Source of the DNA: Cyclobacteriaceae bacterium
GTDB taxonomy: Bacteria; Bacteroidota; Bacteroidia; Cytophagales; Cyclobacteriaceae
Length of the DNA stretch: 62,177 nucleotides
Reading direction: 5' to 3'
NCBI GenBank assembly: GCA_947457095.1
Contig: CANGUK010000003.1
Location: 1-62,177 of the forward strand
Every line of letters starts with the position of its first letter. The stretch's first letter is position 1. Positions 1 through 62,177 of this stretch are shown here, in pieces. The translations under genes were made by a program, and so were the position numbers. The notes below the pieces were generated by a model. The model saw nothing but the letters and a program-made list of their open reading frames with translations, was not told the origin of the DNA and made no database searches.

Positions 1-52
1 ATTTTAGGAAAACCAAAATTTTGGTATCTTAAAACAATCTTAGCACGACCGA

Positions 53-1474
53 ATGACCGGAGATCACGACCACGACTGGGAAGAAGACAAAAAACTCGTT
101 GAGCGATTTGAGGACTCCCTAAAGTCCAACATGGACCTGTATTTCGAAGAGGAGGAATTGGAGGACATCATCCGATTTTACTTTGACCAGCAAAAATTTT
201 TAAAGGCACTTCGTGCTTCAGAATATGCTTTAGAAAAGTTTCCCTTTTCTGTGGAAATCCGTCTCCAAAAGGCCCAGTGCCTTATTTTCAACGATGAGCT
301 GGATGAGGGATTGGAGATTTTGGAGCAGCTCAACAACCTTTCACCCAACAACGAAGACATTGTATTGGCCTTAGCCAATGCTCAGATTTTGGCGGGCAAT
401 TTTCAAGAGGGCATCGACTTACTCGAAAATTACCTTCCTATGGCGGAGGACAAGGCCGAGGTGTATTATTCCTTGGGCAACTTGTTTCGTGCCAAAGGAG
501 ACAATACCAAGGCTAGTTTTTACTTCAAAGAGGCTGTAAAGAACCGGATCAACCACGAGGATGCCTTGTTCCAGTTGGCCATGATTACCGAAGAAGAAGG
601 GTCATTTGATGAGATTTTGGACTTTTACCAGGAATTTATCGATCAAGATCCCTACTCTGCAGGTGCTTGGTACAACCTTGGCGTGGTATACAATCGCTTG
701 GGTAGATTTGAAGAGGCGATCAAAGCCTACGAATATGCGTTGATTATTGACGATGCCTTTGCGTCAGCGTATTTCAATATGGGGAATTCCCTGATGAATA
801 CCCAGGATTTTGAAGGAGCGTTGGAAGCCTACCAAAATACGATCAACTGTGAGGGAGCCAATGCAGAAAACTGCTGTTACATGGGCGCCGCTTACGAGAA
901 GTTGGGCAAGGTAGATGAGGCATTTAAGTACTTTAAAAAGTCCGCCAAGCTGGATGAGGAATACGACGATGCGTGGTTTGGATTAGGAATGTGCATGTTG
1001 AAGAAAGAGAAATTCTTTGAGGCCATTCATTATTTCAAGAAAGCAATCCACCTCAACAAGGACAATGCTAACTATTGGGTTGGCTTGGCAGATGCAGAGT
1101 TCAACCTGGGCAACATGCAGGCTAGTTCTGATGCCTATGAGGAGGCCATTAACCTGGAACCAGGGATCATGGAGGCTTATGTGAACTTGTCCATTATTTA
1201 TTTTGAGCAAAATAGGTTTGAAGAAGCCATCGATGTAATCCGTGAAGGGATTGAAGAATTGCCCGAGGAGGCCGAGTTGTACTACCGTCTAGTGGTCTAC
1301 TTGATCAAAATGGGGAAATACAAGGAAGCCTTCACATATTTGGAAAATGCATTAACTTTGGACTTTGATAGGCATACGATATTGTATGAGTTGATGCCAG
1401 AATTGCAAAAGCAAAAGGCCGTCTACAAAATCATTGCCCAGTTTCGGGATGAAAATCCCCGCTCAACACCTTAA
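53..1474 (+). CDS. Tetratricopeptide repeat protein
   Basis: A 473-residue soluble protein made almost entirely of tetratricopeptide (TPR) helix pairs; repeats such as AWYNLGVVYNRLGRFEEAIKA (about residue 203 on) recur every 34 residues to the C-terminus. The first ~40 residues are very acidic and there is no signal peptide, so a cytoplasmic scaffold role is likely. The gene ends 10 bp before the ComA-like gene, suggesting cotranscription. TPR proteins bind partner proteins and the partner cannot be read from sequence. The start is the first ATG after the window edge region; an earlier start is not possible to exclude. Confidence 0.85.
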   Translation: MTGDHDHDWEEDKKLVERFEDSLKSNMDLYFEEEELEDIIRFYFDQQKFLKALRASEYALEKFPFSVEIRLQKAQCLIFNDELDEGLEILEQLNNLSPNNEDIVLALANAQILAGNFQEGIDLLENYLPMAEDKAEVYYSLGNLFRAKGDNTKASFYFKEAVKNRINHEDALFQLAMITEEEGSFDEILDFYQEFIDQDPYSAGAWYNLGVVYNRLGRFEEAIKAYEYALIIDDAFASAYFNMGNSLMNTQDFEGALEAYQNTINCEGANAENCCYMGAAYEKLGKVDEAFKYFKKSAKLDEEYDDAWFGLGMCMLKKEKFFEAIHYFKKAIHLNKDNANYWVGLADAEFNLGNMQASSDAYEEAINLEPGIMEAYVNLSIIYFEQNRFEEAIDVIREGIEELPEEAELYYRLVVYLIKMGKYKEAFTYLENALTLDFDRHTILYELMPELQKQKAVYKIIAQFRDENPRSTP

Positions 1475-1484
1475 AACCTAGCAA

Positions 1485-2255
1485 ATGAATTACGTGCTGA
1501 AGAATCTCCCTGTACGGACTGAAAAGCCTCGTAACACGGGATTTACCATGGCCATGGACAAAGGGCTTAGCCTAAGGGAAACAGAGGACTTTGTAGACAG
1601 TTGTGCCGACTTTGTAGATATTGTAAAGTTTGGATGGGCCACTTCTTATGTGACCAAGCGCTTGAAAGAAAAAATTGCCGTTTATGAGGCAGCTGGAATC
1701 CCAGTTTATTTTGGAGGCACCTTGTTTGAGGCCTTTATCGTGCGCGGACAATTTGACGATTACCGGAGAGTATTGGACACCTTTGGACTTCGCTATGCAG
1801 AGGTATCGGATGGATCAATTTCCCTCAACCACGATAAAAAATGTGAATACATCCAGGAGCTAGCGAAGCAGGTGACTGTACTTTCTGAAGTAGGATCCAA
1901 GGATGCTGCCAAAATCATCCCTCCTTACAAGTGGATCGAGCAGATGCAAACGGAACTTAGCGCAGGGGCTTGGAAGGTGATTGGAGAAGCGCGTGAAGGA
2001 GGAAATGTAGGCCTCTTCCGTGATTCGGGAGAAGTACGCCAAGGACTTGTGGAAGAAATTTTGACTCAAGTTCCGGAAGATAAAATCATCTGGGAGGCAC
2101 CCCAAAAATCACAGCAAGTGTGGTTTATCAAATTGCTTGGAGCCAATGTGAACTTGGGCAATATAAGCCCTGCTGAAGTAATTCCTTTGGAGACCATTCG
2201 ACTAGGACTTCGCGGCGATACCTTCGACCACTTCTTGGGAGAAATTAAAATTTAA
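1485..2255 (+). CDS. Phosphosulfolactate synthase-like protein (ComA family)
   Basis: The 256-residue protein matches the ComA family of TIM-barrel enzymes, which add sulfite to phosphoenolpyruvate to give (R)-phospho-3-sulfolactate, first known from methanogen coenzyme M synthesis. Family-like stretches are VDIVKFGWAT (about 44-53), YFGGTLFEAF (75-84), AEVSDGS (about 104-110) and EAREGGNVGLF (about 169-179). Length is typical. It lies between the TPR gene (10 bp upstream) and PopT, and is followed by a hairpin. Bacteroidota do not make coenzyme M, so in this host the product could feed cysteate and sulfonolipid (capnine) synthesis; that is inference, and no other gene of such a route is in the window. 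Confidence 0.8.
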   Translation: MNYVLKNLPVRTEKPRNTGFTMAMDKGLSLRETEDFVDSCADFVDIVKFGWATSYVTKRLKEKIAVYEAAGIPVYFGGTLFEAFIVRGQFDDYRRVLDTFGLRYAEVSDGSISLNHDKKCEYIQELAKQVTVLSEVGSKDAAKIIPPYKWIEQMQTELSAGAWKVIGEAREGGNVGLFRDSGEVRQGLVEEILTQVPEDKIIWEAPQKSQQVWFIKLLGANVNLGNISPAEVIPLETIRLGLRGDTFDHFLGEIKI

Positions 2256-2272
2256 TCTACAAACTAACCCAT

Positions 2273-2309
2273 AAAGGCTGACCGATTCTTCTCTCAGCCT
2301 TTCTTTTTT
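2273..2309 (+). terminator. Hairpin with T-rich tail after the ComA-like gene
   Basis: A 9-bp perfect stem (AAAGGCTGA at 2273-2281 with TCAGCCTTT at 2294-2302) is followed by CTTTTTT. It ends just before the PopT start, so it may terminate or attenuate read-through into popT. Confidence 0.7.
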
Positions 2310-2312
2310 ACG

Positions 2313-3248
2313 ATGAATCCCCTCAAAAAATACGGACTAAATTACCTTAAAGGCATGGCCATGGGCGCTGCGGATATTGTTCCCGGGGTATCTGGAGGAT
2401 CGATTGCCCTGATTGCGGGGATTTATCAAGAGCTGCTCGATAGTATAAATTCCTTTAATTGGAACAACCTCCTCTTGTTGAAATCTTTCCGAATCAAGGA
2501 ATTCTATCTCCGATTGAATGGCAATTTCTTGCTCAGTTTAGTGCTAGGGATTATGACGAGCATTTTCGCCCTTTCTCGGGTGATTACCTACCTGATGGAT
2601 GAGCATCCCATTCCTTTGTGGTCCTTCTTTAGCGGCTTGATTTTGGTGAGCGCCTTTTTGATTTTGAAAGAAACCAAAAAATGGAATTTTGTGATTATTG
2701 TTTCCATTGCCATCGGTACCGCCTTTGCTTGGTGGGTGACCAATTTGCCCCCAACCACTACCCCAGATGCCCCTTGGTTTACTTTCGTGGCGGGAGCTAT
2801 CGCGATTTGTGCCATGATTTTGCCGGGAATCAGTGGGAGCTTTGTGTTGTTGATTCTAGGACAATACGAGCGCATACTTCAGGCAGTAATGGATAAAGAC
2901 TTTTTTACCTTAGCCCTTTTTGCCTCAGGCTGTTTGGTAGGGATTCTCTCCTTCAGTAGAGTGGTTGCCTTCTTGTTGCGCCGCTTTCATGCTGCTACGA
3001 TTGGCTTGCTTTCCGGATTTATGCTTGGTTCTGTCAATGAATTGTGGCCTTGGAAGCTAGTTACCTCCTGGAGAACTTCCTCAAGTGGAAAAGAAGTCCC
3101 TTTTCTTACCGAAAACATTCTCCCAGGGGATTATTTAGCACAGGTTGGATTGCAACCACAACTAGGATGGGCCATTGGCGCATTCTTTTTCGGAATTGGC
3201 TTGGTCCTATTTATTGAATGGTTGGCTAGTAAGTTGCAGCAAGCGTGA
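2313..3248 (+). CDS. popT: Undecaprenyl-phosphate translocase, PopT/DUF368 family
   Basis: A 311-residue polytopic membrane protein. The family signature GAADIVPGVSGGS is near residues 18-30, and a second, inverted-topology copy, MILPGISGS, is near 168-176, the internal repeat typical of DUF368. Members of this family have been shown to recycle undecaprenyl phosphate across the cytoplasmic membrane for peptidoglycan and surface glycan synthesis. The stop codon overlaps the GTG start of aroE by 4 bp, so the two are translationally coupled. Many Bacteroidota carry two DUF368 copies in tandem here; only one is present. Confidence 0.85.
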   Translation: MNPLKKYGLNYLKGMAMGAADIVPGVSGGSIALIAGIYQELLDSINSFNWNNLLLLKSFRIKEFYLRLNGNFLLSLVLGIMTSIFALSRVITYLMDEHPIPLWSFFSGLILVSAFLILKETKKWNFVIIVSIAIGTAFAWWVTNLPPTTTPDAPWFTFVAGAIAICAMILPGISGSFVLLILGQYERILQAVMDKDFFTLALFASGCLVGILSFSRVVAFLLRRFHAATIGLLSGFMLGSVNELWPWKLVTSWRTSSSGKEVPFLTENILPGDYLAQVGLQPQLGWAIGAFFFGIGLVLFIEWLASKLQQA

Positions 3249-3988
3249 GAAAATTTGGCTTGATCGGCTTTCCCTTAGGACACTCTTTTTCCAAGAAGTA
3301 TTTTATAGAAAAGTTTGCCCGTGAAGGGCGAAACGATTGCCAGTTTGAGCTGTACGAATTTCCACAAGTAGCCGATTTTTCCGCCCTAATTCAGCAAGAA
3401 ACCACATTGGAAGGGCTTTCGGTGACCATTCCTTACAAGGAACAAATTATCACCTACCTGGATGCGCTAGATCCAGCTTGCAAGCGGATTGGGGCCGTCA
3501 ACTGCATTCGTATCCGAGATGGGAAAAAGGTGGGGTTCAACACGGATTACCTCGGCTTTAAGCAATCCCTGCAATCTTGGCTTGGGGATACCATCCCGGA
3601 TGCTTTGGTACTGGGTACTGGTGGTGCGGCAAAGGCCGTACAGCAGGCGCTCCGTGACCTAGGAGTTTCCTACCAGCTTGTTTCTAGAACGAAGCAAGAA
3701 GGCCAACTGACTTATCAAGATCTTTCCGAGAATAAGGCATGGTTACAAAGCCATCCCCTCGTGATTAATACCACCCCATTGGGTACTTTTCCTAAAGTCG
3801 AGGGAATGCCAGAATTGCCTCTGGAGCAACTGGACACCAGTAACCTTGTTTATGACTTGGTGTACAATCCTCCCATTACTCGGCTGATGCAGGAGTGCAT
3901 GGCTCGTGGTGGGAAAGCAAAAAATGGGCAAGACATGCTCGAATTGCAAGCTGAGGCAGCTTGGAGTATCTGGAATAGCTCCTTGTAA
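3245..3988 (+). CDS. aroE: Shikimate dehydrogenase
   Basis: A 247-residue NADP-dependent enzyme that reduces 3-dehydroshikimate to shikimate in aromatic amino-acid synthesis. Visible hallmarks: the substrate Ser pair in GHSFSKKYF near the N-terminus, catalytic lysine in VTIPYKEQI, Asn in GAVNCIR, Asp in NTDYLGF, and the nucleotide-binding GTGGAAKAV (about residues 121-129). The start is GTG at 3245, inside the TGA stop of popT (GTGA overlap). A small-end length for AroE but complete, with the C-terminal NGQDMLELQAE motif intact. Confidence 0.93.
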   Translation: MRKFGLIGFPLGHSFSKKYFIEKFAREGRNDCQFELYEFPQVADFSALIQQETTLEGLSVTIPYKEQIITYLDALDPACKRIGAVNCIRIRDGKKVGFNTDYLGFKQSLQSWLGDTIPDALVLGTGGAAKAVQQALRDLGVSYQLVSRTKQEGQLTYQDLSENKAWLQSHPLVINTTPLGTFPKVEGMPELPLEQLDTSNLVYDLVYNPPITRLMQECMARGGKAKNGQDMLELQAEAAWSIWNSSL

Positions 3989-4082
3989 ACAGGGGATTTT
4001 CAATTTTTTGAGGGAATAGAAATTCCTTCTCCCATTGATTTTCCTACTTGCTTGTTGCCCCTAAAATGTGGAGGTTTGGCCC

Positions 4083-4655
4083 ATGGATACTTTGCAAAAA
4101 TCACGCTGCCCCTGGTGTTTGGGTTTTCCCGAATACATCGCCTACCACGATCAAGAATGGGGTGTGCCTGTTTATGAAGACCGCATTCATTTTGAATTTT
4201 TGATTTTGGAAAGTGCTCAAGCGGGGCTCAGCTGGGCTACTGTGTTGAGGAAGCGCGATGGGTATCGGCGGGCTTTTGCAGAATTTGACTACAAGCAAGT
4301 AGCCCTTTTTCCCGAATCCTATGTAGAAGAATTGCTTCAAGACAAAGGCATTATTCGCAATGGGATGAAGATTCGTGCTGCCATCAACAATGCGCAACGG
4401 TTTCAAGAAGTGCAAGCTGAGTTTGGCACCTTCACAAATTACATCTGGGGATTTGTGGAGGGCAAGCCTATCCGTAATTCCATCGCCCCTGGAGCTCCTT
4501 ATCCCGCCACTTCTCTAGAATCTGATTTGCTAGCAAAGGACTTGAAGAAGCGAGGGTTCAAGTTTCTGGGGAGCACGGTACTCTATGCCCACATGCAAGC
4601 TACTGGGCTGGTAAACGATCATTTGGATACCTGCTTTCGTAAACACGAAATCTAG
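4083..4655 (+). CDS. tag: DNA-3-methyladenine glycosylase I
   Basis: Excises 3-methyladenine from alkylated DNA in base-excision repair. The protein starts with the family motif RCPWC followed by YHDQEWGVPVYEDRIHFEFL, and has ESAQAGLSWATVLRKR and the C-terminal VNDHLDTCFRH-like zinc-binding end (VNDHLDTCFRKH). I chose ATG 4083 rather than the in-frame GTG 4068, because GGAGG at 4071-4075 region sits at a ribosome-binding distance and the family begins close to the CPWC motif. Preceded by an ~80-bp gap after aroE, so it may have its own promoter. Confidence 0.92.
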   Translation: MDTLQKSRCPWCLGFPEYIAYHDQEWGVPVYEDRIHFEFLILESAQAGLSWATVLRKRDGYRRAFAEFDYKQVALFPESYVEELLQDKGIIRNGMKIRAAINNAQRFQEVQAEFGTFTNYIWGFVEGKPIRNSIAPGAPYPATSLESDLLAKDLKKRGFKFLGSTVLYAHMQATGLVNDHLDTCFRKHEI

Positions 4656-4662
4656 CAGGCAT

Positions 4663-4691
4663 AAAAAAAGGGAGGCAAAGCCTCCCTTTTT
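4663..4691. terminator. Bidirectional terminator between tag and nhaD
   Basis: A perfect GGGAGGC/GCCTCCC stem (4670-4676 and 4680-4686) with a 3-nt loop, flanked by an A-run on the left and a T-run on the right, so it can act for both convergent genes. Confidence 0.9.
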
Positions 4692-4711
4692 CGTGTAAGT
4701 CTGGGTGATGC

Positions 4712-6067
4712 TTAAAGCTGAGCCATCAGTAAATACACCCCTGCACCAGCAAAATAGCCAAGTGCTGCAAGGAATGAGATGCGTTTCAAGTACCAGCCGA
4801 ATTCGATTTTTTCCATACCCATTGCCGCTACACCTGCAGCAGAGCCAATGATCAAGATACTTCCTCCGGTACCCGCACAATAGGCGAGGTAAGTCCAGAT
4901 AAAGTCATCCATTGGGTAAGCCTCCAAGCTGTACATCCCCATGCTGGCAGCTACCAACGGCACATTATCCACAATGGCAGAAAGTAATCCAATAAGCGTG
5001 ATGATGATTCGGTTGTCACCAATGGTGGTATTCAGGTAACCAGCAAAGTTGGCCAAGGTACCCATAGACTGTAGGGAACCTACAGCTAGCAAAATACCCA
5101 AGAAGAACAAGACGCTCGGCATATCGATTTTAGCCAAGGCATGACTAGCAGTGTAATTCTTTCGCTCTGCCTCGTCCATATCTGGATTGATCAATTCAGA
5201 TACTACCCAAAGGACTCCTAGGCCAAGAAGCATCCCCATGTAAGGAGGGAGGTGGGTTAAAGTTTTGAAGATAGGAACAGAAATCAAGGCACCTACTCCT
5301 AGAATAAGCATCAGGTTACCCGTTTTGACTGAAGATCCGGAAGATTCACCTTCCTCTTTGAATTCCCCTAAGGTACCCTTCATGGTGAAAGTGAGGAAAA
5401 TCAAGGGAACGAGTGTACAAACAATGCTTGGGATAAAAAGGCTTTTCATGATGGAGACTGCAGAAATCTGACCGCCGATCCACAACATGGTCGTTGTCAC
5501 GTCACCAATTGGGGACCAGGCTCCACCTGCATTGGCAGCGATCACAATCATCCCCGCAAAGAACAGACGCATTTCCTTGTCTGGAATCAATTTGCGAACC
5601 AAGGAAACCATCACAATGGTGGTGGTCAGGTTGTCCAATACAGAAGATAGGAAGAAAGCAACAATACAAACTACCCAAAGTAGGGCAATAGGATTCTTGG
5701 TTTTGATGCGGTCGGTGATGAATTTGAAGCCATGGTGTGCATCCACCAATTCAACAATGGTCATTGCTCCCATTAAGAAGAATAGGATTTGTGCAATTTC
5801 ATTGAGGTGGTGACCCAGTTGCTCCACCACATATTCCAAATGCAATTCTCCGGCACTTAGGGTAGCGGCCTTCTCTCCAAGTTCATGGACAAAATGAAGG
5901 TAACGCTCACTGTTTAACATGGTTTCTGGAGATCCTGAAACGGTAAAAATGGTCCAACAAATCACTGCGGTCAGCAAAGCAGAGGCAGTTTTATTGATCT
6001 TGATGGGGTGCTCTAGCGCGATGGCTAGGTAGCCGACCACAAAGATGATGATAATTAATAACTCCAT
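4712..6067 (-). CDS. nhaD: Na+/H+ antiporter, NhaD type
   Basis: A 451-residue membrane protein of the ArsB/NhaD ion-transporter superfamily; about 12 hydrophobic segments are visible. Sequence blocks typical of NhaD include SVLDNLTTTIVMVSL, GGAWSPIGDVTTTMLWIGGQ and SAIVDNVPLVAASMGMY, with paired Asp/Thr residues expected to coordinate Na+. It expels sodium in exchange for protons, consistent with a marine or saline host. Start ATG at 6067. Transcribed alone, 224 bp downstream of the dehydrogenase gene. Confidence 0.9.
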   Translation of the reverse strand: MELLIIIIFVVGYLAIALEHPIKINKTASALLTAVICWTIFTVSGSPETMLNSERYLHFVHELGEKAATLSAGELHLEYVVEQLGHHLNEIAQILFFLMGAMTIVELVDAHHGFKFITDRIKTKNPIALLWVVCIVAFFLSSVLDNLTTTIVMVSLVRKLIPDKEMRLFFAGMIVIAANAGGAWSPIGDVTTTMLWIGGQISAVSIMKSLFIPSIVCTLVPLIFLTFTMKGTLGEFKEEGESSGSSVKTGNLMLILGVGALISVPIFKTLTHLPPYMGMLLGLGVLWVVSELINPDMDEAERKNYTASHALAKIDMPSVLFFLGILLAVGSLQSMGTLANFAGYLNTTIGDNRIIITLIGLLSAIVDNVPLVAASMGMYSLEAYPMDDFIWTYLAYCAGTGGSILIIGSAAGVAAMGMEKIEFGWYLKRISFLAALGYFAGAGVYLLMAQL

Positions 6068-6291
6068 TTTTCTGGGTTTTTTTGGTGATGAACTAGGTTT
6101 AATCTATGGGTTTGATTCATTCTAATAAGCGATTCTAGTCCCTTTATCCTAAAATTCCTAACTGTAGGGGAAGAAATTGACTCAAAAATCTGATTTGATG
6201 GCATTTTTTGAATGGAACGAGTACTCCAAATCGCAAGTGGAGATGAATTGGAGGTCAAAATATCCGTTCTGGATGCTACTCCCGCTATTTT

Positions 6292-7518
6292 TTACATGAG
6301 CTGCGCTAGAGCTATTTCATAGGAGGTTTGGGAGATTTTTGTTTTCCCTTGATTTTTGGCATGTGACTGTTGAAGTGCATTTAAGATGGTGGCACTTACA
6401 TCAGCAAAAATTGCTTGGTCGGTTACTTCCGCTCCCTCACTCATTAAATAGGCAAATACCCTGGCCATCCCACAATTAGCGATGAAGTCAGGAATTACAG
6501 CTACCTGCTCATCCGCCCATACACCCGTAGGGCCCACGAATATTTCTGGATCTGCAAATGGGACATTCGCACCACAAGAAATTACCTCCAAGCCCGCCGC
6601 CACCATGCGCTCCACCTGCTCTTGAGTAATTAGTCGGGAAGCAGCTGCAGGAATAAAAATCTCACTAGTCAAATCCCAAATCCTGTCATTTACTTTCTCA
6701 AATGAAAGTAGATCATTCGTGATAAGTTGGTTTCCTTCTCTTTTGAGAAATAGTTCACGGATTTCATCCAAACTGAACCCTTCTTCTCGGATCAATCCAC
6801 CCATCCGGTCAATAATCCCCACGATTTTTACTCCTTCTACTGCTAAGAAGCAGGCTGCGGCGGCACCAACATTGCCCCAGCCTTGGATGACTGCCCGCTT
6901 TCCTGCGAGTTGACCTCCCCAAAGGGCATAGTAATGCTTTACAGCTTCTGCGACCCCATATCCCGTGATCATGTCGGCTACGGTGTATTTCTTAGTGCCG
7001 TTGGGTGTGAATTTAGGATCCTCTAGCACCTTCGATACCCCCTGACGGAGTTGTCCAATTTTTCTGATTTTTTGGGGCTCATTCGCTTGAAAGTGACCAT
7101 TCACAATCCCTTCTTGTGGGTGCCAAAGGCCATAGGATTCAGTGATTGGGATCACTTCATGGATTTCATCGATGTTTAGATCACCTCCTGTGCCGTAGTA
7201 ATTTTTAAGGAGCGGCATTACTGCTTTGTACCAGCGCTGCAGGACTCCTGCTTTTCTTGGGTCTGCCGGGTCAAAGTTGATCCCAGATTTGGCACCTCCT
7301 ATGGCAGGTCCAGATACAGTAAACTTTACCTCCATGGTCTTGGCAAGCGACTCGACCTCCCGCTTATCCAAGCCCTTGCGCATGCGGGTACCCCCTCCAG
7401 CAGCGCCTCCACGTAGGGAATTGATCACGACCCAGCCTTCGGCCTCGGTCTCGCTATCTTTCCATTCAAAAACGATTTCTGGGGATTTATTCTCAAATTT
7501 TTTGAGTAAGTCAAGCAT
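6292..7518 (-). CDS. Glu/Leu/Phe/Val dehydrogenase family protein
   Basis: A 408-residue NAD(P)-dependent amino-acid dehydrogenase that would deaminate an amino acid to its 2-oxo acid. The catalytic-lysine segment is GPAIGGAKSGI (Lys77), where most relatives have GGxKGGI; the catalytic Asp region is YGTGGDLNIDE (about 108-118); the Rossmann motif is GWGNVGAAAA (about residue 214). Substrate cannot be assigned: it is shorter than classic GdhA (~450) and longer than leucine dehydrogenase (~365). The next gene upstream in the same direction is anmK (83 bp away). Confidence 0.85.
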   Translation of the reverse strand: MLDLLKKFENKSPEIVFEWKDSETEAEGWVVINSLRGGAAGGGTRMRKGLDKREVESLAKTMEVKFTVSGPAIGGAKSGINFDPADPRKAGVLQRWYKAVMPLLKNYYGTGGDLNIDEIHEVIPITESYGLWHPQEGIVNGHFQANEPQKIRKIGQLRQGVSKVLEDPKFTPNGTKKYTVADMITGYGVAEAVKHYYALWGGQLAGKRAVIQGWGNVGAAAACFLAVEGVKIVGIIDRMGGLIREEGFSLDEIRELFLKREGNQLITNDLLSFEKVNDRIWDLTSEIFIPAAASRLITQEQVERMVAAGLEVISCGANVPFADPEIFVGPTGVWADEQVAVIPDFIANCGMARVFAYLMSEGAEVTDQAIFADVSATILNALQQSHAKNQGKTKISQTSYEIALAQLM

Positions 7519-7601
7519 TGTTCTTTGGGTTTATAATTCAGCCCAAAAATAGAAAAATATTTTCCAGTCTATCCTGACTTTTACTGGTGAGATTCAATTT
7601 T

Positions 7602-8678
7602 CTAACCGTAGATGGCTCCGCTTGAAGAATCCCGGCTTGCCCCTGTCACTGAAGCCAAGGCATTTGCTTCCCCGCGAAGCTTTAGTACGCCTAGAAAAGC
7701 AAAGATTAAGGCCTCCTTAAACTCGATGAGTTCCTTGCTCGCTTCCACCTGCACCCAATTTTGATTTAAATTATGATCCAACCGCTCCACAAAATAGCGG
7801 TTGTAGGCTCCTCCACCTGTCAGTAGGACACTTGGAGTGGCCTTTGTCGCATGCGTTCGGATGACTGCAGCGATTTGAATTGCAAAATGCTCTACTAAGG
7901 TTCTTAAACAATCTTTGGGCGAAAGCCCGCGTTGATCCAAAAGGGAAATGAATAATTGATCGATGGATTCTCGGCCCAATGATTTTGCTCCCGAGATTGC
8001 ATAAAAAGGCAGCGCATTTAATTGGGCAAGGAGCCTAGAATCTAAATTCCCTTCCCTAGCCCAAGCTCCATCCTGGTCGTAGGAATTTCCTAATTTCTCT
8101 GCCTCTCGGTTGAGCAGGAGGTTAAAGGGACTGCAATCAAACGCGATGCGCTGACCGTTTTTTTCGAGGGAAAGATTCGAAATACCTCCTAAGTTGATGC
8201 AAAAATCTACTTGAGGGAAAAGTAACCGGTCTCCAATGGGGACAAGGGGGGCGCCTTGACCTCCTAGCTGCACATCGAGCATCCGAAAATCAGCAAGTAC
8301 CGTTTCTCCAGAGGCTTCATGCAAGGCCCAGCCATTCCCGATCTGTAGGCTCAGCCCTTTCTCGGGCTGGTGAAATACCGTATGTCCATGCGAGGCTACG
8401 GCCATTGGCTTGACCTGATGCTGGAGGCAGAAATTTTTCACCTGCTCGCCCATCCATCTTCCAAAGGTCACATCGAGCAGTGCTAGATCTAATCCAGAGA
8501 GTAGGTGGCTCCTGTCCAGAGCTTTTCCCAATTCAATCGGAAAAGGGCGAGTTTCTGCTTGAAGAATCTCATAGTTCCACTTTCCCTGCTGGTACTCAAA
8601 GTGACAATGGGCCAGATCTAATCCATCTCCGGAGGTTCCTGACATCAATCCAATCAAGGTGTATCGTTCTGGGTGCAT
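7602..8678 (-). CDS. anmK: Anhydro-N-acetylmuramic acid kinase
   Basis: Converts 1,6-anhydro-MurNAc from peptidoglycan turnover to MurNAc-6-phosphate. The N-terminal ATP-binding motif IGLMSGTSGDGLDL (about 9-22) is diagnostic; later blocks are ASHGHTVFHQP, LGGQGAPLVPIGD, NLGGISNLS and LLTGGGAYNRYF, all in order across 358 residues. Start ATG 8678 lies divergent from the coaX remnant. No MurQ etherase is adjacent. Confidence 0.93.
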   Translation of the reverse strand: MHPERYTLIGLMSGTSGDGLDLAHCHFEYQQGKWNYEILQAETRPFPIELGKALDRSHLLSGLDLALLDVTFGRWMGEQVKNFCLQHQVKPMAVASHGHTVFHQPEKGLSLQIGNGWALHEASGETVLADFRMLDVQLGGQGAPLVPIGDRLLFPQVDFCINLGGISNLSLEKNGQRIAFDCSPFNLLLNREAEKLGNSYDQDGAWAREGNLDSRLLAQLNALPFYAISGAKSLGRESIDQLFISLLDQRGLSPKDCLRTLVEHFAIQIAAVIRTHATKATPSVLLTGGGAYNRYFVERLDHNLNQNWVQVEASKELIEFKEALIFAFLGVLKLRGEANALASVTGASRDSSSGAIYG

Positions 8679-8770
8679 GGGTTAAAGATTGTTAAGTATG
8701 TGCAAGAATCTACTTGAATTTTTCGACTCCTAAATGTCGACTTTTTATTAATGCCTAATTTACCCCAGAA

Positions 8771-9044
8771 ATGAAAAATCTGGTCCTCGACATCGGAAAT
8801 TTACGCATCATGCCGGCGTTTTTTGAAGGAGATGAATTCCTTGAAGGTTAGGGTCTGTGTCGGTGTAAATTTTGAATTGAAGGAATTTATTGAGGCCTAC
8901 CGCGTTAATTTTCCCAAAATATCTATTTATCTATGTGGTGGGGATGCAGAATCTTTTGATTCATTGGCAAAAGACCACATATTTGTAGTCCCAAATTTAG
9001 TGCTCATTGGACTAAATTGTATTCTAAACCACCATGTTGCGTAA
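8771..9044 (+). pseudogene. coaX: Remnant of coaX, type III pantothenate kinase, with large internal deletion
   Basis: From ATG 8771 the reading frame gives MKNLVLDIGNLRIMPAFFEG... and stops at 8849-8851. This is the CoaX N-terminus (normally DIGNTRIK + acidic FEGDEL) with the phosphate-binding Thr and the following Lys replaced. In another frame, from about 8862 to the stop at 9042-9044, the sequence reads ...VNFELKEFIEAYRVNFP, LCGGDAESFDSLA and VPNLVLIGLN, which is the CoaX C-terminus ending at the usual place. About 160-170 central residues are missing and the halves are out of frame, so no kinase can be made. The end overlaps the next gene by 11 bp, the arrangement expected of the former operon. 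Family identity is from pattern recognition; the deletion is directly visible. Confidence 0.85.
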
Positions 9045-10308
9045 ACTAGCGTTGGGTGTGCTAAGCACCCTTTTACTAATTTCAGAAGGCTTCGGTCAAA
9101 ATAGTTCCTCCACCTACAGCGGGTTGGGCATAGGAGAATTTAACTATGGAGGTCAAATTCAAAACCAAGGCATGGGTGGACTTGGTATCAGCTTTGGCAC
9201 AGGTTGGGGCGCAAATACCGTAAATCCGGCATTGACCACGCGCAATACCATTTTTAATTTTCAAGCTTCCCTCAACTACAAGCGAATTGCGGTGTCCAAT
9301 GATACCGAAAGCTCCTTAGTAGATGGTGGAGGGCTTTCCTATGTGGCTATTTCTCTTCCAGTAAAGACAGGTAAATTCACTACAGGCATGGGCTTGGGAC
9401 AGATTTCCAGTATCAATTACCGCCTGAAAGTGGATAGCCCCATTGCAAACTCACCCCTAATTGCCAACAATTACTTGGAAGGGGATGGGGGTATTTCAGA
9501 AGCCTATTTGAATTTTGGGTATTTGTTAGCCAAAAATTTAAGCATTGGGGCGCACGGATCCTACTTGTTTGGATCTTCTATCCGATCCAACCAGTTGCTT
9601 GTATTTGATCAAAAGGGCGTTGAGGTAGGAAGAGCCTCTGAGTATTACGAACGAATTAGCGTCTCTGACGTAGCGTTAAAGTTGGGGGCACATTACTTTT
9701 TTAAGACCTCTGAAAAAAGCAACCTCCACCTAGGCGCCATTTATCAGACATTTGGTGATGTTAATGGAACAGCATTTGCAAAATTGGCACCAATTGGCCA
9801 AGCTAGCAGTCCGAAAACAGATGGTGATTTGATTGCCAACAACGAAAAAGGAAATATTTACCTGCCAAGTCGCTATGGATTTGGGGTGACTTATGAGAAA
9901 AATAATAAATTCGTGATTGGCTTAGAGGGGCAAACGCAAGATTTCTCCCAATACAGAAACTTCTTCGGAGAAGGACTTAGCCTTCAAGCAGCCCAAAAAG
10001 TTGGGCTTGGAATCCAACTAGTGCCAGATTTCACAGATTTTGATAATCTATTGAATCGTTCGACGTACCGCATGGGTTTGGAATGGATGCGAACGCCTTA
10101 TTTTATCAATGAGACCACAATCAATGATATTGGCATCAACTTTGGTACTTCAATTCCTGTAAACAACCTTTCATTGGTCAACATGGCTTTGAAGGTGGGA
10201 AGAAGAGGAACTGTCGATAATGGATTGATTCGTGAAGCCTATGTGAATTTTTCCTTCGGCTTTTCGATCAATGACAATAGCTGGTTCTACAAACGAGTTT
10301 TTGAATAA
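9034..10308 (+). CDS. Outer-membrane beta-barrel protein (porin/FadL-like)
   Basis: A 424-residue exported protein with a signal peptide (MLRKLALGVLSTLLLISEGFG, cleavage near GQN) and alternating amphipathic strands ending in a barrel-type strand, FSFGFSINDNSWFYKRVFE. It resembles the conserved Bacteroidota outer-membrane protein found after coaX, distantly like FadL/OmpP1. Gly-rich start GLGIGEFNYGGQIQNQGMGG matches that group. Substrate unknown. Its ATG overlaps the end of the coaX remnant by 11 bp; the ribosome-binding site therefore lies inside the decayed gene, and transcription must come from upstream of it. Confidence 0.8.
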   Translation: MLRKLALGVLSTLLLISEGFGQNSSSTYSGLGIGEFNYGGQIQNQGMGGLGISFGTGWGANTVNPALTTRNTIFNFQASLNYKRIAVSNDTESSLVDGGGLSYVAISLPVKTGKFTTGMGLGQISSINYRLKVDSPIANSPLIANNYLEGDGGISEAYLNFGYLLAKNLSIGAHGSYLFGSSIRSNQLLVFDQKGVEVGRASEYYERISVSDVALKLGAHYFFKTSEKSNLHLGAIYQTFGDVNGTAFAKLAPIGQASSPKTDGDLIANNEKGNIYLPSRYGFGVTYEKNNKFVIGLEGQTQDFSQYRNFFGEGLSLQAAQKVGLGIQLVPDFTDFDNLLNRSTYRMGLEWMRTPYFINETTINDIGINFGTSIPVNNLSLVNMALKVGRRGTVDNGLIREAYVNFSFGFSINDNSWFYKRVFE

Positions 10309-10378
10309 AAAAAATTAAACAATTATAACCCCAAAAGGGATTTACCTAGAGTCAATAACTGATTAAACCTGGAAGATT

Positions 10379-11680
10379 ATGAAAATTAAATCAACCCTTC
10401 TTGTCCTCGGAGCCCTGCTCCTTGCTGGTTTCGCCCACGCTCAAGAGGGCTGGAACTGGCCCGCTGATCCTGCCCAGGAAGCAAAAGCCCGAGAGTACAA
10501 TGCCGCCTACTTTGACTACATGAAGGCAGAGCAATTTGTGGAAGCCACCAAGCCGTTGAGCTGGCTTTTGGTGAATGTACCAAACTTGAATGAGTCGATT
10601 TACATCCAAGGAGTAACTGTGTACAAAGGTGCAGCAGATAAAACTACAGATGCAGCGCAAAAGCGCGTGTACCAAGACAGCGTGATGGCTCTTTACGATA
10701 AGAGAGGGGAATTGTACAACAACCCTGTAAAGTGGATTGAGACCAAAGCCTACTATGGCTACTTGTTTTTCAGAGCTGATAAGGCCAAAATTCCTGCAGT
10801 AGTTGCGGATTTTGAAAAAGCCATAGCCTTGAAAGGAAGCATCAACTACCAGTTTGTTCCCATGTATTTTGACATGGTGGAGAAAAACTACACCTTGAAT
10901 CAGGCATACGCTCCAGAGCAAATATTGTCCATTTTCGACAAGTCAAATAAGCTATTGGATGCAGCGGCTGCCACTGGTAAGGATGTTACAGAATCTAAGG
11001 CAACCCTGGAGAATCTTTTGGTAAAGATGAAATTGATTGATTGCGACTTTATTGAAAACAAATTGGGACCAAAGTTGGCTGCGGATCCAACCAACGAAGA
11101 ACTTGCAGAACAAATCTTTACGTATTCCTTGCAGTACAAGTGTATTTCTACCAAAGCTTTCTTGGCTGCGCTAGAATTTAAAGATTCCAAGAACCCAACT
11201 TTCAAAACTTCTCAAGTAAGAGGGATGCTTTACATGTCTGCAAACGACTTTGATAAAGCAGAACCTGTGTTCGAGAAGGCCCTGACTTTGGCTAGCACCA
11301 ACAAGGAAAAAGCCGAGACTATGATGGAGTTGGCTAAAATCTATGCAAGAGCGGGTAAGAAATCTGCTGCAAGAACAGCGGCTCGTGAGGCTGCAGGACT
11401 TGATTCAGAACTGTCCTCTTCAGCGTATGGCTTGATAGGTGATTTGTACATGTCAGCATACAACGATTGTAGAGGTGGCGAAAGCCGCGCAAAAGACTAT
11501 GCAGTTTTCATTGCAGCGTACAATGCTTACCAGAGGGCAGGTGACTCTAGAGGAATGGGTAGCGCTAGATCGCGATTCCCTTCTAAGGAAGAACTATTTA
11601 CAGAAGGGTTTGCATTGGGCTCTTCAGTAAGTACTGGTTGCTGGGTTGGGGAGACAGTCTCCCTATCTACAAGAGACTAA
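10379..11680 (+). CDS. Exported tetratricopeptide repeat protein
   Basis: A 433-residue protein with a clear signal peptide (cleavage after AFAHA near residue 21) followed by a helical, TPR-like solenoid, for example SANDFDKAEPVFEKALTLA and AETMMELAKIYARAGKKSAA. Periplasmic. This TPR protein sits between the porin-like protein and LptC, and gene order of this kind is common in Bacteroidota, suggesting an envelope-assembly role, which is inference. A terminator follows, so it ends the transcription unit begun at the coaX remnant. Confidence 0.82.
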   Translation: MKIKSTLLVLGALLLAGFAHAQEGWNWPADPAQEAKAREYNAAYFDYMKAEQFVEATKPLSWLLVNVPNLNESIYIQGVTVYKGAADKTTDAAQKRVYQDSVMALYDKRGELYNNPVKWIETKAYYGYLFFRADKAKIPAVVADFEKAIALKGSINYQFVPMYFDMVEKNYTLNQAYAPEQILSIFDKSNKLLDAAAATGKDVTESKATLENLLVKMKLIDCDFIENKLGPKLAADPTNEELAEQIFTYSLQYKCISTKAFLAALEFKDSKNPTFKTSQVRGMLYMSANDFDKAEPVFEKALTLASTNKEKAETMMELAKIYARAGKKSAARTAAREAAGLDSELSSSAYGLIGDLYMSAYNDCRGGESRAKDYAVFIAAYNAYQRAGDSRGMGSARSRFPSKEELFTEGFALGSSVSTGCWVGETVSLSTRD

Positions 11681-11701
11681 TTCAAACTTACTATTCGTAT
11701 T

Positions 11702-11728
11702 AAAGGCAGCCCAAGGCTGCCTTTTTTC
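11702..11728 (+). terminator. Rho-independent terminator after the exported TPR gene
   Basis: AAAGGCAGCC, a 3-nt loop, GGCTGCCTTTTTT: a strong GC stem with a U-tract, 20-odd bp after the stop codon. Confidence 0.9.
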
Positions 11729-11729
11729 G

Positions 11730-11760
11730 TTTTATTCACGGCACTTTCCTGCTATCTTTG
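11730..11760 (+). promoter_or_regulatory. Bacteroidetes-type promoter of lptC
   Basis: TATCTTTG at 11753-11760 is a full match to the -7 consensus TAnnTTTG, and TTTT at 11730-11733 sits 19 bp upstream where TTTG is expected. The lptC ATG begins only 7 nt after the element, so the transcript would have little or no leader. Confidence 0.55.
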
Positions 11761-11766
11761 TACGCG

Positions 11767-12306
11767 ATGAACCGAGGTCTTCTTTTTTCTTTTTCACTAC
11801 TTGTAAGTCTTCTTTCTTGCCGTGAGGGGATAGATCCCAAGGCGCTAGAGGTATACGAAGGGCCGGTTAATTCCGCTCAAAACATTCATATTTTACACAG
11901 TGACTCCGCCGTCCTTCGCTCGGAGATTACTGCTCCCAAGCAGTTGGAGTTTGCCAATGGTGATTTGGAATTTCCAGAAGGCATAGCTATCCAGTTTTTC
12001 AACCTGCAAGGGCAGCTGGAGACCACCATGCGTGCAGATAAGGGGTACTTTCTAAGGGACCAAAACCTCTACAAGGGAGAAGGAAATGTGCAGGTGAAAA
12101 ATTTGCCTAAGGACCAACGGCTGCAAACGGAGGAATTGTTTTGGAACCAGGCGCAACGGAAAATATACACTGAAAAATTTGTGACCATCCAAGAGCGACA
12201 AACCCTATTCAATGGAACGGGGATGGAGGCAGACGATGGTTTTTCTTCATATAAACTAAAAAAAGTGAGGGATAGTCGAACACTTTTACCTGGGGAAGGA
12301 CTATGA
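11767..12306 (+). CDS. lptC: LPS export ABC transporter periplasmic protein LptC (lipoprotein)
   Basis: A ~179-residue lipoprotein: short signal and lipobox LLSC (Cys near residue 17). The rest is the beta-rich LptC/OstA-type fold, with FFNLQGQLETTMRADKGYF and LFWNQAQRKIYTEKFVTI typical of the Bacteroidota form. LptC takes LPS from LptBFG and hands it to LptA. I use ATG 11767 because the upstream TTG falls inside the promoter element. It overlaps the next small gene by ATGA. Confidence 0.88.
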   Translation: MNRGLLFSFSLLVSLLSCREGIDPKALEVYEGPVNSAQNIHILHSDSAVLRSEITAPKQLEFANGDLEFPEGIAIQFFNLQGQLETTMRADKGYFLRDQNLYKGEGNVQVKNLPKDQRLQTEELFWNQAQRKIYTEKFVTIQERQTLFNGTGMEADDGFSSYKLKKVRDSRTLLPGEGL

Positions 12307-12524
12307 AGTTACTGGACGCGATTATCTTCTCTGTTGCCCTTGCACTGATGGTGGTGGGTATCCACCAAACGATGGTCCTGGGAATTGGGTTTTCCTACTC
12401 CCTATTCATGTTTGCAGTGGGCCTTTTGTTCTGGTTTCAACTGCGTAGAAACAAGGCCCGTGAAAGTGGTGAATCCCAACCAAAAAAGCCAGTAAAACGA
12501 GATAAACCCCTCAAAAAACGGTAA
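12303..12524 (+). CDS. Small membrane protein with basic tail
   Basis: 73 residues: two hydrophobic helices (about 5-25 and 30-47) then a strongly basic cytoplasmic tail rich in Lys, Arg and Pro. Coupled to lptC by a 4-bp ATGA overlap and 2 bp before the CNNM gene. I do not recognise a named family. The tight placement implies coordinated expression with the LPS-export and CNNM proteins. Confidence 0.75.
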   Translation: MKLLDAIIFSVALALMVVGIHQTMVLGIGFSYSLFMFAVGLLFWFQLRRNKARESGESQPKKPVKRDKPLKKR

Positions 12525-12526
12525 TC

Positions 12527-13807
12527 ATGGACAACAATTACGTCGTATATGTTGTGATTTCGTTGATTTTTTCTGCGTTTTTTTCGGGGTTTGAAATCGC
12601 CTACATCTCTGCCAATAAACTTCAGATAGAGATTCAAAAAAAGCAGGGGATGTGGAGTGGGAAGGTATTGAGTAAATTTTTGGCTAGGCCAGGACAATTT
12701 ATCGGGACTACGCTAATCGGCAATACCATCATGCTAGTGCTTTATGGTACGTTTATGGCCTTTTTGTTGGATGAGCCGTTGCGAAATTTGTTTCCTGAGT
12801 CCTTCAACAATGAGGCGGTAATTTTGATTTCTCAGACCGTTCTGTCCACCCTTTTGGTATTGATTACAGGTGAATTTTTACCTAAAAGCCTGTTCATGTT
12901 GGACCCCAACCGCATGCTCAACTTTTTTGCGCTACCCTTCTTGATCATTTATTCGATCATGTATCCCATCGTCTGGTTGATTGTGGCCCTGTCCAAGGGG
13001 TTTATCACACAGGTTTTGCGATTGGAATACAACGAGGAAAAGCCAGTTTTTACGATTACGGACCTCAACTCCTTCATTAAAGATCAACTGGGCCAAAACC
13101 GAAACTCGGGGAAGGTAGAGGTAGACTCCAAAATTTTTGACAATGCCATTGAATTCAAGACGGTTCGCGTTCGCGAGTGCATGATTCCTCGAACAGATAT
13201 TGTGGCGGTGGAAGTAATGGATACCATTGAAGACTTAAAAAAAGTATTTGAAGAAAGTGGGCACTCCAAGGTGGTGGTTTACCGTGATTCCATCGATGAA
13301 GTGATTGGCTATTGCCACCAGTTGGAGTTATTCAAAAAACCCAAGTCCATCGAAGATATCCTCACTCCCATCATTATTGCGCCTGAATCTGCCTTGGCCA
13401 ATGAGCTGCTCATCCAATTTATCCAAGAGCGAAAGAGCCTCGCTTTGGTGGTCGATGAGTTTGGAGGTACCAGCGGTCTCGTCTCGATGGAAGACATCAT
13501 AGAAGAGATTTTTGGTGAGATTGATGACGAGTACGACAATGAGGCACTTACCGAACAATTGATTGGCGAACTGGAATTTTTGCTCAGCGCTCGACTAGAA
13601 ATTGATTACCTCAATGAGAAATATGCGTGGAATTTGCCGGAAGGTGATTTCGAAACGCTTTCAGGATTTATCCTCTCGCTAACCGAAAATCTCCCCAATA
13701 TAGGCGAAACCATCACCTACGGTAGGTTTACATTTACCATTGTGTCTAAGCAAGCCCATCGAATTGAAACTGTTCGGCTGAAAATCAGCGACTCAGATAA
13801 TTTCTAG
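12527..13807 (+). CDS. CNNM/CorC-family transporter-like protein (hemolysin family)
   Basis: A 426-residue protein with an N-terminal DUF21/CNNM membrane domain (about 1-190; SAFFSGFEIAYISAN and FLPKSLFMLDPNRML), a pair of CBS domains (about 205-330; MIPRTDIVAVEVMDTIEDL, LALVVDEFGGTSGLVSMED) and a C-terminal CorC_HlyC domain. Family members are linked to Mg2+ or other divalent-cation efflux. In gliding Flavobacteriia a homologue is GldE; no other gliding gene is in the window, so I do not use that name. Confidence 0.9.
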   Translation: MDNNYVVYVVISLIFSAFFSGFEIAYISANKLQIEIQKKQGMWSGKVLSKFLARPGQFIGTTLIGNTIMLVLYGTFMAFLLDEPLRNLFPESFNNEAVILISQTVLSTLLVLITGEFLPKSLFMLDPNRMLNFFALPFLIIYSIMYPIVWLIVALSKGFITQVLRLEYNEEKPVFTITDLNSFIKDQLGQNRNSGKVEVDSKIFDNAIEFKTVRVRECMIPRTDIVAVEVMDTIEDLKKVFEESGHSKVVVYRDSIDEVIGYCHQLELFKKPKSIEDILTPIIIAPESALANELLIQFIQERKSLALVVDEFGGTSGLVSMEDIIEEIFGEIDDEYDNEALTEQLIGELEFLLSARLEIDYLNEKYAWNLPEGDFETLSGFILSLTENLPNIGETITYGRFTFTIVSKQAHRIETVRLKISDSDNF

Positions 13808-13832
13808 GGCTGGACATTGTTCGGGCTGAAAT

Positions 13833-13863
13833 TTTGAATTTACCCCTGAAACATCTTATTTTG
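13833..13863 (+). promoter_or_regulatory. Promoter of the PpiD-like gene
   Basis: TTTG at 13833-13836, exactly 19 bp, then TTATTTTG at 13856-13863, one mismatch from TAnnTTTG. The ATG is 30 bp downstream. Confidence 0.55.
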
Positions 13864-13893
13864 CACCACTTTAAATAAAGCGAAGTAGCAACC

Positions 13894-16002
13894 ATGGCGT
13901 TAATTAAGCAAATTAGACAACGAACAGGTCTCGCAATCGGCGTAATTGCTGGCGGGTTAATTTTATTTCTTTTGGGTGGGGATTTATTAAGCCCTAATTC
14001 CTCCCTCCTCAATACCAATAAGAACATCGTAGGTGAAATTGCAGGGGAAGAGATTACCCTGGAAGAATTCTCCTTGAAAGTAGAAGAGTTTAAGGCTTCT
14101 TTTCAGCAGCGAACAGGTAGAATACCTGCAGAAGCAGAGATGGTGTCTGTACGCGAGCAAGCATGGCAATCCTTGATTGTGGAGCGCGTATTTGAAGAAG
14201 AATACGACAAGTTGGGATTAACCGTATCTAGCCAAGAACTCATCGACATGGTTCAAGGTAAAAATATCGTCCCTGAACTTCGTGCACAGTTGGTGAATCC
14301 ACAAACAGGGGAGTTTGACAAAACGCAGCTCATTACCTTTTTGCAATCCCTAGAAACAGCAGATCCGGCACAGCAAGCGGCTTGGGCGCAGCAGGAAAAA
14401 TTATTTGCTCAGGCAAGAAATCGTGTGAAGTACGACAACTTGCTTGCAACAACGGAATATGCCACTACTGCAGAGGCAAAGCTGGAGCACAAGTCAGCCA
14501 ATACCATTGCGGATGCATCGGTACTTTTACTTCCCTACTATGTTATTCCTGATGGGGACATTAAAATTCAAGATGCTGAACTAGCAGATTACCTTTCCAA
14601 AAATCAAGAGAAGTTTAAAGTGGGAAATTCCGCTAACCTAGAATATGTTTCTTTTAGCATTCAGCCTAGTGGGGAAGATTCTGCATCTGTAATTTCTAGA
14701 ATCAATGAGCTTACTGCAGAATTGAAGGCTTCGGTAGAAGATTCTGCTTATGTCAGCAAAAATTCAGAGATCCAGCAGCCTTTCCAGACCTTTGCGCCTG
14801 GTGATCAGTTGCCAGTTTCTTTAACCACCAATGTGCCGCAGTTTGTAAAGGGAGAAACCTATGGTCCTTTTATCACAGCGAATTCTTCCTACGTATCTTA
14901 CAAGGTAGTAGACCAGTACGATGGCACCCCAAAAATGAGAGCATCTCATATCCTATTTGGAACAGAAGGGATGGATGAGGCAGGTAAAGCGGCTGTAAAA
15001 ACACAAGCCGAAACGGTACTTGCTGAAGTCAAAACTACTGGAAACTTCGTAGATGCTGCCAGACAATATGGTCAAGATGGTACTGCTCAAAACGGAGGAG
15101 ATCTAGGCTGGTTTGCAAAAGCAGACTTTGTGGAGGCTTTTGCAAATGCCTCTTATGCTGCCAAGTCCAAAGGATTACTTCCAAATTTGGTTGAAACAGA
15201 ATATGGCTACCACATCATCGAGGTCACTGAACTTCCTGCAACTACCTACACCAAATTGGCGGTGTTGGAACTTGAGCTAGTAGCTTCAGATTTGACACGT
15301 GACGAGGCCTTTAGAAATGCAGATGCCTTTGTGGCAGAAAGTGGAAACCGCGATGAGTTTACTGCTAAGGCTACTGAAAAAGGATTTCGAATCATTCAGG
15401 CCAATAATGTAGATGCTACCTCTAGAAATTTGAACAACATCACGGATGCGAGACAGGTATTGATCTGGGCATTTAGCGAAGCTTCAGTTGGAGAAGTTTC
15501 TAAAGTTTTTGAATTGAACGATTCGTACTTGGTTGCTTCTTTGGTAAGCAAAAAAGAAGAAGGAGAGGCTAAATTAGAAGATGTGAAGGACCAAGTAAAG
15601 CAGTTGGTACTGAACGATAAAAAGGCAGCCCTTATCCAGGAAAAGTTGAAAGGTAAAACTACCTTGGAACAAATGAAGGCTGTATTCCCTGAGGCTTCGA
15701 TCAATGAAGTTCCAGGATTGCGTTTGAGTGATGCTGTGATTCCAGGTATTGGATTTGCTCCAAAGGCAATCGGAACCATCTTTGGATTGAAAGCTGCTGG
15801 TCAGCTTACTAAGCCTGTGCAAGAAGATATTGGGGTCCTTGTAGCCAAAGTAAATACCTTGACTCCTGCAGCTGCTATCGGAGATTACACCTCCTACCAG
15901 GCGCAGTTGGCCCAAGGTGCTGCTCAGCGTGTGACCTATCAAATTATGATGGCGCTCCAAGAGCTTGCCAAAGTGAAGGATTACCGATACAAGTACTTCT
16001 AA
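13894..16002 (+). CDS. Membrane-anchored peptidyl-prolyl isomerase, PpiD/SurA-like
   Basis: A 702-residue periplasmic chaperone anchored by one N-terminal helix (about 12-31). After it come a SurA_N-type helical domain and a parvulin (rotamase) domain at about 345-450: RASHILFGTEG, FVDAARQYGQDGTAQNGGDLGWF and YGYHIIEV are diagnostic. The remainder is a second helical/parvulin-like part. It assists folding of secreted and outer-membrane proteins, fitting the LptC and porin genes just upstream. It has its own promoter and a terminator follows. Confidence 0.92.
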   Translation: MALIKQIRQRTGLAIGVIAGGLILFLLGGDLLSPNSSLLNTNKNIVGEIAGEEITLEEFSLKVEEFKASFQQRTGRIPAEAEMVSVREQAWQSLIVERVFEEEYDKLGLTVSSQELIDMVQGKNIVPELRAQLVNPQTGEFDKTQLITFLQSLETADPAQQAAWAQQEKLFAQARNRVKYDNLLATTEYATTAEAKLEHKSANTIADASVLLLPYYVIPDGDIKIQDAELADYLSKNQEKFKVGNSANLEYVSFSIQPSGEDSASVISRINELTAELKASVEDSAYVSKNSEIQQPFQTFAPGDQLPVSLTTNVPQFVKGETYGPFITANSSYVSYKVVDQYDGTPKMRASHILFGTEGMDEAGKAAVKTQAETVLAEVKTTGNFVDAARQYGQDGTAQNGGDLGWFAKADFVEAFANASYAAKSKGLLPNLVETEYGYHIIEVTELPATTYTKLAVLELELVASDLTRDEAFRNADAFVAESGNRDEFTAKATEKGFRIIQANNVDATSRNLNNITDARQVLIWAFSEASVGEVSKVFELNDSYLVASLVSKKEEGEAKLEDVKDQVKQLVLNDKKAALIQEKLKGKTTLEQMKAVFPEASINEVPGLRLSDAVIPGIGFAPKAIGTIFGLKAAGQLTKPVQEDIGVLVAKVNTLTPAAAIGDYTSYQAQLAQGAAQRVTYQIMMALQELAKVKDYRYKYF

Positions 16003-16016
16003 TCAATAAGAAATTT

Positions 16017-16049
16017 AAAAAACCCATGTCTTCAAACATGGGTTTTTTT
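16017..16049 (+). terminator. Rho-independent terminator after the PpiD-like gene
   Basis: CCCATG (16023-16028) pairs with CATGGG (16037-16042), extended by A/T pairs, followed by seven T. Confidence 0.9.
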
Positions 16050-16085
16050 GTGTCCAATTCTTCCTAGAAAGGATTAATTTTGGAT

Positions 16086-16352
16086 ATGAAATCGACCTTT
16101 GATCCCATCGCCTTCAAAGAAAAGTTAGAATCTTTCGGTACTTTTCCAATGCCTTACCTCTTTAAGTTTATCGTTCCATTTGGGAAGGAGGGGGAAATAG
16201 CTGCCATCTTCCCTGACGAAGAGGTGATTCTGAAGCCAAGTAGTGGAGGAAAGTACATCAGTGCCACCATCCATAAGCTAGTGGAGAGTGCGGATCAGGT
16301 CCTTGGCTTGTATGAGAAGGCAGCATGCATTGAAGGAGTAATTTCACTTTAA
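16086..16352 (+). CDS. DUF493 (YbeD-like) family protein
   Basis: 88 residues with the DUF493 pattern: [12 protein letters not shown] near the start and [25 protein letters not shown]. Small alpha/beta ACT-like fold; function in the family is unclear. TAATTTTG at 16075-16082 resembles a -7 promoter element but is only 3 nt before the ATG, too close for ordinary use, so the start or the promoter is uncertain. First of a likely DUF493-PCD-rsmI-suhB unit with 10-bp or smaller gaps. Confidence 0.82.
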
Positions 16353-16362
16353 AGGAAATCGT

Positions 16363-16596
16363 ATGTGGATAGAAGAATCAAACCAGTTGAAAAAGAGCTT
16401 TACGTTTTCTGATTTTACGGAAGCCTTTGCATTCATGACACGGGTAGCACTTTTGGCCGAAGCCCATCATCATCATCCGAATTGGTTCAATGTCTACAAT
16501 CGAGTAGACATCGCACTTACCACCCATGATGCAGGAAATGTGGTGACTGAAAAAGATAGAAAATTGGCGAAGGCCATAGATCAGCTTCTCGCATGA
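16363..16596 (+). CDS. Pterin-4a-carbinolamine dehydratase
   Basis: 77 residues with the histidine cluster AHHHHPNW (35-38) and [21 protein letters not shown], the hallmark of this family, which dehydrates 4a-hydroxytetrahydrobiopterin to regenerate the pterin cofactor of aromatic amino-acid hydroxylases. No hydroxylase is nearby. Shorter than the ~100-residue average: the N-terminal helix region is brief. Overlaps rsmI by ATGA. Confidence 0.88.
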
Positions 16597-17360
16597 GTCA
16601 GACAAAGATTTCCTTGTTTTTGGTGCCCACCCCAATCGGTAATCTTCGAGATATCACCTTGCGGGCCATGGATACCCTTCAAGCCGTGGATGTGATTCTT
16701 GCAGAAGATACACGTACGAGCGGCATTCTGTTGAAACACTTGCAGATCTCCAAAAATCTGCAAAGCTACCACAGCTTCAATGAGCACAAGGCAGTAGAAA
16801 AGTTGGTGGAGCGCATGAAAAAAGGGGAAACCTTTGCCCTAATCAGCGACGCAGGCACTCCAGCGATTTCCGATCCAGGATTTTTGCTCGTACGGGCGGT
16901 GCTTGCAGCAGGTCTGGAGGTTCAGTGTCTTCCAGGGGCTACCGCATTTGTTCCCGCCTTGGTGGCGAGTGGACTCCCCAACGACCGCTTTGTATTTGAA
17001 GGATTTTTACCCCATAAGAAGGGGAGAAAAACGCGGATCGATGCACTCCTAGACGAAACTCGAACACTAATTTTTTACGAATCTCCGCATCGATTGCTCA
17101 AAACCCTAGAGCAGCTTGCAGAAGCTTTTGGTGCAGATCGACAGGCGGCCGTAGCGCGTGAGCTATCCAAGTTGCACGAGGAGATCGCTCGCGGTACCCT
17201 GGTCGAACTAATCGACTACTACCAAGTCAATCCCCTCAAGGGAGAAATCGTGCTCGTAGTGGCTGGCTGTGCCGAACAGCGGGAGACCCGTGCTGAAAAG
17301 CAGGAAAAGAAGCAGGCGGAATGGAAAAAAGAAAAGAAATCCCGCAAGGAAATAGACTAA
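16593..17360 (+). CDS. rsmI: 16S rRNA (cytidine1402-2'-O)-methyltransferase
   Basis: 255-residue SAM-dependent enzyme of the tetrapyrrole methylase fold. Diagnostic blocks: [53 protein letters not shown] and [13 protein letters not shown]. It methylates C1402 in the ribosomal P site together with RsmH. The C-terminus is a lysine/glutamate-rich tail (last ~25 residues). Start ATG overlaps the dehydratase stop. Confidence 0.95.
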
Positions 17361-17370
17361 ATAGATCACG

Positions 17371-18174
17371 ATGCTGACCTCAACCCAACTTTCCCAGCTC
17401 TTGGACCAAACTCGCAAAATTGCCGAGGAGGTGGGAACCTTTATTGAAAAAGAGCGACTTCATTTTTCCATGGACCGGGTGGAGCACAAGGGTTTCAACG
17501 ACCTGGTTTCCTATGTGGACAAGGAAGCCGAAAAGCAGTTGGTTGCCCAGCTGCAGGCAATTTTTCCAGAGGCAGGGTTTATTACCGAGGAAGGAACCAA
17601 TACCACCCGAGGGGAGGTATACAATTGGGTAATCGACCCCTTGGATGGCACCACCAACTTTATTCATGGCTTGCCAGTCTTTGCGGTCAGCATTGGCTTC
17701 ATGGAGCAAGACGAAGTAGTACTTGGGGTGGTGTATGAGGTAAATCGGAAGGAGAGTTTTTATGCCTACAAGGGTGGTGGGGCTTATTGCAATGGAATCC
17801 CACTGAAGGTAAGTAGCGCGCCTACCCTATCTGCTTCGCTAATTTCCACAGGCTTCCCTTATTACCAGTTTGATTTGATCGACCGATACTTGAACATCAT
17901 GAAATCCCTGATGCAGAAGACCCACGGATTGAGGCGGCTCGGCTCTGCGGCCGTGGATCTTTGCTATGTCGCTGCGGGTAGGTCAGAGGGGTATTTTGAA
18001 TACAACCTCAACTCCTACGATGTGGCAGCAGGCATAATTCTGGTGCAAGAGGCAGGGGGTATGGTAACTGATTTTGCAGGAGGTCGGGACTACATTTTTG
18101 GACGGCATGTGGTAGCCACTAACCATTCCATCCACGAGGAGCTTATGGGTGTAATTGCAGCGCACTGGAGCTAG
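17371..18174 (+). CDS. Inositol monophosphatase family protein
   Basis: 267 residues with the metal-binding motif IDPLDGTTN (Asp89, Asp92), an upstream EEG (about 78) and the C-terminal YDVAAGIILVQEAGG. The family dephosphorylates inositol phosphate, or acts as SuhB, or on PAP/fructose bisphosphate; which applies here cannot be read from sequence. Its TAG stop abuts the stop of the convergent AEC gene with no spacer. Confidence 0.9.
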   Translation: MLTSTQLSQLLDQTRKIAEEVGTFIEKERLHFSMDRVEHKGFNDLVSYVDKEAEKQLVAQLQAIFPEAGFITEEGTNTTRGEVYNWVIDPLDGTTNFIHGLPVFAVSIGFMEQDEVVLGVVYEVNRKESFYAYKGGGAYCNGIPLKVSSAPTLSASLISTGFPYYQFDLIDRYLNIMKSLMQKTHGLRRLGSAAVDLCYVAAGRSEGYFEYNLNSYDVAAGIILVQEAGGMVTDFAGGRDYIFGRHVVATNHSIHEELMGVIAAHWS

Positions 18175-19080
18175 TTAGCCCAATAAAAACTGCCAAAGAA
18201 GTAAGGTAATCCCACATAGCGGAATGCCTAGTCCAGCCAGCAATGTGGCTAGCCGGGGCTGGAGTCCAAATTCCATCGCGAGGAGGGCGCCCGAAATCAT
18301 GGGAGCCATTCCGCTTTCTAAAACGAGTACTTTAAGCGTAAGACTGTCTGATGGCAGGAAAAGGCCAAAAATAAACCAAACGCAAGCGGGGGCAAGTACT
18401 AGGCGATACCCCAAACCATACCAGAGGTAGTTGTTTTGGGTCCATTTACGATCCAAAGACATGGTTAATCCAATGACTGCCATGGCTATTGGAGCCATGC
18501 TCATTCCAATGCCTTCAAGCCAAGGCAGGAGCATATCGGGTAGCGAAAGTCGGAAATAGCTCATCACCAAGGTTCCTAGTAATAAAAGGAAAGGCGGGAA
18601 CAAAATCATTTTTTTCAAGACCTGGAGGATGGTGCTGTCACCATTCCCATACCTTGATCCGATATAGACTCCAAGGGTACTGACCAACAAAAAAGAACCA
18701 CCTTGATCAACCAGAAAGGCAGTTCCCAAGGCCTCCTTCCCATAAAGTAGCTCCAAAATTGGGAATCCCAGAAAGGAGGTGTTTCCAAGCCCAGAAACCA
18801 AGATCAAGCAGCCCGTGGTGCGCTTATCCCATCCCAATCTGACACCAAGAAAAGCAAAAAAGACCCATGAAAGCAGGAAGGTAAACCAAGCGGAAGAGGG
18901 AGCCAGAAGTAAATCCCACTTAAGCTGTAGTGGAGGGATGTGTAACAGGGCAAGTGCAGGAAGGGCGAGGTAGATTAGGTAGTTTTTTCCTATACGAGCT
19001 ACTGTTTCCTTAGGAAATGCAGGAATAAATTGAAGGGCTAACCCACAAAAAAGGCTGAAAATTGCAATCCAAAGGCCCAT
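18175..19080 (-). CDS. AEC (auxin efflux carrier) family permease
   Basis: About 301 residues, ten predicted hydrophobic segments, with the internal pattern GLGNTSFLGFPILELLYGKEALG in the N-half and LVLESGMAPMISGALLAMEFGL in the C-half, both characteristic of AEC/bile-acid-transporter-fold carriers. Substrate unknown (malate or other small organic acids are exported by characterised bacterial members). I prefer ATG 19080 (MGLWIAIFSLF) over upstream in-frame starts because the first membrane helix begins there. Confidence 0.85.
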   Translation of the reverse strand: MGLWIAIFSLFCGLALQFIPAFPKETVARIGKNYLIYLALPALALLHIPPLQLKWDLLLAPSSAWFTFLLSWVFFAFLGVRLGWDKRTTGCLILVSGLGNTSFLGFPILELLYGKEALGTAFLVDQGGSFLLVSTLGVYIGSRYGNGDSTILQVLKKMILFPPFLLLLGTLVMSYFRLSLPDMLLPWLEGIGMSMAPIAMAVIGLTMSLDRKWTQNNYLWYGLGYRLVLAPACVWFIFGLFLPSDSLTLKVLVLESGMAPMISGALLAMEFGLQPRLATLLAGLGIPLCGITLLLWQFLLG

Positions 19081-19188
19081 GTGCAGGGGATAATGAAGAA
19101 GTAATTTTTGAGTAACCGAAAGATAATGTAAACAACTTGTAACCAAATGATTGTCACGCTAGTTTTAGTAAAAACATCCTGAAAAATC

Positions 19189-19416
19189 ATGACCAAACAC
19201 CTGCCTATTTACATTGAAGGGGAAAAATGGATCCCACTTACTTATTTTTCCGAGCAAGAGAAAAAATCGTTTAAAGAATGGCTCCCAAGTTACAAACTCA
19301 AAAAAGTGACACTTCCAGGAGTGGTCCTTACGGAATGCTTGGATTTTAAAACCTATTCCTGCTGGTTGCGCTTGAAAGAATTGACCTTTTCCAAATCACC
19401 TATTCTAGATTTTTAG
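19189..19416 (+). CDS. Small hypothetical protein
   Basis: 75 residues, no signal peptide or membrane helix; basic middle (PSYKLKKVTLPG) and a Cys pair around TECLDFKTYSCW. I recognise no family. Its stop overlaps that of the convergent 123-aa gene by the shared TTAG. Uses ordinary-looking codons. Confidence 0.5.
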   Translation: MTKHLPIYIEGEKWIPLTYFSEQEKKSFKEWLPSYKLKKVTLPGVVLTECLDFKTYSCWLRLKELTFSKSPILDF

Positions 19417-19784
19417 TCTAGACCTACTTGTTTTCGTTTGGCGTCAAAGTAATTTTTTAACTCGGGATACCAGTCACTTTCGGTTTCTGGGAATCCATCG
19501 AGCACCAATTCCATATTTCCTTCAAATGCATCCTGGTTGAGCTGCATTCCTTCGATGAGGTAGATTAGGTCTTCAAGGCTTAGTGGCTCCTCACTACTGC
19601 TTGGATAAAGCAGGTATTCATTGCCATAAAAGTCTACTGCCTCAAATTGAATTTTTTGATCTAGGTCATGCGCATAAATGCTGATTTGTTCCCCCCAAGT
19701 ACTTTCTGGATAGTGCAATCGCGCCAGCAGCACAGAGGTGATGCCTTCAGAAAAGTAGGTTGCTGGTCGAAATAAAAAATTCAT
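19413..19784 (-). CDS. Hypothetical acidic protein
   Basis: 123 residues, acidic, soluble, rich in aromatic residues (WYPELKNYF; YLLYPSSSEEPLSLEDLIYLIEG). No signal peptide. No recognised family. Convergent with and overlapping the small gene on the other strand; divergent from glyA across a 217-bp gap in which I see no structured element. Confidence 0.6.
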   Translation of the reverse strand: MNFLFRPATYFSEGITSVLLARLHYPESTWGEQISIYAHDLDQKIQFEAVDFYGNEYLLYPSSSEEPLSLEDLIYLIEGMQLNQDAFEGNMELVLDGFPETESDWYPELKNYFDAKRKQVGLD

Positions 19785-20001
19785 AAGTTCTCGAATTCAA
19801 GTTTCAAAGTACAGGATTTACCGCTAAGAATGGCAACGATTTTTTGTTTTTTGGCTTGAGCGAAGAAATTTCAATTTTAGTCCAGGACAAGTAGCGCATC
19901 CAATTGGATAATCAGGACTTTAAGGCTATTTTTGAATTCCCAAGATCACCCGTGAATTAAAATTTTCCAATTAGATTTATTGCGTTTAGCTATCCTCGAT
20001 T

Positions 20002-21270
20002 ATGAAAAGAGATTCCTTGATTTTTGACCTGATTTCCAAAGAAGAAGACAGACAGCGTAGGGGCATTGAGTTGATTGCTTCTGAAAACTTCACTTCCAAG
20101 CAAGTGATGGAAGCCGCAGGCAGCGTGCTGACCAACAAGTATGCAGAGGGTCTTCCTAGCAAACGCTACTACGGCGGGTGTGAAGTGGTGGATGAGATTG
20201 AACAGCTCGCGATAGATCGTGCCAAAAAATTGTTTGGTGCCACTTGGGCCAACGTACAGCCGCACTCCGGTGCGCAGGCAAATGCTGCAGTGATGCTTGC
20301 TTGCTTGAACCCAGGTGATGCTATTTTGGGATTTGACCTTTCCCACGGCGGGCACTTGACCCATGGTTCTCCTGTCAATTTCTCAGGAAAGCTGTATCAG
20401 GCAAATTTTTATGGGGTTGAGGAAGCTACCGGCGTGATTGATTACAATAAAGTGGCTGAAAAAGCGATTGCTGTGCAGCCAAAAATGATCATTTGTGGCG
20501 CTTCGGCCTATTCCAGAGATTGGGACTATGCACGCTTACGCGAAATCGCAGATGAAGTAGGGGCTTTGCTTTTGGCAGATATTTCCCACCCATCTGGATT
20601 AATTGCTAGAGGCTTACTCAATGATCCCTTGGAGCATTGCCATATCGTGACCACCACGACCCACAAGACACTCCGTGGCCCTAGAGGAGGATTGATCTTA
20701 ATGCGTGAAGACTTTGACAACCCTTGGGGATTGACTACGCCAAAGGGAGAAATCAGAAAAATGTCTGCGCTTTTGGACATGGGTGTTTTTCCAGGGACGC
20801 AAGGTGGACCTTTGGAACACATCATTGCCGCCAAGGCAGTGGCCTTTGAAGAAGCGCTTTCAGATGAATACATGGACTATGTCGTTCAAGTCAAATTGAA
20901 TGCATCCGTGATGGCTGAGGAGTTTGTCGCCAGAGGATATAAACTTATTTCAGGAGGTACAGACAATCACCTCATGTTGATCGACCTTAGAAACAAAGAC
21001 TTGACGGGTAAACTTGCAGAGGAAACGCTCGGAAAAGTGGATATCACCATCAACAAAAACATGGTGCCCTTTGATACCAAATCTCCTTTTGTAACTTCCG
21101 GCATGCGTGTAGGTACTGCTGCAGTGACTACCCGCGGATTGAAGGAAGCCGACATGAGAAAAATTGTGGATTTGATTGATCGTTCCCTTCAACAGCACCA
21201 AGATGAAGCAGCATTGGCAAAGATTAAGGCTGAAGTCAATGCTTGGATGGTTAAATTTCCGTTGTACTAA
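20002..21270 (+). CDS. glyA: Serine hydroxymethyltransferase
   Basis: 422 residues; PLP enzyme that interconverts serine and glycine and makes 5,10-methylene-THF. The PLP lysine is Lys222 in [14 protein letters not shown]; other blocks are [34 protein letters not shown] and [13 protein letters not shown]. Complete and typical. Starts the glyA-tatC-rpiB unit (14-bp and 8-bp gaps). Confidence 0.97.
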
Positions 21271-21284
21271 TTTCCCCAACCTAC

Positions 21285-22139
21285 GTGGCACTAGATCAAT
21301 ACCAAGACGAAGAAGAGGGAGGAATGTCCTTTTTGGACCATTTGGAAGCATTAAGATGGCATTTACTGCGTTCTGTATCTGCGGTACTAATTTTTTCCGT
21401 GGCGGCATTCATTGCCAAAGACTTTGTTTTTGGAGTGTTAATTCTAGGTCCTTCTAAAGTTGATTTTTTGACCTATCGGGTATTGTGTGATGTAGGAAAC
21501 TACCTCGGTATTCCTGCACTCTGCATCAATGACCTACCTTTCACTATTCAAAGCCGTCAGATGACTGGCCAATTTTCCATGCACATGACTTCGAGCATGG
21601 TCGTTGGTTTGATTGCAGCATTTCCCTACCTCTTTTATGAAGTGTGGCGCTTTATTAGCCCAGGGTTATATGCGAAAGAACGAAATGCAGCCCGTGGAGC
21701 AGTATTCTTTGTGAGCTTTCTTTTTCTTTCAGGAGCGTTATTCGGGTACTATGTGCTTACCCCAATGTCGATCAACTTCCTAGCCAACTACCAGTTGGAT
21801 CCCAGTATTGCAAACGAATTTGACATTACCTCTTATGTGTCTACTTTATCCATGTTGGTCTTGGCATCGGCCATCATGTTTCAGTTACCTGTAGTCGTTT
21901 ACTTTTTGTCGATGTCCGGCTTGGTGACCTCCAAGATGTTGAAATCCTACAGAAGACATTCTATCGTGGTGATTTTGATACTTTCGGCTGTCATTACACC
22001 ACCTGATGTTATTAGCCAGCTATTGATTGCCATGCCAATCCTCGTTTTATACGAGGTGGGAATTCTGATTGCAAAGCGTTTGGAAAAACAGCGGGCGCAG
22101 CGGGAAGCTGAGATGGAACAAAACCGGTCTGCGGAATAA
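21285..22139 (+). CDS. tatC: Twin-arginine translocase subunit TatC
   Basis: 284 residues, six membrane helices. Family motifs: MSFLDHLEALRWHLLRS at the cytoplasmic N-terminus and FPYLFYEVWRFISPGLYAKER. TatC recognises twin-arginine signal peptides. It starts with GTG at 21285. A Bacteroidota-type insertion of ~35 residues follows the first helix (around VLCDVGNYLGIPALCIND), including two cysteines. No tatA/B gene is adjacent. Confidence 0.95.
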   Translation: MALDQYQDEEEGGMSFLDHLEALRWHLLRSVSAVLIFSVAAFIAKDFVFGVLILGPSKVDFLTYRVLCDVGNYLGIPALCINDLPFTIQSRQMTGQFSMHMTSSMVVGLIAAFPYLFYEVWRFISPGLYAKERNAARGAVFFVSFLFLSGALFGYYVLTPMSINFLANYQLDPSIANEFDITSYVSTLSMLVLASAIMFQLPVVVYFLSMSGLVTSKMLKSYRRHSIVVILILSAVITPPDVISQLLIAMPILVLYEVGILIAKRLEKQRAQREAEMEQNRSAE

Positions 22140-22147
22140 TTGAAACC

Positions 22148-22585
22148 ATGGCATTACGAATCGCACTAGGTGGGGATCACGCAGGGGTAGGCTACAAGGA
22201 GCAGCTCCATCAGCATCTGCTTACACTGGGATATTCTGTGAAGGATTTCGGTCCAGTGACCACGGCATCTGTGGATTATCCAGATTATGTACACCCCCTT
22301 TCCAAAGCCCTTGAAGCCGGAGAATTTGATTTAGGAATTGTGATTTGTGGGAGTGGAAATGGAGTAGCCATTACCGCCAATAAGCATCAAGGGATTCGTG
22401 CGGCACTTTGCTGGAATGAGGAACTAGCTGCGCTGGCACGACAGCACAACGACGCCAATGTGCTAGCCATCCCCGCTCGATTTATCTCCTATGAATTGGC
22501 AGAACGTATCGCTGAAATCTTTTTGACTACCCCATTTGAAGGAGGTAGGCACCAAAGTAGGGTGAATAAAATAGCTTGTTCTTAA
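22148..22585 (+). CDS. rpiB: Ribose-5-phosphate isomerase B
   Basis: 145 residues of the RpiB/LacAB fold; converts ribose-5-phosphate to ribulose-5-phosphate. LGGDHAGVGYKEQL at the N-terminus, DYPDYVHPLSKAL, and the active-site Cys in IVICGSGNGVAITANK are diagnostic. Last gene of the glyA unit; a strong terminator follows. Confidence 0.96.
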   Translation: MALRIALGGDHAGVGYKEQLHQHLLTLGYSVKDFGPVTTASVDYPDYVHPLSKALEAGEFDLGIVICGSGNGVAITANKHQGIRAALCWNEELAALARQHNDANVLAIPARFISYELAERIAEIFLTTPFEGGRHQSRVNKIACS

Positions 22586-22590
22586 CAAAC

Positions 22591-22626
22591 AAAAAGGGTC
22601 TTGATTCATCAAGACCCTTTTTTTAT
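22591..22626. terminator. Terminator between rpiB and the S8 peptidase gene
   Basis: AAAGGGTCTTGAT and ATCAAGACCCTTT form a perfect 13-bp stem with a 2-nt loop, with A-run before and T-run after, so it can serve both converging genes. Confidence 0.92.
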
Positions 22627-22648
22627 TCCAAACGCAAGGGATCTCTTA

Positions 22649-24265
22649 TCATTTTCCAGTCGCTACACTATCCGCAAGAAGCAGGGCCGTGTAGAGGTTT
22701 GCAATTTTGCCCGACACGCAAAGCTCCGCTAAGGAGAATTCCTGTTCCCCCACACGAACTTTCATGGGAACGGATAGACCGGAGTCTAGAATGATGCGCT
22801 TCACCTGCACAGCCGTAAGTTGAGGATATAAGGAACGAATCAGGGCGGCCATGCCTGCAACGGCAGGAGCGGCCATGGAGGTGCCGCCTTCAACTCCATA
22901 ATTTGAATTGGGAAGGGTAGAATAAATCTCATCTCCGGGAGCAAATAGGTCTACTCCCTTTTTTCCATAGTTGGAAAAAGAGGCAATCATGTCTGGGCCG
23001 TAGGATGGCGTCAATGCTCCCACGCTAAGGTAATTGTCTTCGGAAGCGGTTCCGTTTAGACTGTATGCATCATTTGGATAATTGGAGTTCTCTGGAAGAT
23101 CTAAATCTAGCCCATCGTTGCCAGCGGCATGGACAAAAAGCACGTCCTTGGCTGCGGCATAGCGTAAGGCATCTTGTACCCAGGATGCATTAGGTGAAAA
23201 TTTCTTACCAAAGCTAGCATTGATCACTTTGGCTCCCTGATCTACTGCATAGCGAATGGCAAGCGCAATGTCTTTGTCGTATTCGTCTCCATCGGGAACA
23301 GTACGCAGGGCCATCAACTTTACATTTTTAGCTACCCCTTTTATCCCTTTTTTATTGTGCCGGTTCGCAGCAAGAATCCCTGCTACGTGGGTGCCGTGGC
23401 TTTCCTCCTCGAGTTGGTGGCTTGGATTCCCGTTGCCATAGCCCAAGTCTTTGATATCATAGGGATTGTCTCCTACTGGCTTTCTACCATCAAAGGCTAG
23501 GTTAAGGTTGTACGCCAACTGGGACTGGAAATAACTAATTCCTTCCTGTAAATCGGTCAATGCAGTAGGAATATCCTGTCCCATGGCCATTACCTGAGCC
23601 AGCAGTCCGAGTACTTGTTCTTCCGCTTCATTTTGAGGGGTGTAGTTTTCCAGATCTTCTAGTTTGTAGGATTCCTTTCCCAGCTTTTTTTGAATGGTCT
23701 GGTGAGCCGTTCTGACGAGTTGTTCGATTTGTTGGTATTGTAGGACTGCCGTTTTTGCCTCTGTCAACTTTGGTTCTAAGTGAGCTTTTGCTTTTTGCTG
23801 AAGGGTAACATCCCCTAATTTTTTGGATACAATCCGCACAAACTCCATCTGCTCGTAGTAGGATTCCCCAAGAAAGTTATACCCATGGACGTCGTCAATG
23901 TATCCGTTTTGATCGTTATCGAGCCCATCCCCAGCGATTTCTCCTGGATTTTTCCAGAGCAGGTCTTGGAGGTCTTCATGGGCCAAGTCAATTCCCGAGT
24001 CAATGATGGCGACTACCACAGGACTCCCTTTTCTTTTCCTCACTACTTCCGCATACGCGCGGTCCACGCTCATGCCCGGTACAGTATCTTGGATAGGATC
24101 CAAATGCGACCAGCGAAGGCTTTCCTTTTCTGACAGAGGCTGTATTCGAGAGCTTGTACTCAAGGATGCGCTGGTAGGCGGGCTGAGTTGGGCCGTGGAA
24201 GAGCAGGCCATTCCCAAAAGGCATAGGCTGCCTAGGGCGAGGAATTGGGAAAGAAAATTTTTCAT
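22649..24265 (-). CDS. Subtilisin-like (S8) serine protease lipoprotein
   Basis: 538 residues. A lipobox LGMAC (Cys21) predicts surface or periplasmic anchoring. The catalytic triad is Asp89 (IIDSGID), His290 (SHGTHVAG) and Ser463 (GTSMAAP); the oxyanion Asn is Asn383 (HAAGNDG). The Asp-His spacing is ~200 residues against ~30-40 in subtilisin because of a Gln/Lys/Leu-rich, probably helical insertion at about 137-255. No propeptide inhibitor domain is evident. Follows the polytopic membrane protein gene by 10 bp, probably cotranscribed. Confidence 0.93.
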   Translation of the reverse strand: MKNFLSQFLALGSLCLLGMACSSTAQLSPPTSASLSTSSRIQPLSEKESLRWSHLDPIQDTVPGMSVDRAYAEVVRKRKGSPVVVAIIDSGIDLAHEDLQDLLWKNPGEIAGDGLDNDQNGYIDDVHGYNFLGESYYEQMEFVRIVSKKLGDVTLQQKAKAHLEPKLTEAKTAVLQYQQIEQLVRTAHQTIQKKLGKESYKLEDLENYTPQNEAEEQVLGLLAQVMAMGQDIPTALTDLQEGISYFQSQLAYNLNLAFDGRKPVGDNPYDIKDLGYGNGNPSHQLEEESHGTHVAGILAANRHNKKGIKGVAKNVKLMALRTVPDGDEYDKDIALAIRYAVDQGAKVINASFGKKFSPNASWVQDALRYAAAKDVLFVHAAGNDGLDLDLPENSNYPNDAYSLNGTASEDNYLSVGALTPSYGPDMIASFSNYGKKGVDLFAPGDEIYSTLPNSNYGVEGGTSMAAPAVAGMAALIRSLYPQLTAVQVKRIILDSGLSVPMKVRVGEQEFSLAELCVSGKIANLYTALLLADSVATGK

Positions 24266-24275
24266 TTGGCTTGGG

Positions 24276-25667
24276 CTATTTTTTGGTATAGATACCTGGC
24301 TTGACTTCTGTATAGAATTCTTTGAGCGCTGGCAGTTCCTCTAAAAGAGCTTTAAAGAGCCCTTCCTTATCAAAGACTTGGTCTGGCTGTTGGAGTCGAA
24401 TCATTTGAAACACCTGTGCTTTTTGTTGCAAGGTCTTCTCTTGCTTGAGGTAACTCTTAGACATGTGGAAGTTCAAAAAGGGCCCGTCCAAGGAGTGGGT
24501 GAGGTATGGGGAAGGATCCTCTTCCAACACCATCAGTCCCTTTCGGTTGAGTTGATCCGTCTCGTAGGTGGCTGTAGCAAAGTAAGACGTATCTATCGCA
24601 GTTCGTTCTTGCCAATAGTTCATCCCCCAAACAGGTAATGCCAACACCAAGCCAAAAAATGCAGGTCTAAGTAAAAGTGTCCAACTGAAATGAAGGAAAA
24701 ACTGGGTGATAAAATAGCTCATCGCTGGAAGGAATACTACCAACTGGTAGGAGGCGGTATTTTTCACGAGAAAGAATAACCCGGCAGAAAAAAGAAGCCA
24801 GATGAGAATTAGTTGCCGTTGTTTTTGTTGGTTGATGGTAGCTCCACGAAAAAATGATGAGATAAAATACCCAGCAAGGGCAAGCAAAAGAGGGAGTGCC
24901 CCTGGAGCAAGCCAACTTAGGTAAGGTTGATATCCATACTTGGGATATGTAAACACAATGGGCCAAACTTGTAGTGCTTGTTCTAGGCCATCTTTCCAAA
25001 AATAAAATACCAGGATGAGTAAGATGGGTAGTAAAAAGCCCATAATGGAAAGAAAAAGTTGTCGTAAAGTAAAGCTAGAAATAGCTAGTCCTGTAAAGAT
25101 CAGGAAGGGGAGAAAGAAGACAAAGTTCCAATGAAAACCGGTAGCAAGGCCTCCAAATACTCCAATGAGGAGGGTGGATTCACTGCTTTCTTTTTGTAAG
25201 ACCGTATGGGAAAAAAGTTGCCCAAATGCCAACAACAAAAAAGTACTGCCGAGTAAGGTGGGAGACAAATACATCAAGTCAAACGAAAAATGAAATAAAG
25301 CAGCCATCACGATAGCCGGCAGGTAGGTGTTTTCGTCAAATACGCGGTACTTGATTAAGGTACTGTTCCAGTAGTAAATCTGAAACAGGATGAAAATTTT
25401 TCCAAGAAAAAGGTAGGCGAGTTCACTCCTTCCAAACAGGAGATGAAGACCTGTGAATACGCCGGCGGAAAGAGGTCCCGTATCGTCTATTACATCGACA
25501 TAGAGCAAATGACCCTCACTGAGTCGTTCTCCTAAGACCATCCACATGAGGGATGGTGTAGTACTAGGAAATGAGAAAAAAACCCAAGAGATTACAGAGA
25601 ATAAGACTACATAGAGTAGTATTCCAACTAATCGAAAGGGGTCGTTTACTCTAAAAAAACTGAACAA
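24276..25667 (-). CDS. Polytopic membrane protein, DUF6427-like
   Basis: 463 residues with about 11-12 hydrophobic segments and a soluble C-terminal ~90 residues. The opening FFRVNDPFRL and VIDDTGPLSAG resemble a Bacteroidota family of uncharacterised membrane proteins related in layout to glycosyltransferase-type (GT-C) proteins; no catalytic role can be claimed. It starts with TTG at 25667: the conserved FRxNDPxRL block is at the very N-terminus and the next ATG is ~40 codons later. Divergent from rbfA. Confidence 0.78.
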   Translation of the reverse strand: MFSFFRVNDPFRLVGILLYVVLFSVISWVFFSFPSTTPSLMWMVLGERLSEGHLLYVDVIDDTGPLSAGVFTGLHLLFGRSELAYLFLGKIFILFQIYYWNSTLIKYRVFDENTYLPAIVMAALFHFSFDLMYLSPTLLGSTFLLLAFGQLFSHTVLQKESSESTLLIGVFGGLATGFHWNFVFFLPFLIFTGLAISSFTLRQLFLSIMGFLLPILLILVFYFWKDGLEQALQVWPIVFTYPKYGYQPYLSWLAPGALPLLLALAGYFISSFFRGATINQQKQRQLILIWLLFSAGLFFLVKNTASYQLVVFLPAMSYFITQFFLHFSWTLLLRPAFFGLVLALPVWGMNYWQERTAIDTSYFATATYETDQLNRKGLMVLEEDPSPYLTHSLDGPFLNFHMSKSYLKQEKTLQQKAQVFQMIRLQQPDQVFDKEGLFKALLEELPALKEFYTEVKPGIYTKK

Positions 25668-25724
25668 GGTGGATAGGGGAGAATTGGTTTTGACTCGAAA
25701 TTAAAGCATGCCCAAGTATTTCGC

Positions 25725-25732
25725 TAAATTTG
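25725..25732 (+). promoter_or_regulatory. -7 promoter element of rbfA
   Basis: TAAATTTG, full match to TAnnTTTG, 17 bp before the rbfA ATG. No clear TTTG at the expected -33 distance. Confidence 0.4.
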
Positions 25733-25749
25733 CATCATAAATACTTCAG

Positions 25750-26127
25750 ATGGAAAGCAAACGACAATTAAAATATGCCAAGTTAATTCAAAAAGAGCTG
25801 GGCGATATTTTTCAAAAAGAGGCCAAACATTTAGTAGGGTCTACCCTAGTGACCATTACGCGGGTCATGATGAGTCCAGATTTGGGATTTGCCAAAGCCT
25901 ATCTCAGTTTTTTGTTGCCCAACCCAAAGGCAAGTTTTGATGAAATCAATGCACACAAGAAAGAAATACGCCATGCCTTGGCTAAGCGTATCGGTAAGTC
26001 AGTTCGTGTAATCCCCGAATTGGCTTTCTTCTCAGATGAATCTGCCACCTATGCCCAGCACATGGACAAGGTGATATCAGACTTACATATCCCCCCTGCT
26101 CCAGAAGAGGAGGAGGAAGAGGATTAA
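25750..26127 (+). CDS. rbfA: Ribosome-binding factor A
   Basis: 125 residues with the KH-like RbfA fold: KLIQKELGDIFQKEAKHL, VTITRVMMSPDLGFAKAYLSF and the near-terminal VIPELAFFSDES (family RxxPxLxFxxDxS, here lacking the usual Arg/His spacing only slightly). The C-terminal tail is a run of Glu/Asp. Assists 30S maturation. It is 15 bp upstream of the permease gene; this pairing is common in Bacteroidota. Confidence 0.93.
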   Translation: MESKRQLKYAKLIQKELGDIFQKEAKHLVGSTLVTITRVMMSPDLGFAKAYLSFLLPNPKASFDEINAHKKEIRHALAKRIGKSVRVIPELAFFSDESATYAQHMDKVISDLHIPPAPEEEEEED

Positions 26128-26142
26128 AATTCGAATTATCCT

Positions 26143-27369
26143 GTGAACACAAGTTCTTTTATTGCCGGAAGATATTTTCGAAGCAAAAAGAAGCAAAACT
26201 TCATCACCATCCTCTCCATGATTTCGATGGTGGGCGTGGCTATCAGTACGATGGCCCTGGTGGCAGTGATGTCTGTGTTCAATGGTTTGGAGGATCTGAT
26301 ACGCGGACTTTTTTCAAGTTTTGATTCCGAACTTCAGGTTACCCCCACCTCAGGTAAAAGTTTTGAGGTCAGTGAAGAATGGCTACAAGCCCTCCGCCAG
26401 GTAGAAGGGGTAAAAGTCATCACCGAGGTTATTGAAGACAATGCCCTACTTGAATACCGGGGCAACCAACACGTAGCCCGAGTGAAGGCGGTGTCCGACA
26501 ATTACTTTGAACACGATCGTTTTTCGAAAGGATATTTTTGGGGAGATACTACCTTAGGCGATAGCCTTAGGCCCGGTGCACTGCTTGGAAGAGGGGTAGC
26601 TTTTGCTTTATCCGCAAACTTAGACGATATCAATTCTGTACTGAATATCTACTATCCCAAAGCCCCAAAATCCGCAGCTTCCCTTGATCCAAACCAGTTG
26701 TATGCTTCCGGTCAGGTTGAGCCCAGAGGTTTTTTTAGCATCGAACAAGGGGTGGATAATGAATACATCCTCGTTCGCCTTGATTTTTTTAAAGAACTAC
26801 TCGGTTATGATCAAAAGCGTACGGCTCTTGAACTAAAAGTGGACCCAGAATATTCCATTTCCAGTGTACAGAAAGCAGTTCAGGCACACCTGGGGTCTGA
26901 TTTTGAGGTAAAAAATGCAGACGAACAGCATGCTACACTGATCCGAACGGTCAAACTTGAAAAACTATTCGTGTTTCTCACGCTCACTTTTATTCTGGCC
27001 CTAGCCTCCTTTAATATTTTCTTTTCCTTGAGTATGCTGGCTATTGAGAAGAAAAAGGACCTTGCAGTACTGAAGGCCATGGGTGCAAAGAATTCCTTAA
27101 TTCGCGGAATTTTCTTAAAACAAGGTGCCTTGATAGCATTTTCTGGAGCAGTATTGGGTTTGGTATTGGGACTACTTCTGGTGGGAGCTCAAGAGAAATT
27201 TGGACTGATCTCCCTTGGAATTGCCTCTGGAGTAGTAGATGCTTATCCTGTGCGCGTACATTGGCCTGATCTGGTCTGGATAAGTTTGGCCGTAGTAGGG
27301 ATTACCTTGGCTGCTTCTTGGCGTCCTGCATGGATTGCCGCTCAAGTAGACCCGCTGAAGGAACTTTAA
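26143..27369 (+). CDS. ABC transporter permease, LolC/E-FtsX family
   Basis: 408 residues with the MacB/FtsX layout: one N-terminal helix (SMISMVGVAISTMALVAVMS), a ~230-residue periplasmic domain, then three helices. In proteobacteria LolC/E extract lipoproteins for transport to the outer membrane; function here is by family. The ATPase partner is not adjacent. GTG start at 26143; the Walker-less protein is complete. Confidence 0.88.
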   Translation: MNTSSFIAGRYFRSKKKQNFITILSMISMVGVAISTMALVAVMSVFNGLEDLIRGLFSSFDSELQVTPTSGKSFEVSEEWLQALRQVEGVKVITEVIEDNALLEYRGNQHVARVKAVSDNYFEHDRFSKGYFWGDTTLGDSLRPGALLGRGVAFALSANLDDINSVLNIYYPKAPKSAASLDPNQLYASGQVEPRGFFSIEQGVDNEYILVRLDFFKELLGYDQKRTALELKVDPEYSISSVQKAVQAHLGSDFEVKNADEQHATLIRTVKLEKLFVFLTLTFILALASFNIFFSLSMLAIEKKKDLAVLKAMGAKNSLIRGIFLKQGALIAFSGAVLGLVLGLLLVGAQEKFGLISLGIASGVVDAYPVRVHWPDLVWISLAVVGITLAASWRPAWIAAQVDPLKEL

Positions 27370-27434
27370 ATCAGGTTGCTGTTTTCTCCCCCATCTCCTT
27401 TTCTTTCCTTTGTTTTTTGTAGTAATATGGCCGC

Positions 27435-28553
27435 ATGAAAACAGCTAGTTTTGATGTGGTGGTCGTTGGCTTGGGGGCAGTAGGTAGCGCTACGCTTTAC
27501 CAATTGAGCAAGAGAGGCATAGCTGCCTTGGGCATAGACCAATTTGAACCACCACATACTTTGGGATCGAGTCATGGAGAAACCCGCATCACTCGCCTGG
27601 CAGTAGGTGAAGGGGAAGAGTATGTTGCCCTGGCCAAGCGTTCGCATGAGATTTGGGCGGAACTGGAAGCCCTTTCTGGAAAGAAGATTCGTACCAAAAC
27701 AGGGGGAATTCTTTTGGATTCAGGGGTAAATCCTTGGTCTAAACATGGTGTAGAGGGATTTTGGGAACGGACCCTCCGGTATGCCCAGAATCAGCAGGTT
27801 TCGCATCGCGTACTTGACCTTTCCGAGGCAAGTAAAACTTATCCCGCTTTTCAACTTCCTCCAACAGCCAAAGTGTATTGGGAAGAAGAGGCAGGCTACC
27901 TATTCCCGGAACTTGCCATTGAGACCCAATTGGACTTGGCCAAAAAACAAGGGGCAGCAATTTGGACCTCTTCCAAGGTAAACTCCATTCAATCCGAGGG
28001 AGCGCAATTCCGAATCCAGGTGGAGGGGAAGGAAGTACTCGCAAAGCAGGTATTGCTAACTGCAGGTGGATGGGTGAAGGATTTTCTGCCCATGGCTTCC
28101 AAAAAGAGACTCTCTATCTGTCGACAAGTGCTGTATTGGCTTGCGATAGAAGAGGGATTTACGGATTGGCAGCGGTATCCGGTATGGATGTGGGGTTACG
28201 GGGCATCGCCTGAGGATTTTATTTATGGATTTCCCTCCTTGGATGGCAAGACGATCAAAATGGCCTCAGAATCCTTTGTGGAAGTGGATCATCCCGACCA
28301 GTTGGATCGAGAAGTGAACCCAGAGGAACAAGAGATTTTTTGGAAGACCAAGGTGGAGGGAAAATTGAAAGGGGTAAAAAAACAAGTTCTAAAGACTTCC
28401 GTCTGTTTCTATACCCTCACAGAAGATGCCCGTTTTGTGGTGGAAGAGATGGAAGACAATCCGAATTTTCTCTGGGTATCTGCATGCTCGGGTCATGGAT
28501 TTAAGCATTCCGCAGCCTTGGGTGAGGAGCTAGTACAGCGATTGGGGCATTGA
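27435..28553 (+). CDS. FAD-dependent amine oxidase, N-methyltryptophan/sarcosine oxidase type
   Basis: 372 residues of the DAO/MSOX fold. FAD-binding GLGAVGSATLYQLSKRG is near residues 12-28, then SSHGETRITRLA, the conserved flavin segment. Cys324 in VCFYTLTEDARFVV matches the cysteine that covalently holds FAD in monomeric sarcosine oxidase. It oxidises an N-methyl amino acid to amine, formaldehyde and peroxide; the exact substrate is unknown. No pathway neighbours. Confidence 0.88.
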   Translation: MKTASFDVVVVGLGAVGSATLYQLSKRGIAALGIDQFEPPHTLGSSHGETRITRLAVGEGEEYVALAKRSHEIWAELEALSGKKIRTKTGGILLDSGVNPWSKHGVEGFWERTLRYAQNQQVSHRVLDLSEASKTYPAFQLPPTAKVYWEEEAGYLFPELAIETQLDLAKKQGAAIWTSSKVNSIQSEGAQFRIQVEGKEVLAKQVLLTAGGWVKDFLPMASKKRLSICRQVLYWLAIEEGFTDWQRYPVWMWGYGASPEDFIYGFPSLDGKTIKMASESFVEVDHPDQLDREVNPEEQEIFWKTKVEGKLKGVKKQVLKTSVCFYTLTEDARFVVEEMEDNPNFLWVSACSGHGFKHSAALGEELVQRLGH

Positions 28554-28606
28554 ATGCCTAGGGACATTCCTTCCAAGTTTTATAGTCAAATCCGCTTCGA
28601 AAACCG

Positions 28607-28614
28607 TACTTTTG
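28607..28614 (+). promoter_or_regulatory. -7 promoter element of the ABC exporter gene
   Basis: TACTTTTG, a full match to TAnnTTTG, 23 bp before the ATG; -33 element not obvious. Confidence 0.45.
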
Positions 28615-28637
28615 CAGCCTGAATAGCTACCAAACCT

Positions 28638-30425
28638 ATGGCAAAGCAACGAGGCACTGCATTAGAGCCCGAAGAAAAAAGAAAGCTCAACAAGCAGAAT
28701 TTAAGCAAGTTGAACCAAATTTTTAAGTTTCTGACTCCCTACAAGGGAGCGTTTTTTGCTGGGTTATTGTTTCTGTTGTTCTCGTCTCTTACCCTCTTAA
28801 GTTTTCCTTTTGTAGCGGGAAAGTTGATCGATACCGCCCAGGGTTCAGCCTGGATTTTTTCGGATATCCACCACATTGCATTGCTCTTACTCGGCATTTT
28901 GGCCTTGCAAAGTGTATTTTCCTTCTTTCGCGTATGGTTGTTTGCCTTGGTTTCTGAAAAGGCCATGCGCGACATTCGACTTGCTGTCTATGGAAGATTG
29001 GTTCGCCTTCCCCTTCCTTTTTTTGACAAGCGCCGTACGGGGGAACTAATCAGCCGCATTACTTCAGATGTGGGATTGCTCCAAGACACCTTTTCTACAA
29101 CCCTTGCGGAGCTCTTTAGGCAGGTAGTGACCTTAGTGGCAGGAGTTGCATTCTTGCTCATCAATACCCCCAAGTTGACGGTATTCATGCTGGCTACCTT
29201 TCCGGTGTTAGTTCTATTTGCCTTGATTTTTGGGAAGTTTATCCGCCGGCTATCCAAAAAAACTCAGGACGAACTTGCCGCTGCCAATGTCATCGTGGAA
29301 GAGACACTGCAATCTATCAGCACAGTCAAATCTTTTGTAGGAGAAGCCTATGAGGTAAATCGATATGGCAAGGGATTGGAAAAAGTGGTTGGCGTTGCCT
29401 TATCCACTGCCAAATACCGAGGCGCATTTATTTCCTTCATCATCTTCGCCTTGTTTGGCGGAATTGTAGGCGTGATGTGGTATGGTGCAAGCCTAGTTGC
29501 TTCAGGCGAGATGAGCGTAGGGGAACTCGTTTCCTTTGTGCTCTACACCACGTTTATCGGAGGGTCCATCGCGGGCTTGGGTGACATTTACAGCCAATTG
29601 CAGAAAGCAATCGGAAGTTCTGAGCGCGTGGTTGAACTCTTGGCTGAAGAAGAGGAAGCCGGTGCAGGTGAGCAGATTACCGACTTTAAAGGAAACATTG
29701 AGTTTGATGCGGTAGGCTTTCATTACCCTACCCGACCTGAAGTGGAAGTCTTGCAAGGGCTGTCATTTCAAATTCAATCGGGGGAAAAGGTAGCACTTGT
29801 AGGCCCTTCAGGCGCTGGAAAATCTACGATTATTCAGTTGCTCTTGCGTTTTTATGAATCTACCACAGGCCAAATTCGAATTGATGGTCAGCCGCTAAAC
29901 CATTGGGAATTGGCTTCTCTGCGCAGTAAAATAGGGATTGTGCCTCAGGAGGTCTTGTTGTTTGGCGGAAGCATCCGAGAAAATATTGCCTATGCAAAGC
30001 CAGGTGCCACGGAAGAAGAAATCATCACTGCAGCAAAAAAAGCGAATGCTTGGCAGTTTATCTCCCAGTTTCCCGAGGGCTTGGATACCCTGGTAGGGGA
30101 GCGAGGGATTAAGCTTTCTGGAGGGCAGCGGCAGCGAGTAGCCATTGCGCGGGCAATCTTGAAAGATCCTGCAATTTTAATTTTGGATGAGGCCACTTCT
30201 TCTTTGGATGCAGAATCGGAAGCCCTAGTTCAGGAAGCCCTGAATGAATTGATGAAGGGAAGGACTACGCTAATTATTGCCCACCGACTGGCGACCATCC
30301 GAAAAGTGGATCGTATCTATGTATTGACTGGAGGAAAAATTGTGGAGCAAGGCAATCATCAGGAGCTAGTTCACGATACTGCGGGCGTCTATGCCAATCT
30401 GGTCCGACTCCAATTTGCGGATTAA
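28638..30425 (+). CDS. ABC exporter, fused membrane and ATPase domains
   Basis: 595-residue half-transporter of the MsbA/lipid-exporter type. Six-helix membrane domain at about 35-330, then ATPase domain: Walker A GPSGAGKST (near residue 389), signature LSGGQRQRVA (near 493), Walker B ILILDEATSSLD (near 512), H-loop IIAHRLAT. Works as a homodimer; substrate unknown (lipids or drugs in relatives). Its TAA stop is shared as TTAA with the convergent methyltransferase gene. Confidence 0.93.
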   Translation: MAKQRGTALEPEEKRKLNKQNLSKLNQIFKFLTPYKGAFFAGLLFLLFSSLTLLSFPFVAGKLIDTAQGSAWIFSDIHHIALLLLGILALQSVFSFFRVWLFALVSEKAMRDIRLAVYGRLVRLPLPFFDKRRTGELISRITSDVGLLQDTFSTTLAELFRQVVTLVAGVAFLLINTPKLTVFMLATFPVLVLFALIFGKFIRRLSKKTQDELAAANVIVEETLQSISTVKSFVGEAYEVNRYGKGLEKVVGVALSTAKYRGAFISFIIFALFGGIVGVMWYGASLVASGEMSVGELVSFVLYTTFIGGSIAGLGDIYSQLQKAIGSSERVVELLAEEEEAGAGEQITDFKGNIEFDAVGFHYPTRPEVEVLQGLSFQIQSGEKVALVGPSGAGKSTIIQLLLRFYESTTGQIRIDGQPLNHWELASLRSKIGIVPQEVLLFGGSIRENIAYAKPGATEEEIITAAKKANAWQFISQFPEGLDTLVGERGIKLSGGQRQRVAIARAILKDPAILILDEATSSLDAESEALVQEALNELMKGRTTLIIAHRLATIRKVDRIYVLTGGKIVEQGNHQELVHDTAGVYANLVRLQFAD

Positions 30426-31093
30426 CCCAGATTGTGTGCAGTTAGGGATTTGGTCATCCCAAGTACTTTTTCTTTGAGGAGGGTGCTGCCTGGGAACAAG
30501 ACCTTCATTTCCGATTCTTTGAGCAGCCGAATTTCATCTTGGTATTGACTGGCTTCTGCAGGGCTCCATCGCTTAAATCGGCTTAGTTTCGTTTTGGTTA
30601 GGATAAAGTGAAGCAAGGCCTTTGGGTAATACTGCGCAAATGGCAAAGCATAATGCGCTTCAATCGGAAAATAGACATTCGGAGTTTGTATAAAATGACT
30701 TTTGCCTACCCGGCAGATCTCAGAGGCCATTTTTCGTTGATTTTCAAAGGTGTATACGTGCTCGATTACTGAATTAGAAAACACCAAATCAAATCGATTA
30801 TCTTCAAATTCACGCATATCGGTGGCATCACCTTGCATCGCTTGAATGGCAGGATGGCTTGTTTTTTCAAGGTGGAGGTTGAGTAGGGTGATGCGAACAC
30901 CGGGATGATTGAGCAAGGAACTTTGTTGCCAAAAATAGTCCGCGCCACCTACATCCAAAATTTCAATTTTTTCCACCCCTGCAAAGTGCGCAAAGAATAG
31001 GTTTTCGAATTCCAGAAGCCGTTTTCTGCGAAATTTAAAGCCTAAAGATTGTGGATCGTCTGAGGATGCAAAAAAATGAAAAAGGGAGGACAT
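30422..31093 (-). CDS. Class I SAM-dependent methyltransferase
   Basis: About 223 residues from ATG 31093; a TTG 36 codons upstream gives a longer form but with an Arg/Lys-rich extension I judge non-coding. Motif I is IEILDVGGADYFW, acidic loop around NLHLE, motif near DATDMREFEDNRFDLVFSNSVIEHV. Methyltransf_11 type; substrate unknown, but it sits divergent to a sugar-transferase gene, which suggests glycan or lipid modification. Stop shared with the ABC exporter gene. Confidence 0.82.
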   Translation of the reverse strand: MSSLFHFFASSDDPQSLGFKFRRKRLLEFENLFFAHFAGVEKIEILDVGGADYFWQQSSLLNHPGVRITLLNLHLEKTSHPAIQAMQGDATDMREFEDNRFDLVFSNSVIEHVYTFENQRKMASEICRVGKSHFIQTPNVYFPIEAHYALPFAQYYPKALLHFILTKTKLSRFKRWSPAEASQYQDEIRLLKESEMKVLFPGSTLLKEKVLGMTKSLTAHNLG

Positions 31094-31206
31094 GTACTTT
31101 TTGTTCCTTGGAAAGTGAGAAATATGTCCAAAAGTAATAAGCCTTGAGAATTTCTTTCTTAATTTTACAAAGTTTCCTTCCGTATCCCTGTTTTTTGCCA
31201 ATTTTT

Positions 31207-31235
31207 TTTGACAAGAAGAGGGCCCACTAGGTTTA
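31207..31235 (+). promoter_or_regulatory. Possible promoter of the sugar-transferase gene
   Basis: TTTG at 31207-31210, 17 bp, TAGGTTTA at 31228-31235 (one mismatch to TAnnTTTG), 8 bp before the ATG. Confidence 0.35.
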
Positions 31236-31242
31236 GATTTTT

Positions 31243-32613
31243 ATGAAGAGAAGATTTGATACGTATTTTCCCTGGTTGTTTACAGTCAGTGATTTTTTAG
31301 CATCCTTACTTTCTATGGCGATTGCAAATGCTTTTTTGCAGCGTTATCATGTATTGGGACAAACAGAATTCTCCGCATTTCTACCGCTCAGCCTTCTTTG
31401 GATTTTAATTTCTAGCCTACGGAAAGATTATAAAATAGGGCGTACAGACGAGTACGATAAAACGTTAAGTAGCTTTTCTGTCACCTTAATCTGGTTTTTA
31501 GGAGCTACTGCCATTCTTTGGACCCCACTTCAAGAAGGAAATTACCGTTGGATTCAAATCGGAGCCTTGGGTTTGACACTCGGGCTGTTGATGGGAATTT
31601 TCCGTGTGGCTGTGCAGATGGTTCTCAAGAAGTACCGAGCTTCTGGCAATAACTATCAAAATGCAATCATTGTAGGAAAAGGAAGTACAAGCCCTAGATT
31701 GGTAGATGTACTACGTATCCGGAAAGATTTTGGCATTAACTTTTTAGGATACTTTGATGATCAAGCGGATTGCGAACAAACTAGAGGTTCGGTTGAAGAT
31801 TTATTTGAAAAAGTCCCAAAAATGAATGTGGATTTGATCTACATCCATGAAAAGTTGGAGGCTAGTCTAGTGAAGCGGGTAATTGATTTTGCAGATGAGA
31901 ATTACATCAAAGTGAAGATGATTCCTGGAAAAAGTCTGCAGTTAGAAAAAAGTCTTTCCTTTTCTCGCTATGGAGACTTCTTTGTCATCAATGTCAACGA
32001 CATTCCATTAGATCATCCGCTCAATAGCTTTGCCAAGCGCGTATTTGATCTTGCCTTTGCCAGTTTTGTGACTGTATTTATTCTTTCCTGGCTTATACCA
32101 TTGGTAGGGATATTGATAAAATTGGAATCTAGAGGCCCAGTCTTTTTTATTCAAAAACGGAATGGTCTGAATAATAAGGTATTCGATTGCCTTAAGTTTC
32201 GTTCCATGACTCCAAACGATTATGCTGATTCGCAACAGGCTACCAAGGATGATCCTCGAGTAACTCGAATCGGAGCTTTCCTTCGCAATAGTTCTTTGGA
32301 TGAAATGCCTCAGTTTTTGAATGTACTCATGGGGAGCATGTCAATTGTAGGCCCAAGACCTCATACCTTGCCCATGAACGATACCTTTCGAACCCAAATC
32401 GAACGCTACAATTCGCGGCATAAAATTAAGCCCGGAATTACCGGTTTGGCGCAAGTTAGAGGTTACCGAGGCGAAATTGAGAATTCCTTCCAAATTCGTT
32501 CTAGAGTACGCCTAGACTATTTTTACATCAACAATTGGTCTTTTCTTCTAGACTTGGAGATTATGGTCAAAACGGTGTATGAGTTGTTGTTTAATCGTGA
32601 AAATGCCTATTGA
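31243..32613 (+). CDS. Polyprenyl-phosphate sugar-1-phosphate transferase
   Basis: 456 residues of the WbaP/exopolysaccharide transferase type: N-terminal helices (to ~130), a CoA-binding-like Rossmann segment (NAIIVGKGSTSPRLVDVLR near 145) and a C-terminal bacterial sugar-transferase domain from about 262, with KRVFDLAFA, KFRSMTPNDYAD, NSSLDEMPQFLNVL and SIVGPRPH. It starts O-antigen or exopolysaccharide units by loading a sugar phosphate on undecaprenyl phosphate. The gene overlaps the next methyltransferase by 11 bp. Confidence 0.92.
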   Translation: MKRRFDTYFPWLFTVSDFLASLLSMAIANAFLQRYHVLGQTEFSAFLPLSLLWILISSLRKDYKIGRTDEYDKTLSSFSVTLIWFLGATAILWTPLQEGNYRWIQIGALGLTLGLLMGIFRVAVQMVLKKYRASGNNYQNAIIVGKGSTSPRLVDVLRIRKDFGINFLGYFDDQADCEQTRGSVEDLFEKVPKMNVDLIYIHEKLEASLVKRVIDFADENYIKVKMIPGKSLQLEKSLSFSRYGDFFVINVNDIPLDHPLNSFAKRVFDLAFASFVTVFILSWLIPLVGILIKLESRGPVFFIQKRNGLNNKVFDCLKFRSMTPNDYADSQQATKDDPRVTRIGAFLRNSSLDEMPQFLNVLMGSMSIVGPRPHTLPMNDTFRTQIERYNSRHKIKPGITGLAQVRGYRGEIENSFQIRSRVRLDYFYINNWSFLLDLEIMVKTVYELLFNRENAY

Positions 32614-33556
32614 GTTGGCGTACAGCTGTCACTACTGCCATTCATCTCAGGGAACCAATTTTTTAGCGACAGAGCGCATGCTCGGACTAGGAGGAGAATT
32701 CTCCTATGCAGCTTGTGCGGATTGTGGATCCATCCAACTGCAAACTGTTCCCAAAGACCTCAGCCCCTATTACCCGAGCGCCTATTATTCCTTGGGACGT
32801 CTTCAGCCCTCAGGTGTAATTCGAAATTTTTTAAAGAAAATACGAATGCGGGCTTTTTTGGCCACGGGCCTTCCCTTGTTGTCTCCCCGATTTGGTGGCT
32901 ACTGGCTCAAAAAACTCAATCCTAAGTTTACAGACTGCATCGCAGATGTGGGTTGCGGCAATGGGCAGCTCTTGTATGAATTGCATGTGGCGGGATTTAA
33001 AAACCTGCATGGATTTGATCCCTATTTGGAAAAAACGATGCAATTGGCATCTGGCCTAAAGCTTTGGAAACAGGACCTTGCGGAGACGGATCTCAAATTT
33101 GATGTGTTGATGCTTCACCATTCCTTTGAGCACCTCGCTGACCCTGAGGAGGTACTTCGAACCTGCTTTGAACGATTAAATCCTGGAGGGAGGTTATTGG
33201 TGCGCTGTCCAGTGGCTGATGCAGCCGTATGGAAAGAAAAGCAAGCCCTTTGGGTTCAGCTCGATGCTCCTCGACACATATCTATACCCAGTACCCAAGG
33301 ATTTGTAGGGGCAGCTCAGCGTAGTGGCTTTGAAACAAAGGAGATCCTTTTTGATTCTACAGCCTTCCAATTTTGGGGAACATCCTTGTACGAACATGGA
33401 GAAAAGCTCGACAGGAGCAAAATCAACACCTATTTTACTGCCAAGCAGCTCGATGAATGGGAGAAGAAAGCCATTCAATACAACCTTGAAGGAAAAGGAG
33501 ATCAAGCCTGCTTCTTTTGTGTAAAGCCTGGGGAAAAAGTGGAGGAGCAGGCATGA
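32603..33556 (+). CDS. Class I SAM-dependent methyltransferase with zinc-ribbon start
   Basis: About 317 residues from ATG 32603. The N-terminus has CHYC and, after ~25 residues, CADCG, a likely zinc ribbon, then Methyltransf_23-type core: DVGCGNGQLLYELH, DVLMLHHSFEHLADPEEVL, and LNPGGRLLVRCP. Such proteins often modify sugars in polysaccharide clusters, matching the overlapping sugar transferase; the substrate is not known. Its stop overlaps the 2H phosphoesterase start (ATGA). Confidence 0.85.
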   Translation: MPIELAYSCHYCHSSQGTNFLATERMLGLGGEFSYAACADCGSIQLQTVPKDLSPYYPSAYYSLGRLQPSGVIRNFLKKIRMRAFLATGLPLLSPRFGGYWLKKLNPKFTDCIADVGCGNGQLLYELHVAGFKNLHGFDPYLEKTMQLASGLKLWKQDLAETDLKFDVLMLHHSFEHLADPEEVLRTCFERLNPGGRLLVRCPVADAAVWKEKQALWVQLDAPRHISIPSTQGFVGAAQRSGFETKEILFDSTAFQFWGTSLYEHGEKLDRSKINTYFTAKQLDEWEKKAIQYNLEGKGDQACFFCVKPGEKVEEQA

Positions 33557-34143
33557 AAGGAATGGGCAAATACTTTGTGGGGCTACTTCCACCTGCTCCG
33601 CTTGAAGCCCAATTCAAAACAGTTAAACAAGGATTTGCGGATCAATTTCAAGTAAAATACGCCCTTCAAGCTCCGGCTCACTTGACACTAAAGATGCCCT
33701 TTCGATACAAAGAGGCTAAAGAAAAAGAACTAGGGGCGCGATTAACTACGGTGTTGGAGGGTCAAATGCCATTTCTGATTCAGCTAACTGGCATTGGACA
33801 TTTTGGGAATAGGAATATCCACCAACAAGTGGCCCCGTCTGACTCCTTGATTAGCCTCCAGACCACTTTACGTAGCTTCTGCAAAAGATCCTTACACTTG
33901 GTGGAGGAACTTAGCGACCGCAACTTCCAGCCGCACCTGACCTTGGCGTATAAGGATCTGAAGCCTTCCCATTTTGAGGAGGTTCTAGCCTTTGCCCGAA
34001 AAAATGCTGTAAAAGGGGAATTTTTGGTGGAACAGGCATATTTATTAAAAAAAGTGGAGGGACGCTGGAAGGTGATTGCTCCATTAGCTTTTGGGACTAG
34101 TTCAGATAATCTAGCACCAGGAGCAACGAAAGAATCTGCCTAA
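33553..34143 (+). CDS. 2'-5' RNA ligase / 2H phosphoesterase family protein
   Basis: 196 residues from ATG 33553 with two HxT motifs, His43 in HLTLKMPF and His128 in HLTLAYKD, defining the LigT/ThpR 2H superfamily that opens or closes 2',3'-cyclic phosphates on RNA or nucleotides. Real substrate unknown. The start overlaps the methyltransferase stop, so translation is coupled though the function seems unrelated. Confidence 0.85.
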   Translation: MKGMGKYFVGLLPPAPLEAQFKTVKQGFADQFQVKYALQAPAHLTLKMPFRYKEAKEKELGARLTTVLEGQMPFLIQLTGIGHFGNRNIHQQVAPSDSLISLQTTLRSFCKRSLHLVEELSDRNFQPHLTLAYKDLKPSHFEEVLAFARKNAVKGEFLVEQAYLLKKVEGRWKVIAPLAFGTSSDNLAPGATKESA

Positions 34144-34213
34144 GCCAATTTTTTTCAGGCCTAATGAAACAATTTGCCTTGAAAAACTGATTTATATCCA
34201 TCTCCTTTACTCC

Positions 34214-35686
34214 ATGAAAAAAGCGTTTGTAGTTGGTTCGGGTATTGCTGGAATTGCCTCCTCCATTCGCTTGGCGGTTAAAGGCTATGAAGTGGAGGTT
34301 TTTGAGGCCAATGCCTACCCGGGAGGAAAGCTTTCTGCGATTGAAGGAAAAGGCTACCGCTTTGATGCAGGGCCTTCCCTGTTTACGCTACCCGAACAGG
34401 TGGAAGAATTGTTTCATCTAGCAGGCAAAAATCCAACCGACCACTTTGAATACGAGCGGCTCGATGTGGTCTGTCATTATTTTTGGGAAGATGGCACGAA
34501 GGTGAAGGCATGGGCAGACCCGGATCGGTTTGCTACTGAAGTAGCGTCTCAACTTGGGGTTTCCGATAAGGGCATCAAGGAGGTGCTCAAGCGCTCTGCA
34601 TTTATTTACGAGCACCTCGCTCCCTTGTTTATGCACCGTTCCCTTCGAAAGTTAGGAACTTGGCTAGGCCCCCAAGCACTGAAAGCATATTTGAACTTGG
34701 GCAAACTGGGTCTTTTTTCTACCATGCATGCATCCAACACCCAGCTATTGGGAGATTCGAAGTTGGTGCAGCTCTTTAATCGGTATGCCACCTACAATGG
34801 CTCCGATCCCTACCAGACTCCAGCAACGCTGACCATCATTCCCCACCTGGAATTTAATCTAGGGGCATATTTCCCCAAGCGGGGCATGCATGACATCAGC
34901 ATGAGTTTGTACAAGCTGGCCTTGTCCTTGGGCGTTCGCTACCATTTCAATGCCCCTGTGGAAGAAGTTCTGGTGGAGAAGGGACGTGCCTGTGGGCTAC
35001 GGGTAAAGGGAGAAAATTTGGCGGCAGATCTTGTGGTCAATAACATGGACATGGTCAATGCCTACAAAACCATTCTCAAAAAGCAGGCGCAGCCTAAAAA
35101 ACTGTTGGAGCAGCCTAAATCAAGCTCTGCCCTGATTTTTTATTGGGGAATTACCCAGGTGTTTGAGGAAATAGGTATGCACAACATCTTTTTTTCAGAA
35201 GATTACGAGACGGAGTTTGTGCATATTTTCAGAAAGGGAACCATCTATGAGGACCCCACTGTCTACATCAATTGTACTTCCGTAACCAAAGCGGACGATG
35301 CGCCTGCAGGGGGCATGAATTGGTTTACGATGATCAATGTGCCCAACAATCAGGGTCAAGATTGGGATAAGCTGATTGCAAAGGCCAGGAAGGATATTCT
35401 TGCTAAGTTGAGCCGATTGCTGCATGCAGATATTGAAAAATTGATTGCCTTTGAAGAAGTGCTAGATCCCAGAAGCATTGAATCCAAGACCTCTTCTGCA
35501 CATGGAGCCTTGTATGGCAATAGTTCAAATACCCGCTTTGCAGCTTTTCTGAGGCACCCGAATGTTTCCACTCAACTCAAAAATCTATATTTCTGTGGGG
35601 GCTCGGTTCATCCAGGTGGAGGCATTCCACTTGCCTTACTTTCTGCCAAGATTATGTCCGAAGAAATCCCGGTTTTGAAAAAGTAA
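34214..35686 (+). CDS. Carotenoid desaturase (CrtD/CrtI family)
   Basis: 490-residue flavoprotein; dinucleotide-binding GSGIAGIASSIRLAVKG at 8-24, GGKL near 37, and the family C-terminal block FCGGSVHPGGGIPLALLSAK that closes the FAD site. GPSLFTLPEQVEELF matches CrtD-like (hydroxycarotenoid 3,4-desaturase) members of Cytophagales, which make flexixanthin-type pigments, better than CrtI, but I cannot exclude CrtI. No other carotenoid gene lies in the window. Confidence 0.85.
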   Translation: MKKAFVVGSGIAGIASSIRLAVKGYEVEVFEANAYPGGKLSAIEGKGYRFDAGPSLFTLPEQVEELFHLAGKNPTDHFEYERLDVVCHYFWEDGTKVKAWADPDRFATEVASQLGVSDKGIKEVLKRSAFIYEHLAPLFMHRSLRKLGTWLGPQALKAYLNLGKLGLFSTMHASNTQLLGDSKLVQLFNRYATYNGSDPYQTPATLTIIPHLEFNLGAYFPKRGMHDISMSLYKLALSLGVRYHFNAPVEEVLVEKGRACGLRVKGENLAADLVVNNMDMVNAYKTILKKQAQPKKLLEQPKSSSALIFYWGITQVFEEIGMHNIFFSEDYETEFVHIFRKGTIYEDPTVYINCTSVTKADDAPAGGMNWFTMINVPNNQGQDWDKLIAKARKDILAKLSRLLHADIEKLIAFEEVLDPRSIESKTSSAHGALYGNSSNTRFAAFLRHPNVSTQLKNLYFCGGSVHPGGGIPLALLSAKIMSEEIPVLKK

Positions 35687-35702
35687 TTGGCTTTTTAGAG
35701 CT

Positions 35703-35743
35703 AAAAAAAAGAGCGGCCTAGTTGGTCGCTCTTTCTATTTTTT
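35703..35743. terminator. Bidirectional terminator between the desaturase gene and ndk
   Basis: AAAGAGCGGCC and GGTCGCTCTTT form an 11-bp stem with one G-T wobble; A-run to the left, T-rich to the right. Confidence 0.8.
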
Positions 35744-35753
35744 GAGGAATGGA

Positions 35754-36176
35754 TTAAAGCACTCGCTCGTATTGGTTGAAGAAGAAGCTGCCTTCAATGG
35801 CTGCATTCTCATCTGAGTCAGAGCCATGTACTGCATTTGCCTCTATGGATTTAGCAAAGATTTTACGGATAGTACCCTCTGCTGCATTAGCTGGGTTTGT
35901 GGCACCGATTAGATTACGGAAATCCTCTACCGCATTGTTTTTTTCTAGGATAGCTGCAAAAATTGGGGCAGAAGACATATAGGAGCATAAGTCCTTGTAG
36001 AAAGGTCTTTCGCTATGTACTTCATAGAATTTACCTGCTAATTCTGGAGTAAGTCGGGTAGCCTTTAAAGCAACGATTTTAAAGCCTGCCTCTTCAATCA
36101 TTTTTAAAATTGCACCTGAGTTGCCTGCTAGGAAAGCATCTGGCTTAATCATAGTGAATGTTCTGGTTCCTGCCAT
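35754..36176 (-). CDS. ndk: Nucleoside diphosphate kinase
   Basis: 140 residues. The phospho-histidine is His117 in NAVHGSDS, and [10 protein letters not shown] near the N-terminus is the usual start of the fold. Balances NTP pools by gamma-phosphate transfer. Normal length and start. Divergent from the NrnA-like gene; a full-match TAATTTTG element lies upstream on its strand. Confidence 0.96.
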
Positions 36177-36209
36177 GGTATTTGGAGTTTCATTGGTTTA
36201 TTTCGGCTG

Positions 36210-36217
36210 CAAAATTA
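36210..36217 (-). promoter_or_regulatory. -7 promoter element of ndk
   Basis: Reading on the - strand, TAATTTTG matches TAnnTTTG fully, 33 bp upstream of the ndk ATG. Confidence 0.45.
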
Positions 36218-36292
36218 GCGCTTTTTGATTCATATTTAGATGGAGCATGTAGAATTCTCTCTTAGGTGCTTCAGTATCAGCAAATTTGATGC

Positions 36293-36324
36293 TTTGGGAT
36301 TTGTTTAAAATTTGTTGACCTTTG
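36293..36324 (+). promoter_or_regulatory. Promoter of the NrnA-like gene
   Basis: TTTG at 36293-36296, 20 bp, GACCTTTG at 36317-36324 (one mismatch to TAnnTTTG); ATG is 37 bp further on. Confidence 0.45.
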
Positions 36325-36361
36325 CTGCCTCCGAAGCCAAAAGTGCAGCTGAATCAAATAA

Positions 36362-37396
36362 ATGGAAGCTTTAGGTACGTTTATTCAAAAACTTTCCTCC
36401 CCTAGGAAAATTGTCATTACCACCCATGTGAAGCCTGATGCAGATGCCTTAGGTTCTTCTTTGGGTCTTGCTAACTACCTACTCAAGAAAGGGCACGAGG
36501 TTACGGTCATTACTCCTTCTGACTATCCTTATTTCTTGACCTGGATGAAGGGCAACGATTCCGTTTTGGATTTTTCCAAGGATACGGATAGAAAGAAGGC
36601 GCTAGTCAAACTAGAAAAGGCCGAACTAATTTTCTGTTTGGATTTTTCTGTACTGAACCGGGTAAATGAATTGGGGGAATTGATCCGTCAATCGAAGGCC
36701 TTCATTGTCAACATTGATCACCATCAGGATCCAGAGGACTTTGCGCACTATAGACTTTGGAGCACCCAAGCAGCGGCTACTTGCGAACTCGTGTATGAGT
36801 TGATTGTATCCCTTGGTGATAAAAAGCTGATCGATAAGCACATTGCTTCTTGCCTTTATGCGGGGATTTTGACCGATACGGGAGGATTTCGCCATCCAAA
36901 CACCACCAAAAATGTCCATTTGGTCGTAGCGGAATTGCTGGAAGCTGGAGCCAATGCCACCGAAATTGCCAACTTTATTTACGATTCAAACTCCTTAAAT
37001 AGGCTCAAATTCATTGGTTTTGCGATTACGAAACGTTTGATAGTTCGGGAAGATTTGCAGACCGCCTATTTTGTGATTAGTAAAAAAGATCTTAAAAAAT
37101 ATCAAAGCCAGACCGGAGACACCGAAGGTTTGGTGAATTATGCCTTATCTTTGGATGGAGTGAAGTTAGCCGCTTTGTTTTCTGAACGAGAAGATGGGGT
37201 CAAAATATCCTTTCGATCCAGTGTGGATGTGGCGGTGAATAAGTTTGCTGCTGCTCATTTTGGAGGAGGGGGCCATAAAAATGCTGCTGGAGGAAAATCT
37301 TCCTTAAGTCTGAAAAAAACAGTAGCACGCTTTGAATCCCTAGTTCAAGAGTATCAAGAAGCCCTTTTTCATTCCGAAGCAGTATCGAATACCTAA
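36362..37396 (+). CDS. DHH-family phosphoesterase, NrnA-like
   Basis: 344 residues. Metal-binding motifs are HVKPDADALGSS (Asp26, Asp28) and the DHH motif in VNIDHHQDP, then YAGILTDTGGFRH; the DHHA1 domain ends in GGGGHKNAAGG, which binds substrate. Members degrade short oligoribonucleotides and dephosphorylate pAp. Followed after 38 bp by the FKBP cluster. Confidence 0.92.
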   Translation: MEALGTFIQKLSSPRKIVITTHVKPDADALGSSLGLANYLLKKGHEVTVITPSDYPYFLTWMKGNDSVLDFSKDTDRKKALVKLEKAELIFCLDFSVLNRVNELGELIRQSKAFIVNIDHHQDPEDFAHYRLWSTQAAATCELVYELIVSLGDKKLIDKHIASCLYAGILTDTGGFRHPNTTKNVHLVVAELLEAGANATEIANFIYDSNSLNRLKFIGFAITKRLIVREDLQTAYFVISKKDLKKYQSQTGDTEGLVNYALSLDGVKLAALFSEREDGVKISFRSSVDVAVNKFAAAHFGGGGHKNAAGGKSSLSLKKTVARFESLVQEYQEALFHSEAVSNT

Positions 37397-37434
37397 CCTC
37401 AAGACAATAAAATTTGAAATTCACCTATCCTTTT

Positions 37435-38361
37435 ATGAAAAATTACAAATCCCTAGTACTCCTCTTTGCCCTAATTACTGGGGTAAGCACGCTTTCTTCT
37501 TGCCAAAAAACAAAGGTTACTGAGAAGGACGCCATTGAATTTACTTACATCAATGAAGGTACTGAGAAGCCTGCCAATGGTGATTTTCTATTGTACAACC
37601 TAGAGATTTTAACTCAGGCCGACTCTGTGATTTACAGCACGCTGACACAGCCTTTTCCAGGGTATTTGATGGCAAACGATACCATCAAGCCGCAGAATGG
37701 AATGGATGAGATCTTTTTGAGTTTGAGAGTAGGGGATTCAATCACGTTTGAAGCTTCCGCTAAAGTTATCTTCAGTGGCAATCAGCCTGCCCCAATTAAG
37801 GAGGAGGATATGATTAAAGTGAGACTGGGTGCTTACGAAGTAAAATCCGAGGCCGAAATGCAAGCATTCTACGAGGAAGCGATGCAAAAGGAGCAAGGAA
37901 AAGCAGCAGAGCGAGCAAAAGCACTTCTTGTGGAAGAAGCAAAAACCATCGAAGCATACTTGACAAAAAATAACTTGAAGGCACAGAAGACTGAAAGTGG
38001 TCTATACTATGTGATTGAAAAAGAAGGAACGGGCGAGGCGACTACTCCTGGAACTACCTTGTCTGTGAACTATGCGGGTTACCTAATCTCAGGTACCTTG
38101 TTTGATACTTCATGGCCAGAGATTGCTAAGGCAAACAACATTTTTAGCGAGGAGCGTCCTTACGAGCCCCTACCAGTTAGTGTAGGCTTAGGTCAAGTAA
38201 TCCCAGGATGGGATGAGGGCTTGATGTTATTGAAAAAAGGTTCTAAAGCCAAATTGATCATCCCTTCTCCGCTTGGTTATGGTGAAGGAGGAGCAGGTGA
38301 AATGATTCCAGGTAACTCTATCCTTGTATTTGACGTAGAAGTAACCGACTCCAAGAAATAA
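37435..38361 (+). CDS. FKBP-type peptidyl-prolyl isomerase lipoprotein, two-domain
   Basis: 308 residues from ATG 37435. Signal peptide with lipobox LSSC (Cys near 23). Residues ~35-130 look like a degenerate FKBP domain (SLRVGDSITFEASAKVIF), then a charged helical linker, and a C-terminal FKBP domain (~195-308) with VNYAGYLISGTLFDTS, QVIPGWDEG and LGYGEGGAG, keeping the catalytic Tyr/Phe-Asp/Trp/Tyr positions. A ~12-residue insertion containing EIAKANNIF follows FDTS. First of three tandem FKBP lipoproteins. Confidence 0.9.
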   Translation: MKNYKSLVLLFALITGVSTLSSCQKTKVTEKDAIEFTYINEGTEKPANGDFLLYNLEILTQADSVIYSTLTQPFPGYLMANDTIKPQNGMDEIFLSLRVGDSITFEASAKVIFSGNQPAPIKEEDMIKVRLGAYEVKSEAEMQAFYEEAMQKEQGKAAERAKALLVEEAKTIEAYLTKNNLKAQKTESGLYYVIEKEGTGEATTPGTTLSVNYAGYLISGTLFDTSWPEIAKANNIFSEERPYEPLPVSVGLGQVIPGWDEGLMLLKKGSKAKLIIPSPLGYGEGGAGEMIPGNSILVFDVEVTDSKK

Positions 38362-38393
38362 GGAGTATCCTTTAAATTAAATATTTAGAATCT

Positions 38394-38954
38394 ATGAATT
38401 CCAGACTATTTGCCGCATTGGCCTTGCTTGTAGGAGCACTTTCTTTGCTATCCTGTGTGGATTCTGAACAAACGCAAGAAGTTCTCTTGCAAAAGGATAA
38501 AGAAGCCATCGAAAAGTTTCTTAAAGAGAATCCCGTTTCGAGTGTGAAGGAATACAGCGAACCGCTTGAAGGATTTTACATGTTCTGGCAAGTTTCAACC
38601 AAAGCAGAGCGAAATAATCTGTCGCGAGGCGATACGGTGACGGTCAACTATGTAGGCAAGACGCTTGATAAAAAGATCTTCGATACCTCTATCGAGCAGA
38701 TTGCAAAGGATAATGGCATTTTCAGTACCCAAAGAAAGTACCAGCCGCTGCGCTATGCAGTAGGCTATGGAATTACCATCACTGGATTTGAATTTGCGAT
38801 ATCTATGATGCACCCAGGAGAAAAGGCAACGGTAATTTTCCCTTCTCGCCTTGGCTATGGAACTCAGGCAAGTGGAGGCATTCCTGCAAATTCTCCATTG
38901 ATATTTGAACTTGATCTTGTACAGGTTAAAAAAGGCCCGAATATAACTCCATGA
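38394..38954 (+). CDS. FKBP-type peptidyl-prolyl isomerase lipoprotein
   Basis: 186 residues; lipobox LLSC (Cys near 21), one FKBP domain with VNYVGKTLDKKIFDTS and LGYGTQASGGIP. The active-site Trp position (GWDEG in neighbours) is Phe in ITGFEFA, so isomerase activity may be weak. It carries the same loop, QIAKDNGIF. The stop overlaps the third copy (ATGA). Confidence 0.88.
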   Translation: MNSRLFAALALLVGALSLLSCVDSEQTQEVLLQKDKEAIEKFLKENPVSSVKEYSEPLEGFYMFWQVSTKAERNNLSRGDTVTVNYVGKTLDKKIFDTSIEQIAKDNGIFSTQRKYQPLRYAVGYGITITGFEFAISMMHPGEKATVIFPSRLGYGTQASGGIPANSPLIFELDLVQVKKGPNITP

Positions 38955-39502
38955 TGCGTAATCTTTTAATTCTTTTCCTTTTTGCTCTAGTTGGCCTAAG
39001 TGCTTGTGAGACGACTAGTCCATTTAATCAGGGACCTGTTTATGATTTTGAAGGCAACCTAGCCATCGATCGTAAGAAAATTGCTGCATACCTAGACACG
39101 GCCAAAATAGATAGCATCTACCGCATCCATGATCCGAGCGGGGTGGTGATTATTGTTCAAAAGGAAGGCAAGGGCTCTCGCCCAACCAACAATACCGTGG
39201 TGTATACGGATTACATTGGAAAGTTGATGGCGAATGGATCGGTATTTGACACTTCCTACGAGGATCTTGCCCGGGAGAAAAACATATTTGTGGATGGTAG
39301 GATCTATGCTCCTCTAAGTTTTGTCGTGGGAACCGCTTCTGTAATTACAGGTTGGGACTTTGGATTCAAGCGGCTCCGCCCTTCCTCAAAGGCGATCCTA
39401 ATTATTCCCTCGCCCTATGGATACAGCAATCAGAAAAGTAACGCCAAAATCCCAGAGAATTCGGTCTTGATTTTCGAAGTAGATTTCTTAGGAATAGATT
39501 AA
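38951..39502 (+). CDS. FKBP-type peptidyl-prolyl isomerase lipoprotein
   Basis: 183 residues; lipobox LSAC (Cys near 19) and one FKBP domain: TDYIGKLMANGSVFDTS, VITGWDFGFKRL and PYGYSNQ, so Trp is kept but the VxY start is TDY. The loop DLAREKNIF matches its neighbours. Two ATGs (38951, 38954) are adjacent; either may be used. A terminator ends the cluster. In Flavobacteriia GldI is an FKBP lipoprotein; whether these relate to it is open. Confidence 0.87.
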   Translation: MMRNLLILFLFALVGLSACETTSPFNQGPVYDFEGNLAIDRKKIAAYLDTAKIDSIYRIHDPSGVVIIVQKEGKGSRPTNNTVVYTDYIGKLMANGSVFDTSYEDLAREKNIFVDGRIYAPLSFVVGTASVITGWDFGFKRLRPSSKAILIIPSPYGYSNQKSNAKIPENSVLIFEVDFLGID

Positions 39503-39504
39503 AT

Positions 39505-39529
39505 AAGGGGGCGTTAAGCCCCTTTTTTT
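39505..39529 (+). terminator. Rho-independent terminator after the FKBP cluster
   Basis: AAGGGGGC and GCCCCTTT (G-T closing pair) around loop GTTAA, followed by a T-run. Confidence 0.85.
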
Positions 39530-39691
39530 ATTGGCTTCAGGACACTCTTTTTTCAAGGGCGGAGAAGCTCTTGGCTACAAAATTCTTTCTAACTTGTTGG
39601 TGCAATGCCCTCAAGTTAAAGAAGTGCTTTTTGAATGAAAGACTTGGAGGCGAATTTGTCAGAACCAACTAACCCAAATGACTTACTTTTT

Positions 39692-40900
39692 ATGAAAATT
39701 GGAATTATCCGAGAAGGAAAAATCCCCGCTGATCAACGCAGCCCATTTACCCCTGACCTTCTTCATGAAATTCAAAAAACCTTCGGAAATCAACTATCCA
39801 TTTGCGTGGAAAAAAGTGAATTTCGTTGTTTCACAGATCAGGAATATGCAGCGCAAGGGATTGAGGTGGTTACCGACTTATCGGATGTCGCTATTCTCTT
39901 TGGAGTGAAGGAAGTGCCTATTGATCAATTGATTCCTGAAAAGACTTATTTTTTCTTTTCACATACCATCAAAAAACAACCTAAAAATAAGGCCTTACTG
40001 CAGGCCATTCTGGCTAAATCCATTCGCCTTATTGACTATGAACTCTTGAAAAACCCTGCTGGGGACCGTGTGGTTGCCTTTGGTCGATGGGCAGGAATTG
40101 TAGGAGCCTACAATGCTTTCTGGACCTATGGCAAGAAGACGGGCTTGTTTGAAATCAAGCGAGCGTCAGCTTGTAGGGATTTGGAGGATTTAAAAGTGGA
40201 ATTAAAGAAGGTTATGCTTCCTCCAATAAAAATCCTTGTGACTGGAAGAGGAAGAGTAGGAAAAGGGGTTTTGGAAATCTTGACCATCTTGGGAATACGA
40301 GAGGTGAAGCCTCAAGAATTCCTAAATACGGACGTTGAAGAACCTGTATTTGTTTGCCTTTCCTCCGCTGATTATTTGCGGAGAAAATCAGATGGTGGAT
40401 ACGAACAGGCAGATTTTTATGCGAATCCCGAGGCCTATGAAAGTCATTTCTTGCCCTTTGCGCAAGCGGGAGAAATTTTAATTGCAGCAGCCTTCTGGGA
40501 TCCAAAAGCGCCTCGTTTGTTTGAGTTGCCCGCAATCCAATCTCCACAATTTTCAATTTCGGTAATTGCGGATATCACCTGTGATTTGGATGGATCCATT
40601 CCCACCACCCGAAGAGCCACTACGATCTTGGACCCAGTATATGATGTAGATCGCGGCACAGGAAAAGAGCTACCCCCCTTTAGCAAGCAGGATAGTATTT
40701 CAGTGATGGCCATCGATAATTTACCTTGTGAGCTCCCTAGGGAATCCTCGGCCGAATTTGCTCGACAGCTTCGAGAATGGGTGATCCCAGAATTGGGAAA
40801 AGACATTTCCCCAATTTTAGAAAAGGCCACCATTGCCAGAGATGGGGATTTGACCTTGGAATTTATGTACCTGAGTGATTACGTAAGTGACGCTTCTTAA
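39692..40900 (+). CDS. Saccharopine dehydrogenase-like protein (AlaDH/PNT N-terminal domain)
   Basis: About 402 residues from ATG 39692 (MKIGIIREGKIPADQRSPFTP); an ATG 19 codons earlier (39635) gives a low-complexity extension not expected in the family. N-terminal alanine-dehydrogenase/PNT-like domain, then a Rossmann part with ILVTGRGRVGKGVLEIL near 187 and a closing ADITCDLDGSIPTT block typical of lysine-forming saccharopine dehydrogenase (NAD+). Bacterial members act in lysine metabolism or are of unknown substrate. Followed by deoC 9 bp later. Confidence 0.82.
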   Translation: MKIGIIREGKIPADQRSPFTPDLLHEIQKTFGNQLSICVEKSEFRCFTDQEYAAQGIEVVTDLSDVAILFGVKEVPIDQLIPEKTYFFFSHTIKKQPKNKALLQAILAKSIRLIDYELLKNPAGDRVVAFGRWAGIVGAYNAFWTYGKKTGLFEIKRASACRDLEDLKVELKKVMLPPIKILVTGRGRVGKGVLEILTILGIREVKPQEFLNTDVEEPVFVCLSSADYLRRKSDGGYEQADFYANPEAYESHFLPFAQAGEILIAAAFWDPKAPRLFELPAIQSPQFSISVIADITCDLDGSIPTTRRATTILDPVYDVDRGTGKELPPFSKQDSISVMAIDNLPCELPRESSAEFARQLREWVIPELGKDISPILEKATIARDGDLTLEFMYLSDYVSDAS

Positions 40901-40909
40901 TCTGTCTGA

Positions 40910-41572
40910 ATGAAACTAAATCGTTACCTAGAATCTACTCTGCTCAAGCCCACGGTCACTGAGCGAGAAATTGAGCTATTGATAGCAGATGCTATTGCGG
41001 AGCAATTCATTGGAATTTGCGTTCCCCCATTTTGGGTGAAGAAAGTAAAGCGGGAGCTGAGGGAATCCGATATTCAAGTGGTGACGGTGATTGGTTTTCC
41101 ATTTGGCTACGAAACCACAGCTGCGAAGGTAGCAGAGGCCCACGCTGTCATTGAAGCCGGGGCGGATGAATTGGATGTGGTGTGGTCACAAACAGCCTTC
41201 CACTCGGGAATGACTTGGCCAAAGATTGAGCTGGCCCAATTGGCTAAGGTATGCCATGCCTCCGAAAAGATGCTCAAAGTAATCATTGAGACCGCCTACT
41301 TGAGTCCTGCCCAAATCCAAGAAGCCTGTATGATTTGTCAAGATGCAGGTGCAGACTTTGTTAAAACTTCAACTGGATATGCTCCTTCTGGAGCTAAGGT
41401 GGAGGACATCAGTTTGATGCGCCAGGTGCTGCCTTCTACCGTTGGCATCAAGGCTAGTGGTGGAATCAAAACGCTTGAGTTAGCATTGGCCTTAATCCAA
41501 GCAGGCGCAGATCGATTGGGCACAAGCGCTGCAAAATCCCTAATGGATGCCTGGAGAAGTGAAAAGGCTTAG
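40910..41572 (+). CDS. deoC: Deoxyribose-phosphate aldolase
   Basis: 220 residues; the Schiff-base lysine is Lys152 in DFVKTSTGYAP, with VIETAYLSPAQI before it and IKASGGIKTLE after, all in family order. Cleaves deoxyribose-5-phosphate in nucleoside salvage. Its TAG stop overlaps the stop of the convergent Na/Pi gene (TTAG). Confidence 0.95.
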   Translation: MKLNRYLESTLLKPTVTEREIELLIADAIAEQFIGICVPPFWVKKVKRELRESDIQVVTVIGFPFGYETTAAKVAEAHAVIEAGADELDVVWSQTAFHSGMTWPKIELAQLAKVCHASEKMLKVIIETAYLSPAQIQEACMICQDAGADFVKTSTGYAPSGAKVEDISLMRQVLPSTVGIKASGGIKTLELALALIQAGADRLGTSAAKSLMDAWRSEKA

Positions 41573-42681
41573 TCTTTGGTAAAGTAAATCAGTAGAAAAG
41601 GGATGATGAAAAAGGTCAGCAGGATGTAAGCAAAAACCACTACTCGGTATTTCAGAGAAATTTTAGCCATGAAGTTGGCCATCCAAACTGGGATTTTCCG
41701 GATTCCCGGAATGGGCAGAAAAACCAAAGCTCCCAAACTATTGAATAAAACATGGACTAAAGCCAAAGCAATGGCTGCCTCTGGCTTGTAAATAGAAGCA
41801 ATGACTGCTGTAATGGTCGTCCCAATGTTTGCTCCAATGATAAAAGGGAAGGCCTTATTTAAAGTTACTTTTTTGCTTGCCACAAGTGGCACCACCAGAG
41901 AGGTAGTCACTGTACTTGACTGTACTGCTGCTGTAAAGAAAAGTCCATAAAAAAACGAAAGCCCTGTTTTTTGAAAAATGACTTTGTTGATGTCCTGAAA
42001 TGTGTTCTTGATAAAGGATTTGTACATGGCTGTGGACAAGACCTTGATTGCTAAAAATACGAGGACAACTGACAGAATCATGGATACCACTGGATGATTG
42101 ATCTGGTTGACTATCCACTCTGTCCAAGTTCGGGTAAACATCCGGTTGTAGACGATTGGTCCTTCGAAGGAATTGTCTGAGGCAAACCAATCTGCAATAT
42201 GGCTTGCGGTTTTGGAAAGAAATCCGAAGTAAATTTCAAGTGGAAAAAGGAGGATGACAGAAAGGATATTGAATATATCGTGAGAAATCCCTGCAGATAG
42301 GGCTCGGCGAAATTCCTTTTTATTCATCAAATAGGATAAGGATACCAGGGTAGAGGTGAGTGTGGTCCCGATGTTGGCCCCTAGCACAATAGGCACTGCT
42401 TGCTGCAAGGTGAGGTTTCCTGAGGCCACAATAGCGACCACGCTAGCGGTGACCGTCGAACTACTTTGAATCAAGGCTGTTACCAATAAGCCAATGAAGA
42501 GGCTGATAAATGGGTTTTTGGTTGCATTAAGAATTTCTAATGCGATACCCTCATTGATGTTTCCAACGCCAACGGTGAGAAGATCAATGGCAAAAATGAA
42601 GAGCAACAAGGCAAAGAAGACCTGTGCATACTGTAAAAAATTACCTTTGGCAGGTACTCCCTGCTTCTCCAAGTTTTCCAT
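41569..42681 (-). CDS. Na+/phosphate symporter family protein (NptA type)
   Basis: About 370 residues from ATG 42681; an in-frame TTG (42705) is possible but gives only eight extra polar residues. Two internal repeats with QSSSTVTASVVAIVASG and QSSTVTTSLVVPLVASKK, each followed by an (I)GANIGTT loop, are the PF02690 signature. No PhoU-like C-terminal domain. Likely imports phosphate with sodium. Divergent from the PiT-like gene. Confidence 0.9.
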   Translation of the reverse strand: MENLEKQGVPAKGNFLQYAQVFFALLLFIFAIDLLTVGVGNINEGIALEILNATKNPFISLFIGLLVTALIQSSSTVTASVVAIVASGNLTLQQAVPIVLGANIGTTLTSTLVSLSYLMNKKEFRRALSAGISHDIFNILSVILLFPLEIYFGFLSKTASHIADWFASDNSFEGPIVYNRMFTRTWTEWIVNQINHPVVSMILSVVLVFLAIKVLSTAMYKSFIKNTFQDINKVIFQKTGLSFFYGLFFTAAVQSSTVTTSLVVPLVASKKVTLNKAFPFIIGANIGTTITAVIASIYKPEAAIALALVHVLFNSLGALVFLPIPGIRKIPVWMANFMAKISLKYRVVVFAYILLTFFIIPFLLIYFTKD

Positions 42682-42840
42682 TTTCGTAGTGCTGGTGACA
42701 ATCAATGGGATTGTCTAACGGCGCATCATGCTATCCTTCTTCTCTTACTAGAATTGGGTACAAAAATTCACTTTTTTTCCCTAAAATCAATTTGGACTTC
42801 TGCAATTGGAGATTGTTTTTCTTTCTTTTAACAATTTAAT

Positions 42841-42850
42841 AACACGTGTT
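42841..42850. repeat. Perfect 10-bp palindrome in the divergent phosphate-transport region
   Basis: AACACGTGTT reads the same on both strands, 16 bp upstream of the TATTTTTG element of the PiT-like gene, overlapping the -33 zone. A dimeric regulator could bind it; no regulator is known. Confidence 0.45.
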
Positions 42851-42865
42851 GCGGAATATCTTATT

Positions 42866-42873
42866 TATTTTTG
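42866..42873 (+). promoter_or_regulatory. -7 promoter element of the PiT-like gene
   Basis: TATTTTTG, full match to TAnnTTTG, 24 bp before the ATG. Confidence 0.45.
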
Positions 42874-42897
42874 GGCCAGTTCATCTAGATTCCACCT

Positions 42898-44037
42898 ATG
42901 GCCAAGCAAAAGCTGATTGATCAAAATATTAATCAGGAAAATCTTTCCAAAAAAACATACAGGATTTTTGAATTAGCCAAGGCCGAACGTCCCTTTTTGA
43001 TTATTACGCTGATTCTTGTTTCCATCGCTGGGATAATTACCGAATATACCTATGCAGCCATGTGGTTTGGGTTTGCTCTTGCAGCCTATTCTGCCATAGC
43101 CAATGACAGTATTCAGACCATTGGGACCTTTATTGTTTCCAACCAAAAAGTTAAATGGTATTGGTTGTGGGTATTTATTGGATTGATTTGGGTGATAACG
43201 ATTACCTACAGTTGGTTTGTCTTCGAGGGGGATGTTTCCTTCCAATTACTCAGTACCCCAGGATTAGAAAAAGCACCTGAAAGCTTTGTCTTTCTACAAA
43301 TAGCCGCCCCCATCGTCTTGTTAATCATGACCCGAATGAGGTGGCCCGTATCTACCACCTTTTTGTTGCTGAATGTATTTACCTACAAAGCAGGGACGAT
43401 CGTTTCGGTGATGTCCAAAAGCTTTTTTGGCTATGTGTTGGCGTTTGTCTTGGCTGTTTTTGTTTGGTTTTTGCTCGAGCGCTTTGTCAAAAATTACTTA
43501 AAGGGCGAGGCGCGTTCCTATTGGATGGTTTTGCAGTGGATTACCTCCGGCACTCTTTGGGCGGTATGGATTATGCAAGATGCTGCCAACATCGCTGTGT
43601 TTTTACCCCGACAGTTAGATGTTTTTGAATTTATTGTTTACACAGGATTTGTATTCTTTGGTTTAGGACTCATCTTTTTCCTAAAAGGAGATAAAATTCA
43701 GGACATCATCAATGAAAAAACCAATGTCGCCGATGTGCGCGCTGCCACCTTGGTGGATTTAGTGTACGCGGTGATTTTGTTCTATTTCAAGATGTACAAC
43801 AATGTACCGATGAGTACCACCTGGGTGTTTATTGGATTGTTGGCAGGAAGAGAATTTGCCATCGCTTTAGGCAAACATGGAAAATCCACTAAGCGAGGTG
43901 CATGGTTGGTTAGAGCCTTCCGTTTGGCTAGAAAAGACATGTATAAAGCCATGGCTGGATTGATTGTTTCCTTGATTCTAGCGGTAGTGATCAACAAAGG
44001 AGTTCGCGAAGAGATCTTCGCCCTCTTTAATTTCTAA
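42898..44037 (+). CDS. PiT-like inorganic phosphate permease (divergent)
   Basis: 379 residues with about ten hydrophobic segments. Two repeats resemble PiT family signatures: AIANDSIQTIGTF (about 67-78) with PVSTT (150-154), and QDAANIAVFLP (227-237) with PMSTT (304-308), standing for the GANDVANxxG and P-x-STT pairs. Overall similarity to PiT seems low and the central hydrophilic loop is short, so phosphate transport is inferred. Transcribed divergently from the Na/Pi symporter; tadA follows by 5 bp. Confidence 0.65.
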   Translation: MAKQKLIDQNINQENLSKKTYRIFELAKAERPFLIITLILVSIAGIITEYTYAAMWFGFALAAYSAIANDSIQTIGTFIVSNQKVKWYWLWVFIGLIWVITITYSWFVFEGDVSFQLLSTPGLEKAPESFVFLQIAAPIVLLIMTRMRWPVSTTFLLLNVFTYKAGTIVSVMSKSFFGYVLAFVLAVFVWFLLERFVKNYLKGEARSYWMVLQWITSGTLWAVWIMQDAANIAVFLPRQLDVFEFIVYTGFVFFGLGLIFFLKGDKIQDIINEKTNVADVRAATLVDLVYAVILFYFKMYNNVPMSTTWVFIGLLAGREFAIALGKHGKSTKRGAWLVRAFRLARKDMYKAMAGLIVSLILAVVINKGVREEIFALFNF

Positions 44038-44042
44038 CCCTT

Positions 44043-44495
44043 TTGGAAATTTTCACGCACGAGTACTTCATGAATGAAGCCTTCAAGCAGGCAAAGATTG
44101 CTTTTGAAGAAGGCGAAGTACCCGTAGGGGCAGTAGTGGTGTCCAAAAACAAGGTGATCGCTCGTGCCTACAATCAAACCGAAAAGCTGAATGATGTCAC
44201 GGCTCATGCAGAAATCCTAGCGATTACAGCAGCCACAAATTACTTGGGGGGCAAATACCTGAATGAGTGCCGCCTTTATGTGACCCTAGAACCCTGTCCC
44301 ATGTGTGCGGGAGCGCTCTACTGGGCTCAGCTCGGAGAACTCTACCTAGGCGCCAAGGACCCCAAGCGAGGTTATCGGCAGTGCAATACGCACATGCTTC
44401 ACCCAAAAACCAAAGTGACCGAAGGATTACTAGAAAAGGAATCGGAGCAGTTGCTCCTAGACTTTTTTCAAGGTCTTCGAAAGAAGTCTTTGTAA
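44043..44495 (+). CDS. tadA: tRNA-specific adenosine deaminase
   Basis: 150 residues. Zinc-site residues are HAE (55-57) and PCPMC (Cys85, Cys88), the TadA pattern; VPVGAVVVSK precedes. Deaminates A34 to inosine in tRNA-Arg. The start is TTG at 44043, giving MEIFTHEYFMNEAFKQA, which matches the usual TadA N-terminus; the ATG 9 codons on (44070) would remove it, so the TTG is the better start. Confidence 0.92.
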   Translation: MEIFTHEYFMNEAFKQAKIAFEEGEVPVGAVVVSKNKVIARAYNQTEKLNDVTAHAEILAITAATNYLGGKYLNECRLYVTLEPCPMCAGALYWAQLGELYLGAKDPKRGYRQCNTHMLHPKTKVTEGLLEKESEQLLLDFFQGLRKKSL

Positions 44496-44583
44496 ACCAG
44501 CAGAACTTTTTCAAGAAAAGACTGGTTTAGAGGACATAATCAACAGAACTCATTAATTTTATCGTTCATTTAATCTAACTCCT

Positions 44584-45189
44584 ATGGCTTTTCAACTTCC
44601 TGCCCTTCCCTATGCTCTTGATGCATTGGAACCACACATCGATGCACGTACCATGGAAATTCACCATGGAAAGCACCACAATGCTTACGTGACCAACTTA
44701 AATGCTGCCATTGCAGGTACTGACCTGGAAGGCAAGTCATTGGAAGAGCTGATGAAAGTAGCAGGTTCAAATACTGCAGTTCGAAACAATGGAGGTGGTC
44801 ATTGGAACCATAGCCTTTTTTGGGAAATCATTTCACCAAACGGTGGAGGTCTTCCTACCGGGGAATTAGCTGCCGCTATCGATGCCAAATTTGGCTCATT
44901 TGATGCTTTCAAAGAGACCTTTAACAAGGCGGCAACCACTCGCTTTGGTTCAGGCTGGGCTTGGCTTTGCATCGATACCAAAAAAGAAATTTGCGTGTGT
45001 TCCTCTCCTAATCAAGACAATCCTTTGATGGATGTATCCGAATGCCCAGGTACGCCTATCCTAGGATTGGATGTATGGGAGCATGCCTACTACCTTCACT
45101 ACCAAAATAGACGTCCAGATTACATTGCTGCTTTCTGGAATGTGGTAAATTGGGATGCTGTTAGCAAGCGATACGCTGCTGCGAAATAA
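44584..45189 (+). CDS. Superoxide dismutase (Fe/Mn family)
   Basis: 201 residues; metal ligands are His27, His76 (GHWNHSLFW), Asp163 and His167 ([11 protein letters not shown]). Cytoplasmic, no signal peptide. Metal preference cannot be set from sequence alone. Weak TAATTTTA element ~23 bp upstream; a strong terminator follows. Confidence 0.96.
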
Positions 45190-45214
45190 GCGGATTCCTC
45201 ATCTGCGATAAATG

Positions 45215-45247
45215 AACTCCTGAAGACATTCTTCAGGAGTTTTTTTG
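45215..45247 (+). terminator. Rho-independent terminator after the superoxide dismutase gene
   Basis: AACTCCTGAAG and CTTCAGGAGTT form a perfect 11-bp stem with loop ACATT and a T-run. Confidence 0.92.
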
Positions 45248-45405
45248 TTCCATTCTGAAAAATCACTGTTCGGAAATGAGACAGTCCCCTGATTTGTCTC
45301 CTTCAAAATCTTGGTTTTCGATTATTTTTCGCATTTTTTTCTACTTGGCACATCCTTTTCTTGGTTTTCTGCATCTACTAGAAAACTAAACCAACTATTT
45401 TCTTC

Positions 45406-47839
45406 ATGAAGACCCGTCACTTTTTAATCCTAGTGATTTTTGTGTACCTGCTGGGAATGAGTACCCTTGCCGCTCAATCCAACCCATCGGCTCTGTTGCG
45501 CGGAACCATTACCAACCAAAAAGGGGAGCCCGTGCCCTATGCCAATGCGGCGCTGCTATCCCCAGAAGGAATACTTCTTGAAGGTGCAGTCACCGATGAA
45601 GCAGGAAATTTTTTGATTTCCACTACCAAAACTGCCCGTGTCAAGCTGGTAGTATCTTCATTAGGCTATACTTCCTTTTCTTCTGAAGAGTTTGAGCTTC
45701 TGGCTGGGTTACAAAAAGATTTTGGAACGATTATCCTTGCCGATGAAGTAACTGGCCTCGATGAGGTCACCGTCAAGGCTTCACGTCCCCAAATCATCAT
45801 CGAACCCGACAAAACCATCGTTAATGTAGAGGGCACGGTGATGGCAGAAGGTGCCAATGCCTTGGATATATTGGGAAGATCCCCTGGGGTATTTATCACT
45901 TCTGATGGAAGCATCAATCTGAATGGGAGAACAGGCGTGACGGTGATGATCAACGACCGGCCGATGTACATGAGTGTTGCCGATTTAACTAGCTTTTTGC
46001 GTTCAATGCCTGCGGATAACATTAAAAGTATCGAAGTGATGACTAGCCCGTCAGCGCGCTTTGACGCAGAAGGTGCCGCAGGGGTAATCAATATTCAACT
46101 CAAGAAAAACACGGTCGATGGGGTTTTTGGGAATGTGATGATCGGAGGCAGATACAATGGAAAGGCTGCTCCCAATGCGGGGGTTACCCTCAATGTCAAA
46201 AAAGGGAAGTGGACCAGTAATGGAACTTTCAACTACAACGAAAATGTAGAAATTAATGACTTAGAAATTGAACGAAATTTTCAGGTTGAAGGAGGAAAAT
46301 CCACCTTTTTGCAAGATTCTCGAATCGTCGAGCGGAGCCATACTCCTTCCTTTACGGGGGCTGCCAACTATGAATTAACCCCCACTCAGAATTTGGGGAT
46401 CAACGTGCAGGCTTCTACTTCTGCCAGCAATGGACTCAATTCCTCCGGAACCTCAATTTCCAATCCTGGACAATCTAACAAGTCGAGCTTCACTTCAATC
46501 AATGATTCAGAGGACCAGCGAAGTCGACTTTTCACCAACTTACACTACGATGCAAAGTTGGATACGCTAGGAGGCAAGATTTCGGCGGATCTTGACTTGA
46601 CGGTGATGGATATGAGCAGCGAGGCCTTATTGAATAATTCCTATTCGAATGGATTAATCCCTCCTACCTTAAGTAAAGACCGTGTATTGACCCTAAACGA
46701 CATGTACTACACCATCTTTACGTCGAAGGTGGATTGGATCCAACCCCTGAAAGGAGGAAAAGTACTAGAGGCAGGCCTCAAGGGGAGCTGGGTAGAGTCG
46801 GATAATAACCTAGACCTAAGTAGAGGAATCTTCAACGATCCTTTTTTACCTGACCCTAACTCCACGCTTTATTTACCAAGAGAATGTATTGGCAGCCTAC
46901 AGTTCCTTGAAAGGGGATTTTTCGCCAAAGTTATCCTATCAGGCGGGCTTACGAATTGAGTACTCAGACGTGACCGGAACTTCCAAGACGCTCAACCAAG
47001 TCAATAAGCAAGAATATACCAACCTCTTTCCAAGTGTATTTTTGCAGCACAAAATCAGCGATGCCTACCAAGTGGTCTACAATGTGAATCGCCGGATTAC
47101 GCGACCCAACTACCGCTTGCTCAACCCCTTTGTGTATTACATTGATCCCTTGACTACTGAAAAGGGGAATCCAAACCTACGGCCACAGTATTCTACCAAC
47201 CTAGAGATGGACCATGTGATCAAAGGTGTGTACCAGTTTACCCTGGGCTACAGCGTTACCGAAAATTCGTTTCAGCAAGTTTTTGAGCAAAACGAGGAAG
47301 CACGAAGCAGCACACTTTACACCGCAAATTTTGACAAAACCAAGAATTTCAATTTTCAAGGCGTAGTACCTTTTGAATTGGCAAAATGGTGGAACAGCTC
47401 CAACCTGGTTCAACTAAACTACAACAAATTCAAGTCGCTCATTGGCAAGGACCTTTTGGATATAAGCCAATTATCCTATGTTTTACGAACTCAGCATAAC
47501 TTTAGCTTACCCAAAGGTTTCAAGATGGAGTTGGTAGGGACTTACCTGGGCCCACAGATTTGGGGGATGGGAGAGGTTCGCGGATTTGGATGGGTTGATG
47601 CTGGAATCACAAAATCGGTGATGAAGGACAAGCTTTCCTTATCCATCAATGGGGGAGACTTATTCCGAACCCAATGGGTTCGCGCATCGGTCAATTTTGC
47701 AGCTATTGATACCCGCATTCTTCAATACCAAAATGAACAGAGCGTTCGTTTCACGCTTCGTTACAATTTTTCCAAAGGACAAAGCTTCCGAGTGAATTCG
47801 AATTCGGGAAGTTCAGAAGAGCGAAAGCGCTTGGATTAA
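45406..47839 (+). pseudogene. TonB-type outer-membrane beta-barrel receptor, split by a frameshift
   Basis: From ATG 45406 the frame runs to a stop at 46957-46959; in the next frame coding continues from about 46868 to 47839. Read across, it is ~811 residues: signal peptide (1-24), a carboxypeptidase-regulatory-like beta domain (~32-105), a TonB plug (~115-225, GVFITSDGSINLNGRTGVTVMI region), and an OMP_b-brl-type barrel. Removing C46867 restores ...DPNST-FIYQENVLAAYSS..., so one extra base explains it. No poly-base run is at the site. Could be a real mutation, phase variant or sequence error. A terminator follows. Confidence 0.82.
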
Positions 47840-47861
47840 GAATAGTAAGTTGATGTGTACC

Positions 47862-47899
47862 TGCCCCCAACTAAGTAGAACTTTTTGGGGGCATTTTTT
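47862..47899 (+). terminator. Rho-independent terminator after the receptor gene
   Basis: TGCCCCCAA (47862-47870) pairs with TTGGGGGCA (47885-47893), followed by six T. It separates the receptor from the TatD gene and rules out a TatD start upstream of it. Confidence 0.85.
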
Positions 47900-47927
47900 C
47901 TCAACCCTATTTTTTCGAACTTCGGGA

Positions 47928-48575
47928 ATGCATTGTTGGGATATCCACACACATCGCCAGGGGCAGCCCTATTCCATTTTCCAGGCAGGAAAGTCCAACA
48001 TGCCAGCAGGTATTCCCGTCTCTATGGGGATTCATCCCTGGGAGTTGGATTCCAACTGGGAGACTTATTTTGAGAAAATCAAGCGGGTGGCGGCCCAGAA
48101 CCCTTGCGTTTTGGCAATTGGAGAAGCAGGTTTTGATCGGCTAAAAGGACCTCAAATTTCGCTCCAGAAAGAAGCTTTGTATGCCCAGGCTAAGGCTGCT
48201 GCTGAATTGGGAATTCCGCTGATTTTGCATTGTGTGAAGTCCCATGACCTGCTCCTGGAATACCTGAAGTCAGCAAAGAGTCCTCCTTGCATCATCTGGC
48301 ATGGTTGGAATCAAAAGTCGGAGTTGGCAGCCCAGCTGCTGCCGTTTCCTGTATTTTTTTCCTTTGGGAGGCAGCTGCTTCATCCTGGAAGCAATGCAGC
48401 AAAGTGGCTGGTAGCATGTCCCATTGACCGTGTATTTTTCGAAACCGACGATTCGGAATTGGAAATCGAATCGATTTATCAAGCGGCTTCCCTAATTTTG
48501 CAGCTTCCAGAAGCAAGGCTTGCTGAGCAGGTGATTGCGAATTGGAATGCCATCTCCAAAAGAAAGATCTCATGA
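47928..48575 (+). CDS. TatD-family metal-dependent hydrolase (short form)
   Basis: 216 residues from ATG 47928, which begins MHCWDIHTHRQG with the metal-binding HxH. Other blocks: MGIHPWEL, LAIGEAGFDR, PLILHCVKSHDLLLEYL and FETDDSE, keeping Glu, His and Asp ligands. TatD-type proteins are deoxyribonucleases or deacylases; this is ~40 residues shorter than usual. The upstream in-frame ATG (47850) lies ahead of a terminator and is rejected. Its stop overlaps tcdA (ATGA). Confidence 0.85.
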   Translation: MHCWDIHTHRQGQPYSIFQAGKSNMPAGIPVSMGIHPWELDSNWETYFEKIKRVAAQNPCVLAIGEAGFDRLKGPQISLQKEALYAQAKAAAELGIPLILHCVKSHDLLLEYLKSAKSPPCIIWHGWNQKSELAAQLLPFPVFFSFGRQLLHPGSNAAKWLVACPIDRVFFETDDSELEIESIYQAASLILQLPEARLAEQVIANWNAISKRKIS

Positions 48576-49297
48576 ATGAATTTGCCTGGTTGAGTCGTAC
48601 CGAATTGATCGTTGGTCGTGAAGGGCTTGAAAAATTGGCAAAAAAGCACGTCCTAGTTGTGGGATTAGGGGGTGTAGGTTCCTTTGCTGCGGAGTTTATT
48701 GCCCGTTCTGGAGTTGGCGCTATGACCATTATTGATGGGGATACGGTGGATATTTCCAATGTGAATCGTCAGCTTCCAGCTACCCAACTCAATGTAGGGC
48801 AAGCCAAAGCGGGCTGGATGGAGGAGCGATTATTGGCAATTAACCCTGCCTTGAAGTTGGTGGCAGTGAAGAAATTTTTGGACCCATCGGAGATGACTGC
48901 CTTGTTGGAAGTCAACCATTACGACTATGTGGTGGATTGCATCGATAGCTTTACTCCCAAAATGCACCTCATTGAAGGAGCAAAAAAGCGAGGATTTCCA
49001 TTAGTCAGTTCCATGGGCGCGGGAGGAAAAGTAGATCCCACGCAAATCAAGGTGGTGGATTTTGCAGACACACACCAGTGCAAATTGGCCAAGATGCTGC
49101 GGAAGAGGCTGAAAAGAAGAGATATTGATGGGGGATTCAAGGCGGTGTTTTCCACCGAAGTGGTCATTAAGGAAAGCCTCATGCTCACCGACGGTAAAAA
49201 TTTCAAAAAGTCCGCTTATGGCACCATGTCATTTCTCCCTGCGGCCTTTGGCTGTGCCTGTGCTGCCACGGTAATCAATGACCTCCTTGCCTCCTGA
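48572..49297 (+). CDS. tcdA: tRNA threonylcarbamoyladenosine dehydratase
   Basis: 241 residues from ATG 48572. ThiF/E1 fold with VVGLGGVGSFAAEFIARSG (ATP-binding), IDGDTVDISNVNRQ, and DCIDSFTPKMHLIE. Opening MNEFAWLSRTELIVG is typical. Makes cyclic t6A37 in tRNA. Its TGA abuts the stop of the convergent MaoC gene with no spacer. Confidence 0.93.
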   Translation: MNEFAWLSRTELIVGREGLEKLAKKHVLVVGLGGVGSFAAEFIARSGVGAMTIIDGDTVDISNVNRQLPATQLNVGQAKAGWMEERLLAINPALKLVAVKKFLDPSEMTALLEVNHYDYVVDCIDSFTPKMHLIEGAKKRGFPLVSSMGAGGKVDPTQIKVVDFADTHQCKLAKMLRKRLKRRDIDGGFKAVFSTEVVIKESLMLTDGKNFKKSAYGTMSFLPAAFGCACAATVINDLLAS

Positions 49298-49765
49298 TTA
49301 ATCTTTAAAGTGGTACAAGAAAATCAGTAATCCTGCAAAAGCAGGCTTTTTTTGATCCTTGATTTCCAACTTTACCTCTACCTCCGCCTTGATGGTTCCT
49401 CGGAGATTGTTGATGTTTTTTAGAGAAGCCACTAAGCGTACCTCGCTATCAACCGTCACTGCCTGAGCAAAGCGGAGATTTTCAATCCCATAGTTGATCA
49501 TCATTTTGAGGTTGTTGACCTGTACGATTTGTTCCCAGAGGTAGGGAACAATGCTCAACGTGAGGTAGCCATGCGCAATGGTATTTCCGAATCCTCCTTC
49601 GGCCTTTGCTCGGACCGGATCCGTATGAATCCATTGGTGATCTAAGGTTGCCTCGGCAAATTGATTGATCTGCTTTTGGGTGATTTGAAAATAAGCTGAA
49701 GCTCCGAGTTCTTTTCCGAGATGGGATTCAAATTCTTCAAAGCTGCCAATAGCGATAGGGGGCAT
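49298..49765 (-). CDS. MaoC-family (R)-specific enoyl-CoA hydratase-like protein
   Basis: 155 residues, single hot-dog domain. The hydratase motif is seen as DHQWIHTDPVRA (Asp and His catalytic pair) and FGNTIAHGYLTLS. Acts on enoyl-CoA or acts as a dehydratase in fatty-acid or polyester metabolism; no partner gene is near. Start ATG 49765, divergent from a methyltransferase gene. Confidence 0.9.
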   Translation of the reverse strand: MPPIAIGSFEEFESHLGKELGASAYFQITQKQINQFAEATLDHQWIHTDPVRAKAEGGFGNTIAHGYLTLSIVPYLWEQIVQVNNLKMMINYGIENLRFAQAVTVDSEVRLVASLKNINNLRGTIKAEVEVKLEIKDQKKPAFAGLLIFLYHFKD

Positions 49766-49891
49766 AGGCGGGTAGGTTTAAGAGATATAGAATTCGAAAA
49801 TAGGAAAAAGTAAGGAAGTCGATTTTTCAATCCTTAAAAAAGTTTCATCTTCGGACTCTAAAGTACCTTCAATACACCTTAGATTACAGCA

Positions 49892-50686
49892 ATGGCAAAT
49901 TATGTACATGGGTTTGATCCGGAAGAACAGTTGCGCCTCAAAGTGCAGGCGGAGTTCTTGGCACCCATGGTTTACAAGGAAGTGGACTTCAGTGGCAGTA
50001 AACATCTCTTAGAAGTAGGAAGTGGAGTAGGTGCACAAACGCGCATATTGCTGGAAAAATTTCCAAACCTCCAGATTACCTGTGTGGATTTCTCTGCTGT
50101 ACAGCTAGCTCAAGCCCGGATCAACTTGGCTTCTTTTGGAGATCGCGTCCGCTTTGTGGAGCAGGATGGTGCTGCGCTCCAGCTTGGAGAGCTTTTTGAT
50201 GCGGCCTTTGTGTGTTGGACCTTGGAGCATGTCTCCTCTCCGATTCGGCTTTTGGATAGGCTCAAAGCGCATCTTCAACCGGGCGCTTGCGTGTACGTAA
50301 CGGAAGTATTCAATTCAAGTTTGTATGTTTCTCCAGGATATCCCCATCTGCAACACTATGTTGAGGTGATGAGCGATTTTCAACGGAAGATTGGAGGAAA
50401 TCCAGATGTGGGCATTGAATTGGGTAATCTGCTAACCGAGGCTGGATTTTCTAGTTGCATGACGCGGTTTGATGGATTTTACCTGGATGCCAGAAGTGGT
50501 GAAAAAAGAAAATTGGTCACCGCTTACTGGAAAGAGCTACTGAACAGTGCGGCACCTGCATTGTTAGCCGAGGAGGAATGTGCCCCTGAGGTAGTGGAAA
50601 AAATGCTGGAAGATTTAGAAAAATTGGGGAATGATGAAAATGCCATTTTTTTCTACCAATTTGTGCAAGCAAAAGCTACCCTTTAA
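49892..50686 (+). CDS. Class I SAM-dependent methyltransferase
   Basis: 264 residues with motif I HLLEVGSGVGAQTRILLEKFP (about 38-58), VDFSAVQLAQARINL and WTLEHVSSPIRLLDRLKAHLQPG. The C-terminal ~80 residues are helical. General Methyltransf_25 type; substrate unknown. Only 9 bp before mtgA, probably cotranscribed. Confidence 0.85.
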   Translation: MANYVHGFDPEEQLRLKVQAEFLAPMVYKEVDFSGSKHLLEVGSGVGAQTRILLEKFPNLQITCVDFSAVQLAQARINLASFGDRVRFVEQDGAALQLGELFDAAFVCWTLEHVSSPIRLLDRLKAHLQPGACVYVTEVFNSSLYVSPGYPHLQHYVEVMSDFQRKIGGNPDVGIELGNLLTEAGFSSCMTRFDGFYLDARSGEKRKLVTAYWKELLNSAAPALLAEEECAPEVVEKMLEDLEKLGNDENAIFFYQFVQAKATL

Positions 50687-50695
50687 TTCTCGTTG

Positions 50696-51391
50696 ATGAA
50701 AGTTATTCGTTGGATTGGAAAATTTATTTGGAAGTCCGCTTTATGGTTTTTTGGGCTTTCTATTGGACTCGTTGTTCTCTACCGATTTGTACCTGTTCCA
50801 ATTACTCCCTTGATGGTGATTCGATTGGTGGAACAAGGGCTCGATCCAGAAAAGGAACTGCGCTTAGTAAAGGACTGGGTTCCAATTTCAGAGATTTCGA
50901 GACATGCACCACAGGCGGTATATGCTGCTGAGGATCAAAAATTCATGGATCACCATGGCTTTGATATGGAAGCAATGGAAGAAGCCTGGGAAAACAATAA
51001 AAAGGGAAAGCGTATCAAAGGTGCGAGTACGATCACCCAACAAACGGTGAAGAATGTATTTTTATGGCCTTCTAGAAGTTATGTTCGAAAAGGGCTGGAG
51101 GCCTATTTTACTGTTTTGGTAGAATTGATTTGGTCAAAGGAACGAATCATGGAAGTGTACCTGAATGTCATTGAAATGGGAAATGGGATTTATGGAATTC
51201 AGGCAGCTTCGCAAACCTTCTTTGATAAAGATGCTGCCAAGCTTTCCAGGGGTCAAGCAGCATTGATTGCAGCGGTATTGCCCAATCCAAGACGCTGGAG
51301 TCCTGCCAGGCCTACCTCCTACATTCAAGGCAGAAAAAGCTGGATCATGCGGCAGATGAATAACCTTCCCCCTACCGGCTTCGGAAAATAA
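50696..51391 (+). CDS. mtgA: Monofunctional peptidoglycan glycosyltransferase
   Basis: 231 residues from ATG 50696. GT51 family: one N-terminal membrane helix (about 12-30), catalytic Glu79 in AAEDQKFMDHHGFD, and GASTITQQTVKNVFLW, LIWSKERIMEVYLNVIE, then AALIAAVLPNP. Polymerises lipid II glycan strands without a transpeptidase domain. Strong terminator follows; then the DnaA-box region. Confidence 0.94.
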   Translation: MKVIRWIGKFIWKSALWFFGLSIGLVVLYRFVPVPITPLMVIRLVEQGLDPEKELRLVKDWVPISEISRHAPQAVYAAEDQKFMDHHGFDMEAMEEAWENNKKGKRIKGASTITQQTVKNVFLWPSRSYVRKGLEAYFTVLVELIWSKERIMEVYLNVIEMGNGIYGIQAASQTFFDKDAAKLSRGQAALIAAVLPNPRRWSPARPTSYIQGRKSWIMRQMNNLPPTGFGK

Positions 51392-51420
51392 ATTTGAAGA
51401 TTAAAGGTTAAAATAGAATT

Positions 51421-51467
51421 AAACCTAGACTAAAATTTCCAATAGATTTTCGTCTAGGTTTTTTTCG
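51421..51467 (+). terminator. Terminator after mtgA
   Basis: AAACCTAGAC (51421-51430) pairs perfectly with GTCTAGGTTT (51452-51461), T-run after; the loop is a 21-nt AT-rich stretch. Confidence 0.8.
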
Positions 51468-51492
51468 GCTCCATACCTAGCTCGGCGAGGCA

Positions 51493-51511
51493 GCAGCAAA
51501 ATTTTATTTTA
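51493..51511 (+). repeat. Imperfect 19-bp direct repeat, left copy
   Basis: GCAGCAAAATTTTATTTTA matches 17 of 19 bases to the copy at 51795-51813. The two flank the perfect DnaA boxes. Confidence 0.65.
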
Positions 51512-51600
51512 TTTTGGGCCCCTAACTGTAGCCAAGATCCTCGAGCTTTTGGGAGGATTTCTTGCTGTAAATTTTTTCAAAAATGCCCTTAAATTCAGAA

Positions 51601-52045
51601 TTAAAGCAGATTAAAAAATGCAAGGAAAATTTATCCACAATTTCAATAATTTATCCACATTCATAATTACTTAATATATAAAATACTAATAATCAATTAG
51701 TTAATATGGTTTTCCTCCAACCGATTTTGTGGATAATTTTTGCTAACTAAATGATTATCAGTCCTAAATGTGATGACAAAAGTGGATAATTTCAGTAGCC
51801 AAATTTTATTTTAAATTCACTAGTATTCTTCCTTCTGGTTCTGCAATTTTTTACGGTAAACTTTGAAGATTTTTCCTTTGGCTACAAAACCAAAATACAT
51901 GTTATTTTCTACTTTGGGAAGATTTTAGGTTTCTGATTTTTCAAACTTTATCCTAGTCAATTGCATATTTTCTGAAGAGAATAGGATTTCTGGAGGACTA
52001 TGAATGAGTTGTCGGAAAAGAACATTTTTTACCTATCCACATCAC
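51601..52045. other. oriC: DnaA-box cluster with AT-rich core: candidate replication origin (oriC)
   Basis: The 730-bp gap between mtgA (ends 51391) and the M28 gene (ends 52122) has no credible gene. It holds TTATCCACA at 51631-51639 and 51651-51659, exactly 20 bp apart, the inverse TGTGGATAA at 51728-51736, the near match AGTGGATAA at 51781-51789, and CTATCCACA at 52033-52041. Between the second and third boxes, 51661-51716 is almost pure A/T, a possible unwinding element. Three perfect nonamers in ~105 bp is far beyond chance. Against origin status: genes on both sides point toward this gap. A DnaA-titration or regulatory cluster is the alternative. Confidence 0.6.
51795..51813 (+). repeat. 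Imperfect 19-bp direct repeat, right copy
   Basis: GTAGCCAAATTTTATTTTA; its first 9 bases GTAGCCAAA also occur inverted as TTTGGCTAC at 51877-51885, and GTAGCCAA directly at 51528-51535. Confidence 0.6.
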
Positions 52046-52121
52046 ATAGGATGCGGCGAATATCATCTAAAGTTACGATCCCTAGTAGCACTTGATCGGG
52101 ACTTAGTTTAGACTGTGAAGT

Positions 52122-53060
52122 TTATTGCTTTTCAAGTAGGCTTTTATCCAAGGCGAGCAGGGATTTTAAGATCAACTTGACAGTTGCTTTGTAAAATTCA
52201 GGATGAACCCCAGCAAAGGAATCACTAGGTCTGTGGTAATCCACATGGTCCTCAACTCCAAAATACAGATGGGGGACTTTCTTTTCGAAAAATGCCCCAT
52301 GATCGGAAGATCTAGTCCAATCTTCAGCTCCTGTGCCTGGAACATCGTGGCCAAAGCGAAGACTGGAGGCCGCTTCTCCAGGGACTTTTTCAAGGATGGA
52401 TTTAAACTGTGGATAATAATGCGTTCCCGACACATATACCTCCTTGGCATCACTTCGGGAAAGCATGTCCATATTCACATTCAATAGGATCTGTTCCAGC
52501 GGATAGGCAAAATCATTGACCAAGGCTTTTGCACCCTGAAGCCCCATTTCTTCGGCATCCAAAGCCGCGAAAAGCATTCCATGCTGCGGACGATTTTTGG
52601 AAAAATAGTCTGCCAGAACGAGTAGGGCAGCAGTACCGGAAGCATTGTCATCCGCTCCGTTGTATATGGAATCCCCTGCAGCATCAGGCCGTCCAATGCC
52701 CACATGGTCGTAATGAGCGGTGACCACGATTACTTTTTTGGAGGCTTTTCCAGGAATGAAGGCCACAATATTGCTTGCATCTACCACCATTTTCTTGGAT
52801 CGGCGATCCTCAAAGGAAAACTTTTGAATAAAATCTGGATACAAGGGCTCCACCAAGTCTAAGGAAGTTAGTTCTGTCAAAATATAGGTTTGAGCCATGC
52901 TGCTTCCCTTACTCAAGGGTTTTCTCCCCTCAAGCGCATCCGAAGACAAGTACTCCAAGTGTCGGAGGAGTTTGCTCCCGTCAATTTCTTGGGCATACAC
53001 CCCTGTAAAGGAGGCGAGAACTAAAATTATTGTACCTAATTTGCGTTGTAGGAATTGCAT
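52122..53060 (-). CDS. M28-family aminopeptidase, secreted
   Basis: 312 residues; signal peptide to about residue 23. Zinc ligands and catalytic residues in order: His116 and Asp118 (TAHYDHVG), Asp137 (GADDNASG), Glu170/Glu171 (DAEEMG), Asp in NVNMDMLS (~199) and His in DHVDYHRPSD (~278). Periplasmic or extracellular peptidase. Monocistronic, its stop facing the DnaA-box gap. Confidence 0.93.
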   Translation of the reverse strand: MQFLQRKLGTIILVLASFTGVYAQEIDGSKLLRHLEYLSSDALEGRKPLSKGSSMAQTYILTELTSLDLVEPLYPDFIQKFSFEDRRSKKMVVDASNIVAFIPGKASKKVIVVTAHYDHVGIGRPDAAGDSIYNGADDNASGTAALLVLADYFSKNRPQHGMLFAALDAEEMGLQGAKALVNDFAYPLEQILLNVNMDMLSRSDAKEVYVSGTHYYPQFKSILEKVPGEAASSLRFGHDVPGTGAEDWTRSSDHGAFFEKKVPHLYFGVEDHVDYHRPSDSFAGVHPEFYKATVKLILKSLLALDKSLLEKQ

Positions 53061-53128
53061 CTTTAAACTGGTTAAGTGAAGTACTTTTGTAAAAATACAG
53101 TCCTTGGGTTCAATCCTTCAGAAAATTC

Positions 53129-54115
53129 ATGAAATATCGCGCTCCACTTCTTTTTTTCTTTTTTTGTACCCTCTTTGCACAAGCGCAAGGGACTTTACCT
53201 CCTACTTTTTTTGAAGGGAAGTCCGTCGTACTCGTTTCTAATGATCCTGGAGCAAAGCCTTCCCTTACTTGGCAGGTCCTTGCTGATAGCATGCATTCGG
53301 ATTTGGTTCGTGCCGGTGGCGATCCGGCAGCCTACTACGAACTGGAACAAGTGGCCTTGTCAGCCGAGCGGCAAGCGGAGTATGCCAAGGCATTTTTGCA
53401 GCGGCAAATCCAAAACATCATCCTCATCACCCGTCAAAAAGAACAAACCAGCATCCATGTGGGCAAATTTTCCGGGGATGGCAAACTCATCACTGAGGCC
53501 AATCTTTTTGGGGTTTCGGGAAAAGATTGGAAAACTGCGGGCCAACAATTTGCAGGGTATGGAGGCACCACTCCCACTAAAAACTTGCTCGTTCCTGACC
53601 TGGCAGAGTTTCCTGTACTAGTTGCTCAAACTGCAGGCTCAAGTGCCCAAAAATTTATTTCTCGAAACCCACTCAATCTCGAGGTCTTTCGATTGGGAAT
53701 ACCTTTGGAAGGAACTTCCGCCGTCACCGGCCCAATCAACACGTTTCGATATGGAGCCTATGGAAAGTCAGGAGAAGTCGTATTGGCTGAGCAAAGCGCA
53801 CAAAAAAAGGGACTAGAAGAAATTTTTTCTAGCACCTATCCCCACGAAGTGGCATGGATGGTTGAAGCGAAGAGCGATCCTCAACTTATAGCCGACCGCA
53901 TCCAATTTGTACTGGTTAAGGTAGAAGGTCGGCAGGCTGACCTCATGAAAAGCATGGGGCTCGAACCGCTTACAGGTGAGGAAGGAAGCAAGACAGTAGT
54001 GAAATACTACATCCGATTTTTAGTTCGGGAAGAACTCTATCTGGGCCCTGTTTGGGATGCGCACCCCGATTGGCGAATTGCATTGAAGCAATTTTTGGAT
54101 AATCTGAAAAAGTAA
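53129..54115 (+). CDS. Secreted protein of unknown function
   Basis: 328 residues, signal peptide (cleavage after AQAQ near residue 21). The rest is mixed alpha/beta with no known motif: an N-terminal stretch GKSVVLVSNDPGAKPSLTWQ suggests a Rossmann-like start, and C-terminal EELYLGPVWDAHPDWRIAL is aromatic-rich. Not recognised. Divergent from the M28 peptidase gene by 68 bp. Confidence 0.72.
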   Translation: MKYRAPLLFFFFCTLFAQAQGTLPPTFFEGKSVVLVSNDPGAKPSLTWQVLADSMHSDLVRAGGDPAAYYELEQVALSAERQAEYAKAFLQRQIQNIILITRQKEQTSIHVGKFSGDGKLITEANLFGVSGKDWKTAGQQFAGYGGTTPTKNLLVPDLAEFPVLVAQTAGSSAQKFISRNPLNLEVFRLGIPLEGTSAVTGPINTFRYGAYGKSGEVVLAEQSAQKKGLEEIFSSTYPHEVAWMVEAKSDPQLIADRIQFVLVKVEGRQADLMKSMGLEPLTGEEGSKTVVKYYIRFLVREELYLGPVWDAHPDWRIALKQFLDNLKK

Positions 54116-54161
54116 AGACAATCCAACTCTTCCAAAAAAAGAAACGCGCAGGTTTTTAGCC

Positions 54162-54764
54162 TTAGGATTGGCGGTATCCGGTAGGATACAAGGAATCGTT
54201 CATAAATGGTATCAAGGCCAATACCATGGCTTGTTGGTAATAGGCTTCCCGAGTGATAATTCCCTGGGTAAGTAGGCCCACTGATCCACCTTGCTGCTTG
54301 GAGTTTTGCGCCTGAAATACCAGATCATCTGCATGACCCAGTTCCATCCCTTCACGAATTAGCGCAACTACTTGAGGGGGTAAGTAAAAAGTTCCTGTTT
54401 TAGATTGGCTGTTCTTGCCCGAACGGTGCAGGATGTAAATCCAAGCAAAGGCATACATTCCCTGTGAGTCCTCGTCTACACCACCCTCAATGCCCACCCA
54501 ATAATCTGCCTCAGGAACTAAGGTTTTGGCATGGGAAGTTCTATTTTTAGCGCCAAGGAGCGTCTCCTCTTCAGATCGAGGCTGGGCTGGGATGTTTGAA
54601 AGGGCATCAACGCCTTCCACGAGTCCTACTTTTCCAAATGCTTGGGAAAAGGCCTCCCGTGTACAGCCTACTTTTACAGGGTTTTTGCTTCCTACGATTA
54701 CATGTAGGGTAGTTTGTTCTGCATCCAACGCCTTAGGCCATGTTGGTAAATACCTGGTTGACAT
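54162..54764 (-). CDS. Inosine/xanthosine triphosphatase, YjjX family
   Basis: 200 residues of the NTPase/DUF84 fold: VIVGSKNPVKVGCTREAF near residue 22, EETLLGAKNRTSHA and YWVGIEGGV are diagnostic, and DDLVFQ sits near the C-terminal part. Removes non-canonical purine triphosphates. The ATG (54764) lies 32 bp inside the yebC gene; a TTG at 54728, just after the yebC stop, is an alternative start. Confidence 0.85.
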   Translation of the reverse strand: MSTRYLPTWPKALDAEQTTLHVIVGSKNPVKVGCTREAFSQAFGKVGLVEGVDALSNIPAQPRSEEETLLGAKNRTSHAKTLVPEADYWVGIEGGVDEDSQGMYAFAWIYILHRSGKNSQSKTGTFYLPPQVVALIREGMELGHADDLVFQAQNSKQQGGSVGLLTQGIITREAYYQQAMVLALIPFMNDSLYPTGYRQS

Positions 54765-55440
54765 CGTCGTCTTCTTCCAGGCGATCGATAAGTTTGTTGA
54801 TCAACTCTTCCTGCTCTTCGGTCAACTCGGTGAGGGTAGTTGGGAAGCGTTGAAAATCTGCAGAAATAACTTCGATACTTCGATCTTCCAATGCTTTTTG
54901 CATCAATCCAAAATCTTCAAATTCGGTGTAGGCAAAAATTTCACCTTCGTTCTCTGCAATTTCAGTAAGTCCAAAATCAATCAATTCCAATTCGAGCTCC
55001 TCTAGGTCATAAGCCGCTTTCGCAAAACGAAATACCGCCTTGCGCTCAAACATAAAGCTCACCGATCCCGAAGTTCCCAAAGAACCCCCTGCTTTGGCAA
55101 AGTAGGAACGTACATTGGCTACGGTTCGGTTTGTATTGTCCGTAGAGGTCTCTACGATAAAAGGAACTCCAAATGGTCCGTATCCCTCGTATACTACTTC
55201 TTCGTAATCTTTTTCGTCCTTGTTGGAAGCGCGCTTGATAGCTCCTTCAATTCGGTCCTTGGGCATTTGGGCGCCTTTGGCATTTTGGATGACGGTCCGA
55301 AGCTTGGCATTACTTGAGGGATCCGGTCCTCCAGCCTTGACGGCCATGACGATTTCCTTCCCCAATCGGGTAAATACCTTGGACATTTTGTCCCAACGCT
55401 TGAACTTTCTCTCTTTTCGGAATTCAAATGCTCTTCCCAT
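54733..55440 (-). CDS. YebC/PmpR-family DNA-binding or translation factor
   Basis: 235 residues from ATG 55440 (MGRAFEFRKERKFKRWDKMSK, the usual YebC opening). Blocks: DPSSNAKLRTVIQNAKGAQMPKDRIEGAIKRA, YEGYGPFGVPFIVE and GGSLGTSGSVSFMF, all in order, then the acidic C-terminus. Widespread regulators; recent work ties some to translation of proline runs. Upstream in-frame residues look like non-coding leader. Confidence 0.95.
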   Translation of the reverse strand: MGRAFEFRKERKFKRWDKMSKVFTRLGKEIVMAVKAGGPDPSSNAKLRTVIQNAKGAQMPKDRIEGAIKRASNKDEKDYEEVVYEGYGPFGVPFIVETSTDNTNRTVANVRSYFAKAGGSLGTSGSVSFMFERKAVFRFAKAAYDLEELELELIDFGLTEIAENEGEIFAYTEFEDFGLMQKALEDRSIEVISADFQRFPTTLTELTEEQEELINKLIDRLEEDDDVNQVFTNMA

Positions 55441-55618
55441 GGATTTGCTGTTTATAGGAAACAAAAATAGCAATTTCTTTTCTCGGAAGAAGTGCAAATT
55501 TTTGAAGGGAAAAGAAGGCCTTTGAGGATATAAACCAACTAGTTAAAATGAATCCTCTTTTGGGATTAAACTTAGGGCTTCAGCTAGGGTCTAAATTTCG
55601 AAACAAACCAATAACACC

Positions 55619-56026
55619 ATGAAAAAATGGATCCTAGGAGCAGTAGTCTTGACAAGCATCAGCTTCGGACTCTCTGCTCAGCAGCACAAAAATTTTAGAC
55701 AATTCAATCCAACTGAGCGCGCACAAAAAATGACCGATCGGATGGCTGAGGAGCTCAAACTTACCGATGAGCAAAGAAAGCAGGTGAGTCAACTCGCGCT
55801 AGAAAATGCCAATCGACAGGAGGAGCTTCTAAAAAGCAGAAAAGCGGAATTCGAGGCCCAGAAAGAATACCGAAAAGCTCAAGATCAGAAATTGGGATCA
55901 ATCCTTACTGAAGAGCAAAAACAGATTTGGGAGCAACGAAAAGAAGCCTTCCGAACTAGAGACAACGATCATTCTCGTGGGCATCAGACCCGAAGTGGGA
56001 GACCGAGATTTCGAAGAGGACATTAA
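55619..56026 (+). CDS. Spy/CpxP-like periplasmic protein
   Basis: 135 residues, signal peptide (cleavage after GLSA near 20), then an all-helix charged body with two LTxxQ motifs (LKLTDEQRKQV and ILTEEQKQIW), the signature of Spy/CpxP periplasmic chaperones. It ends in a 25-residue basic Arg/His-rich tail (DHSRGHQTRSGRPRFRRGH). Isolated gene with its own terminator. Confidence 0.82.
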   Translation: MKKWILGAVVLTSISFGLSAQQHKNFRQFNPTERAQKMTDRMAEELKLTDEQRKQVSQLALENANRQEELLKSRKAEFEAQKEYRKAQDQKLGSILTEEQKQIWEQRKEAFRTRDNDHSRGHQTRSGRPRFRRGH

Positions 56027-56030
56027 GTAG

Positions 56031-56059
56031 AAAGGGCCAGTATGACTGGCCCTTTTTTT
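56031..56059. terminator. Terminator between the Spy-like gene and gltD
   Basis: AAAGGGCCAGT and ACTGGCCC(TTT) form a perfect 11-bp stem around ATG, followed by a T-run. It lies between convergent genes. Confidence 0.9.
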
Positions 56060-56068
56060 AGTTCTTGG

Positions 56069-57544
56069 TTACGTGTGTTCGCGCTGCTCTTCGACCTCGT
56101 ACAAGGAGGCATCCTTTCGCGGTAGGGAAGAGGAGCCCATCAGAAATTCATCCACACTCACCGCAGCTTCACGGCCTTCGGAGATCGCCCAGACCACCAA
56201 GGATTGCCCTCGACGCATGTCTCCAGCAAGGAATACTTTTGGGTTGGTACTTCGATACTGCCGTGATTTGGGTAAGTTGTTTTCCATCATTTCCACACCA
56301 AAGCTGGCCAGGAGATTAGACTGTCCGGGGCCAAGGTACCCGATAGCCAAGAAGGCAAGGTCACAAGGGATGGTCCGCTCAGAGCCTTCCACTAGGTCAT
56401 ACGTCATTCGCCCACCAGCATCTTTCCATACGATATCTACCACGACTAAGCCCTTCAATTCGCCCGTATCGTTGCCTACAAATTCTTTGGTAAGCACGGA
56501 GAAAAGACGTTCGGCGCCTTCTTCATGGGAACTGGAAGTTCGTAAAGTCATGGGCCACTCTGGCCAAGGGTTGGCGGTAGCTCGCTTCATGGGAGGCTTT
56601 GGTAGCAACTCCAGTTGGGTCACTTGTGTAGCACCGTGCCGTCTGGAGGTACCTATACAATCACTACCTGTATCTCCACCCCCTATGACCAGCACCCGTT
56701 TACCAGTTGCAGATATTGGATTTTTCGAAAGTTCTCCTCCGATTACTTGGTTTTGAGGACCAAGGAATTCCATCGCAAAATGAACCCCCTTCAAGGTACT
56801 CCCTGGAATGGTTAAGGCGCGAGGTTGCTGGGCTCCAACGGTAAGAACCACCGCATCGAAATTTTTCAAAAGGTCATCCGAATCCCTGTTTATTCCTATT
56901 TCTGTTTGGGTTTCAAAGCGAACACCCTCTTCTTCCATCAAGGCAATTCTTCGGTCAATGACCCACTTCTCTAATTTAAAATCAGGGATTCCGTAGCGAA
57001 GAAGTCCACCCACTTTGGCATTTTTTTCAAAAAGGGTCACTTCATGCCCTGCTTGATTGAGCTGGTCTGCTGCAGCAAGTCCTGCTGGTCCAGAACCAAC
57101 GACTGCCACCCGCTTGCCTGTTCGGCTTTTGGGTGGGTTAGCGTGGATCAGCCCGAGTTCGTAGGATTTTTCCACAATGTTTTTTTCAATCAACTCGATG
57201 GCAACTGGATCTTTGTTGATGCCGAGTACACAACTAGCTTCACAAGGAGCTGGACAAATTCTCCCCGTAAATTCCGGGAAGTTGTTTGTGCTTTTCAAAA
57301 TGCGAATGGCTTGACCCCAATTTTGCTGGTAAACGGCTTCATTGAATTCAGGGATCACATTTCCAAGAGGACAGCCATGATGGCAAAAGGGTACCCCACA
57401 GTCCATGCATCGGGCAGCTTGGTTATTCAACTGCTTGTCGGAGAATGGCGTGTAGATTTCCTTGTAATCCCCCAAGCGAACTTGTGGATCACGACTGCTG
57501 GGAGTTTCTCGATTGTGCTGTAAAAATCCGTCTTTGGCACCCAT
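56069..57544 (-). CDS. gltD: Glutamate synthase (NADPH), small subunit
   Basis: 491 residues. N-terminal Fe-S domain with CMDCGVPFCHHGCPLGN and CPAPCEASCVLG; two Rossmann sites, VGSGPAGLAAADQLNQAG (FAD) and VIGGGDTGSDCIG (NADPH). Supplies electrons to the large subunit. ATG 57544 follows the gltB stop by 1 bp, so translation is coupled. Confidence 0.97.
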   Translation of the reverse strand: MGAKDGFLQHNRETPSSRDPQVRLGDYKEIYTPFSDKQLNNQAARCMDCGVPFCHHGCPLGNVIPEFNEAVYQQNWGQAIRILKSTNNFPEFTGRICPAPCEASCVLGINKDPVAIELIEKNIVEKSYELGLIHANPPKSRTGKRVAVVGSGPAGLAAADQLNQAGHEVTLFEKNAKVGGLLRYGIPDFKLEKWVIDRRIALMEEEGVRFETQTEIGINRDSDDLLKNFDAVVLTVGAQQPRALTIPGSTLKGVHFAMEFLGPQNQVIGGELSKNPISATGKRVLVIGGGDTGSDCIGTSRRHGATQVTQLELLPKPPMKRATANPWPEWPMTLRTSSSHEEGAERLFSVLTKEFVGNDTGELKGLVVVDIVWKDAGGRMTYDLVEGSERTIPCDLAFLAIGYLGPGQSNLLASFGVEMMENNLPKSRQYRSTNPKVFLAGDMRRGQSLVVWAISEGREAAVSVDEFLMGSSSLPRKDASLYEVEEQREHT

Positions 57545-57545
57545 A

Positions 57546-60500
57546 TTAAGCTACTGTTTTTTCGTGTTGGAGTGATTTTTTTGCCAAGACTGCTTTGTAG
57601 TCTCTTGGGATCACCTTGATAAACTTGGTTTTTGTTTGCTCCCAATCTTCCAAAAATTGTTGTGCAAGGGAGCTTTGAGTAAAGGCAACATGTCGCTTGA
57701 GGTAGGTATGCAGCGTATCGAAGTCCTGATCCTCCATCGGGTCAATGTCCACTAGCTCGGGATTGATTTCGCCTTGATATTCTTCAAGTATGTAAGCCAA
57801 ACCCCCACTCATCCCGGCAGCAAAATTTCTTCCGATCTCGCCAAGATTCACCAATAATCCACCCGTCATGTATTCACATCCGTGGTCGCCGATGCCTTCA
57901 ATGACCGCTTTGATACCTGAATTTCGCACGCAGAAGCGTTCGCCGCCTTTACCATTGATGTAGGCTTCACCCGAGGTGGCTCCATAGAAGGCTACGTTCC
58001 CGATGAGGATATTTTCTTCTGCTTTGAATCGTGCATTTCTACTCGGGTACACGATTAATCTACCTCCAGATAAGCCTTTGCCGAAGTAGTCATTGGCTTC
58101 TCCTTCCAGCTCAAAATTTACCCCGCGGGCAAGGAATCCACCGAATGTCTGTCCTGCGGAACCGCTGAACGTAATGTGAATACTGTCTTCGGGAAGGCCT
58201 ACACTGCCATAGATTTTTGAGATTTCGTTGGAAAGCATGGCTCCCACCGAGCGGTCCGTATTCTTGATCTCGAAAAAGCCACGAACAGGGATAGCTTGTT
58301 CCAATGCTGGCGCAGAAGTTGCAATTAATTTTCTATCCAAAACTTCCTCCAAATCTACCTCTTGGTCGATTTGCTTGTGAATGCCTACATGACTAGGCAC
58401 TTCTACCTTATGGAAAATTGGAGAGAGGTCCAATTTATCCCATTTCCAATGCTTAAGGCGAGTACTGGACTGCAGAACTTGGCTTTGTCCCACCATCTCA
58501 TCGATGGTACGGAAGCCAAGGGAGGCCATGATTTCTCGGAGATCTTGTACGATAAATTTGAAGTAATTGACTACGTGCTCTGGATCACCTGTGAATAGTT
58601 TTCGGAGCTCAGGGTCTTGCGTAGCAATGCCGACAGGGCAGGTGTTGAGATGGCATTTGCGCATCATGATGCATCCTTGAGCGACAAGAGCACCTGTAGC
58701 GATGCCCCATTCCTCCGCTCCCAAGAGCGTGGCTATTGCAAGGTCTCTACCGGTGCGCAGCTGCCCATCTGTTTGGAGCACTACCCGGCTCCGCAAGTTA
58801 TTTTTGACTAGGGTCTGGTGTGCTTCTGCAAGGCCTAATTCCCATGGAAGTCCGGCATGTCGGATCGAACTTAACGGAGAAGCACCAGTTCCTCCATCCG
58901 CTCCTGACACTAAAATCACATCTGCCATAGCCTTGGCTACTCCCGCAGCCACAGTTCCTACTCCTGCTTGTGAAACAAGCTTCACATTGATTCGGGCTGT
59001 TCGATTTGCGTTTTTAAGATCGAATATCAATTGGGCCAAATCTTCGATCGAGTAGATGTCGTGGTGTGGAGGTGGGGAAATTAAGCCTACTCCAGGGGTA
59101 GCGTGGCGTACACGACCAATCCAATCATCAACCTTATGTCCTGGGAGTTGGCCTCCTTCACCTGGTTTAGCACCTTGGGCCATCTTGATTTGAAGTTCTT
59201 CTGCATGAGTGAGGTAATGGGAAGTTACCCCAAAGCGACCAGAAGCCACCTGCTTGATGGCGGATCGCTCCCAATCTCCGTTTGCTTTCCGTTCGTACCG
59301 CTGTTCGTCTTCCCCTCCTTCTCCTGAGTTACTTTTGGCACCAATTCGATTCATGGCTATGGCCAAGGTGGTATGGGCCTCATGAGATATCGAACCAAAG
59401 GACATGGCGCCTGTGGCAAAGCGCTTCATTATTTTTTCTACTGGCTCCACTTCTTCCAGTGGAACTGGGATTTGTTTTTTGAATTCAAACAAGCCCCTGA
59501 GGGTCATCGCATCTTCGCTTTGCTCATTTATTTTATGCGCAAACTTTTGGTACAAGGCATAGTCCCCCAAGCGGGTAGATTTTTGGAGGAGGTGAATGGT
59601 TTCGGGATTGAACAAGTGTTTTTCACCTCTCCGTTTCCATTGATAAATACCCCCTGTTTCCAGAACTCCTGCTTGTGGAAGGTAGGCTGCACGATGTCGA
59701 ATCAATACCTCTTCGGCTAGTTCATCAAAGGAAATGCCACTGATTCGGGAAGTGGTGCCTTTGAAGCATCGATCCATTACCTCAGGACCAAGCCCAATCG
59801 CTTCGAAAATCTGAGCTCCCTGGTACGATTGTAGCGTCGAAATCCCCATTTTGGAAAGCACCTTGAGTAGACCTTTTCCAATTCCTTTCTGGTAATTACT
59901 CAGCACTGTTTTCTCATCCTTCGCGCCGGGGAGTTCTCCTTTACGGTGGAGATCTAAGAGAGACTCTAAGGCCAAATAGGGGTTGATGGCAGATACTCCA
60001 TAGCCGATAGCTGTGGCGAAGTGGTGGACTTCCCGAATGTCTGCGGATTCAAGCACCAATCCGGCACGGGTGCGGATTTTTTTCTTGACCAAATGCTGGT
60101 GGACTGCCCCAATAGCCAGAAGCGAAGGGATCGGGGCATGGGAATCCGAGCTTGTGCGATCGGAAAGAATCAAGACATTTTTCCCTTCAATCAAAATCGC
60201 ATCTTCTGCTTCCTGACAAAGTTGGTCCAAAGCGGCCAACAGTCTTCCAGGCTGGTGATCTGCTACAAATAGGCCAAACAAGCGTTTGGTTCGGTAACCA
60301 AGGTGCTCCAGTCGGGTGATTTTTTCCAAGTCTGCGTTGAGCAGCACGGGTTGGGAAATGTGGATCTGCTTGGTATGCTGGGGGCTTTCTTCCAAAATGT
60401 TATGCCCTTCGCCAATGCGTGTAAACAGGGACATGACCAATCGTTCCCGGATGGGATCAATGGGCGGATTGCTGACCTGTGCAAAAAGCTGTTTGAAGTA

Positions 60501-62039
60501 ATTGGAGATGTGCTGACTTTGTTTGGAAAGCACCGCCAACGGGGTATCGGCACCCATGGATCCGACAGCCTCCTGACCGGAGTCCCCAAGTGGACTGAGA
60601 ATGATCTTGAGCTCTTCAGAAGTATAACCAAAAATGGTTTGCTGTCTTTGAATTTCTTCGGTCAGGTAGGGGTAGCTAAGTTCTTCTGGATCGGGAACCA
60701 ATCGGAGCTTGGTCCGTTGTTCGTTAACCCATTTTTCATAGGGTTGGCTTCTGCAAATCTCGCCTTTTACTTCTTCATCGAGCAGCACTCTCCCTTGTTC
60801 CAAATCAGCCCATAGCATGCGGCCTGGACTAATTCTCCCTTTTTGGGTGATCGTTGCTTCACGGATGGGTAATGCTCCTGCCTCAGAGGAAAGGATAAGC
60901 CGTTGGTCTTTTGTGATAAAATAGCGGAGTGGACGAAGGCCATTCCGATCCAGAGTAGCCCCCACCGATTTGCCATCGGTAAATAGAAGGGCGGCAGGAC
61001 CATCCCAAGGTTCGACTAGAGAGGCATGGAATTTATAGAAGGCTGCCCGCTCCTTATCCATCACTTCATTGTCTTGCCAAGCTTCTGGAACGAGCATCAT
61101 CATGGCATGTGGAAGGCTTCTACCGCTCAGCGTAAGTAGCTCCACCATGGCATCTAGATTGGCCGAATCGGAATTGAGCTTATTGGTAATGGGCATGAGC
61201 TTGGCTAGCTCCTCCGGGGTAAATAAGGAAGATTTCATCAATGCTTCCTTGGACTTCATTTTATTCAGGTTGCCACGGATGGTATTGATTTCCCCATTGT
61301 GGGAGAGGTATCTAAAAGGTTGGGCCAGTCTCCAGTTGGGAAAAGTGTTGGTGGAAAACCGAGAGTGTACGATGGCAAATGCGGAGGCAATGCCTGGGTT
61401 TTGAAGGTCCTTAAAAAATGGCAAGACCTGGTCGGTTCGCAGCTGACCCTTGTAGACCAGGGTCAAGGAGCTGAAGCTAGCAAAATAAAAAGCGTGGTTT
61501 ACGCCAGGGATCTCCGCGTTGATCTTGGAGCTAGAATAGTTTCGGAGCACATAAAGCTTCCGCTCTAAGTCAAGTCCTTGCAGCCCATCTTTGTGGCGAA
61601 CAAAGACCTGCTCGATAATCGGCATCACTTCCAAAGCGCTGGAACCAGGGATGGTTTCATCCACAGGAACTTTTCGATAGCCAATCAGCTCAAAGTCCAA
61701 TTCTTCAATCAGCTCATTGAGGAGGGCTTTTGCTTTGGTGTAGAGTTGTTTGTTGTTTGGAAAAAAAGTCATTCCCAATCCAAATTGTCCAGGTGGGGGC
61801 AATTGGATTTCAGTTCTTGCGGTAACGTCTGAAAGAAAATGGTGAGGAATTTGAATGCAAATTCCTGCACCATCTCCCGTTTTGGGATCAGACCCTCTAC
61901 CACCACGGTGCTCCATGTTGCTTAACATATACAACGCACCGCTGATGGTTTCGTGGGTAGGTTCATTGGTAAGATCTACTACCGCACCAATACCACAGGA
62001 ATCATGTTCAAACTCCTGTCGATAGAGCCCTTGCTGCAT
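57546..62039 (-). CDS. gltB: Glutamate synthase (NADPH), large subunit
   Basis: 1497 residues from ATG 62039 (MQQGLYRQEFEHDSCGIG). Cys15 in HDSCGIG would be the N-terminal nucleophile after propeptide removal, heading the class II glutaminase domain (to ~430). FMN barrel with GGEDEQRY, PGEGGQLPGHKV and SGADGGTGASPLSS, a 3Fe-4S site in CIMMRKCHLNTCPVG, and the C-terminal GXGXG beta-helix. Makes glutamate from glutamine and 2-oxoglutarate. An upstream TTG (62072) adds 11 residues and is less likely. Confidence 0.97.
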   Translation of the reverse strand: MQQGLYRQEFEHDSCGIGAVVDLTNEPTHETISGALYMLSNMEHRGGRGSDPKTGDGAGICIQIPHHFLSDVTARTEIQLPPPGQFGLGMTFFPNNKQLYTKAKALLNELIEELDFELIGYRKVPVDETIPGSSALEVMPIIEQVFVRHKDGLQGLDLERKLYVLRNYSSSKINAEIPGVNHAFYFASFSSLTLVYKGQLRTDQVLPFFKDLQNPGIASAFAIVHSRFSTNTFPNWRLAQPFRYLSHNGEINTIRGNLNKMKSKEALMKSSLFTPEELAKLMPITNKLNSDSANLDAMVELLTLSGRSLPHAMMMLVPEAWQDNEVMDKERAAFYKFHASLVEPWDGPAALLFTDGKSVGATLDRNGLRPLRYFITKDQRLILSSEAGALPIREATITQKGRISPGRMLWADLEQGRVLLDEEVKGEICRSQPYEKWVNEQRTKLRLVPDPEELSYPYLTEEIQRQQTIFGYTSEELKIILSPLGDSGQEAVGSMGADTPLAVLSKQSQHISNYFKQLFAQVSNPPIDPIRERLVMSLFTRIGEGHNILEESPQHTKQIHISQPVLLNADLEKITRLEHLGYRTKRLFGLFVADHQPGRLLAALDQLCQEAEDAILIEGKNVLILSDRTSSDSHAPIPSLLAIGAVHQHLVKKKIRTRAGLVLESADIREVHHFATAIGYGVSAINPYLALESLLDLHRKGELPGAKDEKTVLSNYQKGIGKGLLKVLSKMGISTLQSYQGAQIFEAIGLGPEVMDRCFKGTTSRISGISFDELAEEVLIRHRAAYLPQAGVLETGGIYQWKRRGEKHLFNPETIHLLQKSTRLGDYALYQKFAHKINEQSEDAMTLRGLFEFKKQIPVPLEEVEPVEKIMKRFATGAMSFGSISHEAHTTLAIAMNRIGAKSNSGEGGEDEQRYERKANGDWERSAIKQVASGRFGVTSHYLTHAEELQIKMAQGAKPGEGGQLPGHKVDDWIGRVRHATPGVGLISPPPHHDIYSIEDLAQLIFDLKNANRTARINVKLVSQAGVGTVAAGVAKAMADVILVSGADGGTGASPLSSIRHAGLPWELGLAEAHQTLVKNNLRSRVVLQTDGQLRTGRDLAIATLLGAEEWGIATGALVAQGCIMMRKCHLNTCPVGIATQDPELRKLFTGDPEHVVNYFKFIVQDLREIMASLGFRTIDEMVGQSQVLQSSTRLKHWKWDKLDLSPIFHKVEVPSHVGIHKQIDQEVDLEEVLDRKLIATSAPALEQAIPVRGFFEIKNTDRSVGAMLSNEISKIYGSVGLPEDSIHITFSGSAGQTFGGFLARGVNFELEGEANDYFGKGLSGGRLIVYPSRNARFKAEENILIGNVAFYGATSGEAYINGKGGERFCVRNSGIKAVIEGIGDHGCEYMTGGLLVNLGEIGRNFAAGMSGGLAYILEEYQGEINPELVDIDPMEDQDFDTLHTYLKRHVAFTQSSLAQQFLEDWEQTKTKFIKVIPRDYKAVLAKKSLQHEKTVA

Positions 62040-62177
62040 TTTACTCAGTTTAATAGGTTGGAAAATTTTCAAAAAATAAGGATTTAAATTGAATTAACCA
62101 TAATGAAAACCAACACCAAATAAAAATAATAGCCTCGAAAACGATTGTTTTTGAAAATTAGGCAATATCTAAAAGCG

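Follow-up and report, generated by a model that had tools for sequence, protein, structure and literature searches.

The intergenic DNA of an Algoriphagus chromosome carries a free-standing element of ~160 bp which, judging from its sequence, is made up of a pair of DnaA boxes, a dyad, an opposing box and a weak fourth box. It was found in a window of 62,177 nucleotides (the whole stretch of DNA analyzed), which belongs to the draft genome (157 contigs; 2.47 Mb; 84% complete) of a member of the family Cyclobacteriaceae. The observed features of the element are its boxes at fixed spacing, the dyad, the single copy per matching genome, the independence from neighboring genes and a location off the origin, mostly in its vicinity. 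The original prediction had proposed two readings of the site, a chromosome origin (oriC) or a DnaA-titration site. The first is contradicted by our data, whereas the second, taken as a titration or control site, is supported by the single copy, the fixed layout, the origin-proximal position and the independence from neighboring genes. We lean toward the view that the element is a chromosomal DnaA control site that would work like datA of E. coli.

As predicted, the window contains three perfect DnaA boxes (TTATCCACA), two on the forward strand at 51631..51639 (box 1) and 51651..51659 (box 2), in direct orientation with a step of exactly 20 bp, and one on the reverse strand at 51728..51736 (box 3), 68 bp past the end of box 2. 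Two one-mismatch boxes are likewise present, the weak form TTATCCACT on the reverse strand at 51781..51789 (box 4) and CTATCCACA on the forward strand at 52033. Boxes 1 to 4 form two pairs facing each other, the first (1 and 2) directed rightward and the second (3 and 4) leftward. The surrounding gap of 730 bp, between the end of one ORF at 51391 and the start of the next at 52122, is AT-rich (68.4%, versus 55.0% for the whole window), and the AT content of positions 51601-51800 is 74.5%. A gap of equal size and composition would be expected to hold 0.009 perfect boxes by chance, the Poisson expectation for a triple within 106 bp is ~1.6e-7, and when the whole window was simulated 300 times with a Markov-1 model, not once did even two perfect boxes fall within 106 bp. 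The occurrence of three perfect boxes within 106 bp is beyond chance. The excess over the whole window is modest (five occurrences of TTATNCACA versus 1.76 expected, with 3 of 100 shuffles reaching five), and another perfect box is located at 52408, within the neighboring ORF.

The gap had been described as gene-free; however, positions 51826..52097 on the reverse strand are the decayed 3' end of a CLC-type channel gene (gene names, here and below, are given by sequence look). This remnant shows 55% identity over 67 residues with one in-frame stop, plus 50% over 22 residues, and the gene is open across the 356 to 358 residues compared in the other 16 of the 17 genus loci. The box-like CTATCCACA at 52033, which is not conserved, lies inside the remnant and was rejected as part of the element; the predicted set of five boxes is therefore reduced to four (51631-51789). 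To the left, an mtgA-like transglycosylase ORF (50693..51391, forward strand) is the neighbor in 17/17 genus loci, and the right neighbor in the window is an M28-type peptidase ORF (52122..53060, reverse strand).

The architecture of the element is conserved. Since loci were selected by boxes 1 and 2 only, the invariance of box 1 in the element alignment is by construction, and boxes 3 and 4 are independent findings. Box 3 starts at +97 from the start of box 1 in all 17 genus loci and, across a wider locus set, in 28 of 30 loci (+98 in the remaining two). The weak box 4, NGTGGATAA, is located at +149/150 in 16 of the 17 genus loci, where its first base is never T, and is present in only 5 of the 12 other-genus loci of the alignment. 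Over the same 17 loci, the 68-bp spacer between boxes 2 and 3 has a mean identity of only 49% (minimum, 31%) at constant length, whereas the distance from the element to mtgA varies from 221 to 356 bp. In a wider survey for three boxes with a gap of 66 to 70 bp, 80 of the 119 matches were listed; among these, the gap is 68 bp in 34 of 36 Algoriphagus loci (67 bp in two), and in the 44 other loci, two Rubrobacter records included, it is 68 bp in 23, 69 bp in 16 and 67 bp in 5. These box positions and gap lengths show a constraint on spacing. In several other genera, a third box is inserted between boxes 1 and 2, at 10-bp steps. In the two Rubrobacter records, the three-box pattern is matched within high-GC DNA densely packed with boxes, which may be an origin.

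Further motifs accompany the boxes in the genus. An A-run followed by CAAG precedes box 1 (window copy GATTAAAAAATGCAAG, 51609..51624, forward strand), with CAAG found in 17/17 genus loci. After box 3, the sequence GCTAACT (51742..51748, forward strand) is exact in 12 of the 17 loci; at its position, most other genera show a CTGTAAATGAG-like sequence. Finally, AAATTTTATT-like motifs are kept at both outer ends of the element in the genus loci: the right-hand motif, CCAAATTTTATTTTAAA, identified in the genus-locus alignment, lies at 51799..51815 on the forward strand, and a similar left-hand copy, AAATTTTATT, lies at 51497..51513 in the same direction.

The spaced pair formed by boxes 1 and 2 occurs exactly once per genome in 105 of 295 genomes of the family (38 of 84 genera), including all 17 genomes of the genus, while the reversed pair pattern, used as a control, was found in none of the 295. 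The exact pair is absent from 190 of these genomes, some of which carry a diverged form, and others may lack the element. At a threshold of E<=0.01, a profile model built from 29 elements (R1; locus L061 was left out as truncated) matches 165 of the order's 390 genomes, belonging to 72 of 129 genera. Among the matches listed, all 24 same-genus genomes have a strong match, and no genus member appears among the 20 listed of the 225 R1-negative genomes. Strong matches extend to other families (8e-12, 1e-11, 2e-11 and 7e-11); those weaker than ~1e-6, which may be due to chance or to other box clusters, were not taken as element positions.

Within the genus, the element sits between the converging mtgA-like and CLC-like genes, and at five loci of other genera it is found beside thioredoxin-like, MazG-like, peptidase, oxidoreductase, membrane-protein or CLC-like genes. 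The element is independent of its neighbor genes and travels alone across genera. This bears on the idea that the boxes form a DnaA-regulated promoter of a neighboring gene. Outside Algoriphagus, several genera do have the open frame of a thioredoxin-like gene starting ~150 to 250 bp from box 1 and reading away from it, but the position between converging genes in Algoriphagus and the change of neighbors around a constant element make such a role highly improbable.

That the site is oriC, where DnaA would open the AT-rich core and replication forks would start, is suggested by its compact perfect boxes in an AT-rich intergenic gap, by the occurrence of the pair once per genome and by the absence of dnaA nearby; the inward-facing box groups are also shared with bacterial origins. 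The claim nevertheless failed the genome skew check. Since raw GC skew is noisy from gene direction, we computed skew from third codon positions, separately for the genes on each strand, in 20-kb stretches sampled from relatives. In the five relatives with a clear signal (G130, G198, G227, G096 and G293), the skew first changes sign within ~10 kb of the parS pair and not at the boxes, and its sign is equal on both sides of the element. The sign change, parS and the element are located, respectively, at ~260, 258.3 and 548.6 kb in G130, at ~210, 208.7 and 368 kb in G198, at ~670, 671.9 and 786 kb in G227, at ~1160, 1151.6 and 1420 kb in G096, and at ~1170 (first change), 1173.0 and 934.7 kb in G293. 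The switch is less sharp in G293, where 10-kb values hover around zero between ~1190 and 1320 kb and one stretch (555 kb) has the wrong sign; wrong-sign 10-kb stretches also occur in G096 (positive at 1030-1050 kb) and G227 (near-zero or negative at 880 and 980 kb). In G047, sampled in three stretches, the skew turns from negative (up to 1440 kb) to positive (at 1460 kb), with parS at 1428 kb and the element at 1557 kb; in G085, where it is weak, and in G114 (three stretches), it is too noisy to place a switch. In the window itself, the skew is positive on both sides of the boxes (+0.04 and +0.11).

The position of parS points in the same direction. Allowing at most one mismatch to the consensus, two parS sites (four in G047) are found at one place in each of nine genomes, while the reversed control gave none in seven of the nine and one palindromic match each in G114 and G047. 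In the genome of the window, parS occupies a short gap between ybeY-like and mnmG-like genes, on a contig other than that of the window (contig C88, 5620-5682). Approximately 4.5 kb downstream of parS, past two more genes, a separate intergenic gap bears DnaA boxes in 9/9 genomes, the window genome included. Counting boxes of 0 or 1 mismatch, this gap holds four to nine in eight of the nine genomes, G114 being the exception with two. Perfect boxes are the minority here and are missing altogether from the gap in G198, G047 and G085. Its counterpart in the window genome (C88:10143-10574, locus L182) contains six such boxes, is cut by the contig end and, located past mnmG, is likely the true oriC, as a candidate defined from its sequence. 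The element, by comparison, coincides with the skew switch in none of the five clear genomes and is adjacent to parS/mnmG in 0 of 32 relatives, the distance being at least 30 kb in all of them. Skew and parS position together refute an origin at the window site, and we regard the oriC reading as extremely improbable. Two other places for the origin were considered and rejected: beside dnaA, which is on another contig than the element or at least 0.9 Mb away in eight relatives, and at the densest zones of boxes (G293:C10 at ~1.29 Mb and G130:C7 at ~0.28-0.295 Mb), where parS lies elsewhere and the boxes are mostly in ORFs. Separately, a perfect DnaA box is located 81 bp upstream of the dnaA match in the window genome (C1:19248) and another ~150 bp upstream of that of G198 (C14:333269), and autoregulation is possible in both cases.

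Although it does not coincide with the presumed origin, the element tends to lie near it. Once 25 more genomes were added to the nine, its distance to parS was available for 32 of 33 relatives; it ranges from 34 to 354 kb in 28 of the 32, with a median of 193 kb over the 32, and the element is found on either side of the origin. The outliers are G298 (585 kb, in a 9-Mb genome of another family), G266 (823 kb), G211 (839 kb) and G013 (~2987 kb), the last perhaps reflecting chance or a moved pair. These genomes were chosen for their long element-bearing contigs and are not independent, as genus g48 contributes 8 of the 32 and Algoriphagus itself 6; a 33rd relative (G214) gives no distance, its element and parS being on separate contigs. 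Element positions come from the exact pair in 26 genomes and from the best R1 match in 6 (G036, G107, G173, G303, G298 and G579). The parS place was defined by grouped sites; a lone match with one mismatch occurs at another position in several genomes, and G173 has one parS site among the matches listed. In G036, R1 gives a second, weak match (3e-5) at a distance of 4.7 kb from parS, around the place predicted for the oriC candidate, indicating that the model can also touch the presumed oriC.

Perfect boxes are abundant around parS more generally. They exceed the reversed control in all six relatives counted (116 versus 48 in G096 and 74 versus 45 in G293), and those within 300 kb of parS number 56 of 116 in G096 (14.4 expected) and 40 of 63 in G130 (9.0 expected). 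Such a cloud of boxes surrounds parS in G096, G130, G198, G227 and G293, mostly in ORFs where compared, with local clusters of 16 boxes in 9 kb (G293) and 14 in 13 kb (G130); one cluster near parS keeps partial spacing between species. Excerpts of PMC12371093 report the same crowding of boxes toward the origin in E. coli and Salmonella. Equal box clusters at many loci, which the original prediction had listed as evidence against itself, are thus partly present, in that other dense clusters exist around the origin, but the exact spaced pair occurs once per matching genome. The crowding in G096 and G130, with the same trend in E. coli, would fit passive titration, in which the element is simply part of this origin-centered cloud and binds DnaA by mass action, with no special complex. 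However, neither the fixed spacing nor the dyad nor the conserved weak box 4 would be required for DnaA to be titrated passively, and we consider this account rather unlikely. As a putative box cluster outside oriC, the element also recalls the DnaA-box clusters (DBCs) of B. subtilis, for which parts of PMC5295017 describe early initiation upon deletion of all six and yet a minor role; unlike these, it is one element with a strict architecture and an IHF-like dyad.

The spacer between boxes 2 and 3 contains a 25-bp dyad, TAA-N5-TGA-N3-TCA-N5-TTA (51679..51703 in the window), which resembles two back-to-back IHF consensus sites (WATCAANNNNTTR). It is the consensus at positions 48-72 of the 28 loci that have box 3 at +97. 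In the window, the right half is perfect (AATCAATTAGTTA, 51691-51703), and the left half has TAA instead of TGA. All four triplets are present in only 9 of the 57 loci among the matches listed, and three or more in 38. The IHF consensus with at most one mismatch is found anywhere in the spacer in 26 of 30 loci (shuffle mean, 6.9; largest, 13), and the perfect consensus in 9 of 30 (shuffle mean, 0.41; largest, 3); in 25 of the 30, the match falls on the fixed dyad positions. Among the listed Algoriphagus loci, 30 of 36 have a match with at most one mismatch (Markov-1 mean, 9.9; largest, 20), 14 of them perfect (mean, 0.56), and under other labels, counting one locus per label and leaving out Rubrobacter, the values are 28 of 34 (mean, 8.6; largest, 16) and 11 (mean, 0.45). 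In 3 of the 17 genus loci, the best match carries two or three mismatches.

In E. coli, IHF is an alpha/beta pair. By contrast, four of four genomes searched here have one match each to PF00216 (HU/IHF family), other HU-like families falling outside this profile. A single PF00216 match per genome suggests a homodimer, which would explain the symmetric site, but the dyad may instead serve an unrelated dimeric protein. The sole PF00216 match lies 16 to 17 kb from the element in two species (G130:C7:532662 and G293:C10:951764) and ~620 kb from it in G096. Binding of further proteins is suggested by the dyad and by the outer AAATTTTATT motifs, which would suit a site where DnaA acts in chromosome folding, segregation or replication-linked signaling rather than in initiator control. 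With parS elsewhere and no link to a known segregation site, we consider this function quite unlikely.

The closest counterpart of the element appears to be datA of E. coli, in which, according to excerpts of PMC10380432 and PMC4585315, boxes 2 and 3 flank an IHF site, the spacing is important and the locus is always near oriC. Like datA as described there, the element would be an off-origin, origin-proximal, non-coding cluster of putative strong DnaA boxes that flank an IHF-consensus site at a constrained spacing. The likeness is one of layout and position, read from sequence, so the element may be said to work like datA but not to be datA. Several differences stand out. Here, the IHF-like site has the form of a dyad, IHF alpha/beta is replaced by a single HU/IHF-family match in each of four genomes, boxes 1 and 2 are 20 bp apart with a third box added in several genera, the distance to the origin varies (4 of 32 relatives fall outside 34-354 kb), and the Algoriphagus-type element, from a different phylum, occurs on either side of the origin. 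Moreover, part of PMC11317965 states that DnaA of E. coli favors pairs of boxes separated by 2 or 3 bp. In the element the separation is 11 bp (1 bp in the presence of a middle box), which argues against simply transferring the E. coli scheme.

Three strong boxes with opposing members and a fixed layout are also reminiscent of DARS1 and DARS2 of E. coli, each with three uniquely arranged boxes and the latter using IHF, as given in portions of PMC8682772 and PMC10380432. At a DARS-like site, DnaA molecules on opposing boxes would meet and release ADP, and DnaA would be reactivated. A spacer of 68 bp with a bend-type site in it separates opposing boxes 2 and 3, an arrangement closer to that of datA, and reactivation seems doubtful to us.

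Returning to the datA-like control site, we infer from the layout described above that DnaA binds, that the DNA is looped and that the output is titration or inactivation, and we likewise infer which protein occupies the dyad. DnaA would bind the four boxes as two inward-facing pairs, and an HU/IHF-type protein would bind and bend the dyad between them, bringing the pairs together. The inward boxes around a double IHF-type site and the one PF00216 match per genome suggest a bent complex that removes active DnaA. Being near the origin, the site would be doubled soon after initiation and hence capture DnaA, probably promoting ATP hydrolysis and preventing a second start. More tentatively, and with distinctly less confidence, we speculate that the Cytophagales possess a DnaA-switching locus of their own, a convergent datA in which a homodimeric HU/IHF protein on a palindromic double IHF site folds two box pairs into a DnaA-inactivating complex amid a titrating cloud of boxes. 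This might place titration and switching on one chromosome outside the Proteobacteria.

Off-origin DnaA control loci are a known kind, and the present architecture is apparently new in this group: among the matches listed from the open-license PMC literature, no such site was found in Bacteroidota. The results also carry a warning for origin predictors, since in the genomes examined the most compact cluster of perfect boxes is not oriC, while the likelier oriC gap carries mostly imperfect boxes. To our knowledge, little is known about how Bacteroidota restrict replication to once per cycle. The element suggests that loci for DnaA control away from the origin are not confined to the Proteobacteria, and a conserved, single-copy, spacing-constrained DnaA site close to the origin but outside it offers a concrete target for the study of replication control in Bacteroidota.
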